A stretch of DNA of 41,728 bases, from positions 1 to 41,728 of the IMG/VR virus record IMGVR_UViG_3300032797_000246. One strand, written 5' to 3'. The stretch comes from a virus. This document shows, in pieces, positions 1 through 41,728 of this stretch. Under the pieces are notes generated by a model. That model saw nothing but the letters and a program-made list of their open reading frames with translations, did no database searches and was not told the DNA's origin. Position numbers and translations under genes: made by a program. Numbering within the stretch: the first letter of the stretch is position 1; each line of letters starts with the position of its first letter.

Positions 1-14
1 CAATTGTTTTGCGT

Positions 15-548
15 TCATTTTCCCAATTCCTTTAACATCTCATCCGCCCTCGCCTCCCAATTCTGCGTCTCACTATCCGCGATCCTGCGGGCGGCCGCCC
101 AATCTATCTCTCGGAAGAAGATTTCGTAACCTGCGCTGACATACCAGTTGAACACCGGCTCCAGGGCCTTAAGTTGGGCGGGCTGTTCGGGATTCACGGC
201 GTCGAAGATTACCCCCCGGCCTACGATCGGCGCGATGTGACTTATCGTTCCCGCTCGCCGATAGAAGACAGCATAGACATGCTCCCAATAGTCTTTAGTA
301 CCCGCCATGGGAACATGATGAATGAAGACCCGCTCGAAAAGCTCCGCCGCCGTCATGCGGATGTTGTAACCCATCAGGAATAGCGGCCAGCAAATCGCGC
401 CGCTGCAATCGGTCTCGAAGATGTTCTCGCGGCCTAGTACATACTGCGCACCGTGCATGAAGAATACGAAGTATCGGAAGCGCTCCGCGTCGGTCGATGC
501 TTCAAGTTTCCGCTGTAAGTAGGGCGCAAGAACCAGTAATGAGATCAT
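15..548 (-). CDS. NlpC/P60-like peptidoglycan hydrolase (probable endolysin)
   Basis: The 177-aa product carries the NlpC/P60 signature: the nucleophile Cys48 lies in TDCSG, followed by a hydrophobic helix, and His104 lies in GTISHIAPIVG ahead of a short beta-strand (VIFDAV). This family cleaves peptide bonds in cell-wall stem peptides. There is no signal peptide, so release to the wall would need a holin; small membrane proteins sit at the opposite end of the window and would be next door if the genome is circular. The gene starts 11 nt after the stop of the 84-aa gene, with only a weak ribosome site. The lysin role is inferred from the motif, its place after the tail genes and the nearby membrane proteins. 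A tail-associated hydrolase is the main alternative. Confidence 0.72.
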   Translation of the reverse strand: MISLLVLAPYLQRKLEASTDAERFRYFVFFMHGAQYVLGRENIFETDCSGAICWPLFLMGYNIRMTAAELFERVFIHHVPMAGTKDYWEHVYAVFYRRAGTISHIAPIVGRGVIFDAVNPEQPAQLKALEPVFNWYVSAGYEIFFREIDWAAARRIADSETQNWEARADEMLKELGK

Positions 549-559
549 CTAGTTCACCA

Positions 560-814
560 CTATTTTTTTTGTCTCTTGGTTCTATTCTTAATAGCCATTT
601 TTGCAATTTGCTTCACTTTTGTGACCATCCGTGGATTTTCCTTCAACCAGAAAAGGAAAGGACATTGAGCCGGATACTGTTCTTTCCATTCCCAAAGCAC
701 ATCTACTTTTTTCGCCATGCCGTTGATTACCATTTTCTTTATCAGGTCAACATCTTTGGCCAACCGAAAAAGTGTTTTGAGAATTATCGCTTCGGTAGAA
801 TTGTTATTTGCCAT
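560..814 (-). CDS. Small basic protein of unknown function
   Basis: This 84-aa protein is rich in lysine, especially at the C-terminus (KNRTKRQKK), and has a Trp-rich middle (VLWEWKEQYP, FLFWLKENP). I do not recognise the family. The ATG is preceded by GGAG five bases upstream. The coding sequence and the 50 bp before it are clearly AT-richer than the tail genes on one side, which suggests separate acquisition. It lies between a tail-fibre-associated gene and the lysin, so a role in lysis or lysis timing is possible, but nothing in the sequence proves it. Confidence 0.6.
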   Translation of the reverse strand: MANNNSTEAIILKTLFRLAKDVDLIKKMVINGMAKKVDVLWEWKEQYPAQCPFLFWLKENPRMVTKVKQIAKMAIKNRTKRQKK

Positions 815-870
815 AGATACTCCGTTGGGTAAGGAATATATAAATCAAAACCTCTTGGCGACCCATTATA
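815..870 (-). promoter_or_regulatory. AT-rich leader with a -10-like TATAAT
   Basis: Read on the minus strand, TATAAT (870-865) overlaps the stop codon of the upstream gene and is followed by AT-rich DNA up to the start of the 84-aa gene. No good -35 hexamer is visible 16-18 bp upstream (the best is near CGTTAA). It could be a weak promoter for the 84-aa gene and lysin, or simply AT-rich sequence. Confidence 0.2.
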
Positions 871-1192
871 GTAAATCCTTTATCGCATTAACGAACCCCG
901 TGACCTCGGCTGGCCTGGGTTGGCCGGCCCGGATTGCATTTAACTCCATCAGCAGGATCCTAGCAAAATTCTTGATGTTTAACCGCTGCTCGATGATGGC
1001 TGTCTCAGCCTTCTTCTTCTCGATCTCGGCCTCGATGACTGGCCATGCCGCAACCAGATCGTCCCAAACCGGTTTCGGCCTAGGGTCCTCCCAGCGCAGC
1101 GCCTCGAACTCCTTTCGGGTATTCCCGGTGAGGCAGCCGCCGTATTGCGCGGCGGGTACCAACCGTGCGAGAACTAATGCCACGTCCATCAT
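866..1192 (-). CDS. Small protein following the tail hub gene
   Basis: This 108-aa protein has a helical middle rich in Glu and Lys (residues about 50-75, EAEIEKKKAET). It starts MMDV at 1192; its ATG overlaps the TGA of the 1494-aa tail gene, so the two are translationally coupled. Longer readings starting at 1291 lie wholly inside the tail gene and are not needed. The position directly after a central fibre gene is typical of small tail-fibre assembly or chaperone proteins, but that role is inferred from position only and I do not recognise the family. Confidence 0.65.
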   Translation of the reverse strand: MMDVALVLARLVPAAQYGGCLTGNTRKEFEALRWEDPRPKPVWDDLVAAWPVIEAEIEKKKAETAIIEQRLNIKNFARILLMELNAIRAGQPRPAEVTGFVNAIKDLL

Positions 1193-4100
1193 GCCACCTT
1201 CCGGATGATTATGTCGGAGTAGATCTCGACTTTCCCGTTGATATTGGCCGCAATCCCGAATCCGGTGGTTATGCCCGTCGTCGTGCACCACTGCTGTAGC
1301 TCGATCACCGTGTTGGCGGCCACCGAGAGCCGACCCCGGACGAAGGCCAAGCCCCCGGAGGATTCTGCCGAGGCTATCTTGTCCTGCGTGCCTATCGCGA
1401 TGTCCACGGCCGCGGTAATGTTGTAAAGCCTGAGTTTGTGATAGTCGACGCAGAAAACGGGAGCATGCGCCTCTATGTCGTAGATCCCGGCGGGTAATAT
1501 TATCTGATTGGATGCGAGAGAGGCGCCAGATATGGTGTTCGTTTTAATCGTGTTCAGGTCCCGGGTCCGCCAGGCTCCCGCGCTGAACGTACCTCCATGC
1601 GTCCCGGCGGACTTCTGGTCCTCCACGTAGAACGTCGGCCAGTCGAGGCCGGCGAGGGGAACGAGCTGGCTCAGCGTTTTGATCTCTCCCCCGCTCTTCG
1701 CTAGCAGGATCAGGTCCATCAGCGCGTCGATCCCCGTCGTCGGGTCGACCCAGGGCAGGCCCGCGCCGTAGTGGGCGATGGAGTCGGCGGAGTAATCCAG
1801 GAGCGCGTCCGCCAGTACCAGCAGGTCGTCCCACACGTTCGCGTATGTCGACGAGGCCAGCAGCAGCGTGAGCCACAGCGCCTCCGAGTCCAGGGTGTAG
1901 GAGCTCAGGCTCCTTGAGGCGTAGGAGCCGTTTACGGTGTAGTAGAGGGTCTTCGTGGAGTAATTCCAGTTGATGGACACGTGGTACTGCCCGGCCGCGA
2001 CCGCGAAGGCGTCGGTCAGGTCGATCGAGTTCTCTCGGTTGATGAAATTGAATTTCAGGCTCGTACCGTCCAGCCGCAAGGTGACGGAGGTTTCCTTCGT
2101 CCAGACAGACACCGCCTTCTTGTCGGTCCCACAGTAGGCGACCACACCTTTGTAGCGGCTCATCAATAGGCCATGCGGACAATGTTCCGCTGAGTCCGTC
2201 ACGACGTCGCAGACGCTGGATACCGTGACCGTATTATCCGAGTTGACCATGCCTAGCCAGCACTGGAACTTGTCATCTCCATTATCCCAGCCGACCATCA
2301 GATAGCGGTCAGTCTCGGTGGAGTGGCACCATATCGGTTCGTTTGTATTGAAGGTTCCGGTTTTGACCGCGCTCGCCGCATACAACGTGATGTCGGTGCC
2401 GCTGACGGTGCCAATCAGCGTCTTCGCGTTTCCGACGCTTTCGAAGACCGCGAACTTCGTCATCGTCAACTTGCATACTTCCACGGCGTAACAACCTACG
2501 GCTTCGATCTGGACGGCCGTGTTGTAGGTGATCACCGTGCCGGAGACACTCGCCGTCCGTACCTTGGTCGTCGCGCTAGAACAGTACGCGATGACGAACA
2601 GGGTATCGCTCAGCGCATCTATCCCGAACCAGGTAGAAATCACATCGAGCGCATAGACCGAGCCGAAAGTGATCACCGTGGTATCGCTCACCGTCCCGAC
2701 GACGCACTTCGCGTAGGGACCGGTCGTCGTATAGTAGCCGCAGACGAACTTGGAGTCGCTCAGCTGGCAGGCCCGTATCTCACCGACTATATCAGTCCCG
2801 CTGAACTTGACCTCCGAGCCGAAGGAGATTGTGGTCCCGCTGATTGTTGCAATTTTGGCGTAGGCATAACTGTCCGAGGCTTTTCTATAAATGACGATGA
2901 TCTTTGTCGAGGTGAGTTCCCGGGTCTGGATGGCATAGACCTCGGTGGCCAGGACCTCGTATGCCGAACCATAGGTAATGCTGCCGTCAGCGGCGACCTG
3001 CCCGATCTTCGCGTAGGGCTTGTACGTCGTACCGTCCTTCTCATACACGATGATGAAGTCGGTGGCCGAAAGCCAAGCCATGCCACTCCGGGAGGCTTCG
3101 CTGTCGTATTCCGCCGGAGTTTTCTTGACGAAGGGCGCCTGATCCCGCGATCCTATCCTGAGCAGGTCCAGGGGGCTCGGAGGGCTCACTGTGGTGAGTT
3201 TCAGCCAGGCATCGACGCCGAAGCTCGCCCCCCAGTCGGCGCTCTGCGCGTCGCTGTCCCGGATCGAGCCCACATTACCGGTCAGGCCTTTCAGGAACTT
3301 CCCCGTCGTGAAACTACGGGTCCCGGTCTTCACGTCCCATGGGTCGCTCCCCGCCTGGTCCTGGTAGTCGTCCTCGAAGTCGAAGATCTTCGATCCGTTC
3401 GGGGCCTTGTCGCCTACGGAGAGGCCCGAGATGTCCGCACCCGTCTTGATCACCCCGCGGCACTGTAGATACCATTTGAGCATGTCATTGCCGCCGAGCC
3501 GCAGAATCGTCGTCCAGGTGGAGCCGTCGTACTCCTCCAGTTTGAACTCGTTGTCGTCGACCACTACCCGTTGCGCACCGGCCGGAGGGGTGCCCTCGTA
3601 ATCTTGGCCGATGATGACCGCGGAGAGCGCCCGTAGTAGGAAAGTGGCGATCTCCGAGGCGATGATGTTGTTCGCGTAGACCGTATCGGTGGCCAGGTCC
3701 CCGGCGGCCACGGTCTTAGTGGTAGCGCTGGCAATCGCGCTCCAGTCGCCATTTACTGCGGCCTTCGTGACCCGCCGTATTCTGTAGTACAGGGTCCGCC
3801 CGGTAGGAGCCTCCGCGGTACCCGTATGCGGTATGTTACAGTGAAGAACCTCCTCGAACGGCCGACAGGTCAACCCCCCGAGCTGGTCCTTCCAGTCGGT
3901 ACCGTCGAACTTTAGGCTGTACCAGTTCACCTGGTCGTCCGAGACCTGGATCTCATAGTGGTCGAAGTTCGTGAGGTTGAGCTGCTTGTCCCACTGCAAC
4001 AAAATCGCCTTGGTCGCCACCGGCTTGCAGACGGAGACCATCACCTGCGTCGGCGTCTTGGTGCCTCCGCCCTCGGTGTAGCCTTCCTGGATTCCCTCAT

Positions 4101-5673
4101 AGGTAGCCATACCGGCGATCTCTTCGGTCGCCGCCAATCCCTGGGCCTGCGTGATCACCAGCGGCGAGCCGGAGGGCGTGAAGCTCTCCTTTCCCCGGAC
4201 CGCGATCTGAGTCTTCCATTTCCGCGGAGATCCTTCGCAGTCGTGTTTGTAAGATTCCACGATAACCGAGAGGTTGAGCGACTCATTGGGGTGGAAGGTA
4301 ACTACGGCGCCCTCCTGGATCTGCGGGAGCCAGTAGGTCTCATAATCGAATACCTTGCGCTTGACCTTGCCGAACTCCACCCAGCGCTGCGTGGAGATGT
4401 GCGCCTGCGTGTCGGAGACGGCGTACTTACCGGGGACCGTCTTATCGACGAACTTCCAGTCATCGGTGATCGTGTTGTCGATATCCTCCACGACGATCTT
4501 CGCGCGGACGCGGAGCGGGGTACCCCGGAGCTCGAACTTCCGGATAGTGACAGTGCCGCCGGTGTTATTCCGCAGGATGATCTCGGAACTGCCGGGATTC
4601 TGCTGCGTGGCAGAGGTCGAGCCGTTGAAGGACACCAGGGTGAGGAGCCCGCCCTCGCACTCGATATCCGAGCCGCTCCCCACGGTGCCGATGGTGGGCG
4701 TGACGATGTCGAACCCAATGGTCCATCCCTCGCCGGACGCCGGGTCTTTATAGATCAGCTGCGCCTTGTCTTCGGCGTATGGCCCCGGCCAGTAGGCCCC
4801 GGCTCCCACCGCGATGTTGTTCCTACTGTAGCCCGGGTCCCAGTTGTCGGTATTCTTGTAGATCACCCGCTGCCCGAGGTTCTCATACTTCTCGAACTCG
4901 GTGCGGCAGCGGTTGCAGCTGATCCCGGTGCTCTTGCCCCGCCAGGGGTGGATGTTGTCCGCGTCGAAGGTCCACTCGCTCGCCGGCTCGTTCCACCCCT
5001 GCTGGTGCCGGGAGATGAACCGCAATTTGCCGTCGTAGCGGAAGGTCATGTGCCCGATGTACTGGGCGCACAGGTCCTGCAGTTCCTGCCAGGCTTCCCG
5101 CTTCCCGTCCAGCGGCAGGTAGTCCTTCGTCTGGTTGATGGTCGCCGTCTCGAGGTCCGAGTCGGAGAGTCCTAGCTGGTAGGCGAGTTTGTGAAATAGC
5201 GATGTGGAGGGGCTGGAGGTGTCGCAGATTTTGTAGTTGACGTAGTTGACCGGCTTGGTCTTGCGCCGCATTCCCCCGCTGTAGGAGGGGTCTTGCATCA
5301 TGAAGACCACCGTGTCCTCGGTCAACGACCGCTTGTCCCGCTGCGCCCCCTCCTCGGAGATGTATCCGGTGAAGATTCGGATGTATTCCGCCGTCCCGAC
5401 CTTGGCTTCGATGGCGCACTTCCGGTCCGCCCAGTCCCCGTCGACAAGTCCAAGGGCCGAATTACGCAGTTGCACCATGTATTGCTTGGTCGAGACGCCG
5501 AGTTCGCCTTGGCCACTTCCGCCGCCGCAGACCCTATTGTTGTCAAGGTACGGGGTAACGTCCTCGAGGTCACCGTCGTCATCGGTGTCGATCAGGATTT
5601 TCAGATATCGCGCCGACAGGGGGTCTTTTACGGCGTCCTGGAACGCTGTGGAGCACGGAACAAAAAATGCCAT
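1189..5673 (-). CDS. Central tail hub/fibre protein with FN3, LamG-like, beta-propeller and C-terminal jelly-roll domains
   Basis: At 1494 aa this is the largest protein in the window. The N-terminal third (about 1-540) resembles phage baseplate-hub proteins. A fibronectin III-like segment follows at about 560-685, with Trp and Tyr core residues (LLQWDK, YYRIRR). Residues about 763-836 look like the first half of a LamG/concanavalin-like sandwich, and residues 1194-1290 like its second half (VSINWNYSTKTLYYTVNG). Between them lie about seven repeats of roughly 45 residues, consistent with a seven-bladed propeller. The C-terminus (about 1370-1494) begins LNTIKTN and ends in a short beta-rich motif like the C1q/jelly-roll receptor-binding tips of many tail fibres. 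It lies directly after the tape measure, where the central fibre belongs. Domain limits are approximate. Confidence 0.8.
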   Translation of the reverse strand: MAFFVPCSTAFQDAVKDPLSARYLKILIDTDDDGDLEDVTPYLDNNRVCGGGSGQGELGVSTKQYMVQLRNSALGLVDGDWADRKCAIEAKVGTAEYIRIFTGYISEEGAQRDKRSLTEDTVVFMMQDPSYSGGMRRKTKPVNYVNYKICDTSSPSTSLFHKLAYQLGLSDSDLETATINQTKDYLPLDGKREAWQELQDLCAQYIGHMTFRYDGKLRFISRHQQGWNEPASEWTFDADNIHPWRGKSTGISCNRCRTEFEKYENLGQRVIYKNTDNWDPGYSRNNIAVGAGAYWPGPYAEDKAQLIYKDPASGEGWTIGFDIVTPTIGTVGSGSDIECEGGLLTLVSFNGSTSATQQNPGSSEIILRNNTGGTVTIRKFELRGTPLRVRAKIVVEDIDNTITDDWKFVDKTVPGKYAVSDTQAHISTQRWVEFGKVKRKVFDYETYWLPQIQEGAVVTFHPNESLNLSVIVESYKHDCEGSPRKWKTQIAVRGKESFTPSGSPLVITQAQGLAATEEIAGMATYEGIQEGYTEGGGTKTPTQVMVSVCKPVATKAILLQWDKQLNLTNFDHYEIQVSDDQVNWYSLKFDGTDWKDQLGGLTCRPFEEVLHCNIPHTGTAEAPTGRTLYYRIRRVTKAAVNGDWSAIASATTKTVAAGDLATDTVYANNIIASEIATFLLRALSAVIIGQDYEGTPPAGAQRVVVDDNEFKLEEYDGSTWTTILRLGGNDMLKWYLQCRGVIKTGADISGLSVGDKAPNGSKIFDFEDDYQDQAGSDPWDVKTGTRSFTTGKFLKGLTGNVGSIRDSDAQSADWGASFGVDAWLKLTTVSPPSPLDLLRIGSRDQAPFVKKTPAEYDSEASRSGMAWLSATDFIIVYEKDGTTYKPYAKIGQVAADGSITYGSAYEVLATEVYAIQTRELTSTKIIVIYRKASDSYAYAKIATISGTTISFGSEVKFSGTDIVGEIRACQLSDSKFVCGYYTTTGPYAKCVVGTVSDTTVITFGSVYALDVISTWFGIDALSDTLFVIAYCSSATTKVRTASVSGTVITYNTAVQIEAVGCYAVEVCKLTMTKFAVFESVGNAKTLIGTVSGTDITLYAASAVKTGTFNTNEPIWCHSTETDRYLMVGWDNGDDKFQCWLGMVNSDNTVTVSSVCDVVTDSAEHCPHGLLMSRYKGVVAYCGTDKKAVSVWTKETSVTLRLDGTSLKFNFINRENSIDLTDAFAVAAGQYHVSINWNYSTKTLYYTVNGSYASRSLSSYTLDSEALWLTLLLASSTYANVWDDLLVLADALLDYSADSIAHYGAGLPWVDPTTGIDALMDLILLAKSGGEIKTLSQLVPLAGLDWPTFYVEDQKSAGTHGGTFSAGAWRTRDLNTIKTNTISGASLASNQIILPAGIYDIEAHAPVFCVDYHKLRLYNITAAVDIAIGTQDKIASAESSGGLAFVRGRLSVAANTVIELQQWCTTTGITTGFGIAANINGKVEIYSDIIIRKVA

Positions 5674-5674
5674 G

Positions 5675-7807
5675 CTACCCTCTCACCGGCACGATGGCTT
5701 CTTGGATATGGATGCGCCCGCCGATGCCGGCAAACTCCTTTAGCGCCTCGGCCAACTCGCCCCCAACCTGCTGCAAGCCCCCCGGCCCGTAGACGCTGCC
5801 CTGGACCGTGATATAGATGTAGATGTCCGGGGCCTGCTGCACCGTGGTCTGACTGCCCGTATAGCCCGTGCCCCCCGTGCCTCCTGCGCCTCCGCCAGCC
5901 ACTGCGGGAATCGTGACTGGGTTAGCGGTTGTAGTGGGGTTAAGGGATTGCGCATATGCGTGGAGCACGCCGGCCGCTATGAAGGCAGCGACGGCCCCCG
6001 CAGCGGCAAGGGCTGCAGATGCCCAATCCCACATCATAACTTTCAGAACCGCCCACGCTAAGAGTTGCTCCCCAATAGCCCTAAGTACGGCGGCGCATGC
6101 TTCTAGGGCCGCATTCCTGAAAATCGACCAGGCATCGGCGCCGGTGACGATCATTTCACCAACCGCCACTAGACCCGTGCCGACTACGTTGACTAGGGTA
6201 TCGGCCAGCAGACTGGCCCAATCGCTCGCACTCATCAACATATTCTGGAAGGCGCCGGCGATTTGATCAGTCATAGTTATAGTCGTGTCCCTCATTTGAG
6301 ATAGGGACTGTTGGGTAGAATTAACCATGTTGGCGAACTGCTCGGAGACGCCGACGCTGGCCATACTGACGGCCTCGAGGCCCTCCTGCATCTGAGAGAG
6401 TTCCTGGCCCCGGGCCATACCGCCCATAGCCTCAAGGCTCTCTTTGGTGGATTCCATGCCGAGTTGCGGCATGTTGAAGATGCCGGCTCCCGCGACCTCC
6501 AGGCCTCCGCGGCGGTAGCCGAGCGGTAGCGTTGGCCCCTCCATGGCCTTCCTGAGTTGCTCATAGAGCGGCAGCAGGACGGCCCGGATCTCCGCGGCAT
6601 GCCCTTTCAACTTCACACTCGCCGTCTCCCAATAGGCGATCATGGTTCGCAGGGCCTCAAGTTGGCCCTCGGGCGTCTTGGCGTAAGCATCCTCGAGCCG
6701 GTCGAGTAAGTTCAGTTCCGCCTGCCGGGCAAGGGTTGCTTGGTCTGCGGCATCTTTGTCTGCCGCCGCCTTCTGCCGCAGTGCGGAAATGGCCCTTCCA
6801 TAGGCTTGGATTTGGGCCTGAATATCTTGCACTGCGGTTGCCGGGTTGACATTCTGCATGAGCGTCATCCACTGCCCCACTCCCGCTGCCTGCTGCCCCG
6901 AAAGTATGGCGAGTTGCTCCTGCAGTTCCTTGATCTTGCCCGTATAGATCACGATATAGTCTTTCGTGGTCTCTATCCCTTTGCCCTGCCGTGCCAGAGC
7001 CTCGATAAGATCGTTCTGAGCTTTCAGAGCATCCGTCGCGCCCTCGATCATTTTCCGGTACCAGTCGACCAGGGGCCTGAAGAAGTTCGCCAACGCCCGG
7101 CCCGCTTCCTCCTTGAGATCGGACATAGCGTTTTTCAATCTGGTGAAGGCACCCGTCGCCGTGTCCGCCACCGCCCGGGACAGGCCACCGAACTTCTCCC
7201 GGAGCTGTTCTATGACCGCCGCCACTTTTTCGGAGACGCTCGCGCCCTTCTCGAGTTCGATCCCGTAGCGGCCCATGGTGTTCCGCGTTCCCTCGATGGA
7301 CTGGCTGGCCATCTTGGCGGTCTGCACCAAGTCGACGCCGATGGCGGTAGAGAAATCCTGCAGTCGGGGTAGCAGGTTCCTGATCTGGTTTTCGCCGAGG
7401 CCCCCGACGGTACGCATTAAGCCCATCGCAGATTCTGAGGCGTCGTGCGAGAACAGCGTCGTGCGCTGGAGTTGCTCGGCCAGGCCGACCAGGCCATCGA
7501 CGGTCAGGGATATATCGCGGTTCCCGCTACTGAACGCCGCGGTAAGCTGCGCGACCGCCTGCTCGTGCTTCTGGTACTCGGCGATGCACTCCCCGACGAC
7601 CGCGTTCACCCGGCGGAACAGCGCGATCGCTGCGGTAGCCCCCCCGAGGGCGAAGAGGCTGTTCGCGAGCTTCCCCATCTCCCGGATCGGGCCGGTCCCT
7701 TTCTCGATCTCCGCCTTCATCTGGCGGATGCTGCGGGAGGCGCGCTCGGCTGCAGTCGATATGGTTTCCTCGCCCTGTAACTTTACTCTACTTGTGGCGG
7801 TACCCAC
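5675..7807 (-). CDS. Tail tape measure protein
   Basis: The 710-aa product has long helical stretches, an N-terminal tape-measure-type region (about 30-250) and a hydrophobic alanine-rich segment near residues 570-625 that could span a membrane. Tape measures set tail length and may help move DNA across the inner membrane. By the usual rule of about 0.15 nm per residue, it would specify a tail of roughly 105 nm. The start codon is GTG, with AGAGGAAG upstream inside the end of the T reading frame, so it overlaps the chaperone gene. It sits between the G/GT chaperones and the tail hub, the standard order. The glycine-rich end before residue 710 may be processed. Confidence 0.85.
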   Translation of the reverse strand: MGTATSRVKLQGEETISTAAERASRSIRQMKAEIEKGTGPIREMGKLANSLFALGGATAAIALFRRVNAVVGECIAEYQKHEQAVAQLTAAFSSGNRDISLTVDGLVGLAEQLQRTTLFSHDASESAMGLMRTVGGLGENQIRNLLPRLQDFSTAIGVDLVQTAKMASQSIEGTRNTMGRYGIELEKGASVSEKVAAVIEQLREKFGGLSRAVADTATGAFTRLKNAMSDLKEEAGRALANFFRPLVDWYRKMIEGATDALKAQNDLIEALARQGKGIETTKDYIVIYTGKIKELQEQLAILSGQQAAGVGQWMTLMQNVNPATAVQDIQAQIQAYGRAISALRQKAAADKDAADQATLARQAELNLLDRLEDAYAKTPEGQLEALRTMIAYWETASVKLKGHAAEIRAVLLPLYEQLRKAMEGPTLPLGYRRGGLEVAGAGIFNMPQLGMESTKESLEAMGGMARGQELSQMQEGLEAVSMASVGVSEQFANMVNSTQQSLSQMRDTTITMTDQIAGAFQNMLMSASDWASLLADTLVNVVGTGLVAVGEMIVTGADAWSIFRNAALEACAAVLRAIGEQLLAWAVLKVMMWDWASAALAAAGAVAAFIAAGVLHAYAQSLNPTTTANPVTIPAVAGGGAGGTGGTGYTGSQTTVQQAPDIYIYITVQGSVYGPGGLQQVGGELAEALKEFAGIGGRIHIQEAIVPVRG

Positions 7808-8563
7808 GGGTAGCTTCCTCTATCTTCTCGTTTTGCAACCTCACCCACTCCTGGCGCACGACGCGCAGGACGTCCATGTCAAAGGCCGCCTGCTCCCGGC
7901 GGCTTCCAGGGCCGGGGAAGTGCCGGAAAGCGCCGTTGCCGTCCAGGAGGTCTAGGCACTCCTGAACCCAGGGTTGCCAACGCCCGATCAGCTCGCCGGG
8001 TCGGTTTCCGTCGGGGAGCGGCTCTCCGTCGTCGGCGAACTGGGTTCCCCGGAAGACCCATTCGGTGACGTCCCGGATTTCCCGCCGCTCCGTCTCGCTA
8101 AAGGGCGGTTATGCCCCTGGATCGCGAGGAAAATCTCCGTGGCCAGGGGTTCCCATTCGAGGATCTCCGCGATCGTCTTTTCATCGAAGGTTTTCCCGCC
8201 GCCGATGAGGGTGCCCGCGTCGTCTACGAAATTGTGCTCCCCGATTCCGTCCGCCAGGGCGATGCGGTAGATCTGGTCCCGGTAGGCCGGGTCCATCTCC
8301 GGCACGTATTCAATCAGTTCTAGGCTGTCGGCATCCTCGATGGTCTTCCCCTCCTCCGCTAGCCGCTTCTCGATCTCCTGGTACTTGCGGAACTTCTCCC
8401 GGTTCTCCCGGTTTCGGAACAACGAGCGTTGCAGCTCGCTGATCTTGTCCGTCGCCTCGATACCCAATTTCTTGGGCCGGACCCAACACTCCCCGCCGGT
8501 AGTTTGAAGGACCGCCTTCGACCCGACGAGGGTGCGCCGGGCCGCGTCTTTCCAACCGCCCAT
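7788..8563 (-). CDS. GT tail assembly chaperone, made by -1 frameshift
   Basis: The G reading frame starts at 8563. At CCCTTTA (8105-8099) a -1 slip leads into a second open frame that reads SETERREIRD and ends RGYRHK at TAG 7790-7788. The fusion would be 258 aa: 155 from G and 103 from T. The T frame has no start codon of its own; a TAA lies just upstream of the slip site, and it overlaps the start of the tape measure gene. This matches the lambda G/GT arrangement between tail tube and tape measure genes, where both forms coat the tape measure during tail assembly. The slip itself is predicted, not shown. Confidence 0.78.
7988..8563 (-). CDS. G tail assembly chaperone (unshifted form)
   Basis: The 191-aa zero-frame product is acidic and helical (about 50-150, with EKRLAEEGK and DADSLELIEY). 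Its last 36 residues, after the slip site, are low-complexity Ser/Pro/Gly/Thr, as expected where the frame is retained only as a byproduct. Its ATG shares one base with the tail tube stop (TGATG). By analogy with lambda G it binds the tape measure during assembly and is absent from the finished tail. Confidence 0.75.
   Translation of the reverse strand: MGGWKDAARRTLVGSKAVLQTTGGECWVRPKKLGIEATDKISELQRSLFRNRENREKFRKYQEIEKRLAEEGKTIEDADSLELIEYVPEMDPAYRDQIYRIALADGIGEHNFVDDAGTLIGGGKTFDEKTIAEILEWEPLATEIFLAIQGHNRPLARRSGGKSGTSPNGSSGEPSSPTTESRSPTETDPAS
8099..8105 (-). promoter_or_regulatory. Slippery heptamer CCCTTTA
   Basis: In the G frame the codons read CGC CCT TTA, giving X XXY YYZ with X=C and Y=T. 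A -1 slip re-pairs both tRNAs on CCC and TTT, and translation continues with AGC GAG. A GC-rich stretch follows that may fold and stimulate pausing; I did not compute a structure. Confidence 0.72.
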
Positions 8564-9849
8564 CAGTAGGCCCCCGAATCCTTAGTCAGCAGGCTGATGG
8601 TGAGCGGTTCGTTATACTTCGTCCCCTTCGGGTTGATCGCCCGGTAGCCGAGCTTGATGTCGATCTGCCCCGCGTTCTCCGGCCAAGCCGGCTCGCGCAG
8701 GACCGCGAAGGGGAGCTCGATAATCATCAGCTCCGTAATGTCCGTCGCAATCGTCTTGCCCTTGAAGTAGAAGGAGATCCCGACCTGCGAGCCGTCGAAG
8801 ACCTTGACTCGCTCCAGGTAGGAGTCGGCGTCCAGCCGCAGCTGGAAGTCCCCCGTGATATCCAGCTTGCCCTTCTGATTGTACTGCCGGGACGTGGAGC
8901 CTTGGCCGTAGCCCTCGGCGTTGTGGTTGTTGGCGATCGCCAGGCTCATGTTGCGAATGAAGGCATATTCTTTCGCGGCGAGGCTAAAGGAGCCCTTGCT
9001 GAAAATGAGCGGGTCCACGTCCTCCAGGGTCAGCCCGGATGCCGTCTGCGCGTCCGTCTCCGTGAAACCCAAGATGTTGCACTCCCCTTCGGCGAATGCC
9101 TTGAGGGCCGCCGAAAGGTTGAGCGTATCTACCACGCAGCCCACATACAGGAAATTGCTCTGGTAGCCGTCTTTTTGAAGCGAGTACGTGGGACGCTCGG
9201 TGTTGTCCAGAACTGGGGAGAACTTATGCAGATATATGCCCGTGGTGCCCACAAACCAGAAGAAAGCCCACATGTTCTTGGCTTGCAACGTGCCGTCTAT
9301 AATATCCGCCGAGACTGCGGAATCCTGGCCGGCGATCTTCTTGCATTCATAATCTGCAAGCCCATCGATATAGGCGACCAGTTCTCCAACGGCATCGTAG
9401 GAACCTCCCATCAGATCTATGCTACCGGCCGTACCGAAGCCGGAATCAAGAGTCTCTGATCCCAAGGCTCCGATATAGGATTTCAGCGTGTTGGTCGTGG
9501 TATTCGCCACGAGCTTACAACTCGCCGAGGAGCCTTTGTACCGTATCTCGATGCACGCTCCGATCTGCGGGGGAGAAGTATCGGGCGATCCCAGCGCGCT
9601 CTTGATCAGCTTCCCGATACCGGCGCAGGGCCGGATGGCCAACGGGATAGCGCCCGCGATGCTGTCGGCGGTGAAGTATTCGCCAACGGCCATGTTCTGG
9701 CCCGTGATGGCCGGATCCTCTATTCTCTCAGCCGTCTTGTCCGGCCCCGTGAGTCCCCGCACCGGGATCACGTGGGTCCGCGCGGCCGCCTGGCCCGGAG
9801 CGCTTTCAGGCCCCCCGATGGTCAGCTTGATATTGTTTATAGCAGGCAT
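8563..9849 (-). CDS. Major tail tube protein
   Basis: The 428-aa protein begins with a segment typical of long siphovirus tube proteins (VIPVRGLTGPD, then EDPAITG around residues 27-52) and is beta-rich throughout, ending in LTISLLTKD. It is the expected size for the large tube-protein class that carries an inserted surface domain. It lies between the tail-completion genes and the G/GT chaperones. A sheath protein is the alternative, but no baseplate wedge or sheath-type neighbours are present, so a non-contractile tube fits better. Confidence 0.78.
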   Translation of the reverse strand: MPAINNIKLTIGGPESAPGQAAARTHVIPVRGLTGPDKTAERIEDPAITGQNMAVGEYFTADSIAGAIPLAIRPCAGIGKLIKSALGSPDTSPPQIGACIEIRYKGSSASCKLVANTTTNTLKSYIGALGSETLDSGFGTAGSIDLMGGSYDAVGELVAYIDGLADYECKKIAGQDSAVSADIIDGTLQAKNMWAFFWFVGTTGIYLHKFSPVLDNTERPTYSLQKDGYQSNFLYVGCVVDTLNLSAALKAFAEGECNILGFTETDAQTASGLTLEDVDPLIFSKGSFSLAAKEYAFIRNMSLAIANNHNAEGYGQGSTSRQYNQKGKLDITGDFQLRLDADSYLERVKVFDGSQVGISFYFKGKTIATDITELMIIELPFAVLREPAWPENAGQIDIKLGYRAINPKGTKYNEPLTISLLTKDSGAY

Positions 9850-9878
9850 GATTTCCCTCCTCTGCCCTTTTTATGGCT

Positions 9879-10262
9879 TCATAAGCCCCGCTTCCGGAGC
9901 TCCCCTTCGACGACCTTGTCCGTAACCCTGGTGAGCTCGCCGTTGAAGTCGAACGAGCCGGCTGAGGCGCTCATGAACGGCCGGCGCTCCCGCTTCTTGA
10001 AGAACTCCCAGAGGTTCGCCGCCGGGCTGTAGATCCAGCAGGTGTGCGGATATTTCCGCGACTTCACGGCCCGGAGCGACTTCTGGGTCCCGCCGGTCAC
10101 CCGCGGTAGCATCTGGCCGCTCAGGAAGTTCCGGATGATGAACTGCTTGAACTTCGCCGCCACCTCCTTGAGGACCGAATCTAAGATCCGGGGGGCCTCC
10201 GCGCCGAACTGCGAGAGCTGCTTGCTGACGCTGTCGTCGACCGTCACGGTGATGTGGAACAC
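9879..10262 (-). CDS. Tail-completion/head-tail joining protein (gp10-like)
   Basis: The frame gives 127 aa from a GTG start (VFHITVTVDD), preceded by a GGGGGGAGGG ribosome site at about 10268-10277. Translation further upstream runs inside the neighbouring gene and has unlikely composition. The protein has a helical middle (ILDSVLKEVAAKFKQFI) and a basic stretch (SLRAVKSRK), as in HK97 gp10-like and Mu gpG-like proteins that join head to tail. Position between the connector genes and the tail tube supports this. Family assignment is tentative. Confidence 0.62.
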   Translation of the reverse strand: MFHITVTVDDSVSKQLSQFGAEAPRILDSVLKEVAAKFKQFIIRNFLSGQMLPRVTGGTQKSLRAVKSRKYPHTCWIYSPAANLWEFFKKRERRPFMSASAGSFDFNGELTRVTDKVVEGELRKRGL

Positions 10263-10275
10263 CCGGCCCTCCCCC

Positions 10276-10734
10276 CTATCGGAAGATCCGCACCCGGAGC
10301 TCCACGGCCAGCTTTTGCAGGATCTTCCCCGACTGCTGCGCCTCCGGAAGCCCCGAGAAGTCCGCACTGACGAGCCGCACCCAGTTGAACCGGTTACCGT
10401 AGGACTCATCGTCGATCGTGATCCGCCGGATCGCCTCGGCGTAGCGTAGGAGATCCTCCTGGACCGCCTTGCGCTCCGATCCGGCCTGGCTGATCATGAC
10501 AGATGCCCGGTGTTGTTCCGCCGGCTCCAGGAAGGGTCCCTCCTCGCCGGCGTAGTCGTAGTCAATCACTCGGGGTTGAATCTCGATGGCCGGATACTGC
10601 GGGTCCTTGATTTCGTAGGTCTCCATGACTTTCCAGGCCGGCACCGTCACGCCGCGCTCGGTACCGATCGCCGCCAGTTCTGCGGCGAGTTTCTGTCCGA
10701 AGTAGGTCTTGATCCCCGCCAGCGTGTCTTCCAT
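10276..10734 (-). CDS. Probable tail terminator protein
   Basis: This 152-aa alpha/beta protein has the secondary-structure pattern and position of tail terminators. It starts with an N-terminal helix (TLAGIKTYFGQKLAAEL), followed by a strand around IEIQPRVIDYDY and a C-terminal strand LAVELRVRIFR. Such proteins cap the growing tube and set its end. It follows the connector gene with a 6-nt gap and precedes the GTG-started joining gene. No catalytic motif is expected or seen. Confidence 0.55.
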   Translation of the reverse strand: MEDTLAGIKTYFGQKLAAELAAIGTERGVTVPAWKVMETYEIKDPQYPAIEIQPRVIDYDYAGEEGPFLEPAEQHRASVMISQAGSERKAVQEDLLRYAEAIRRITIDDESYGNRFNWVRLVSADFSGLPEAQQSGKILQKLAVELRVRIFR

Positions 10735-10740
10735 CGCCGC

Positions 10741-11157
10741 TTACCACTCGTCCCCGGTCCGGGTGAACCGGATATCCTCGTCGTCCCTTGAGGTCCCCTG
10801 CGGCTGACCGGGGCTCTCCACTTCGCGCAGGATCGAGGGCCGGCTCTCGATGCGGCCCAGGGCCGACTGGTAGAGTTCCTCAAAAGTTGCGGCCCTCTCG
10901 TCGCCACCCTCCTCGAGCTGTTTTGCCCGCAGGACCTTCGCCTTCGCGCCGTTAACGGCAATCGGTTTGAGCACCTTGAGCAGATCCGTGTCCGTCACCG
11001 GGACGGAGATCCCCACGGCCCGGAGGCGGGCGTCTATCTCCGCCGTGATGTCGGAGCAGAACTGGTCGACCTCAAGTTTGGTGGGCTTGGTGGAGATGGT
11101 AATCGTGACCTCGGGGAGTTCCCGGATCACATCATCCGAGGTGCAATAATCCGCCAT
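10741..11157 (-). CDS. Head-tail connector/adaptor protein
   Basis: The 138-aa protein is mostly helical at the N-terminus (CTSDDVIRELPE, then FCSDITAEIDARLRAVG), a pattern seen in gp6-like connector proteins that bind under the portal. The C-terminal 30 residues are acidic and polar, probably disordered. It lies just after the small basic gene behind the major capsid gene, the usual place for an adaptor. Identification rests on pattern and position. Confidence 0.6.
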   Translation of the reverse strand: MADYCTSDDVIRELPEVTITISTKPTKLEVDQFCSDITAEIDARLRAVGISVPVTDTDLLKVLKPIAVNGAKAKVLRAKQLEEGGDERAATFEELYQSALGRIESRPSILREVESPGQPQGTSRDDEDIRFTRTGDEW

Positions 11158-11163
11158 GCGGTC

Positions 11164-11331
11164 TTACCTCTCGGCCTTCGGCTTTTCTTCCGAACCGGTT
11201 TTCTTCTTCGTCTTAGCCTGCTCCGGCGCCACAATCTCGACGAGCCCCTTCTTGACGAGCTTCTGGGCGATGTCCTCGAGATACTCGGTCTCGAACCCGT
11301 TCAGCAGGTACCGAATACGAATCCGTTTCAT
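11164..11331 (-). CDS. 55-aa basic protein behind the capsid gene
   Basis: The ORF starts ATG at 11331 with a strong GGAGGGAC ribosome site directly upstream and ends 6 nt before the connector start. The first half looks folded (MKRIRIRYLLNG, then FETEYLEDIAQKLVKKG). The second half is a lysine/glutamate tail (AKTKKKTGSEEKPK). Small proteins of this kind between capsid and connector genes are common in phage head modules. I do not recognise the family. Confidence 0.65.
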   Translation of the reverse strand: MKRIRIRYLLNGFETEYLEDIAQKLVKKGLVEIVAPEQAKTKKKTGSEEKPKAER

Positions 11332-11346
11332 AGTCCCTCCGGAAAT

Positions 11347-11374
11347 GGGGACCCAGATTCGGGTCCGGGTCCCC
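11347..11374 (-). terminator. 8-bp perfect hairpin just after the capsid gene
   Basis: GGGGACCC (11347-11354) pairs perfectly with GGGTCCCC (11367-11374) across a 12-nt loop. It lies between the capsid stop (11404) and the next ribosome site. The minus-strand sequence after the stem is only ATTTCC, not a full T-run, so it is more likely an attenuator or mRNA-end stabiliser than a full terminator. Such an element would leave capsid mRNA in excess. Confidence 0.45.
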
Positions 11375-11403
11375 CTCTTCTCAATCTCTAGTTGGTTCCC
11401 GAA

Positions 11404-12297
11404 TTAGTTAACCGTCTTCGCGGCCATCTGGAAGAAACCGTAGCCGACGTTACCCCGCATCTCTGCGGAATAGATCAACTTGCGGGTTTTCTTCACCTCG
11501 CTGTCGTCCAGCACCTGAACCGGATCCTTGCGGTTCTGGTAGATGAAGGGTTTCAGCGGGAATGCAGTGCAGAGGCCGTACCAGTCGTTCACATCGCTCA
11601 GCCGCGGCATTACAATGACCTGCTTGATCCAGCCCTTAATTGGGTTGAATAGGCCGCCGTAGGTGGCATCCGGTGCCGCGCTCGTCATGACCGCCTCCAA
11701 CATCGGGCCTTCCAGGGCGGGCGGCACGACGATGGTGTCCATAGCGAACCCCATGACCCGACCGATGTCGGTGGTGAACTTCATCATCGCGGCCCTGGCG
11801 GCGTAGATGTCCGCCTTGAGAGCGGCGACAGTGACCCCCGTCCCGGCGAGCAGGTTGTCGTTCGGCGCGGTGCGGTTGGCAAAAAAGGCGCTGCCATCAT
11901 AGGCCAGACCAGTCGCCCCGTTGATGATGAGGTCTTCGAGGAGTTCAAACTTGTACTGGGCCACGGCCACGACTAGCATCCCCATCCGCGGGATGATGCG
12001 CCCCATCTGATCGTCCTCGATCTCGTTGCGGTCGATCTCGATGGCGTCGTAGAAGTCCTTGTTCTTGATGGTGTAGTCGTAGTCCTTCAGGCCGCCTGCG
12101 GTCTTCGGGCCAAGCCATTCTTTGACTACGGGGACATCCCCCAGCCAGCCGTACTTCTCGGAGGCGGAGGTACTCGGCACCTCGGTCGCGAGGGCCGCTA
12201 CGGCTCTGGCGGGTCCAGCCTCTTTGAGCATCGCCTCATAAGCCTTGTCAAACTCGGTCTTGAGGGCTTTCTCCAAAGCTACAGTGTCAACTACCAT
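11404..12297 (-). CDS. Major capsid protein (Mu gpT-like)
   Basis: The 297-aa protein shows the hallmarks of the Mu gpT-like capsid family: KYGWLGDVP with a following VKEWLG, then DYDYTIKNKDF, and IEIDRNEIEDDQMGRI around residues 90-110. Its length is close to that of Mu gpT. It assembles the capsid shell together with the protease-scaffold and decoration proteins encoded just upstream. The 3' side carries a hairpin that may raise its relative expression. The fold is expected to be HK97-type. Confidence 0.88.
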   Translation of the reverse strand: MVVDTVALEKALKTEFDKAYEAMLKEAGPARAVAALATEVPSTSASEKYGWLGDVPVVKEWLGPKTAGGLKDYDYTIKNKDFYDAIEIDRNEIEDDQMGRIIPRMGMLVVAVAQYKFELLEDLIINGATGLAYDGSAFFANRTAPNDNLLAGTGVTVAALKADIYAARAAMMKFTTDIGRVMGFAMDTIVVPPALEGPMLEAVMTSAAPDATYGGLFNPIKGWIKQVIVMPRLSDVNDWYGLCTAFPLKPFIYQNRKDPVQVLDDSEVKKTRKLIYSAEMRGNVGYGFFQMAAKTVN

Positions 12298-12328
12298 TCT
12301 GTTTTCTCCTTGTTCCCAGTTCCCGGAC

Positions 12329-12733
12329 TTACACCAGTTTCTGGATTCGGGTGTCGATCAGCAGGTAGTCTGTCTTCCAGCCCACGCAGATGCCGAACGT
12401 CTTGACGTTCGAGGCCGAGTCGGCCAACGTATCATCCGCGGTGGCGAAGAAGAGTGCCCCGACGTCCGTCTGGGCGGCCCCGCTATGGTAGACCCAGAGC
12501 TGCCCGCCTTCGATCTCCACCTTCTCGTGCGAGGTTCCATCTGAGGTGTGGCGTTTCTTCATCACCCCAATCGGGACCTCGCTGGCCACATCGGCGGCTA
12601 CCTTGATGTAGCCGTCGGTGCCGATGTTGACGAGCGCGCCCTTATAGAGCTCGTCGGCGGCGCCCGCCTCGATCGCGTACTCAACCGTCTGCCCCGCGAT
12701 CGTCTCGTACTCTCTGTCCGCAGTGAGTGCCAT
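12329..12733 (-). CDS. Capsid decoration/stabilisation protein
   Basis: This 134-aa beta-rich protein (EYETIAGQTVEY, GALVNIGTDGYIKVA, PIGVMKKR) fits the small decoration proteins encoded between the scaffold-protease and major capsid genes (DUF2190-like or gpD-like). Its start codon shares one base with the protease stop (TAATG), so the two are coupled. By analogy it binds the outside of the expanded capsid. Assigned by composition, size and position. Confidence 0.68.
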   Translation of the reverse strand: MALTADREYETIAGQTVEYAIEAGAADELYKGALVNIGTDGYIKVAADVASEVPIGVMKKRHTSDGTSHEKVEIEGGQLWVYHSGAAQTDVGALFFATADDTLADSASNVKTFGICVGWKTDYLLIDTRIQKLV

Positions 12734-13260
12734 TATTCTTTACCTCCGTGTTTCTTGATGTCATCTTCTGAATGCCCGAGCGCCTTGTGGTATTTCCGTT
12801 CGGTCTCGGACATAACTTCTTGTTCCTCGCCGCCGGTGGCGACGCCCCGCTCGGAGAAATCCACGACTGGCTGCTGGTTTTCCAGCAATTTCCGGGTCCC
12901 CTCGGGATCCTTGTCGTATTGCTCCTCCCAGAGGTCGCGGTTGACCGGCGCGATCTTGCCCCCTGCAAGCGCCTTCTCGATGGCCTGGATCTTCTCGGTC
13001 CTGAACTTCTCCAGCTTCAGGTCCGCCAGTTCCTTCGCCTTGGCCTCATTCTCCTTGAGCAGCAGGTCGATCTTCTGCTCCTGCAGCCCGACCTTTTCCA
13101 GCAAAGCCTTGCTGGTTTCTGCGAGCTCGGCGATCTTCGCCTCGAGCGCGGAGAAACCGAAAAGCTCCGCGATCTTCTTCTTGTCCTCCTCCGTCGCCTT
13201 CGCCCGCTCCTCCTCGGGGAGCGCGGCGAGAGCATCGAGGACCTGGTTCAGAGTCTTCAT
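12733..13260 (-). CDS. Internal in-frame start: scaffold protein alone
   Basis: At codon 329 of the protease ORF an ATG (13260) is preceded by GGAGG eight bases upstream and opens a 175-aa product (MKTLNQVLDA...). It has an N-terminal helix, a long coiled coil (about 40-125) and an acidic C-terminus ending HGGKE. This matches nested scaffold genes such as Mu Z and lambda Nu3, which give many scaffold copies per protease. It is predicted from the ribosome site and the domain boundary. Confidence 0.6.
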   Translation of the reverse strand: MKTLNQVLDALAALPEEERAKATEEDKKKIAELFGFSALEAKIAELAETSKALLEKVGLQEQKIDLLLKENEAKAKELADLKLEKFRTEKIQAIEKALAGGKIAPVNRDLWEEQYDKDPEGTRKLLENQQPVVDFSERGVATGGEEQEVMSETERKYHKALGHSEDDIKKHGGKE

Positions 13261-14244
13261 CTCTTCGTCCTCCGTCGGAACCGATTCGTCGCCGCCCTTA
13301 TCGGGGGCGGGCGGGTTTTCGATAGTTATTGGCTGCGCCGCATCCGTCGGCTGCGACGCCTGGGTACCGGTGATTGGGGATTGGCCGGCGGCGAGCTCGC
13401 GCAGGGCCTGCGGCACATGCGCGTAGCCAAACCTGTCGATGTTGGGGGCCAGGGCCGCCACGTCCCCATAATCCACCACGCTGTCGGCGAAGCCGGCCTC
13501 CATGGCCTCGTCGGCCGTGTACCAGGTCTCCTCCGCCATCGCCGCCAGCGCCTCCTCCCGGCTCAGGTTGGATTCGCCGGCGTAGATCTTGGCCATCTGC
13601 CCCGCGATCTTCCCGAGGACGTCGGCCATCTTCTGCATCTCCGCGGCGTCACCGATGCAGAGGCCCGAGGGGTTGTGGATCATCAGGTAGGAACCCCGGC
13701 TCATGATCAGCTCCTGGCCGGCTAGGGCGATGATAGAGGCTCCCGAGGCTGCCATGCCGAGCACCTGGACCTCCAACTTGTTCCGTTCGCCCACGAGGAT
13801 GTTGTAGATCGCCATGCTGTCGAAGACGTCCCCGCCGGGGGAGTTGAGCAGGAACCGGATCCGCTTCTTCCCGCGGATCGCATCGAAATCCTTCTTGAAG
13901 TCCTTTACGGTGACTCCGCCCCAGCCGCCGATCTCGCTGAAGATTGAGATCTCGGCCTCATCTGCTTCTGCCTTCATGGTATACCAGCGTCCCTCCGCTA
14001 AAGCCTGCTCGCTAGCCGCCTCCTCGAAACTGCCGCCCTGGGAATCGCAGTGCTTCTGCGCATCCTCGGCCGTCCAGATATCCTTCTTATACCGCATGGC
14101 CTGGAGTTCGCTTTCGTTCGGCGCGTTGATGCCGAAGATGAAGTCGATGCACTTCCCCTCATGCTTCTGGTAGCAGTTCTTCCGGGCGTACCGCTTATAG
14201 TTCGGCGGTTTGAGCCGGCAACTATGCTCATTAGGATATGGCAT
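12733..14244 (-). CDS. ClpP-type prohead protease fused to scaffold
   Basis: The 503-aa protein has three parts. An N-terminal Cys-containing region (1-90; YPNEHSCRL, GKCIDFIFGIN) is also seen in other phage head proteases. A ClpP-like serine protease follows at about 95-260, with oxyanion-type NSPGGD (134-139), nucleophile Ser167 in GMAASGAS and His190 in MIHNP. The rest is a proline-rich linker (about 290-328) and a charged coiled-coil scaffold. An internal ATG with its own ribosome site marks the start of a shorter scaffold product. It overlaps the portal gene by 14 nt. It cleaves scaffold and head proteins during maturation; the Mu I/Z gene pair has the same layout. Confidence 0.87.
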   Translation of the reverse strand: MPYPNEHSCRLKPPNYKRYARKNCYQKHEGKCIDFIFGINAPNESELQAMRYKKDIWTAEDAQKHCDSQGGSFEEAASEQALAEGRWYTMKAEADEAEISIFSEIGGWGGVTVKDFKKDFDAIRGKKRIRFLLNSPGGDVFDSMAIYNILVGERNKLEVQVLGMAASGASIIALAGQELIMSRGSYLMIHNPSGLCIGDAAEMQKMADVLGKIAGQMAKIYAGESNLSREEALAAMAEETWYTADEAMEAGFADSVVDYGDVAALAPNIDRFGYAHVPQALRELAAGQSPITGTQASQPTDAAQPITIENPPAPDKGGDESVPTEDEEMKTLNQVLDALAALPEEERAKATEEDKKKIAELFGFSALEAKIAELAETSKALLEKVGLQEQKIDLLLKENEAKAKELADLKLEKFRTEKIQAIEKALAGGKIAPVNRDLWEEQYDKDPEGTRKLLENQQPVVDFSERGVATGGEEQEVMSETERKYHKALGHSEDDIKKHGGKE

Positions 14245-15499
14245 TTGTTTTTTCTCCCTCAGTTTTCATCACTGTCATCTTCTTTTTCTCCTGTTGCCTA
14301 TTCCATTCCTCTGCATCGGTAATCGCCGGCAGGCGAAGTACGTCACGCAGATCATTTTCCAACTCCCTTGTGTTCGTGATCACGCCCGCTTGGGCTAGGT
14401 AGCCGATGGCCTGGAGGTCCAGGCCGTGGATTCGCTTGCAGAGAAACTTGGGGTAGTTTTCTACCTTCCAGTTCAGGTCCACAAGTTCCTTAATGCAAAA
14501 ACGGTTGATGACCTCCGCAATGTAGTCCGCCCAACTCTGGGTAGCCATCAGAAAGGCCTCGATGAATGACTGTCCGAGCGCCCGGCTTCCGGTCTCGGAG
14601 GTGCCGAGGTTGAGATGCATCGCCAGTACGGCTTTGCCGATGCCCTCGGTATAGTATTTGATTGAGGGCAGGATATCGGTTCCCTTTCCTTCCTCGCCCC
14701 CGTGGATCTTGAACTCCCAGCCCTGCGGGATTATCACGTAGGCCTTTTCGTTGGCGTGGATGTCCTCCAGGGTCTCCTTGGCGGCTTCCCATTCCTTAGA
14801 ACCTCGCTCTACTGCCGCTGGCGGTTTGAGTTCCGGCAGGCCGGCGCCCCAGCGGTCGTGCATGATCACGTTCGTCTTCTCCAGGGCGTCCTTGATGTAC
14901 CAGGCCTTGAAGGCCGACCGCAGGAGCGGAATTCCCTCCCAGTGGTCGCCCTCCTTCTCGCAGGTGAAGATGAGCAGCTTTTCAAGGGGGATCGGAAACT
15001 CGGTCCCTGCGGGGTCCCGCTGGACCATGTGCGTGATACGTCGCATTATCTGATTGTATTTCCAGTAGGACACCGACTGCGGCAGTCGCGGAGCGAGTTT
15101 CCGCGGAAGGACCAGGCCGTCGCGGTACTCATACACCTTTTCCAGACTCGAAAATCCGAAAGGAAACATCAGCATGGCGTGGCGCACCGTGTCCTTCCAG
15201 GTCATCGCCATCTGCTCCATGAGCGCCCGCTGGAGGATCCCCGCAATCTTCTTGTCCTGTTCGTCTTCACTTCCCGGCTTCATGTAGTAGTCCGCCTGGA
15301 GGATGGGAAGCATAATCGCACGCAGGGCCGCCTGGACCTGTTCATCGCCTCGCCGCATCTTGTCATAGATCGCCCGGCCGGCTGGCCCCTCGAGTTTCGG
15401 CAGGTGCTCGCCCGTGACGAAGTTCGCCCGATCGGACCAGGCGTTGATGTTGCCGGCGACGCCGACCTCAGGGGCTGTCAACTTTTTTGTCTCTGCCAT
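14231..15499 (-). CDS. Portal protein (DUF935/Mu gp29-like)
   Basis: The 422-aa protein has the features of this portal family: RAIYDKMRRGDEQVQAALRA near the N-terminus, MFPFGFSSLEKVYE at about 110-125, PLEKLLIFTCEKEGDHWEG around 170-190 and FKAWYIKDALEK after it. The portal forms the dodecameric ring through which DNA is packed. It follows TerL by one base and overlaps the protease gene. The Lys-rich C-terminal tail (QQEKKKMTVMKTEG) is typical. Assignment of the exact subfamily is from memory of the motif pattern. Confidence 0.82.
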   Translation of the reverse strand: MAETKKLTAPEVGVAGNINAWSDRANFVTGEHLPKLEGPAGRAIYDKMRRGDEQVQAALRAIMLPILQADYYMKPGSEDEQDKKIAGILQRALMEQMAMTWKDTVRHAMLMFPFGFSSLEKVYEYRDGLVLPRKLAPRLPQSVSYWKYNQIMRRITHMVQRDPAGTEFPIPLEKLLIFTCEKEGDHWEGIPLLRSAFKAWYIKDALEKTNVIMHDRWGAGLPELKPPAAVERGSKEWEAAKETLEDIHANEKAYVIIPQGWEFKIHGGEEGKGTDILPSIKYYTEGIGKAVLAMHLNLGTSETGSRALGQSFIEAFLMATQSWADYIAEVINRFCIKELVDLNWKVENYPKFLCKRIHGLDLQAIGYLAQAGVITNTRELENDLRDVLRLPAITDAEEWNRQQEKKKMTVMKTEGEKTNAIS

Positions 15500-15500
15500 C

Positions 15501-17312
15501 TCAGAACTCCATCTTCCTCATACCGGCGGTCTGGGGCCGCGACGTCGGCTCGTTTTGGTAAGTCCCCCGAGGCGTCTCGGCCAGGGCCACCGCCCGGGAC
15601 AAGGCCATGATCGAGGCAACCGTCCCGTCGATACGCTTTGCGCTCTTGCGCCGGTCGGGCTTCACCGGGATCTTGTTGTCGTGCGAATCGTTCTTGACCT
15701 CGGTGCAACTCATCATCCAGGCCATAACCGGATGGTTGCCATGGGCGATCCGGCGGGCGAGCACCATCTTCTCGAAGGTATCCGTCGGCCCGGACATGCT
15801 GGGGAATCCCTGGCGGATCGCCACCATCACGAATCCCGCGTTCTGGAAATGGTTCACGATCTCCTGCGCCTTGAAGGGGTCGAAGGCCACTTCCAGTACG
15901 CGGAACTTCGTCGCATCGTCGAGGATTTGCCGTTCGACCTGGTCGTAGTCGATGGCGTTCCCCGGCGTGGTCAGCACCAGGCCCTGCTCGATCCAGTGAG
16001 AATACGGGACCTGCTCCTTGCGCTCGCGCTCCAGCACCGTCTCCTCGGGAATGAAGAAGCGGTAGAGGAACTCATAGGTCCCCTTGGGGATCAAAGGCAG
16101 GAAGCAGTAGACGACTGCGGTGATGTCCTGCGTGGCCGACAGGTCTACGCCCACCACGCACTGGCGGCCCCGCAGCTTCTCCTCGTCTACCGGGATCTTC
16201 CCGCAGGCGGCCCAGACCTCATCGGTAAGCCAACGGTTCTCCGCCTGGGTCCAGATATTGAAGTGCTTGGTCTTGACCTTGTTCTGCTTCGCCGGCGAGT
16301 GCAGCGCCTCCTGGACCCGCTCCTCGAGGTACTGCCAGCTGACCGACACGCCGATGTTCGGGTTGGCCTTCACCCAGACGCTCTTGTCCGTCCAATCGTC
16401 CCCCTCATCCAGGGTGTAGATCAGGCAAAAGAAGGTCTCCGGGGCCGGCCGCAGCACCCCCGATAGAACCCGCTCGGCGAGCGTGTGCTCCTCCTGGTAG
16501 CAGGCGCGGCTCTTGTCGAACCCCGCCGTGGTGATGATGTAAATGAGCGGCTGCTGCCGGGCGGCCCCGCCGGAGGCCATGACCTCGACCATGGAATTGT
16601 CCGGGTGCGCGTGGTACTCATCCACCAGCGTGAAGTGCGGGTTCAGCCCGTCCTCGGTGTCCGAGTCCTGGCCGAGGGGCTTCATCCGCGCCGGGGTGCC
16701 GAGGAGGACGACCGTGGAGCTCTGCTTATACAGGTGGATCCGGTTCTTCAGGATTGAGTTCGCGTAGAGCATCCGCTGGGCGTAGTCCCAGGCGATCTTG
16801 GCCTGGTCCCGCTTGGTGGCGACGCAGTAGACCTGTGCGCCGATCTCCCGTGGACGGTCCGCAGTGAAGCAATAGTCAGCGGTGGCTGCGGCGTCGGTCG
16901 TCTTCCCGTTCTTTCGGGCGACCGTGATATAGGCTTTCATGAACCGCCTATAGCCGCCCGGGCGCCGCCAGCCGAAGAGCACCCAGTCCTTGAACTGTTG
17001 CCAGGGTTCGAGGCGCAGTCGAGTGTCGTGCCTCCGTGGGTCCGCCCACTCGCCCTCGATGTGGCGCAGCTGCTGCTTGAAGTCGATGACCCGCTTGGCC
17101 TGCGCCTCATCGAAGTAGTACGGGAAGTCCTTGTCCTTACCGACTCGCTCAAGGTCCCGCAGGTGCCGCTCCACCGCCAGCCGGACCCACTTGCAGGCGA
17201 CCTGCCGGCCGGAGATCACGTCGTCGATATATTGCTGCGCGGTATAGTTAGGCATCGCCATTACCACGGCGGCGAGGAGCAGCAAAAAAGGGGCGACGAA
17301 CTTACCCTTCAT
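15501..17312 (-). CDS. terL: Terminase large subunit
   Basis: All expected motifs are visible in the 603-aa frame: Walker A-like VARKNGKTT (131-139), Walker B FTLVDEYH (Asp231, Glu232), and nuclease acidic residues Asp390 in VGVDLSAT, Asp478 in EVAFDPF and Asp562 in RIDGTVAS. The enzyme pumps DNA into the prohead and cuts it. The first 19 residues are hydrophobic (LLLLAAVVM), which is odd for a terminase. Relatives start near MPNYTAQQY, so the true start may be 17255 or 17261, but only the 17312 ATG has any ribosome site (GGAG). It overlaps the small subunit gene by 11 nt. Confidence 0.93.
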   Translation of the reverse strand: MKGKFVAPFLLLLAAVVMAMPNYTAQQYIDDVISGRQVACKWVRLAVERHLRDLERVGKDKDFPYYFDEAQAKRVIDFKQQLRHIEGEWADPRRHDTRLRLEPWQQFKDWVLFGWRRPGGYRRFMKAYITVARKNGKTTDAAATADYCFTADRPREIGAQVYCVATKRDQAKIAWDYAQRMLYANSILKNRIHLYKQSSTVVLLGTPARMKPLGQDSDTEDGLNPHFTLVDEYHAHPDNSMVEVMASGGAARQQPLIYIITTAGFDKSRACYQEEHTLAERVLSGVLRPAPETFFCLIYTLDEGDDWTDKSVWVKANPNIGVSVSWQYLEERVQEALHSPAKQNKVKTKHFNIWTQAENRWLTDEVWAACGKIPVDEEKLRGRQCVVGVDLSATQDITAVVYCFLPLIPKGTYEFLYRFFIPEETVLERERKEQVPYSHWIEQGLVLTTPGNAIDYDQVERQILDDATKFRVLEVAFDPFKAQEIVNHFQNAGFVMVAIRQGFPSMSGPTDTFEKMVLARRIAHGNHPVMAWMMSCTEVKNDSHDNKIPVKPDRRKSAKRIDGTVASIMALSRAVALAETPRGTYQNEPTSRPQTAGMRKMEF

Positions 17313-17784
17313 TCAGCAACCGCTCCATCGGATCCTCTTCGGGTTTTTTCGGCACGGGGATGTCCAGCTTCCCCCTGGATGCGGGCGACAGCCCAAACTC
17401 GGTCATGAACGCCTTGAACGTGGCCCAGCACTGGCGCACCATCGTTGCCTCGGGCGTGGTCTGGGAGTTCTGGCCCTGGAGATACTGCTGCAGCGTGCGC
17501 CCATTCCGCAACATCGCCGCCCGGGCCGCCCGGTACAGACCATAGGCGTCGCAGAGTATCTCCAGCGATTGCAGGTCCAGCACGGTGAGGATCTGCTTCT
17601 CCACGAGCTCCCGTGTGATCCTCCGCCATATCCATTTGCCGAAGCCGTTCAGGTGCCGCGGCGGCTTCGGCACCTCGTTCACCAGTTTCGGCTTCGGCTC
17701 GCCCTTCTTGGCGCGGTGTTTGCGGAAGGTGCCATGGATGATCTTCAGTTGGGTTGGCTTTTGATTGTGTCCGCCCTTGCCCAC
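17302..17784 (-). CDS. terS: Terminase small subunit (P27 family)
   Basis: The 160-aa protein fits the P27 family: a basic Gly/Pro-rich N-terminus (GEPKPKLVNEVPKPPRHL), then WIWRRITRELVEKQILTVLD, a helical core with DAYGLYRAARAA and a C-terminal AFMTEFGLSPASRGKL. It recognises the phage DNA for packaging and hands it to TerL, whose gene overlaps its 3' end. An HNH gene lies just upstream, as in many HK97-type packaging modules, where HNH protein and terminase act together. Confidence 0.9.
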   Translation of the reverse strand: MGKGGHNQKPTQLKIIHGTFRKHRAKKGEPKPKLVNEVPKPPRHLNGFGKWIWRRITRELVEKQILTVLDLQSLEILCDAYGLYRAARAAMLRNGRTLQQYLQGQNSQTTPEATMVRQCWATFKAFMTEFGLSPASRGKLDIPVPKKPEEDPMERLLNEG

Positions 17785-17795
17785 CGGCTACCCCC

Positions 17796-18215
17796 TTATG
17801 CCTTTGATGGCCGAGCGCACGGAGCAGCCGTACCACGGTGCCGAAGATGCTTTTCCGAAAAAGAATGGGGGGTATTCCCGAACCCGCCGTCCTCTCTTGC
17901 CGTCTTTTCGTTGTGGCACGGCGCGCACATCGGCTGATGGTTCGCCGGATCCCAGAAGCTGCCGCCCTGGCTTACCGGCCTGATGTGATCCACCACCGTC
18001 GTCAGGCCGCTGCAGCGGATGAAGTTGACACAAAGGGGATGCTGTTTGATATAGCGCGTCCGATATGCCCGCCATTTAGGACCGTATCCTCGGCCCACGG
18101 CAGACGGCCGGCGTCGATCATAAGTCGGCGCCGGTCGATGAGCGGCGCAGTAGGACCCGGCTACAAGCTCAGGGCAGCCCGGCCACCTGCACGGTGAGGG
18201 CGCCTTATACGGCAT
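17796..18215 (-). CDS. HNH endonuclease of the packaging module
   Basis: The 139-aa protein has an N-terminal zinc-knuckle-like part (CRWPGCPELVAGSYCAAH) and an HNH core: LCVNFIRCSG, then VVDHIRPVSQGG with the DH pair, ANHQPMCAPCHNEKT and a final H/K. In HK97-type phages the HNH protein next to terS/terL is needed for specific cutting at cos. It lies 11 nt upstream of terS in the same direction, so this role is likely, and cos-type ends are an inference. Confidence 0.85.
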   Translation of the reverse strand: MPYKAPSPCRWPGCPELVAGSYCAAHRPAPTYDRRRPSAVGRGYGPKWRAYRTRYIKQHPLCVNFIRCSGLTTVVDHIRPVSQGGSFWDPANHQPMCAPCHNEKTAREDGGFGNTPHSFSEKHLRHRGTAAPCARPSKA

Positions 18216-18262
18216 TCGTTCTCCTTCCAGTTCGACGACCGATTAGTTGTTGATTCTGGTTT

Positions 18263-18442
18263 CTATGCCGGCGGCGCAGGGATTAGGCTCAAGATGAACT
18301 GCGCCACCCAGGTCGCTGCCGGAACAATGATGCTCCACAAAGGGATGTTCACGCCCAGTTCCTTGATGACCAACTCGCCTGCCGCAACTGCCAGCAGGAT
18401 CAGTTTGCCCACCCACTTCTGCCAGGTCCAATCCTTGAACAT
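18263..18442 (-). CDS. 59-aa membrane protein, first gene of the late operon
   Basis: The ATG at 18442 has a near-perfect ribosome site (GAGGAGG, six bases upstream). The product has two hydrophobic segments (KLILLAVAAGELVI and WSIIVPAATWVAQFILSLI) joined by a short polar loop, and it ends in a Pro/Ala tail. It lies just after the compound terminator, so it is the first gene of the late operon. Two short membrane helices are compatible with a holin or holin-like protein, but the distance from the lysin makes that uncertain. Confidence 0.65.
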   Translation of the reverse strand: MFKDWTWQKWVGKLILLAVAAGELVIKELGVNIPLWSIIVPAATWVAQFILSLIPAPPA

Positions 18443-18501
18443 GCGTTTCCTCCTCGCCCCTCAGGGCAAATAACCTGGCGATCATCCCGCACAAAAAGAA
18501 A

Positions 18502-18580
18502 GAGGCGCAGGGAAGATCGCCGACTCTCTGCATGCTCATGCGAGCATGTTTTTTGAGTCAGGCGACCGACCCCGCGCCTC
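18502..18580. terminator. Compound hairpin with T-runs on both strands
   Basis: Three nested stems are visible. The outer stem is GAGGCGCAGGG (18502-18512) with CCCCGCGCCTC (18570-18580), one G-T pair. The middle stem is TCGCCGACTC (18517-18526) with GAGTC-A-GGCGA (18555-18565), one bulge. The inner stem is CATGCTC (18531-18537) with GAGCATG (18542-18548), perfect. On the minus strand the outer stem is followed by TTTCTTTTT (18501-18493). On the plus strand the inner stem is followed by T6 (18549-18554). It separates the early operon from the late one and could stop transcription from either side. Confidence 0.72.
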
Positions 18581-18616
18581 CGGTTGTAAGGTCGGCGCAA
18601 AGCCAGTCGGCTACAA

Positions 18617-18790
18617 CTATTGCTTGGAATCTACATCATCCTGTCCATTTTTGTCAATAGGTCTTCGCTCGCGGTTCTTGATGTCGATACCTGTAAGTTT
18701 GCCTTGATGCACGATGAGCACGACCTCCCCGAATTCCACGAAAGCAAGTGCCTGTTCGATTCTGCGAATAGTCTCAGCCGTCAGTTTCAA
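18617..18790 (-). CDS. 57-aa DUF2292-like protein, TTG start
   Basis: The start is TTG at 18790, supported by a strong GGGAGGGGAC ribosome site. The sequence pattern (LTAETIRRIEQAL, then FGEVVLIVHQGKLTGIDI) matches the small DUF2292 family, with a helix followed by two beta-strands and a basic KNRERR. The function of that family is unknown to me. It is the last gene of the early operon, lying between GGCNN block 1 and the terminator. The C-terminal 15 residues are polar and probably disordered. Confidence 0.7.
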   Translation of the reverse strand: MKLTAETIRRIEQALAFVEFGEVVLIVHQGKLTGIDIKNRERRPIDKNGQDDVDSKQ

Positions 18791-18846
18791 GTCCCCTCCC
18801 TAAATGATGGCGGTTTCCGCTTGCGTCGGTTCACCGCCAATCTTTT

Positions 18847-18947
18847 ATGCCTTGCCTTGTCTTGCCCCGCCCAGCCGCGCCTTGCCTCGCCCGGCTTTGC
18901 CTTGCCGCGCCGGGCCCCGCCCTGCCCTGCCGCGCCAGGCCCTGGCC
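18847..18947 (-). repeat. GGCNN repeat block 1
   Basis: About 20 near-contiguous 5-bp units read GGCNN on the minus strand, with a few G-to-A or C-to-T changes. It fills the gap between the 91-aa gene and the DUF2292 gene, touching the stop codon on one side. Two similar blocks follow the same rule at the next two upstream junctions. It has no plausible coding frame of its own. Confidence 0.85.
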
Positions 18948-19223
18948 TTATGGTCTTTTCTTCAGTTCGGGTAATGACTTCGGGGCGGTTTCGCGCACAT
19001 AGCGCTCCCGGTCCTCTGGTTTAAGGAATCGCGCCGCACGCAGAATCTGATCTGTCAGCGCTCGCTTATTCTTAGTAGCCTCCTGCTTGATCCGAAAACC
19101 GAAGATCGCCTGTTTCATGAGCGCCTCTTGGCCATCCGTGAAACCGGCTTCTCCGGGCGCGATCTGAAGGAACTCCAGCGCCTTTTGATCTGCCAAGTCG
19201 ACTAATGTTTCTTCTGTCTGCAT
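18948..19223 (-). CDS. 91-aa protein of unknown function between repeat blocks
   Basis: The product is helical and charged (LVDLADQKALEFLQIAPGE, then KNKRALTDQILRAARFLKPEDRERYV). A GGAG ribosome site lies about seven bases before the ATG. It is the middle gene of a set in which a GGCNN block follows each stop codon: block 2 lies upstream and block 1 downstream. I do not recognise the family. The mix of Glu, Arg and Lys suggests a soluble protein, perhaps one that binds another protein or nucleic acid. Confidence 0.65.
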   Translation of the reverse strand: MQTEETLVDLADQKALEFLQIAPGEAGFTDGQEALMKQAIFGFRIKQEATKNKRALTDQILRAARFLKPEDRERYVRETAPKSLPELKKRP

Positions 19224-19256
19224 GTCTTTCTCCTTGTTCTAATTTTGGAAATAACT

Positions 19257-19367
19257 GCCATGCTCTGCCTCGCCTTGCCTCGCCTTGCCTTGCCTTGCCT
19301 TGCCAAACCAAACCAGGCTGTGCCCCGCCGCGCCCGGCTGGGCCCTGCCGCGCCCCGCCGCGTTCCG
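19257..19367 (-). repeat. GGCNN repeat block 2
   Basis: About 22 units of the 5-bp repeat, read GGCNN on the minus strand. The 3' part is the most regular of the three blocks (several consecutive GGCAA units at 19271-19304), and one unit pair has drifted to GGTTT. It lies between the 187-aa gene (stop at 19382) and the ribosome site of the 91-aa gene. Confidence 0.87.
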
Positions 19368-19381
19368 ATTTTTTATTGTCA

Positions 19382-19945
19382 TCACGCTGCCGCGATCTCT
19401 ACCGCGAATCTCCCATATCTCGGACGCCAGGTGCCTAGAGCGATTTGGATGCCTCCTATCGTGAACCAGTTAAAAAGCTTCGTCTCATCGATCAGGACGT
19501 TCTTCACCAGTATGATGTGAAACCGCAGCATCCACGGCAACCGAAGCACGGGCCGAGCCTTGATCTCCTGCTTGATAGACCTTGCGCCTTGCTTCGTGCG
19601 CCCGCCTGCGTATTTGAGATACATGCTCTCGTTTTCAAAGCCTTTGAAAATAATCGAGTCCTCGCCGCGCAGAAACGGAATGAAATCCTCCTCGACAAAC
19701 ACATGCGAATTGCCGATCCGTAGATACTCTTTGGCTTTCTTTCCCTCAAAGGCCTTGGCGCAACCGGCCGGATCCTCACCGAAAAGAAACGCCAAGATAT
19801 TCTCCCCCGGTAGGACGATTTCGTTTTTTGCCCCGAGATAGAGTTTCTGTTCCGGTGGACGTTTTTCTGTCGAATAGTCGATGAACTTGTCGAACATGAT
19901 GTCCGCCAACCCATCCAATTGAAGCAATAATTTCTTGATGTCCAT
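19382..19945 (-). CDS. 187-aa conserved-looking protein of unknown function
   Basis: I chose the ATG at 19945, which has GAGG upstream and opens MDIKKLLLQLDGLADIMFD. The protein has an N-terminal helix, then mixed alpha/beta sequence (EIVLPGENILAFLFGEDPAG; SHVFVEEDFIPFL), a basic mid-section (RTKQGARSIKQEIKAR) and a C-terminal hydrophobic part (WMLRFHIILVKN; FNWFTIGGIQIAL). No motif was recognised. It is flanked by GGCNN blocks 3 and 2 and belongs to the distal early operon. Confidence 0.65.
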   Translation of the reverse strand: MDIKKLLLQLDGLADIMFDKFIDYSTEKRPPEQKLYLGAKNEIVLPGENILAFLFGEDPAGCAKAFEGKKAKEYLRIGNSHVFVEEDFIPFLRGEDSIIFKGFENESMYLKYAGGRTKQGARSIKQEIKARPVLRLPWMLRFHIILVKNVLIDETKLFNWFTIGGIQIALGTWRPRYGRFAVEIAAA

Positions 19946-20050
19946 GTAATTTCCTCTTTGTCGGCATCCCATCATTTCGGCATAGGGTCAACGACCGCGC
20001 CGTTTTTGATTGGTTCATGCCCGCACGCTTTGATTCATGGAACTATTTAC

Positions 20051-20159
20051 CGTACCTTGCCCCGCCACGCCTTGCCGAGTCTCGCCTCGCCGGACCCCGC
20101 CGGGCCGGGCCAGGCCGTGCCAGGCCATGCCGGGTCATGCCACACCCCGCCCCGCCCCG
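20051..20159 (-). repeat. GGCNN repeat block 3
   Basis: About 22 units of GGCNN on the minus strand, with the two variable bases changing at nearly every unit (GG, AT, CC, CT, AC, GA, TC, AA). It lies between the 138-aa gene and the 187-aa gene. A GC-rich hairpin (GCCCGG with CCGGGC, 20167-20188) separates it from the upstream stop codon. Confidence 0.85.
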
Positions 20160-20197
20160 ATATATAGCCCGGCCACGGCCGACCGGGCGCCTCTTTC

Positions 20198-20614
20198 TCA
20201 GACTGGGAGGTTTCCGCCGGGCTCATCGGCGGGCTCAGTTGGTACGATACCTGCTCTATCAGGCCTCTCGATTGATTCGGTCGGTCCCTCCCGGGTCTTG
20301 GCCACGGCCCGGAGCCGGATAGGAGTTTTGCTATTACCGTCTTTCTTTTTCATCATTTCCTGTAGTGCCTCGGCCTGCCGGCGCTGATACTCTTCCCATC
20401 GCGGATGAATCGACGGCGCCGGCTCTCGCAGCATCGCCTCTGCCACAGCCAGTGAATGCGCCATAAAACGCAGCCGCACCTCGGCCTGGGTGATGAAGGT
20501 GTCCAATTCCTGGCCGTCCTGCATCTGCATCATCGCACGGTACTTATAGCCGCCACTTGCCTTGACCGCCAGGATCAACGCATCTACGCCACGCACAATC
20601 CGATTCTCTTGCAT
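20198..20614 (-). CDS. 138-aa protein of unknown function
   Basis: The N-terminal half is helical (MQENRIVRGVDALILAVKAS, then TFITQAEVRLRFMAHSLAVAEAML). The C-terminal half is proline-rich and charged and looks disordered. It starts 3 nt after the stop of the 46-aa gene. I do not recognise it. Its place between the resolvase genes and the GGCNN blocks gives no specific clue. Confidence 0.6.
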   Translation of the reverse strand: MQENRIVRGVDALILAVKASGGYKYRAMMQMQDGQELDTFITQAEVRLRFMAHSLAVAEAMLREPAPSIHPRWEEYQRRQAEALQEMMKKKDGNSKTPIRLRAVAKTREGPTESIERPDRAGIVPTEPADEPGGNLPV

Positions 20615-20617
20615 GAT

Positions 20618-20758
20618 TCAATTCCTCCATTCCCTCATGATATGCGGCAAATTGATGAGGAGTTCCATCGTCAACGCGAGACTATTCAACCGCCAAACCA
20701 GCGCATTCAATTCGGCTTGCATCTTGCGTTCTAAATCTTTTTTCTCCTGATCTATCAT
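20618..20758 (-). CDS. 46-aa helical protein
   Basis: The ORF starts with an ATGA overlap on the RusA stop codon and ends 3 nt before the next ATG. It reads as one amphipathic helix (QEKKDLERKMQAELNALVWRL) followed by a hydrophobic stretch (LALTMELLINLPHIM). The tight coupling on both sides argues that it is translated. Function unknown. Confidence 0.6.
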   Translation of the reverse strand: MIDQEKKDLERKMQAELNALVWRLNSLALTMELLINLPHIMREWRN

Positions 20759-21102
20759 TTCGTCTCCGTCACGAAAAACCCGATCCGATCCTCTGTCTCG
20801 TCCTTCATCCGATCTTCGCGGTACACACTGATCTGCCGGACCTGGCGGTCATTCGTCAACACGCCGGCAAGCTCGAGTGCATCAAGGCAAGGCTTGATGA
20901 TCGCGTCGCTATCTATCCGCGGGCCGAGCACCGCGAAGAGCCGCACCGAGACCGGCCCGGCGAAGTGCTCGAAATGCATCTTCAGCGTTCAGGCCAGCGA
21001 GTCCTTGAAGGCTCGATATTCCTCGCTCGCATGCCAAAGGCCAGCGCCTGGCTCAAGGCGCCGATTTGCGCTGACCGCGCGGCCTGACCAAAAGCAGATC
21101 AT
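20755..21102 (-). pseudogene. rusA: RusA-like Holliday junction resolvase with an in-frame TGA at codon 38
   Basis: From the ATG at 21102 (an ATGA overlap with the MmcB-like gene) the frame reads a RusA-like N-terminus (WSGRAVSANRR, then EEYRAFKDSLA), meets TGA at 20991-20989, and continues in the same frame with FAGPVSVRLF, IDSDAIIKPCLDALELAG and NDRQV. The acidic D-x-D, the Lys and the following Asp are the catalytic pattern of RusA. Read through, the product is 115 codons long, near the normal family length. The part after the TGA (ATG at 20979) has no visible ribosome site. This may be a nonsense mutation (TGG to TGA is one base), a sequencing error, or readthrough. RusA cuts Holliday junctions after recombination. 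Confidence 0.75.
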
Positions 21103-21572
21103 TGCATTTCCTTTGCTATTTGAACCCGCTTGAGTTCTTCAGAACGCCACATGAGCACGTACATAAAAACGCTTTGAGGGATGCCATGCCACCAGCGGCT
21201 TTGCGCACATTTTTTATAGCGAATGCCTTGGCCGGTTTTCGTCGTCCAGATCAGGCCAGCTTCTTCCGGCACTTCTTTCGGATCAATTAGGCCCCACGGA
21301 GTCACAAAGAAAAAAAGGTTGCAGTATTCCAGATAATTCATCCATTTCTGATCGCGCTGAAAGTCCGATCGGCTGATTTTCACCTCATAACCGATGATAG
21401 GCTTTACCCATGATTTCGGCATAACCCAAGCGTCAAGAATCGCCCTGCCCTCCCAAGGTCCGGTTTTGCAGTGAGGCACAAAGATATCGCGGGTGTGCTT
21501 CTTGGCGAGAATGTTGAGGATAGACTGCTCGGTAATTGCCGCTTCTCGCATTTCGATTTGTAGCTCACTCAT
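21099..21572 (-). CDS. MmcB-like PD-(D/E)XK DNA repair nuclease
   Basis: The 157-aa product starts MSELQIEM at 21572, in an ATGA overlap with the gene before it. Longer frames from 21866 overlap that gene and look like non-coding translation. Residues ILDAWVM (Asp47) and GYEVKISRSDF (Glu63, Lys65) form a PD-(D/E)XK core, followed by FFFVTPWGLI. This is the pattern of MmcB-family repair proteins. It sits upstream of the RusA gene, in a group of recombination and repair enzymes. The catalytic activity is inferred from the motif. Confidence 0.78.
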   Translation of the reverse strand: MSELQIEMREAAITEQSILNILAKKHTRDIFVPHCKTGPWEGRAILDAWVMPKSWVKPIIGYEVKISRSDFQRDQKWMNYLEYCNLFFFVTPWGLIDPKEVPEEAGLIWTTKTGQGIRYKKCAQSRWWHGIPQSVFMYVLMWRSEELKRVQIAKEMQ

Positions 21573-21937
21573 ACGATCCGCTCCAGCGCGAGCAGCTCTT
21601 CCATGCGCTCCGTGACCTGCTCGCGGTTCAGATCCTGGTGCAGATACTTCCAGGCGTAGAAGCCCGCCGCATAAGGGCGGAACCAAGCGGAGTGTTCGAA
21701 TACGAACGGTTGCTCCATCACGACCCGCGCCTGCACGGATAGATGGCAGCGCTGACAGAGAGCCGGCAGATTCCACCATCGGCAGTTGGCCGGATCGCCG
21801 TCGAGGTGGTGGACCGTCAATACTCGCCAACCCTTTCGCGAGTCGGATGCCCCGCAGCGTACACATTTCCAGTTGGCTGCAATCTTGATTTTGCGGGCGA
21901 TCTCAGGCCAGTCCAGCGGGTATCTGTTCATCTTCAA
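21569..21937 (-). CDS. HNH-like zinc protein
   Basis: The 122-aa protein has a zinc-finger/HNH arrangement: CVRCGASD (Cys25, Cys28), TVHHLDGDPANCRWWNLPALC and QRCHLSVQ. The HH pair followed by N and H matches the HNH fold. Unlike the other free-standing HNH genes, its composition matches its neighbours and both ends are ATGA overlaps, so it looks like a resident operon gene. It could be a phage repair or packaging nuclease. Confidence 0.75.
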   Translation of the reverse strand: MKMNRYPLDWPEIARKIKIAANWKCVRCGASDSRKGWRVLTVHHLDGDPANCRWWNLPALCQRCHLSVQARVVMEQPFVFEHSAWFRPYAAGFYAWKYLHQDLNREQVTERMEELLALERIV

Positions 21938-22824
21938 AACGGAATGTCCTCATCGTTATCCATGGCTATCTTCCTCTTGAGAACTGGGCATGATTCAAGG
22001 TGCAACCCCTCCCTTGCACCGCAGGTTGGGCAGATTTGTTTGATGGTTGCTGTTTTTTGCCGCGCCTCATTCAGATAACCATCGAATTTCGAGGACGCGA
22101 AAAGAGTAGCTGGACGGAGATAACGGATCATCTTCGGGTCGGTGAGCCATTGACTAGCTTTCGTATCAATGACGGCCTTGAAGTCATCGAACCGATAGCC
22201 TTCGTTCCATCGCGCCTTGATTAAGCGCTGAGTGTAATCAGTCTTCGGGTTGTAGTTAGTCTTGCATCGGGTATTGAGGTAATCGACGATTTCCTTGACT
22301 GGGGTTCGTTTCTCCTCTTGTTCCTGTTTCTGGATGAATGCGGCTGCTTCACCGTCGGGGGGCATTTTGCCGCCCGACAATGTATTATTCTTTCCGTTCT
22401 TTCCGTTCCGTTCCGTTCCGTTCCGTTCATTGGCGGAAGGGTGCGGCGTGGTCGCATCTTCCTGCGGTAATCCCGCACCTTCCTGCGGGATTATGTATTT
22501 TTCTATCCAACCGATAGATATAAGACGTGGCAAAACATCATTCCATAACTTGACTGGGAGCCTCGTGATCCTCGACAAACTCTCACTATCATGGGGTAAA
22601 CCACCATTCCGCAGGAGGGTGCCGCGCACGTCGCACCTTGATGCGACTTCCACCAAGGCACACCAAGCACCAAAATGCGCAGCACCATTCACATGATCAA
22701 CAAGATAAGTATATCCATCGCCGTCAAACTTATTTGGCATTGGGACCCAAGCCATTTTCTTGAGTTCTCGCGTTCGGTTGTTTTCGTAGTACTTAGCCCA
22801 ATTGGTGATTTTATAAGCTATCAT
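21934..22824 (-). CDS. Phage replication protein with a TIGR02220-like C-terminal domain
   Basis: I chose MIAYKITNW at 22824 (GAGG upstream), giving 296 aa. The N-terminal 120 residues look like a winged-helix replication-initiator region (DSESLSRITRLPVKLWNDVLPRL). A linker coded by a pentanucleotide repeat follows (about 133-145, rich in NGTER). The domain EIVDYLNTRCKTNYN ... FDDFKAVIDTKASQWL ... YLRPATLFASSKFDGYL matches the conserved C-terminus of many phage replication proteins. A Cys/His cluster (CPTCGAREGLHLESC) may bind zinc. It likely loads the helicase at the phage origin, which I could not locate. Confidence 0.8.
   Translation of the reverse strand: MIAYKITNWAKYYENNRTRELKKMAWVPMPNKFDGDGYTYLVDHVNGAAHFGAWCALVEVASRCDVRGTLLRNGGLPHDSESLSRITRLPVKLWNDVLPRLISIGWIEKYIIPQEGAGLPQEDATTPHPSANERNGTERNGKNGKNNTLSGGKMPPDGEAAAFIQKQEQEEKRTPVKEIVDYLNTRCKTNYNPKTDYTQRLIKARWNEGYRFDDFKAVIDTKASQWLTDPKMIRYLRPATLFASSKFDGYLNEARQKTATIKQICPTCGAREGLHLESCPVLKRKIAMDNDEDIPF
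22401..22428 (-). repeat. Perfect TTCCG pentanucleotide tract inside the replication gene
   Basis: Five perfect TTCCG units plus TTC lie at 22401-22428, preceded by an interrupted copy at 22392. On the coding strand they read CGGAA and code for a Glu-Arg-Asn-Gly-Thr linker. A change of one unit would shift the reading frame and cut the C-terminal domain off. Confidence 0.9.
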
Positions 22825-23302
22825 TGGTATGTCCTCGAATATCACCATAGTCGTGCAAATTCATCATGGTTCGCGGATCATAATTAGGGTTTTCAACATA
22901 AGGTCTTTTTAGAACATGTCTGATAATTTCCCCCTTCAGAAGTGTATCAAAAAGATCGGTGATATCTCTGATGGGAACATGTTGATTTTTATGGCATTCC
23001 TGACAAAGAACAATAAGATCATCAAGATTAAGATGTTCCCATCCGTGATGTTCATAACTTCTATGATGAACATTCAATCTTTCATTCGAACCGCATTGAG
23101 AACATTTGGGAATTTTTTCAAGAAGATAATCTCGAATAAAACTCCAATAAATCGTTCGAAGAAATGACTTATAAGACATCGCAACGAGTTGTTGAAAATC
23201 TGATTTCGTGAAAATATTCTGTAAGTAGAAAAAACGTCCTTGAATTGTAGTGACATGAATCAATAAAGATCGAATGACAGGATCATCTTTCTGCCTAGTC
23301 AA
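22811..23302 (-). CDS. Free-standing HNH endonuclease (homing type)
   Basis: The 163-aa product has the HNH pattern KCSQCGSNE, NVHHRSYEHHGWEHL and LIVLCQECHKNQH. Its DNA is much AT-richer than that on either side, as expected for a mobile homing gene. It lies between the methyltransferase and replication genes. The listed start is TTG, with no close ribosome site. An in-frame ATT twelve bases further upstream sits nine bases after GGGAGGGG and might be the true start. It overlaps the replication gene start by 14 nt. No intron is visible. Confidence 0.82.
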   Translation of the reverse strand: MTRQKDDPVIRSLLIHVTTIQGRFFYLQNIFTKSDFQQLVAMSYKSFLRTIYWSFIRDYLLEKIPKCSQCGSNERLNVHHRSYEHHGWEHLNLDDLIVLCQECHKNQHVPIRDITDLFDTLLKGEIIRHVLKRPYVENPNYDPRTMMNLHDYGDIRGHTNDSL

Positions 23303-23329
23303 ATAAGAAATCGTAGTTCCCCTCCCGAT

Positions 23330-24787
23330 TTACTGCAACACCATCTTCATCTGCGCCGCTTCCTCGGCGATTCTTTTATGGGTCATAGCCATATATTCCG
23401 GCTTCAGTTCGATACCGATTGTTCGGCAGCCCAGGTGTAGGGCCACGAGTAGCGCCGTGCCGCTGCCGCAGAAGGGATCGAGGACCGTGCCGGGTACGGT
23501 ATCCTCGCGCCCGCAGGCACAGGTAGGGCGGAAGTCAAGAGTGTTTACCTGTATTGAACCGCGCGGAAATCCATCCCAGCCGCTTGAGGCGTCCATAGGC
23601 TTTTGATTCCCGGCGCCCTTTATTCCTTTCGTTCGGCTCACATCGGGTTGCGGGATAAAGCGCTTCTCCACTACCCGCTCCCACGGCGCCCCGCACTCCG
23701 GGCAGATCTGCGCCGGGCAGCCGGCCAGGATGCAGGGCTCGACCAGCTTTTCGGGAAAGGTGGCGAAGTGCGCCTCGGGGAACGGCTGGGTTGCGATGGT
23801 CCATACGGTTCGACGGTTGCGGCCGTAGCGGATCTCGGAGGCCTTCCCATGCTCGCGACCGTCGCGGTGGATCGAACCGTGGCCACCATCTCCCGTGTCC
23901 CATCCGTCCGACTTCTTGGAACGGCGGCGGTCTGCGACATGGCCGGGATAGTTCACGTCGGACCGTTCACCGAACACGAGCAACTCGGACCGCGTTGTCG
24001 TGTTTTTCTCCCGGATCGCCTCCGCGTCGTAGAAGTAGTGAGGCGACTTCGACAGTAGGAACAGGTACTCGTGCGCCTTTGTCGGGCGGTCAGTCACGCT
24101 CTCGGGCATGGGGTTCGGCTTCGCCCAGATGATGTCAGAGCGCAGATACCAGCCGTCCGCCTGCAGGGCGAAGGCCACGCGCCAGGGAATGCCAACGAGA
24201 TCCTTGTCCTTGAGGCCAATCTGCCGTAGCCGATTTGGGCTGACTGCCTCAAGATGCGTTCCTTTCGCCTGAGATTGTAGCGGGCAATTCTCCCATCGGT
24301 GAGAATCATTCCGATAGCCGCCCCGGTCTCCTGAATGATAGCAATCTCCCAGGTTCAGCCATAGCGTCCCATCTGGTCGCAACACCCGCCGCACTTCACT
24401 GAAAATCAGAACCTCGTGCGCGACATATAATTTCGGCGTCGGCTCAAGGCCATGACAACCGAGCCATGCACCACACTTCGAGCAGATCGAGTCATTTCGC
24501 CAACGCGCCGCCTTCAGGCGTTGTGCATTTTCCTCGCCTGCTTCTGAAAAGGCCTCCGCCCCATTCTTGCCGGTACTTTTCTCGGTGTAATAGCGACGGT
24601 CAATCCATTCGTGCACACACTCGGGGTCTTCGTCCCATACGCTCGGCCGTAGGTCATAGTCCCGCAGCCCCCAGTAGGGCGGCGAGGTCACGATGCAGTG
24701 GACCGACTCATCCGGCATTTCGCGCAGGCATTCCAGCACGTCTCCGGTGTAGAGCGTTGCGTCACCTATCCGTTCAACTCTTCCCAT
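23330..24787 (-). CDS. Orphan DNA methyltransferase (beta class, N4-cytosine or N6-adenine)
   Basis: The 485-aa protein has catalytic motif IV SPPYWGL (35-41) near the N-terminus and the AdoMet-binding motif I DPFCGSGT (437-444) near the C-terminus, the order of the beta class. Three cysteine clusters that may bind zinc are visible: CSKCGAWLGC, CPECGAPW and CACGRE. No restriction partner is encoded nearby, so it is probably an orphan that protects phage DNA from host restriction or marks it for regulation. N4 or N6 cannot be decided from SPPY alone. Confidence 0.9.
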   Translation of the reverse strand: MGRVERIGDATLYTGDVLECLREMPDESVHCIVTSPPYWGLRDYDLRPSVWDEDPECVHEWIDRRYYTEKSTGKNGAEAFSEAGEENAQRLKAARWRNDSICSKCGAWLGCHGLEPTPKLYVAHEVLIFSEVRRVLRPDGTLWLNLGDCYHSGDRGGYRNDSHRWENCPLQSQAKGTHLEAVSPNRLRQIGLKDKDLVGIPWRVAFALQADGWYLRSDIIWAKPNPMPESVTDRPTKAHEYLFLLSKSPHYFYDAEAIREKNTTTRSELLVFGERSDVNYPGHVADRRRSKKSDGWDTGDGGHGSIHRDGREHGKASEIRYGRNRRTVWTIATQPFPEAHFATFPEKLVEPCILAGCPAQICPECGAPWERVVEKRFIPQPDVSRTKGIKGAGNQKPMDASSGWDGFPRGSIQVNTLDFRPTCACGREDTVPGTVLDPFCGSGTALLVALHLGCRTIGIELKPEYMAMTHKRIAEEAAQMKMVLQ

Positions 24788-24831
24788 CTATTTCCCGATG
24801 TACCGCAGTGAGTTCACGCGCTCGCGCTTCC

Positions 24832-25134
24832 TTATTTCTCGATCAATTCCAGCTGCCTCGGCTTTGCCAGCCGCATCTGAGCTCCCTTTATCCGTCCCCG
24901 CAGTTCGGCATTTTCCGCTTCTAGCTGCCAGAACTTCTGTGTTATTTCTGCGAGTTCTTTTCTTGTTTGCCGGATGATATCCCGCGCTTTCTCAGGTGCG
25001 TATCGTGACCACGCGATGGCATAATGGTGCTTGGTGAACTGCCAGACGATGAGCGCCACCAGCACTATCGCCGCCAGCCAAATCAGCGCCGACCATGGGA
25101 ATGCGCGGAGCTGTGCAACTATGACTTGCAACAT
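24832..25134 (-). CDS. 100-aa membrane-anchored coiled-coil protein
   Basis: One strong transmembrane segment (ALIWLAAIVLVALIVWQF, about 15-33) is followed by a charged coiled coil (RQTRKELAEITQKFWQLEAENAEL, as heptads over 55-82). This is the topology of inner-membrane spanins and also of many small phage membrane proteins. It lies in the early operon and not next to the lysin, so a spanin role is less likely. A replication- or membrane-associated role cannot be excluded. Confidence 0.65.
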   Translation of the reverse strand: MLQVIVAQLRAFPWSALIWLAAIVLVALIVWQFTKHHYAIAWSRYAPEKARDIIRQTRKELAEITQKFWQLEAENAELRGRIKGAQMRLAKPRQLELIEK

Positions 25135-25163
25135 CTAGTTCCCCTCCTCAATTCAAAACCGGT

Positions 25164-25242
25164 TTACGCCGTGGGGGACTTGAACCCCCCGCATCCCTAG
25201 CCCTAGCCGGCGTACTGTGACCTCTTCAGCCACTCGGGGAGA
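25164..25242 (-). tRNA. Degenerate tRNA-like element (Ser/Leu/Tyr type), anticodon not readable
   Basis: On the minus strand there is a D-arm-like CCGAGTGGCTGAAG (25237-25224) and a perfect T-arm: GGGGG, loop TTCAAGT, CCCCC (25189-25173). The sequence after the T-arm, ACGGCGT, does not pair with the base run before the D-arm, and no 5-bp anticodon stem can be formed. An ACGCCG about 30 nt upstream of the T-arm would pair with it instead. I take this as a decayed tRNA or a tRNA-mimicking element, not a working tRNA. Confidence 0.35.
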
Positions 25243-25290
25243 TTAACTCATGGGTTGCTATCCTCCGTGTACCTCTCTAAAACAACTCGC

Positions 25291-25334
25291 GGTCCTTCCG
25301 GTCCTTGGCTGACGGCCGGGAACCGGATAGGACC
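25291..25334 (-). other. Long hairpin after the 32-aa gene
   Basis: GGTCCTTCCGGT (25291-25302) pairs with ACCGGATAGGACC (25322-25334), giving 12 bp with one bulged base and a GC-rich 19-nt loop. It overlaps the stop codon of the 32-aa membrane gene and precedes the tRNA-like element. There is only a short TTGTTTT afterwards, so it might be a weak terminator or a processing site. Confidence 0.4.
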
Positions 25335-25432
25335 TATCGTTTATCTGCTCCAGCGCTCAGTAGCGCAAAAAGCAGCCAAGCAAAAACAACCCCGCCATAG
25401 AAAGCGGCTAGTAGCCACATCCAGTGAATCAT
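25334..25432 (-). CDS. 32-aa membrane peptide
   Basis: The ORF begins with an ATGA overlap on the preceding stop, with GGAGAAGGAG as ribosome site. It is almost entirely one transmembrane helix (WLLAAFYGGVVFAWLLFALL) with a short basic tail (ADKR). Coupling and the ribosome site support translation. Function unknown. Confidence 0.55.
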   Translation of the reverse strand: MIHWMWLLAAFYGGVVFAWLLFALLSAGADKR

Positions 25433-25770
25433 AGTGTCTCCTTCTCCCCCGGTGCGGAGGCGGCGAGGGCGGCCTTGTTTACCGCTTCCTCCCGCTTGAT
25501 TGCCTCATCGACACGGGCGAGTACATCAACAGCATCTTGCCAGATAGGTGATTTTTCTTGAACATGCCCGGCGCGATGATATTGGCTCAGCGCATCCCGC
25601 AACTTCTTGATCAGCGGCAGAAGCGAGTTGGGGGCGCGGCGAAAATCATGCCATTCGCAACCGCAAAGACCGCAGACAATACGGCCTATCGCAATTTGTC
25701 CTCTGAGTTTAATAGGTTCCCATTTCTCGCCGCAGTATGGGCAATACCGCATCATGCCAAAATCACTCAT
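25429..25770 (-). CDS. 113-aa zinc-ribbon protein with the shared C-terminal tail
   Basis: The N-terminus has a zinc ribbon, CPYCGEKW (Cys10, Cys13) with CGLCGCEW (Cys33, Cys36). The middle is helical (LLPLIKKLRDALSQYH; AVDVLARVDEAIKREEAV). The last residues, AALAASAPGEKETL, repeat almost exactly at the ends of three neighbouring genes. It overlaps both neighbours by ATGA. Single-ribbon proteins of this type often bind nucleic acid or a polymerase; no more can be said from sequence. Confidence 0.7.
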   Translation of the reverse strand: MSDFGMMRYCPYCGEKWEPIKLRGQIAIGRIVCGLCGCEWHDFRRAPNSLLPLIKKLRDALSQYHRAGHVQEKSPIWQDAVDVLARVDEAIKREEAVNKAALAASAPGEKETL

Positions 25771-25997
25771 TTCGGTTCCTTCTTCTCCCCCGGCGCGGAG
25801 GCGGCATAATAATCCGCATTTGTATAAGGCTTAGGACACGATTCGCCAGGCCGAGGATTGCGGTTTATAAATAGTTTTCGATCCCAGTCTTGCAGTATTT
25901 TGAAGCCAAGATTGCAGATATAACGACCATTATAACCGAGTGCACGGCAACACCGATCCCTGCCTATTTCACATGATTTCTTTTGGCTGATTCTCAT
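25767..25997 (-). CDS. 76-aa cysteine-rich protein with the shared tail
   Basis: I chose MRISQKK at 25997, in an ATGA overlap with the gene before it. The protein has Cys residues at 9, 16, 17, 28 and 54 (SCEIGRDRCCRALG; RYICNLGF; GESCPKPYTNADYY), a pattern I have seen in small conserved phage proteins without a known function. It ends AASAPGEKKEPK, the tail shared by four adjacent genes. Purine-rich codons of that tail form the ribosome site of the next gene. Confidence 0.68.
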   Translation of the reverse strand: MRISQKKSCEIGRDRCCRALGYNGRYICNLGFKILQDWDRKLFINRNPRPGESCPKPYTNADYYAASAPGEKKEPK

Positions 25998-26128
25998 ACT
26001 TCCTCCTCTTCTCCTGGTGCGAAGGTGGCGGAAGCAGTACATTTATGGCATAACCAAATCGGTTTTATGCCATCCGTACTGAATCCTACAGTCGCAGGTT
26101 TGCCACATTTGCAGATATGATCACCCAT
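25994..26128 (-). CDS. 44-aa zinc-ribbon protein with the shared tail
   Basis: The start MGDHICKC at 26128 overlaps the upstream stop by 8 nt. It is a short zinc ribbon, CKCG (Cys6, Cys8) and CHKC (Cys27, Cys30), with a beta-turn between (VGFSTDGIKPIWL). It ends TFAPGEEEEV, a diverged copy of the shared tail. The longer reading from 26200 lies inside the previous gene and is rejected. Confidence 0.68.
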   Translation of the reverse strand: MGDHICKCGKPATVGFSTDGIKPIWLCHKCTASATFAPGEEEEV

Positions 26129-26633
26129 CACGACTTTCCTCTTTCTTCCCCGGCGCGGAGGCGGCGAGGGCGGCGTCAACCGCAGCAAATACGGTTTCAA
26201 CTAATGTGAGTTGCGGAACCTTCATTACCGCTCGTGCACTCCATTCGGCGATCACCCGTCCAACTGTCGTTTTGACCATCTTCCCCAACTCCCGCACCCG
26301 GGACTCATACCATTTCCCATCCTTTCGTGCCCAGGCGAGATGCGCATTTGCTTCATTCAATTGGATCTGTAGCGCCTTTGCATCTGCACTCAGACTTGCG
26401 TAATGCTCACGTTCTACGCGCAGTACATCCTCCAACTCGCGGCACCGGGCCTCGGCGGTTTTGCGTTGTTCATCAAGTGAGTGTGCCAGACCATCTACGG
26501 CGATCTCATCGACAACCCGTTGTAGCCGCTTTGTCTCCGCCGCTTCCTCTTCCAGGCGGGCGATGAGCCATACTTCATATTCTGTTTGTGTCGGTTGTTC
26601 TTTCAACCGATTCTTATCCTCGACTTTCATCAT
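26121..26633 (-). CDS. 170-aa coiled-coil protein with the shared tail
   Basis: Apart from the ends, the protein is a long coiled coil (about 20-125: RLEEEAAETKRLQRVVDEI; KALQIQLNEANAHLAWA). The C-terminal part holds a short helix (TLVETVFAAVDAAL) followed by the shared tail AASAPGKKEESRDG. The ribosome site AAAGGAGG is strong; of the two adjacent ATG codons the second has better spacing. It is probably structural or a binding partner; the function is unknown. Confidence 0.7.
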   Translation of the reverse strand: MMKVEDKNRLKEQPTQTEYEVWLIARLEEEAAETKRLQRVVDEIAVDGLAHSLDEQRKTAEARCRELEDVLRVEREHYASLSADAKALQIQLNEANAHLAWARKDGKWYESRVRELGKMVKTTVGRVIAEWSARAVMKVPQLTLVETVFAAVDAALAASAPGKKEESRDG

Positions 26634-26666
26634 TTCCTCCTTTCCGGGCCGCTTCGAGAGTGATCC

Positions 26667-26840
26667 TCAGTTCCAGCTACCATCGCCATGCTTCAGTCTC
26701 CGCCTTTCAGCCTCCGCCGCCTGCGGACTGCTATGCTTGCTGACGTAGACCATCTTGTGCTCGTCTACCTTCAAGTAAATGCGCCAGACTTGGCGGCGTT
26801 CATCCTTGCGGATGGTGTAGTCACCGATCGCCACGGTCAT
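26667..26840 (-). CDS. 57-aa protein, short beta-sheet type
   Basis: The ORF reads MTVAIGDYTIRKDERR, then WRIYLKVDEHKMVYVSKHSS and an Ala/Glu/Arg-rich helix (AAEAERRRLKHG). The pattern strand-strand-strand-helix resembles an AP2- or integrase-N-terminal-like DNA-binding fold, but this is only a suggestion. No strong ribosome site is visible. It lies 27 nt upstream of the 170-aa gene's ribosome site and follows a long hairpin. Confidence 0.55.
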   Translation of the reverse strand: MTVAIGDYTIRKDERRQVWRIYLKVDEHKMVYVSKHSSPQAAEAERRRLKHGDGSWN

Positions 26841-26862
26841 CACTTCCTTCTAAAGCAGGACT

Positions 26863-26900
26863 CCTCGGCGCGCTCCGCCGAAACAGGATCCGCGCCGAGG
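26863..26900 (-). other. Perfect 10-bp GC-rich hairpin
   Basis: CCTCGGCGCG (26863-26872) pairs perfectly with CGCGCCGAGG (26891-26900) across an 18-nt loop. It sits in the gap after the 162-aa gene and before the 57-aa gene. The minus strand after the stem has no T-run, so it is more likely an mRNA stabiliser or processing site than a terminator. Confidence 0.5.
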
Positions 26901-26905
26901 GCCTG

Positions 26906-27394
26906 TTACTTCATTGCCTTCATCCGCGCCGGCTCCGTAAAATCCGGCAATAATCCTGCCACTTGACCCGTTCGATAGGCTTCCTCAATTCCGGGTAAAA
27001 TCGTCTCGGCAACCGTGTGACCATTTGGCAATACAATCTGCGCAAGGAACTCTTGCTCAAAAATAGCGATGCCCGTCTGGACAGCTTCGAGTTTCGCCTT
27101 AATCTCCAAAGCAAGCGCTCTCCAACGGCGTCGGATTTCGCGGGCATGTTCCTCTGTTGCGACAGTCGATCGACGCGTCCGTCCCCGGGGACTGCGGGTG
27201 AACTCTGTCATATCGGGTAGGGGAAGGACAAAACGCAGATGCTTGTTGTTGGCCGAGAACATCACCGCCGCCTTGTTTCCCCGCGTGGCATAGCCGAACT
27301 CAGCCGCCCCGTATCGTTTCAAAATGCTTTCGATCTCAGCTTTGCTCCGATCGACAGGGACGGAAGTCCTTTCGGCGTATTTGCGTGATGCCAT
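26906..27394 (-). CDS. 162-aa protein of unknown function, widespread phage type
   Basis: The N-terminus (PVDRSKAEIESILKRYGAAEFGYA) and the following strands (AAVMFSANNKHLRFVLPL) match a protein type I have seen in many unrelated phage early regions, often annotated only as hypothetical. The middle is basic and helical (REIRRRWRALALEIKAKLEAV). It starts 4 nt after the stop of the upstream 57-aa gene. Its place among recombination genes suggests a DNA-metabolism role, but this is not shown. Confidence 0.7.
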   Translation of the reverse strand: MASRKYAERTSVPVDRSKAEIESILKRYGAAEFGYATRGNKAAVMFSANNKHLRFVLPLPDMTEFTRSPRGRTRRSTVATEEHAREIRRRWRALALEIKAKLEAVQTGIAIFEQEFLAQIVLPNGHTVAETILPGIEEAYRTGQVAGLLPDFTEPARMKAMK

Positions 27395-27398
27395 AGCG

Positions 27399-27572
27399 CT
27401 ATCTCGCCGCCTCTACGGTTTCATCCGTCTTGGCACCAATTTCCACCCATCCTCCCACGGGCAAATTCCGCTTTATGCATAACTCCTCTAATTTCTTGCA
27501 GCAAGCGATCTTATCTGGGCCATCCAGATATATCTCTATGCTCATATCCGGGTGAATGAATCCAAGAGTCAT
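27399..27572 (-). CDS. 57-aa protein of unknown function
   Basis: The ORF starts with an ATGA overlap on the stop of the resolvase-like gene. It reads MTLGFIHPDMSIEIYLDG, then a Cys-containing helix (KIACCKKLEELC) and a C-terminal part with VGGWVEIGAKT. Coupling on one side and the tight gap on the other support it. No family recognised. Confidence 0.58.
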   Translation of the reverse strand: MTLGFIHPDMSIEIYLDGPDKIACCKKLEELCIKRNLPVGGWVEIGAKTDETVEAAR

Positions 27573-27922
27573 AGATTTCCTCCTTGCTGTAGTTCTTCCA
27601 TCAGCGCCAGGAAATTATCCCAAGTTAGGTAGACCATGCTTATATCCCGGCTTCTGCGCGTGATGACAAGCGGGATTTTGTCTATTCCCGCACCCCGCAA
27701 GGCTTGCCCATAGGCTTCCTCCAGATTTACTCTCTCCTGGCGTTTGGCTTCGATGTGGAAGCGTTGCATGATGTTGCCGGTGCAATTGACATCACCCTTC
27801 GCATACCACATAGCACCAGAGGAGGGGGAACGATAAGCCCGGCCACCGAGTCGTTCCTCGATTTCTTTGGCGAGCTCGCGTTCAAAACTCTTGCCTTTGC
27901 TCACCGCGGATTCGCGTTTCAT
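27569..27922 (-). CDS. Holliday-junction-resolvase-like PD-(D/E)XK nuclease
   Basis: I chose MKRESAVSKG at 27922, overlapping the upstream stop as TGATG, for 117 aa. The core reads GKSFERELA (Glu14), then SPSSGAMWYAKGDV (Asp44) and HIEAKRQE (Glu58, Lys60). This is the E...D...ExK pattern of Hjc-like and related small nucleases. It probably cuts branched DNA formed by the ERF system nearby. A RusA gene elsewhere in the same operon has an internal stop, so this enzyme may carry the resolving function. That last point is inference. Confidence 0.75.
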   Translation of the reverse strand: MKRESAVSKGKSFERELAKEIEERLGGRAYRSPSSGAMWYAKGDVNCTGNIMQRFHIEAKRQERVNLEEAYGQALRGAGIDKIPLVITRRSRDISMVYLTWDNFLALMEELQQGGNL

Positions 27923-28368
27923 CAATCCGATTCCTTGAGAATCCATTCATTATCAACAGCAATTCGGTGACAAATCTCGATTGCTTCCGAGGCCACTTCC
28001 ATGCTGATATCTGCCTCACTCTTGTGGATCATTCGCCGTTTCCCGCGGAACTCCTTGTACTCCACTGGCCAAGAAGACGTATCTTCCTTGATGATCTGCA
28101 TCATCTCGCCCATGGTAAAACCGGTATAGCCACATAACTGCCGGGCATGACCTCGAAGATGATGGTTTTGGCTTTTCCATCCGGTTGTCCGGGGCCGGTG
28201 GGGTAGGTCGAGACGCACGTTTATATAACCAGCGGCCTTTTTTTCTGCCTGTTCCAACAATATGATTAGAGCATCCTCAAAATGTTTTGGTTTGGCGATG
28301 CAAACATTTGGGCCTGTTTTCCAGGAGTCGCAGCCGGTATCTATGATTTTGGTAGTAAATTGGATCAC
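27922..28368 (-). CDS. 148-aa protein in the recombination cluster (possibly NinB-like)
   Basis: The protein has a mixed N-terminus and a motif GWKSQNHHLRGHARQLC around residue 65-80, a MIHKSEADISMEVASEA segment and an ending VDNEWILKE. This layout resembles phage recombination-associated proteins that share an SQNxHxxGH motif and a C-terminal helix pair; NinB has a similar plan. It is coupled to both neighbours, a ribbon-helix-helix protein and a nuclease. I consider a DNA-recombination role likely but the family uncertain. Confidence 0.6.
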   Translation of the reverse strand: MIQFTTKIIDTGCDSWKTGPNVCIAKPKHFEDALIILLEQAEKKAAGYINVRLDLPHRPRTTGWKSQNHHLRGHARQLCGYTGFTMGEMMQIIKEDTSSWPVEYKEFRGKRRMIHKSEADISMEVASEAIEICHRIAVDNEWILKESD

Positions 28369-28583
28369 AGACTGGCCTCTGTATTGCCCTCTTGCGCTTG
28401 GGGCTGTACAGCCCTAAGACCTTTTGTGCCATTTCCGTGTTTACATACCGGATAGCGTTTCATGTGCTGTACAAGGGCATATCGAGCAAGATCAGAAGCG
28501 GTGCGGAAACCTTTCTTATTGGCAAAAGCATCCGCTTCTAGGCGGAATTCATCGCTGACCATAAAGGAAATTGTTCGGCTCAT
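28365..28583 (-). CDS. 72-aa ribbon-helix-helix-like protein
   Basis: The N-terminal 44 residues fit a ribbon-helix-helix fold: strand TISFMVSDEF, helix RLEADAFANKKG, helix TASDLARYALVQHM. The rest (KHGNGTKGLRAVQPQAQEG) looks flexible. Such proteins bind DNA as dimers through the strand. It overlaps the exonuclease gene by ATGA and probably regulates, or works with, the recombination genes. Its target is unknown. Confidence 0.6.
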   Translation of the reverse strand: MSRTISFMVSDEFRLEADAFANKKGFRTASDLARYALVQHMKRYPVCKHGNGTKGLRAVQPQAQEGNTEASL

Positions 28584-29179
28584 GTAGTTTCTCGATTAAG
28601 GTAATCGGCGAGGATTTTGCGCCATTCCGCCACTTTATCCGCTGGATGGGGTAGAATCGTCAGGCGAGCTTGTCCATTCTTGCCAAGATTGAGCAGGGCC
28701 AGGTCGTAGTCCCCAACATGCTCCCCGGCTAGGGCCAGGGCGTAGGCGGCGAGCTGAAGTAAGTAACGAGGTTCCTTTCCTGAACCTACTTTAATATCAG
28801 TCACCAAGGGGCGCTCCCGGCCGGGGAGACGGAATATCCGATCCAGGCGTCCGCCGTAGGAATAATCTGCGGCCACCACAATGAGTTCAGAAGCCTCTAT
28901 CAGCGGATGAACTGCATCAACAAAGGATTGGTAAGCCCGGCAGAAAGGTGCCAGCCGCTGATCCAGGTCCTCCCAGTCTAGATTCCCCATGTCGATAAGA
29001 CAGCAAGCATCATGAACATGGCGGCCTCTTTCTAAATAGAATGGGGCAATTTCTGGCATGGGCCAAATTATATTCAAGATCTTTGAAACAGAAGTGAGAT
29101 ATCGGCCCTCATACTGATACCACTTCTTGCCATCAGGGAAAGCGATTGACTCCAATCCCGGAGGCAGTTCGTATTTCAT
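28580..29179 (-). CDS. RecB-like PD-(D/E)XK exonuclease
   Basis: Starting at MKYELPPGLE (29179, an ATGA overlap with the HNH gene) the product is 199 aa. Motifs: RGRHVHDA (His54, His56), GGRLDRIFRLPG (Asp113), PLVTDIKVGSG (Asp128, Lys130) and YLLQLAAYALAL (Gln142). This is the core of the RecB/Cas4-like nuclease family. Together with the ERF protein it forms a phage recombination pair: the nuclease exposes single strands and ERF anneals them. The longer reading from 29263 lies inside the HNH gene and is rejected. Confidence 0.82.
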   Translation of the reverse strand: MKYELPPGLESIAFPDGKKWYQYEGRYLTSVSKILNIIWPMPEIAPFYLERGRHVHDACCLIDMGNLDWEDLDQRLAPFCRAYQSFVDAVHPLIEASELIVVAADYSYGGRLDRIFRLPGRERPLVTDIKVGSGKEPRYLLQLAAYALALAGEHVGDYDLALLNLGKNGQARLTILPHPADKVAEWRKILADYLNRETT

Positions 29180-29631
29180 TCCAGCCAAGCCCAAGTTCTT
29201 CCGTGAATCGCATCCCGAATAGTTGCTTCGCTGACACCGAATTGGCGGGCAAGAGCACAACAACTATTTTCTTTGTCCCGGAAGATGCAACGTTTTCGTA
29301 TTTCTCGAACGGTATTTTCCTTGAGAATCGCATGACCTTGCCGTTCTCCTCGAGGTTGGCGATTCTTGCTATCTCTATCACGCATATTCTCAGTATGTGT
29401 GCCCAGAAATAAGTGTTCTGGATTTATGCAGGCGGGATTGTCACAGCGATGAAGCACACTCAAACCGGGAGGTATTAGACCATAACATTCTTCCCAGATC
29501 TGACGGTGAGCAAAGATTACACTTCCATCGGAATGCACTCTAGGATAACCGCCCCTATTCGGTCGATGGGATATAACCAGGAGACATCCTGTTTCAGAGA
29601 TTTCAAAAGATAGTGGTCGTCTGACAGCCAT
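29176..29631 (-). CDS. Free-standing HNH endonuclease with a C-terminal HTH
   Basis: Starting at MAVRRPLSFE (29631, GAGG upstream) the protein is 151 aa. The HNH core reads FAHRQIWEECYG, VLHRCDNPACINPEHLFLGT and TENMRD. A basic linker (KNRQPRGERQG) leads to a helix-turn-helix (CALARQFGVSEATIRDAIHG). This is the standard build of mobile HNH genes that bind and cut intron-less sites. It sits exactly between the coiled-coil gene and the exonuclease, splitting an otherwise coupled pair, and its last bases provide the exonuclease start overlap. Confidence 0.85.
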   Translation of the reverse strand: MAVRRPLSFEISETGCLLVISHRPNRGGYPRVHSDGSVIFAHRQIWEECYGLIPPGLSVLHRCDNPACINPEHLFLGTHTENMRDRDSKNRQPRGERQGHAILKENTVREIRKRCIFRDKENSCCALARQFGVSEATIRDAIHGRTWAWLE

Positions 29632-29635
29632 ACTA

Positions 29636-30316
29636 CTATCCTCTAAAAGAAACGGTTCCCGCATCATAGACCCGAATCCCGGTGATCCGGGTTTCCCCTT
29701 TCATCATCTTGACCATACGCCCGATTTTTACTGTGTCAGGCATCAAGAACTCCCGCGGGAGCAGCGCTTCATCCACTACTTCAAACTGCCAATTTTCTCT
29801 AGTGCTGGTCCCGGCAACCGTTACCTTCGGGATAGGGACCGCGATTTCGGCCACTATTACTTCGATTGGAGTTTCCAGGATTTCCGCAGCCTGTTCTGTC
29901 ATGCCTTCTTTTTCTAGTCGCTCGGCCAGGGCAAGACGGGATTCTTCTTCGGCCTTGCGCTTCTGTGCGGCCTCCATCTCAGCTTGTCGGCGGGCTTCCT
30001 CGGCCTCCCGGCGCTTGCGATCCTCTTCCGCTTTCTGCCATGAGTAGGCACGGCTGGCTAGAAGTTTCTTCGCTCCCTCCAGCGGGTCGATGAAAGATTT
30101 CATCAACTTCATCACTTCTTGATAGGCTTCGTAGGTTTTCCTTTTTGCTGGCCCCAGCTTTTCCTCAACTAGTTTGATCCGGACTGAACAGGCCTTGCCT
30201 AGTTCCAGCGCTTGCGTGAAGGTCACTTCATCCACTACGGAAAGATTCTGTGCCGCCACCAAAACCGGATTCACTTCACTTTCAATCTCGATTCTCTCGG
30301 CTACCATGTTGTTCAT
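29636..30316 (-). CDS. 226-aa coiled-coil protein of the recombination operon
   Basis: A long charged coiled coil covers about residues 90-140 (SWQKAEEDRKRREAEEARRQ), between a folded N-terminus (VDEVTFTQALELGKAC) and a C-terminal beta-rich domain (NWQFEVVDEALLPREFLMPD; VKIGRMVKMMKG). Proteins of this build are frequent next to ERF/RecT genes in phages, with unknown role. It overlaps the ERF gene by ATGA. Confidence 0.72.
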   Translation of the reverse strand: MNNMVAERIEIESEVNPVLVAAQNLSVVDEVTFTQALELGKACSVRIKLVEEKLGPAKRKTYEAYQEVMKLMKSFIDPLEGAKKLLASRAYSWQKAEEDRKRREAEEARRQAEMEAAQKRKAEEESRLALAERLEKEGMTEQAAEILETPIEVIVAEIAVPIPKVTVAGTSTRENWQFEVVDEALLPREFLMPDTVKIGRMVKMMKGETRITGIRVYDAGTVSFRG

Positions 30317-31236
30317 AGACCCTCCTTCACACGGTTGCGGCGTTTTTCAGAAATCTGCTGAAGTTCCTGCAAAACATCTTTCAATTCTTCCTGATTTCCC
30401 CGAGCCCCGTCTGCTTTCGTCTTCCATTCCATTTTCTCTTGAGCTCCAAAAAGTGCGACGAGTGGGCCTTCCTTGCTTTTTTCTTTGATGTTGAGGGTTG
30501 ACATGATTTCAGCATAGGGGCCTGCAGGGACCTGTTGAGGATGGGATTCGGCGGGCGGGGTCACATTCCGGGCTTGTGGCGGGCGCAGCTCGGTTTTCTG
30601 TTCCGTACGATCTCCGGTCGATTCCCCGTCATCGTCCAGATCGCCCGTTACGATCCCGAAGGCATTCCGCAACGCGTAACGTGTCGCATAGGTCATGGCC
30701 GAGGCGATTTTCTGTGAATCATTCATGTAGGCTTCCGGATCGATAGGGATGGTGAACTCACTGGATTCCGTGTGGCCATCCACATGATGAGCATTGCAGA
30801 TTGCGGTAACGGCCTTGCCCGTTTGTTTCGTGACGATCGTGTAGGAAAAACCGAATTGTTCTAGAGGTTTTTTGATCTGCGAAACAATCTCCTCCATCGG
30901 GGCATAGGAATAATTGAAGTTCTTGCCCTTGGCTTTTTTGGATTTCCCGATGATCGGACAGGCAGCTTGGAATCTTGGAAGATCCTCAAAGAACCGCTCC
31001 CGAGCCCATTCCGCCTTCAATTCACGGCGCATGGCAAGAAGTCTTTCTATGGATTCCAGCGGCAATCCTTTCCCGATCGCTTGGGAAAGTAGTGCCTGCG
31101 GATCTACTGGCACAAGGGCCATAGTTTTTGTCATCATGCCCTGGCCATTGCCGGAGATAGGAATCGATTCTGAGGATTCTGCTTCCCTCACGATTGCCTT
31201 TCGCTTTGCAGGTTTCTTAACCGTTTTTGTTTTCAT
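30313..31236 (-). CDS. erf: ERF-family single-strand annealing protein
   Basis: I chose MKTKTVKKP at 31236, with GGAGGTG seven bases upstream (307 aa). The N-terminal 30 residues are basic and likely flexible. The ERF core follows: SYAPMEEIVSQIKKPLEQFGFSY... and SAMTYATRYALRNAFGI, then the acidic TGDLDDDGE. The last 100 residues are polar, with a final helix (NQEELKDVLQELQQISEK). ERF proteins form rings that anneal complementary strands during phage recombination. A structured leader precedes the gene. Confidence 0.9.
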   Translation of the reverse strand: MKTKTVKKPAKRKAIVREAESSESIPISGNGQGMMTKTMALVPVDPQALLSQAIGKGLPLESIERLLAMRRELKAEWARERFFEDLPRFQAACPIIGKSKKAKGKNFNYSYAPMEEIVSQIKKPLEQFGFSYTIVTKQTGKAVTAICNAHHVDGHTESSEFTIPIDPEAYMNDSQKIASAMTYATRYALRNAFGIVTGDLDDDGESTGDRTEQKTELRPPQARNVTPPAESHPQQVPAGPYAEIMSTLNIKEKSKEGPLVALFGAQEKMEWKTKADGARGNQEELKDVLQELQQISEKRRNRVKEGL

Positions 31237-31263
31237 ACCCGTACACCTCCAATCAGATATAAA

Positions 31264-31351
31264 GCCCTGGGGGAGCTGAGCTACGCCCAGGAGAGTCTCC
31301 CCCATGGGCCAACCCGGTGTACGGGTTAGTCAGGCACTCTCATGCCTAACC
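31264..31351 (-). promoter_or_regulatory. Hairpin-rich leader before the ERF gene
   Basis: Between the 44-aa gene and the ERF ribosome site lie three hairpins. The first is GCCC/GGGC plus GGGGGAG (31269-31275) with CTCCCCC (31297-31303). The second is AACCCG (31311-31316) with CGGGTT (31322-31327). The third is GGTTA and GGCA (31324-31336) with TGCC and TAACC (31343-31351). The second and third share bases and cannot form together, which is the pattern of a switch or attenuator. There is no T-run. Confidence 0.4.
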
Positions 31352-31358
31352 AGCCCGT

Positions 31359-31493
31359 CTACCGGCCTATGCGCCTTGCCTCCTTTCCGGGCCGCCCCCT
31401 CCCGAAGCAGCCCTCGATGATGGCCCCGATCAACCCCAGGGCGAGGGGAATCCCGATGATGACCCATCCGATTAGCAGCGCTAGTTCATCCAT
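31359..31493 (-). CDS. 44-aa membrane protein
   Basis: ATG at 31493 with AGGTGA upstream. One transmembrane helix (LLIGWVIIGIPLALGLIGAII, 6-26) is followed by a basic tail (GRGRPGKEARRIGR) that should stay in the cytoplasm. Single-pass phage proteins of this kind are often of unknown role. The GC-rich hairpins at 31508-31570 lie just upstream. Confidence 0.6.
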   Translation of the reverse strand: MDELALLIGWVIIGIPLALGLIGAIIEGCFGRGRPGKEARRIGR

Positions 31494-31570
31494 ACGTCAC
31501 CTGATAAAGGAGCCCGGCGGGCAAAGGAGGAAGAAATCCCGCCGGCGCTCCTGCGGGACTGAAACTCCCG

Positions 31571-31693
31571 CTATATTCTCTTCATACAATCCGGGCAGAT
31601 GCCGTCCGTCCGGATGATCCCCGGTCTGGTATCGTCGAGGCGCTCCAGCAGAATCGGGGCAGGCTTGTGCCAACTACACCATCTTTCCAGCAT
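31571..31693 (-). CDS. 40-aa zinc-binding peptide
   Basis: The ATG overlaps the TGA of the AP2-HNH gene (TGATG). The product has Cys6, His9, Cys33 and Cys36 (WCSWH ... CPDC), a plausible single zinc site. It is too short for a full domain of a known kind. Coupling supports translation; the function is unknown. Confidence 0.55.
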   Translation of the reverse strand: MLERWCSWHKPAPILLERLDDTRPGIIRTDGICPDCMKRI

Positions 31694-32217
31694 CAGATAA
31701 CTCCTTTGAGTTCTTTTCTTGTTTTGATTTGATTCAAATGAGCGAAGTCACCAAATAGATGTTTAGCGGCCGCATTATAGGCTTGAGCTGCATCTATTTC
31801 GTTTTTGAAAAGACCAAGAGAAATATGTCGACCATTCAATGTTATCTGAGAACGCCAATGCCGCGATTGTGAATGCCAATGAACGCCCTTATAAGATGAT
31901 GTCCCATTCCGTGGCCGCATATTGAAATTATTTTCTTGTTGAGTAGCAATTCGCAGATTTATTCGGCGGTTGTCTAGGCCATTACAATTTATGTGATCTA
32001 TATCTTGATTTGGAAGAACTTGCGCAATTAGGCGATGCATATACAAAGTAGTACGTTTATGTGGAGATATTCTTATATGGGCTATTGCATAGCAAATATT
32101 TCCTCTTTTTAACGCATACCATTTATATTGCGCAATTTTTTCTAAATCTTCTTTGTCAATCAAAGCGATCTTGCCCTGACTTAATGAAATAACGCTAGCC
32201 GCATTGCGCTCGATCAT
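31693..32217 (-). CDS. HNH endonuclease with an AP2 DNA-binding domain (homing type)
   Basis: From the ATG at 32217 (an ATGA overlap) the protein is 174 aa. The HNH part reads YMHRLIAQVLPNQDIDHINC, NGLDNRRINLRIATQQENN. The AP2 part reads GVHWHSQSRHWRSQITLNG, ISLGLFKNEIDAAQAYN. HNH-AP2 fusions are mobile endonucleases that spread between phages. The DNA is much AT-richer than its neighbours. It lies between the 134-aa gene and a 40-aa peptide. Confidence 0.88.
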   Translation of the reverse strand: MIERNAASVISLSQGKIALIDKEDLEKIAQYKWYALKRGNICYAIAHIRISPHKRTTLYMHRLIAQVLPNQDIDHINCNGLDNRRINLRIATQQENNFNMRPRNGTSSYKGVHWHSQSRHWRSQITLNGRHISLGLFKNEIDAAQAYNAAAKHLFGDFAHLNQIKTRKELKGVI

Positions 32218-32618
32218 TTCTTCCCCCACAATACGGTTTTGCCCGTGAACCGCAGGCCCAGCTCTTCGTAGGCCCCCTCATAGAGTGCGGTCGGCTGGCT
32301 TTTGCCGAAAAAGGGGATTACCGGGTGCATGCAGTAATGACGGAAGAACAACTCGACCCCGTGCCAGCCGAGCCCGATTTCCACGCGATAGAAGGCATCG
32401 GTCGGGAACCAATCCCAGCCGGCCCGGGTGCCGAAGGCGTAGGTCCGGACTCCGCCGCCTATATAGAGTAGGTCAAGGATTCCCAACCGGGCATCCAGGT
32501 CTGTATATATAGACCCGGCCAGTTCCTGAGAGATGATGGGGTCTGGCCTATATAGGATCATCGTGCTATTCGGCAGGATGCCTAGCTCCAGGGCGAAAGC
32601 CAGTGCTAACCAGTTCAT
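32214..32618 (-). CDS. 134-aa protein of unknown function, early operon
   Basis: The sequence begins hydrophobic (NWLALAFALELGILP), which could be a signal or anchor. It is then rich in alternating hydrophobic and aromatic strands (SIYTDLDARLGILDLLYIGG; FYRVEIGLGWHGVELFF), like a small beta-barrel. It ends LGLRFTGKTVLWGKK. It is coupled to both neighbours. A membrane-associated beta protein is a guess from pattern; no family recognised. Confidence 0.6.
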   Translation of the reverse strand: MNWLALAFALELGILPNSTMILYRPDPIISQELAGSIYTDLDARLGILDLLYIGGGVRTYAFGTRAGWDWFPTDAFYRVEIGLGWHGVELFFRHYCMHPVIPFFGKSQPTALYEGAYEELGLRFTGKTVLWGKK

Positions 32619-32848
32619 GAAGCACCTCCCATCTTGCCCGCCGCTATATAGGCGAGCAGGTCAACCTTGTAGATCAGCTTTCGCGGGCGTTTGGTCCCAA
32701 CCGGCAGGAATCGTAATTTGCCCGCCCGCAGCAGTCCGTAGACCGTCGTCGGTCCTACCCGTAGCACCTCCGCCACCTCTTCCGGCATCAAGGGATCGGG
32801 CAGTTGATCCAGGGGCCGCGGGATCCGCTCCGCGCGGATGTTAGGCAT
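32615..32848 (-). CDS. Excisionase-like HTH protein (AlpA/HTH_17 type)
   Basis: The 77-aa protein has the winged helix-turn-helix of excisionase-type proteins: MPEEVAEVLRVGPTTVYGLLRAGKLRFLPVG and a basic KRPRKLIYKVDLLAYIAAG. Such proteins direct the integrase towards excision or act as early regulators. It is the second gene of the leftward early operon, overlapping the ribbon-helix-helix gene by 8 nt, and lies about 1 kb from the integrase. An excisionase role is the best guess; regulation of the early genes is the alternative. Confidence 0.78.
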   Translation of the reverse strand: MPNIRAERIPRPLDQLPDPLMPEEVAEVLRVGPTTVYGLLRAGKLRFLPVGTKRPRKLIYKVDLLAYIAAGKMGGAS

Positions 32849-32993
32849 GAGCGGCCTCTTTCATGATCTCTTCGATAATGATGACAATTTGAGTACTCAT
32901 GGAGTGCCGATCCCTTTTCGCGGCTTTCCGAATCTCCTGGTGTATCTCCTTGGGCAGGTATACAGTCACCGCCTTTTTTTGATTATCCTTCAT
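32841..32993 (-). CDS. 50-aa ribbon-helix-helix repressor, first gene of the early operon
   Basis: The whole protein is one ribbon-helix-helix unit: strand AVTVYLPKEI, helix HQEIRKAAKRD, turn HSMS and helix TQIVIIIEEIMKEA. An Arc/CopG-like DNA-binding dimer is expected. The predicted transcription start (about 32995) lies 2-3 nt before the ATG at 32993, so the mRNA may be nearly leaderless. An in-frame ATG at 32999 lies upstream of that start and is unlikely to be used. It probably binds the divergent promoter region. Confidence 0.72.
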   Translation of the reverse strand: MKDNQKKAVTVYLPKEIHQEIRKAAKRDRHSMSTQIVIIIEEIMKEAAHA

Positions 32994-33001
32994 AGTCATG
33001 T

Positions 33002-33030
33002 ACTATAGCGCATCGTGCATGATTTGTCAA
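33002..33030 (-). promoter_or_regulatory. Leftward promoter of the early operon
   Basis: On the minus strand TTGACA (33030-33025), a 17-bp spacer and TATAGT (33007-33002) make a nearly perfect sigma70-type promoter. The expected start point is about 32995, just before the ATG of the 50-aa gene. Confidence 0.8.
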
Positions 33031-33054
33031 CATTTAAGAAAAAATATTTTTTGC

Positions 33055-33083
33055 TTGAGACAATCAGAATAAGGGACTATAAT
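33055..33083 (+). promoter_or_regulatory. Rightward promoter of the regulator-lipoprotein pair
   Basis: TTGAGA (33055-33060), a 17-bp spacer and TATAAT (33078-33083) form a near-consensus sigma70-type promoter. The start point would be about 33090, leaving a leader of about 10 nt that holds the GGAGGAAG ribosome site before the ATG at 33101. Confidence 0.82.
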
Positions 33084-33100
33084 GTACTGCGGAGGAAGAT

Positions 33101-33475
33101 ATGGGCGTTGACAAGAAAAAGATAAAACCGACTACCGTTTACGTTCCTCGCAAAATATTCAAGGAAATAGAACGTTTCCATACGTCCGAAGGGCGCCCTG
33201 ATATGTCGGATTCCAGCATGATCGTCAATCTTCTTCAGCGATGGTATGACGAGCGAATCCTCCCAAAAGACCGCCAGCCAAGCCCCAAAGAGAAGATCGG
33301 CGAAGGCCTGATACGCATCGGAACAATAAAAACTCTTCAGGTCGAAGATATATTGCGGCGACAGACGAACGGGGATAAGCGGCAATTCGGGGAAATCGCC
33401 GTTGCGATGCAGTTCATAGACCAGAAAACTCTTGATGATTATTTAAGTGGAAACCATCCTGGTAGGAGGAAATGA
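33101..33475 (+). CDS. Ribbon-helix-helix protein with a C-terminal MshEN-like double motif
   Basis: In 124 aa there are two parts. Residues 9-54 fit a ribbon-helix-helix: strand PTTVYVPRK, helix IFKEIERFH, helix SSMIVNLLQRWYDE. Residues about 64-119 carry two 24-residue motifs: KIGEGLIRIG plus VEDILRRQ, then QFGEIAVAMQ plus LDDYLSG, separated by about 6 residues. This is the tandem layout of the MshEN domain, known from type II secretion ATPases, some of which bind cyclic di-GMP. Here the second motif has Q instead of the usual G. It is one of only two plus-strand genes, transcribed away from the early operon as a lysogeny regulator would be. Whether it binds a nucleotide is unknown. Confidence 0.75.
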   Translation: MGVDKKKIKPTTVYVPRKIFKEIERFHTSEGRPDMSDSSMIVNLLQRWYDERILPKDRQPSPKEKIGEGLIRIGTIKTLQVEDILRRQTNGDKRQFGEIAVAMQFIDQKTLDDYLSGNHPGRRK

Positions 33476-33476
33476 T

Positions 33477-33929
33477 ATGAAGAAGGCAGTGATCCGTTTT
33501 CTGTTGTTTGCGGTTGCTCTATTGGTGAGTTGTGCAGTTTCATTTAATCTTTCGACTTGTATTTCTACTCCCCCGGCAACCGATACTGATCGGATCAGAG
33601 ACTATAACCAGCCTCTTCAGGCAATATTCGACGCCACCAAGGCTGTCCTCTCGGGTTTCAATGCGGAGATCATTCAGAGTGATAGTGCCGGCGGCATTCT
33701 TGTAGCCCGCCGACACCTGGGCGGCGAAATGGCCACGGCGATCCTGCTCGGTAAGGCGAGCGCTATTTTCAGTACCTACCGACTCAACCTTTTCACCACG
33801 AACGCAGGCACCCGCATTCAACTCCGCATCGTCGCCGCGTATGCCGATGGGTCCCATGAAAGCGAGTTCGCCAAGCCGGGCTATGATGAGTTCTGGGCAA
33901 AACTAGAGAAGGCCCTATCCGGCTTCTGA
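33477..33929 (+). CDS. Small lipoprotein co-transcribed with the regulator
   Basis: I chose MKKAVIRFLL at 33477, 1 nt after the regulator stop and with GGAGGAAA upstream (150 aa). A signal sequence ends in the lipobox LVSC (Cys19), so the mature protein should be lipid-anchored. After a short Ser/Thr/Pro linker there is a compact alpha/beta domain (LQAIFDATKAVLSGFNAEI, GGILVARRHLGG, TRIQLRIVAAYADG, FWAKLEKALSGF). It is expressed with the likely lysogeny regulator, so it may be made by the prophage, for example for superinfection exclusion or host modification. That is inference. Its last 15 bp overlap the end of the integrase gene, which runs the other way. Confidence 0.75.
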   Translation: MKKAVIRFLLFAVALLVSCAVSFNLSTCISTPPATDTDRIRDYNQPLQAIFDATKAVLSGFNAEIIQSDSAGGILVARRHLGGEMATAILLGKASAIFSTYRLNLFTTNAGTRIQLRIVAAYADGSHESEFAKPGYDEFWAKLEKALSGF

Positions 33930-35159
33930 TGCGCCCAGGATGATAAGTCCTTCCGCCAGTTCTCCCACCCGCCTGATCGTCTCTGCCGGCAATTCCGTAT
34001 AGTGCTCGGTCATGGCCTCCGTGGCATGTCCGGTGAGCAGCCGCAGCACGTGGTCTTCCACCTTCCCACGCATCATGCTGTTGTACCAGTGCCGCCAAGC
34101 ATGGAAGGTGAGGTGGCGCCGGCAACGCTCAGTCTCCGGGATACCGGAGGCGGCAAGTACAGTTCTATAGGTACGCGTGATCATCGTGGCAGACACGGGT
34201 CGATCCCGCCGGTATCCCCAGAAAATGAAGGCGTTCCGCCAGGGGTTGGTGGCGCTGAGCTCCTGGAGCATCGCTTCGGTCCGGGCCGGCAGCGGCACGT
34301 CCCGCACGCTTCCCCACTTCGGCAGCTTCAGCCCTTCTGCATTCTGCCAATTGTGGCAGACGTGGATATAGCCGGGCCGGAGGTCCTCGATCTGCAGGCC
34401 GCGGATCTCGCCCAGGCGCATGCCGGTGGTGGCCGCCAGCAGGTTGGCTGCCAGATAGCGCCGGTCAGGACAGGATTGGGCAAAGAAGACACGGACCTCC
34501 TCCAAGGAAAGGATCTCACGCCTGGGTGGTCGATCTGGAAGTGGTTGGATTCGCCGAACCGGGTTGGCCGGCAACAGGCCCAGGCGTTCCGCTTCCCCCA
34601 GGGCCACGCCTATCGCTTTACGGATACTATTAACCCGACTCGCTCCGAGGCCACTATGGCGAAGGTGGGCCAATAGAGCTTCCAGCAATTCCGTTGTCAC
34701 CCGCACCAGAGACAGATTTTCCTTGCCCTGTTCTTTGAGCCAGGGAAGAACATACTGCCGAATGCAATGATAGCTGTTGTGGACATAGGCAACCGAAAGG
34801 GTTTTCTCCTGAGCCACCTGACGTTCGAGGTAGAGAGATCCTGGCGCCCAGAAGGAGGCAAGATAGTCGACTAGCGTTTCGGAACCCCAACGGATGATGC
34901 CCTGTTCCAAGGCCATACGGGCCGCGGCATCCACTTCGGCTTTGCGGGTCGGCGAGAGGTGCCGGGCCCGCTCCCCGAGCTCCCGGATGAGTTTATCAGC
35001 TGAGCGGCGCACCCGGTAAGATCCGTGGTCTTCATCCCAGAATCCGATATGATAGACTCGGGCATCGCCTTGGCCGCGGCGATAGATGATGTAAGACTTC
35101 CTCGTATCCTGGAGTATATCGCAGTTTTTCGCGTGTAACAATCGAAGTAACAAAAGCAC
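33915..35159 (-). CDS. int: Tyrosine recombinase (integrase)
   Basis: The catalytic residues are all visible in the 414-aa frame: Arg248 in TGMRLGEI, Lys281 in LPKWGSVRD, His353 and Arg356 in HAWRH, His378 in LTGHA and the nucleophile Tyr387 in EHYTEL. The middle (about 95-200) is the core-binding domain and the first 60 residues a small beta-rich arm-binding domain. The listed start is GTG at 35159; alternatives a little inside cannot be excluded. It integrates the phage at a host attachment site. A promoter-like TTGTTA-N17-TATACT lies inside its first 20 codons. Confidence 0.92.
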   Translation of the reverse strand: MLLLLRLLHAKNCDILQDTRKSYIIYRRGQGDARVYHIGFWDEDHGSYRVRRSADKLIRELGERARHLSPTRKAEVDAAARMALEQGIIRWGSETLVDYLASFWAPGSLYLERQVAQEKTLSVAYVHNSYHCIRQYVLPWLKEQGKENLSLVRVTTELLEALLAHLRHSGLGASRVNSIRKAIGVALGEAERLGLLPANPVRRIQPLPDRPPRREILSLEEVRVFFAQSCPDRRYLAANLLAATTGMRLGEIRGLQIEDLRPGYIHVCHNWQNAEGLKLPKWGSVRDVPLPARTEAMLQELSATNPWRNAFIFWGYRRDRPVSATMITRTYRTVLAASGIPETERCRRHLTFHAWRHWYNSMMRGKVEDHVLRLLTGHATEAMTEHYTELPAETIRRVGELAEGLIILGASEAG

Positions 35160-35424
35160 TTTTGAGAAGATCGCGAGAAACTTATTTATTTATACTATAA
35201 GCAATAAGCCACGGAATCATCGCGATAGGCATACCCGAGGCGGCAAGTAGTATGTCTATTTCTGGGCTATTTCACTCAATTTGGCAGCGCTGAACGCCAT
35301 TTGGGCCGTTTTTAGGCCTACTGGCTACCCTGGTCGCGCCGAAAGTTGCGCAAACGAGTAACTATTCGCGTAACATCCCTGCTGGCCTGGGGCTCAAGCC
35401 TCCATGACCCGGATATTCACAATC
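35160..35424. other. 265-bp non-coding gap beside the integrase, candidate attP region
   Basis: No credible ORF lies here. It holds AT-rich DNA next to the integrase start (TTATTTATTTATAC at 35182-35195), a short inverted repeat GGCAGCGCTGAACGCC (35283-35298) and a near copy of an integrase-internal segment at 35231-35249. Its position directly at the integrase start, opposite the end of the late operon, is where attP is expected. No core could be defined without a host sequence. Confidence 0.45.
35231..35249 (+). repeat. Near copy of an integrase-internal segment
   Basis: 35231-35249 matches 34141-34159 inside the integrase gene at 18 of 19 positions (both contain GAGGCGGCAAGTA). The flanks on the right are also loosely similar (TCTAT). 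It may be a relic of a second integrase copy or a recombinase-related site; chance is possible for a 19-mer after a search by eye. Confidence 0.55.
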
Positions 35425-35709
35425 TCAAATTGGATAGGCTAATATATAGCCATTATCCAAATCAGTTATTTTCAAACCTTCTACTGGTTCCGCCGGACAC
35501 GGAATCGCTACAGCGCCGTCCGTCTTCGGAGCGGCATCGGCATAGATCACGTGCGCGCCAGAATCGTTCTCAGTGATCTCAAGTTTGTGAGTGTTAATAG
35601 TGGCACCCGACAATACCCAGAAAATTGCCTTAAAAAACTTCCCAGGGATTACATCACTCTGTGCCGTGGCCTTGATCACGGCTCTGTTCGTGGATTGTGT
35701 TACTGCCAT
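35425..35709 (-). CDS. 94-aa small structural-type protein
   Basis: The protein is beta-rich and begins MAVTQSTNRAVIKATAQS, followed by FKAIFWVLSGATINTHKLEIT and ending LKITDLDNGYILAYPI. It looks like a compact sandwich domain of the kind used as small decoration or tail-tip proteins. It overlaps the 68-aa gene by 10 nt and is the last gene of the late block, before the integrase gap. Function not known. Confidence 0.6.
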   Translation of the reverse strand: MAVTQSTNRAVIKATAQSDVIPGKFFKAIFWVLSGATINTHKLEITENDSGAHVIYADAAPKTDGAVAIPCPAEPVEGLKITDLDNGYILAYPI

Positions 35710-35906
35710 CGTTTTTCTCCTATGAATAAATTGAATATTAGAAAAAAGCCGAACCAGGAAGGATCGGTCAAACCTTCTCTGGTGGACATCACTTGAGTAT
35801 CATCATCACCACCGCCACCACCTCCTGCTGCGGGAGCTGCTGGAAATCCGCGATCGGGCCAACCTCTATCTGGCAATCCCCTCTGAGGTATTCCGCCTAC
35901 TGCCAT
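35700..35906 (-). CDS. 68-aa Gly/Pro-rich protein
   Basis: The N-terminus repeats GLPDRGWPDRGFP, then has an AAPAAGGGGGGDDD linker and a hydrophobic aromatic C-terminus (FGFFLIFNLFIG). Low-complexity sequence of this kind is common in phage tail or fibre appendages, but could also be a small membrane-binding peptide. It lies 8 nt after the 440-aa gene. Confidence that it is expressed is moderate. Confidence 0.5.
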   Translation of the reverse strand: MAVGGIPQRGLPDRGWPDRGFPAAPAAGGGGGGDDDTQVMSTREGLTDPSWFGFFLIFNLFIGEKRWQ

Positions 35907-35914
35907 GGTTCACC

Positions 35915-37237
35915 TCATGCGAAATTGATCGTCACGGCACTACGGTTACCGTTGGCATCCACGGTGGCCACAATGGCGTTGAAAGTATCTTCGGTATTTC
36001 TCCAAGTGATTGTAGTCGTACCACCACCAGTCACTTTCCCCGCCGCAAACGCCGGGATCAGAATACCAAGAAGTTGTTTAGCAGTTTTCGTCCCGGCTAA
36101 AACTTCATTCCAGATCTTGGTTACAGCATCTGCGTTGAATCCGGCAGCTTTGACAACCACGCCATCAGTGCCGGTATCAGCAAGAATAGCAGCCGTATCT
36201 GATTTGATTGCATCGGTCGCGGCGATGATCAGTGATTCGTCTGCCGGATCCGATGGCAAGTTGTCCGTTTTTGTCTTGATCGCAGCTGTGTCTCCCTTGA
36301 TAGCATCAGTCGCGGCGATGATTAACGACTCATCTGCCGGGTCAGAAGGTAGATTATCGGTTTTGGCTTTAATTGCAGCAACTTCCGTATCGACCGCCGC
36401 AAGAATCGCTGCAACTTCAGTATCCACATAGTCATCTACGGCATCTATCTTGCTGTTTGTCGCAGAATGAGCTGATGTAATTGCAGCCTCAATCAAACTT
36501 TCATCTGCCGGATCCGATGGAAGATTGTCAGTCTTGGTCTTGACGGCCGCCACTCCTGCTCCGATATCTCCTGCCGTCTGGGCCGTTCCACTGACTTCTT
36601 TCACATTGACCTGAAAACCCGTGGGATCGGCCTGACTCTGTGTCTCAAACTCATCTACAACCTCTGCCGCCGAGGCCAGAAGCGATACCATTGACAAATC
36701 ACTGGGAACTAGGATTTCGAAAGTCGTGGAACTGGTGGGTGTATTGTCCCAATCGGGAGCCACCGTCGCTACCTTGGTGCTTCCGGTGTATCCCATGATC
36801 TTTCGCCATTCACCCCGAATCCCGGAAGGTGTATTATTGGAAGCCCGCACGATGCAACCCACATAGGCTCCGTCTTTGGCCGAAGCACCGGAATCCAGTG
36901 TAATTGATCCGGCCGCGCCAGCCTGCGCTGTTCCCGAACGGAGTATCGGTAAGCGTTGCGGAAATAGGGTGAAGGCGCGGGTCAACGCTCCCGTACTCTT
37001 GGGCCGCACCAAGATTGCTTGAGCTGACATTTCGGTATAGGTGAAATCCAGATAGCAATCCCCGCTGGAAATCTCTGTTAGTTCATTTGTTGCATCGGCG
37101 GCGGCCGCGCCGTCTATGATTAGTTCGGTATCCGGTGAGCTGGGCGTTATAACTGCCCCGGCCGAATCTACAAGAGTCAGATATTCCCTGTGCTTGCAAC
37201 CGTAGATTGGTTGAATCCTTGCATCTTTGGCACCCAT
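35915..37237 (-). CDS. 440-aa tail/fibre-type protein with a repeated shaft
   Basis: The N-terminal 180 residues look like a particle-binding domain (EYLTLVDSAGAVITP, CYLDFTYTEMS, GIRGEWRKIMGY). Residues about 235-345 contain three copies of a unit with KTKTDNLPSDPADESLI, joined by short helices (ATDAIK, DTAAI). These look like a repeated coiled-coil shaft. The C-terminus (TITWRNTEDTFNAIVATVD) is beta-rich. A short tail fibre or fibre-attached adaptor is likely. It comes after the two beta-helix genes. Confidence 0.7.
   Translation of the reverse strand: MGAKDARIQPIYGCKHREYLTLVDSAGAVITPSSPDTELIIDGAAAADATNELTEISSGDCYLDFTYTEMSAQAILVRPKSTGALTRAFTLFPQRLPILRSGTAQAGAAGSITLDSGASAKDGAYVGCIVRASNNTPSGIRGEWRKIMGYTGSTKVATVAPDWDNTPTSSTTFEILVPSDLSMVSLLASAAEVVDEFETQSQADPTGFQVNVKEVSGTAQTAGDIGAGVAAVKTKTDNLPSDPADESLIEAAITSAHSATNSKIDAVDDYVDTEVAAILAAVDTEVAAIKAKTDNLPSDPADESLIIAATDAIKGDTAAIKTKTDNLPSDPADESLIIAATDAIKSDTAAILADTGTDGVVVKAAGFNADAVTKIWNEVLAGTKTAKQLLGILIPAFAAGKVTGGGTTTITWRNTEDTFNAIVATVDANGNRSAVTINFA
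36205..36545 (-). repeat. Three tandem intragenic repeats of the shaft unit
   Basis: Copies lie at about 36481-36545, 36301-36385 and 36205-36290. Protein identity is very high (LPSDPADESLI in all three), but the codons differ at many third positions, so the repeats are old and kept by selection at the protein level. Copies 2 and 3 are directly adjacent. Confidence 0.85.
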
Positions 37238-37248
37238 GATTTATCTCC

Positions 37249-38787
37249 TTACTTCAAAATCATCGCTAATTGAGACGCAAAACCCAATTCCCCAAAGATA
37301 TATTCATAAGCTCCGATCTCCGGTGGATCGCTTCTACTTATTCCGTCTTTATCTTCCAATACTTCTGTTGGTGAAGAAAGATATATTCCGGCGTTCAAAC
37401 ACCAACTATTAGCTCCGATATGATAATCGTTGTCCGGTGCATCATCGAAATCTGGGTCACGATTCCATAATGAATGCTCATCATCTTCTATGATATTGGA
37501 ATAATCCTCTGTAGTCCAATTTGTGGGTCTACTGGTGCCATTCAAATACATATTTGCCGTTCCTACCAAAAGATCCAATTGCGCGAAATGATTCCACGGC
37601 TCGGCCCCTGATGGTACCCAGAGATTGTAGTCATTGTAGAAGTTAGTCACTCCACCAACAGCAGTATGATAACACTCTATCTGCATATAGACTGGTTTGT
37701 ACCCAATGCAGTTCTTGATGTAGACAGTGCAAGGCCCAGCTCCCTCGTCAAATGCCTCCCAATTAACTCCATTGTTCGCAGAGATGCAGTGGTAGTAGTA
37801 TGCGGTCACATAACCGCTGTAGCACATGAACCCACCGTTGCCTGTGTCCTGCGAGTTGTGATAGGAAATGCAGTTAATGTAGTAAAAAGTACGAATTCCC
37901 GCCGTTCCGCCATTCCCCGCGAAACCATCTTCGCCGTTGTCATGAGCAATACAATTAATACATATAGCACTTGAATCATGCGTGTCGCTTGACGTTCCAA
38001 AATCGAAACCATCACGGGGATGATTCTTAGATTCACACCTGAGATAAGTTATATTTGTGGAACCGTATTGTCCAAACCCATGGGGTAAATCTTCTCCCTG
38101 TCCATTGTCATCAGCAACACAATCTATGAAAGACCCATTGTTACAATTCTGATCGGCTACTCCCCCTAGGCAAAAACCTAAACTGTTATTCAATGATGCA
38201 GTGCAGTCTCTTATTTCAAAATCATCACAATATGAAAGATTCAATCCGGCGTCACTTGCGCAACTCATGAAATCTACATATCGTAGATGGAATCCCGTCA
38301 AATGTGGTGAATTAGAACCATAGACGTTAATTCCTCTTTCGGTAGCATCGCGTATTATGAGATGATTGTTTGAATCGCCTAATATATAGATATAGTTTCT
38401 ATCATCAATGGCGATAAGACCAGTCCAAGACGCTATTGTTATTCCTGTCCCATCAATAGTTACATTCCCACTGCCCCAACTATTACTTACTTGAATGGTG
38501 ATAGGATTTCCGACAGTAGCAGTATCATAATATGTAGAGTTTATGCGAATCATCCCACCATTAGTAGAATCATGCGTGGTTCCGGCTTTCAAAACAAACA
38601 CCGTTCCGGCCGATACTTTATTAGCCTGTGTGATAGTTCCCGCTCCTGGTCCCCATACGGCATTGGCCCTAATCCAATCTGTATTTCCGGTATTCCTCGT
38701 TCCGGGAATTGTTCTCCAGGCATGAGATGTATCTGTCCCTATGGCCGTATCATCACCTGCGGCAAAATCAATATAATAGGTCGCCAT
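37249..38787 (-). CDS. 512-aa right-handed beta-helix protein (tailspike-like)
   Basis: The protein begins TYYIDFAAGDDTAIGT and carries beta-helix-type turns over residues 60-400, with many Asn, Cys and Asp ladders (INCIAHDNGEDGF, YINCISYHNSQDTG, YYHCISANNG). It ends GISRSDPPEIGAYEY, a motif I associate with the C-terminal part of pectate-lyase-like proteins. This fold is used by tailspikes that bind or cut surface polysaccharides. It overlaps the next beta-helix gene by 20 nt, and its DNA is AT-richer than the head genes, as often seen for host-range genes. No catalytic residues can be assigned. Confidence 0.75.
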   Translation of the reverse strand: MATYYIDFAAGDDTAIGTDTSHAWRTIPGTRNTGNTDWIRANAVWGPGAGTITQANKVSAGTVFVLKAGTTHDSTNGGMIRINSTYYDTATVGNPITIQVSNSWGSGNVTIDGTGITIASWTGLIAIDDRNYIYILGDSNNHLIIRDATERGINVYGSNSPHLTGFHLRYVDFMSCASDAGLNLSYCDDFEIRDCTASLNNSLGFCLGGVADQNCNNGSFIDCVADDNGQGEDLPHGFGQYGSTNITYLRCESKNHPRDGFDFGTSSDTHDSSAICINCIAHDNGEDGFAGNGGTAGIRTFYYINCISYHNSQDTGNGGFMCYSGYVTAYYYHCISANNGVNWEAFDEGAGPCTVYIKNCIGYKPVYMQIECYHTAVGGVTNFYNDYNLWVPSGAEPWNHFAQLDLLVGTANMYLNGTSRPTNWTTEDYSNIIEDDEHSLWNRDPDFDDAPDNDYHIGANSWCLNAGIYLSSPTEVLEDKDGISRSDPPEIGAYEYIFGELGFASQLAMILK

Positions 38788-39808
38788 CTCTGCGTCTTCG
38801 ATAAAACATCGTTACTACGGGAATACTTAAACCACTGACAATATATTCATCTACACCAACACTGTAGGCTGCGGCATTATATGTTTCTCCTTCAATGTCG
38901 GTGGAATAAAGTCCGCTTCCGGGATTGGCTAGTCCGGCGTGCCAAAGACCACTTGTAGATTTAAGAGTGAAATTACCATTGGCACCATCAACAAAATCAC
39001 CGGTCCACCGAGCGCCTCCGCCAGTCTCGCTAACCGGATGAGTTTGTGTATCGGCATCATCGAGAGCACAGTAATCAAGTGATAGACTTCCTGTCCCGCT
39101 ATTATCATATACATCATCGGCGTTGTCAAAAACAGCGCAGTTTCTCACGGTGAGAATTGCATCCCTATATTCTAAGGCATATCCTGCCCATCCGCAGACG
39201 ACAGAGTTGTAGATATTTACATTAGATGTGTAGGCATATACTCCCTGAAGTCCCACTCCCTTACCATCAATAATACAATTCCATACCTTGATTGTATTAC
39301 CAGTTCCCCCGTATCCTTTTATTCCCGCAAAATATCCACTCGCTACCCCGCCAACTTCCATGCGACAATTGTAAAGACGTGTTTCTCCTGTCCCTCCTTC
39401 AATTAAAATAATTCCATTATATGCTCCCGATGAATAAATAGCGCGGATTTGCAATCCTTTGACATATACATATCCAACATTAATATCAAGCGGGAAATGG
39501 TCTGTGACTTCTAATCGGTATCTACTTGCATCCCAACTTGTTTTTACCGCCTCATTACCTGCAACGGCTTCGATAAGGATATAATGTGTAGAATCCGTTG
39601 TCCAATCCGATGAGATATAAACATAAGTGGTATCTGCGGTACCAGCAGAAGATCGCACATAGACATGGTGCCAATTCCCTGCTGACACAAGATTATTCGG
39701 TTCTGCCTGATCCCAGGCATATAGAGATAAATATGCTGTCGCCCAAGATAAACCATTGTGCGTTCCACCACCGCAATCAGGATCTACATAACGAATTATT
39801 TCAGCCAT
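38768..39808 (-). CDS. 346-aa right-handed beta-helix protein (tailspike-like)
   Basis: Starts MAEIIRYVDPDCGGG, then NGLSWATAYLSL, a typical opening of phage and secreted beta-helix proteins. Repeats over about 90-270 (VYVKGLQIRAIYSSG, IKVWNCIIDGKG, VNIYNSVVCGWAG, LTVRNCAVFDNA) make the helix. The end SVGVDEYIVSG corresponds to the GAYEY ending of its neighbour. The two adjacent genes may be a duplicated and diverged pair. It is the first gene of the AT-richer block. A polysaccharide-binding role is inferred. Confidence 0.75.
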   Translation of the reverse strand: MAEIIRYVDPDCGGGTHNGLSWATAYLSLYAWDQAEPNNLVSAGNWHHVYVRSSAGTADTTYVYISSDWTTDSTHYILIEAVAGNEAVKTSWDASRYRLEVTDHFPLDINVGYVYVKGLQIRAIYSSGAYNGIILIEGGTGETRLYNCRMEVGGVASGYFAGIKGYGGTGNTIKVWNCIIDGKGVGLQGVYAYTSNVNIYNSVVCGWAGYALEYRDAILTVRNCAVFDNADDVYDNSGTGSLSLDYCALDDADTQTHPVSETGGGARWTGDFVDGANGNFTLKSTSGLWHAGLANPGSGLYSTDIEGETYNAAAYSVGVDEYIVSGLSIPVVTMFYRRRRDGDLLY

Positions 39809-39832
39809 TTAGTTCTTCTTTCCGTTTTTTCT

Positions 39833-39916
39833 CTATGGTTGAACCGGCACAATCTCGGGTTCCTTCATGATCATATTGATCGCAACCACCATAAAAATCA
39901 ACCCATTTATCACCAT
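39833..39916 (-). CDS. Possible 27-aa membrane peptide
   Basis: An ORF starts at 39916 and codes one hydrophobic helix (GLIFMVVAINMIM) with an acidic end (KEPEIVPVQP). No clear ribosome site is visible. It fills most of the gap between the metallophosphoesterase and beta-helix genes. It could be real or chance. Confidence 0.28.
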   Translation of the reverse strand: MVINGLIFMVVAINMIMKEPEIVPVQP

Positions 39917-39937
39917 GAGCCGTCGGCTGCGGAAAAC

Positions 39938-40828
39938 TCAGGCTTCCATGACCCGGATCTTCGTCACTGTCGTCATGACCGGCTCTCTAGTCACGGAAAG
40001 ATCCACCTTGGCAAATATGCCCCCCTCGGCCGCGGCGGGAACCCTGAAGGACTCGGCCTCGAAGTTCCGGCGGTATCCGCCTTTCATGAAATCTGCCGGC
40101 TCAAGATTCTTCTTGTAGGGCGAAGTGATCAGGCCCCTGCGTTTCCGCCAGACGAGATTCCCAGCCCGGTTGATCGAGGCGATCGGCGGGAGTTGGCTGA
40201 ACTTGTGCTGATGCTTGTGCCCAAGGGCGATGATGTCGGCGTTCACCCACATGGCGAAGCGGCTTAGGTCGATCTCCCCCCTGGAGATCTCCGCTATGCT
40301 GCCGCCTTGCCCATGGTCCCAGAACACGTCGACGTTCCAGTAGTGGCCCCATCTATCTTTGAAATGGTAGCGCACCAGGCCCAGATAGCCGCCGTGGATC
40401 ATGGGGTAGGGCCGCTTCTCCCGGTCCCGGACCTTGTTCGCCCTCTCGACGAGCCGGCGCACAAGGTCGATGCGCTTGTACTTGAGCGCCGAGACCTCGT
40501 GGGTCCCGAGGCCGACCACATCATAGAGATTGACGTAGGGTTCAAAGAGCGCCCAGGCACGCTCCAGCGCCTCGTTCATCTCGTCCTCCGTGGCGTACTG
40601 GTCCTCGGCCTTGTTGTAGCGCTTCTTGTCGTGGACATCGATCAACTCCCACATGTCGCCGTAGAAGATGCCGTGTGCGTCCCTGGCCTTCGCCTCCTCA
40701 TGTTGTTCGATAAAGCGTTCTTTATCAAAGCCGGGAGAATCTAAATGCCAGTCCGAGGAGAAGAAGAGCCAGTGCTCGCTCACCGTCGAACGGACCGAGA
40801 TCGGAAACTGGCATGATACCTGGATCAT
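39938..40828 (-). CDS. Calcineurin-like metallophosphoesterase
   Basis: In 296 aa the five blocks of the family are present: SDWHLD (Asp26, His28), YGDMWE (Gly57, Asp58), GTHE (residues 108-111, where Asn is usual in place of Thr), WDHGQ (His172) and ALGHKHQH (His204, His206). These bind two metal ions and cleave phosphoesters. The missing Asn is the only departure. The substrate is unknown; nucleic acid, nucleotide or a cell-surface phosphate is possible. It lies between the lysis and tailspike genes, 5 nt after the spanin-like gene. Confidence 0.85.
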   Translation of the reverse strand: MIQVSCQFPISVRSTVSEHWLFFSSDWHLDSPGFDKERFIEQHEEAKARDAHGIFYGDMWELIDVHDKKRYNKAEDQYATEDEMNEALERAWALFEPYVNLYDVVGLGTHEVSALKYKRIDLVRRLVERANKVRDREKRPYPMIHGGYLGLVRYHFKDRWGHYWNVDVFWDHGQGGSIAEISRGEIDLSRFAMWVNADIIALGHKHQHKFSQLPPIASINRAGNLVWRKRRGLITSPYKKNLEPADFMKGGYRRNFEAESFRVPAAAEGGIFAKVDLSVTREPVMTTVTKIRVMEA

Positions 40829-40832
40829 CTGA

Positions 40833-41414
40833 CTACTTAACCAGGAGCAGTACGGTGATCGTTATGGCACCTGCGATTACCAGTCCTCCGCCCGCCAGTG
40901 CTCCAATCCTCCAGAGCCGGGCCTGGCGAAGCGCTGCATCCCGTTCATTGATCAACTCCCGTTTCTGTTCCACCATTTCCCCCACGTAGGCTCCGAAGGC
41001 TTCCGAGAGCATGTCGTACTGCGTTCGCGCTCCGGCGAGCGAGATCAAAGTCGCCCTCAATTCCTGCTGCAAGTCCATTACCGAGATTTCCGCTTGCTTC
41101 AATCGCTGCTCCAGCTCCGCTGAGGCCTGCTCGGATTCGGTCAAGTTCTGCGCGGCTTGCGCTAAGCTCGCCTGCAAGGCGCTGACCTGCTGTTTCCGCT
41201 CGCTCAGCCGCAACAATAGCATCTGCAAGTTCTGATCGGCTTCGATCAAGCTGGCGCTCAACGAGGTCTCGTAGGACAACTTCTCTGACTGCTCTTTGCC
41301 GGTCGAGTTCTGCGCTCCCGCGAAGGGGACGAACCACAGCAAGGAACACAATACCAGCACCCACAACCAGGCCGGCCGCGAAGGCCAGCGCCAACCATTT
41401 CGCACGCACCTCAT
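40833..41414 (-). CDS. Spanin-like protein: signal peptide, coiled coil, C-terminal membrane helix
   Basis: I chose the ATG at 41414, an ATGA overlap with the 51-aa gene, with GGGAGGGG upstream (193 aa). Residues 16-34 form a signal sequence (LWVLVLCSLLWFVPFAGA), with probable cleavage before QNSTGK. Residues 40-150 are a coiled coil, and a membrane helix sits at the end (IGALAGGGLVIAGAITITVLLLVK). This topology is like unimolecular spanins, but there is no good lipobox (LVLC). Its third codon positions are strongly G/C, so this is the main coding frame. Spanins fuse inner and outer membranes during lysis. The distance to the lysin closes if the genome is circular. Confidence 0.7.
   Translation of the reverse strand: MRCVRNGWRWPSRPAWLWVLVLCSLLWFVPFAGAQNSTGKEQSEKLSYETSLSASLIEADQNLQMLLLRLSERKQQVSALQASLAQAAQNLTESEQASAELEQRLKQAEISVMDLQQELRATLISLAGARTQYDMLSEAFGAYVGEMVEQKRELINERDAALRQARLWRIGALAGGGLVIAGAITITVLLLVK
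40945..41409 (-). CDS. Overlapping second-frame ORF: membrane anchor plus coiled coil
   Basis: In another frame of the same DNA, a GTG at 41409 with GGAGGG upstream opens 154 codons. The product would have an N-terminal membrane helix (WLALAFAAGLVVGAGIVFLAVV) and a charged helix-rich body (LDRSRSELADAIVAAERAET), the build of an inner-membrane spanin. Overlapping spanin genes in different frames are known (lambda Rz/Rz1), but frame shadows of hydrophobic and coiled-coil DNA can also look like this. Third-position bias favours the other frame. Confidence 0.3.
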   Translation of the reverse strand: MRAKWLALAFAAGLVVGAGIVFLAVVRPLRGSAELDRQRAVREVVLRDLVERQLDRSRSELADAIVAAERAETAGQRLAGELSASRAELDRIRAGLSGAGAAIEASGNLGNGLAAGIEGDFDLARRSANAVRHALGSLRSLRGGNGGTETGVDQ

Positions 41415-41566
41415 TTCCCCTCCCTCTTTTTCCAACGCCGCAGGCGCTCGAAAAACAGAAATACGGCCCCGATCCCGCCCGCCAGCCCAAGCGCCAAGAT
41501 GCAAAAATCCAGGGTGAAACTCCCCAGGGCCTTCTTTATTTTTTCCCAGATCGAACCTCGATCCAT
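41411..41566 (-). CDS. 51-aa membrane protein of the lysis region
   Basis: ATG at 41566, read through to TGA at 41413-41411, where the spanin-like gene begins in an ATGA overlap. The product has a short basic N-terminus (IWEKIKKAL), one membrane helix (LDFCILALGLAGGIGAVFLFF) and a basic tail (RLRRWKKREGK). This is a typical small holin or antiholin layout. It overlaps the preceding 60-aa gene by 31 nt. Confidence 0.65.
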   Translation of the reverse strand: MDRGSIWEKIKKALGSFTLDFCILALGLAGGIGAVFLFFERLRRWKKREGK

Positions 41567-41718
41567 CGTTTAATCTCAGGCCCGATTGCTGCGGCCCCGC
41601 CTTGGCCGGCGATTAGCAACCCGATTGTAGGCAGCGCCTTGAGCAACTCGGACCAGCGCTCAACCGAAAGCGTATAAGAAGCGATGATCACATATACGAG
41701 GAGCACCGCAATCTCCAC
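41536..41718 (-). CDS. 60-aa holin-like membrane protein, at the window edge
   Basis: From a GTG at 41718 the protein has one strong membrane helix (EIAVLLVYVIIASYTL), then a second weaker one (ALPTIGLLIAGQGGAAAIG), and a charged end (PEIKRWIEVRSGKK). The frame is open to the window edge, so the true start may lie further out. If the ends are joined it would follow the lysin gene directly, as expected for a holin. Role inferred from topology and context. Confidence 0.58.
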   Translation of the reverse strand: MEIAVLLVYVIIASYTLSVERWSELLKALPTIGLLIAGQGGAAAIGPEIKRWIEVRSGKK

Positions 41719-41728
41719 GACCCACGCG

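Follow-up and report, generated by a model that had tools for sequence, protein, structure and literature searches.

A Phage Gene Joining a Probable Ribbon-Helix-Helix to an MshEN-Type Domain: A Candidate c-di-GMP-Responsive Regulator of Lysogeny

Introduction

The MshEN_N domain occurs in Vibrio cholerae MshE (PDB 5htl) and in its relatives PilB, PilF, and NfrB, and comprises two 24-residue motifs. In MshE, the c-di-GMP site is made or shaped by G11, G40, L10, L25, L29, L54, L58, Q32, and Q61, and substitution of G11 or G40 abolishes c-di-GMP binding (PMC5013675). XpsE, in which both motif glycines as well as Leu29, Leu54, and Leu58 are lost, does not bind c-di-GMP (PMC5013675). It was also reported that CdbA and CdbB from Myxococcus xanthus are ribbon-helix-helix (RHH) proteins that bind c-di-GMP, and that DNA and c-di-GMP are mutually exclusive ligands of CdbA (PMC7156744). 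With regard to phages, small RHH regulators of the Arc/Mnt type are found in control regions, and in vibriophage VP882 the frequency of lysogeny changes with the c-di-GMP pool of the host, through an effector called unknown by the authors (PMC11315295).

Here, we describe a phage gene whose product resembles each of these systems in part. The protein shares with MshE the fold, the two 24-residue motifs, the key glycines, Q32, L29, L54, and L58, but it has no ATPase or glycosyltransferase, and its MshEN part is placed behind a probable RHH. Its proposed role resembles that of CdbA and CdbB in pairing RHH DNA binding with c-di-GMP; however, in CdbA, which has no MshEN and is not phage-encoded, the RHH domain itself takes c-di-GMP, whereas the fusion protein has a separate MshEN domain and thus falls outside the CdbA-type RHH receptors. 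Arc/Mnt-type repressors lack an MshEN-type ligand domain, and no phage MshEN protein has been reported for VP882, for which c-di-GMP-dependent lysogeny is known, as proposed here. A full-text literature search (MshEN, ribbon-helix-helix, and c-di-GMP) found no description of an RHH-MshEN fusion, and no phage-encoded MshEN protein was found by title, the matches dealing with the receptor of phage N4 or with pili.

The Fusion Gene and Its Product

The window is the whole stretch of viral DNA analysed (41,728 nucleotides). The features discussed below are as follows, in window coordinates:

32615..32848, minus strand: excisionase-like HTH protein (HTH_17, TIGR01764)
32841..32999, minus strand: small RHH gene, 52 aa, candidate Cro-like partner heading the minus-strand genes (Pfam, PHROG, TIGR04563)
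33002..33030, minus strand: divergent promoter-like site, TTGACA-17-TATAGT, 11/12 (sigma-70 consensus match only)
33055..33083, plus strand: promoter-like site preceding the fusion gene, TTGAGA-17-TATAAT, 11/12 (sigma-70 consensus match only)
33101..33475, plus strand: RHH-MshEN fusion gene, 124 aa (ORF, Shine-Dalgarno, sigma-70-like promoter)
33125..33256, plus strand: probable RHH domain, aa 9-52, with a TTVYVP strand and helices 17-30 and 38-52 (models, shuffle tests, RHH profile)
33293..33364, plus strand: MshEN motif I, aa 65-88, KIGEGLIRIGTIKTLQVEDILRRQ (NCBIfam profile, AlphaFold2, Foldseek, residue alignment)
33383..33454, plus strand: MshEN motif II, aa 95-118, QFGEIAVAMQFIDQKTLDDYLSGN (NCBIfam profile, AlphaFold2, Foldseek, residue alignment)
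33477..33929, plus strand: lipoprotein-like gene with its own Shine-Dalgarno (sequence; LVSC lipobox-like motif)
33915..35159, minus strand: tyrosine integrase (Pfam Phage_integrase, E = 2e-13)

The ORF that a preliminary description of this DNA had placed at 33101-33475 was borne out: it comprises 124 codons beginning with ATG, is preceded by the Shine-Dalgarno GGAGGA at 33091-33096, and encodes MGVDKKKIKPTTVYVPRKIFKEIERFHTSEGRPDMSDSSMIVNLLQRWYDERILPKDRQPSPKEKIGEGLIRIGTIKTLQVEDILRRQTNGDKRQFGEIAVAMQFIDQKTLDDYLSGNHPGRRK. The reading frame contains no plausible internal start just 5' of the MshEN part, which argues against two merged genes. Searches of IMG/VR, GTDB genomes, INPHARED, and PLSDB found no close full-length relatives; phage and plasmid matches at E-values of 6-9 were rejected as chance. 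The pairing of RHH and MshEN had no second homologue in the collections scanned by pattern-based, non-exhaustive scans, and one sequence carries it.

The MshEN-Type Domain

Profile, homologues, and fold together confirm that aa 65-118 form a genuine MshEN-type domain, with the two motifs at the positions originally proposed (aa 65-88 and 95-118). The NCBIfam profile NF053729 (c-di-GMP_motif, MshE-related) describes the c-di-GMP motif of 53 residues, and its positions 1-51 align to aa 65-116 with E = 3.8e-6, at a score (26.6 bits) below the curated cut-off of 38. The preliminary description would have taken the lack of any MshEN profile match as a refutation, and this match below the cut-off removes that objection. 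The remaining two NCBIfam matches, EpsG and PRK15489, fall on these residues as well. Pfam-A and PHROGs gave no match to the MshEN part, and the Pfam MshEN model PF05157 was also silent; this silence is of little weight here, because PF05157 also misses two phage-encoded relatives that do match NF053729. In a phmmer search of PDB with the fusion protein, MshE 5htl already appears (at E = 1.3 only), and with a family profile the sequence matches in PDB included PilB (E = 1.5e-6), MshE 5htl (E = 3e-5), and PilF (E = 6e-5).

An AlphaFold2 model built from 23 sequences has four helices in the MshEN part (66-72, 78-89, 96-102, and 108-116), with pLDDT values of 94-97 over aa 71-110; its pTM of 0.47 makes it unreliable on the orientation of the RHH and MshEN domains. 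The top two Foldseek matches in PDB were both chains of c-di-GMP-bound MshE (5htl), with a probability of 1.00 and an rmsd of 1.0-1.7 A over 55 columns, the E-values being only 0.1-0.2 owing to the shortness of the MshEN domain. PilF with bound c-di-GMP ranked lower (two structures, probability 0.18-0.20), and a viral fold library searched with the model gave nothing useful. The predicted fold of residues 60-124 is thus of the MshEN type suggested earlier, with four helices and with 5htl as the best match.

Conservation of c-di-GMP Contact Residues

In the residue alignment with MshE, K65, I66, G67, G74, V81, L85, and Q88 of motif I correspond to R9, L10, G11, G18, L25, L29, and Q32, while Q95, F96, G97, Q104, L111, L115, and N118 of motif II correspond to R38, L39, G40, G47, L54, L58, and Q61. 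The spacer between the motifs is 6 residues long in the fusion protein versus 5 in MshE. Seven MshE residues are retained (G11, G18, L29, Q32, G40, L54, and L58); four are changed (R9 to K, L10 to I, L25 to V, and L39 to F), and R38, G47, and Q61 are replaced by Q, Q, and N, respectively. By the RLG, G, and LxxxLxxQ positions, the protein belongs to MshEN_N, motif I being complete with conservative changes and motif II partly so.

Among 50 aligned relatives, G11 is conserved in 100%, G40 in 96%, and Q32 in 96%, whereas I stands at the L10 position and F at the L39 position in 98% each; the fusion protein agrees at all of these columns. Most of its contact changes versus MshE are also shared by the spirochaete family described below. 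As judged from this alignment, the fusion protein is typical of its family, in which both essential glycines are preserved. The preliminary description had noted Q in place of G in motif II and suggested that binding may be lost or changed. The substitution is indeed present (Q104, at G47 of MshE), but the argument for lost binding is weak: G47 is a turn residue, about 19% of 49 relatives lack glycine there, and both G11 and G40 are kept.

These residues also bear on the possibility that the MshEN part no longer binds nucleotide and serves as a mere dimer or oligomer interface, in which case the RHH protein would be an ordinary constitutive phage repressor. XpsE is an example of such a loss (PMC5013675), and in motif II the R38 and Q61 contacts have been replaced along with the turn glycine G47. 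However, both glycines and the three leucines (Leu29, Leu54, and Leu58) lost in XpsE are all retained here, and the near invariance of G11, G40, and Q32 across the family points to a conserved pocket, which makes a non-binding domain rather unlikely. We favor the reading in which the fusion protein may bind c-di-GMP or a relative of it.

Stand-Alone MshEN Proteins in Spirochaetes and Phages

A scan of 84,980 species genomes, seeded by a three-sequence alignment (the fusion protein and two relatives from phage record G001), detected 23 loci, 21 of which carry spirochaete names (one labelled Borreliella garinii). Nearly all relatives stand alone and are 57-90 aa long; their consensus reads approximately EKIGEGLVRIGAMTxEQVxxVLxxQKxGDKRLFGEIAxELGYIDxEAIxxYLxxK. 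The nearest ones are Spirochaetales proteins with up to about 55-60% identity across the full MshEN domain, and tblastn of single genomes detected spirochaete relatives at E-values down to 3.6e-17. The fusion protein belongs to this spirochaetal small MshEN family, sharing all of the invariant I, G, Q, F, G, and A columns, the one-residue spacer insertion, and the L10-to-I and L39-to-F changes. In contrast to it, the stand-alone proteins have no DNA-binding part and mostly carry L where the fusion protein has Q95; among the relatives inspected, none has an RHH part in frame.

In one spirochaete order, a small MshEN match was found in 22 of the 26 genomes (up to 8 copies), and GGDEF proteins are encoded in 24. 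Small MshEN genes are missing from four genomes, which include the two GGDEF-free ones, G050 and G051 (hypergeometric p of about 0.018, calculated by hand and ignoring relatedness), a co-absence which hints that the family is tied to c-di-GMP. No name, published function, or report of c-di-GMP binding was found for this family in the literature.

Among 27 phage records with a related integrase or terminase, tblastn detected two MshEN relatives (54% and 45% identical), both in G001, whose host is probably a spirochaete. Its two stand-alone MshEN genes (L064:14539-14892 and L064:15869-16057, both on the minus strand) lie between an integrase and a CI-like repressor, on the same strand as the latter, and one of them continues in frame into a Cys-rich tail. 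In two phage contigs from one metagenome, the genes directly upstream of an MshEN gene (L066:3690-3965 and L064:14894-15157) encode small proteins of about 90 aa that appear related by eye; the MshEN gene at L066:4001-4132 retains a single motif, followed by a basic tail.

The phage contig closest to the window among those found has a terminase identity of 85-86% and does not share the fusion-gene region, and the fusion gene is absent from the phages related by terminase (up to 85% identity). The integrase has a 44% identical relative (E = 1.4e-102) in spirochaete genome G319, with no MshEN gene nearby in the stretch read. The host of the phage is most likely a spirochaete, because the MshEN relatives are spirochaetal; the integrase match agrees.

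Genomic Setting and Divergent Promoters

The 41.7 kb virus record encodes a portal, a ClpP-like protease, a Mu-like major head protein, a terminase, and tail genes, and the minus strand carries nearly all of the window genes. Towards the right end, the leftward genes encode an ERF protein, an HNH/AP2 protein, the excisionase-like HTH, and the small RHH protein. The latter matches Pfam RHH_5 (E = 1.7e-4), Arc (E = 0.008), Arc-like families of PHROG, and TIGR04563 (E = 6.7e-4). Its sole PDB sequence match is the c-di-GMP-binding RHH protein CdbA, which is not significant (E = 1.3).

Two divergent promoter-like sites separate this gene from the fusion gene, where about 1.3 such sites are expected by chance in the 1.2 kb scanned. 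If these promoters are real, both transcripts would begin near a start codon or Shine-Dalgarno (32991-33007 on the minus strand and 33083-33101 on the plus strand) and be near-leaderless; translation of the small RHH protein would in that case begin at the second ATG. An operator search of the 141 bases 32970-33110 detected repeats, both direct and inverted (ATGTACT twice, and an imperfect palindrome over the minus-strand -10), but none exceeds what chance would produce, and the same holds for the operator-like repeats within 33002-33083. Rfam gave no known RNA in the window.

The lipoprotein-like gene starts 1 nt past the stop of the fusion gene, and the two likely form one operon. Its product had no family match in Pfam, PHROG, or NCBIfam, and is a candidate superinfection-exclusion or conversion factor. 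The preliminary description had assigned the fusion gene to a lysogeny-control position, and the setting supports this: divergent promoters flanked on one side by genes for the RHH and the excisionase-like HTH proteins and on the other by the integrase, and, among the proteins of the window that were scanned, none of the CI repressor type.

The same region could instead be an accessory conversion cassette, in which regulator and lipoprotein would retune c-di-GMP-controlled host genes or sequester c-di-GMP rather than act as the switch of the phage. The operon with the lipoprotein gene, the lack of the region in the closest phage contig, and the two stand-alone MshEN genes of G001, which lie among accessory genes and share the strand of the CI-like repressor, all fit such a cassette. 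It is nevertheless unlikely, since a switch better explains the promoter-to-promoter divergence, the position of an RHH gene at the head of the minus-strand genes, and the fact that no other candidate repressor was found. We therefore prefer the reading that the fusion protein is probably a regulator of the lysogeny switch.

The N-Terminal Ribbon-Helix-Helix

The N-terminal part, in which an RHH had also been proposed, has a pattern (KPTTVYVPRKIFKEIERF...SDSSMIVNLLQRWYDER) compatible with strand-helix-helix. The search of RHH families gave no support from libraries: aa 1-63 had no RHH match in Pfam, PHROG, NCBIfam, or any other library profile searched. A single-sequence AlphaFold2 model (pLDDT of about 50) shows a strand at 10-16 and helices at 17-26 and 38-52, and was dropped as a fold-search query because it was too poor. 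The alignment-based model has an extended segment at 10-16 and helices at 17-30 and 38-52, with an N-terminal pLDDT of about 60-73; its alignment excluded the neighbouring RHH protein, which had aligned to the wrong domain, and the N-terminus was thus modelled from one sequence.

Local alignment of the N-terminus with the neighbouring RHH protein scored 50, which was reached by 1 of 5000 shuffles; a two-sequence BLASTP did not report this match. Against an independent profile built from 28 spirochaete RHH_1 domains, the N-terminus gave E = 0.0019 (one sequence), with 6 of 2000 shuffles as good, and the non-NikR subset plus the neighbouring RHH protein gave E = 1.5e-4, with none of 2000 as good. 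The strand and helix pattern and the shuffle scores favour the proposal, although library matches are lacking and N-terminal model confidence is low, and the N-terminus is likely an RHH. That it does not bind DNA and the protein is an adaptor carrying the MshEN signal to another protein, as the missing library match and low model confidence would allow, is very unlikely given the TTVYVP strand, the two helices, and the shuffle results against both the neighbour and the RHH profiles.

Proposed Mechanism and Implications

Host c-di-GMP is high when cells are sessile and low when they are motile. In the mechanism that we propose, the gene product would be a phage transcription regulator whose probable RHH would dimerise and contact DNA between and within the divergent promoters (33002-33083), and whose four-helix MshEN part may derive from the small stand-alone proteins of spirochaete hosts. 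Binding of c-di-GMP or a relative by the MshEN part would alter dimerisation or DNA affinity, so that host c-di-GMP would shift the balance between expression of the plus-strand operon (regulator and lipoprotein) and that of the minus-strand RHH, excisionase, and replication genes, and hence between lysogeny and lytic development. Repressor function and c-di-GMP sensing are putative here, as are the operator site and the direction of the effect. We regard this account of a c-di-GMP-responsive regulator acting on 33002-33083, taken as a whole, as evenly balanced between right and wrong; that a temperate phage carries a one-component c-di-GMP switch (RHH plus host-type MshEN) coupling the lysis-lysogeny decision to the motile or sessile state of its host is a more tentative proposal, and somewhat doubtful.

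The fusion protein is a small phage-encoded candidate for a direct c-di-GMP receptor in the lysogeny decision, and RHH plus MshEN, a pairing seen once in the collections scanned, would make for a simple DNA binder that responds to c-di-GMP as a single component. The protein also points to the widespread small MshEN family of spirochaetes. In two spirochaete MAGs (L079:2529-4004 and L080:2711-4183), a malic-enzyme-like frame runs with no stop into a C-terminal small MshEN (about 490 aa), possibly encoding a c-di-GMP-regulated metabolic enzyme.
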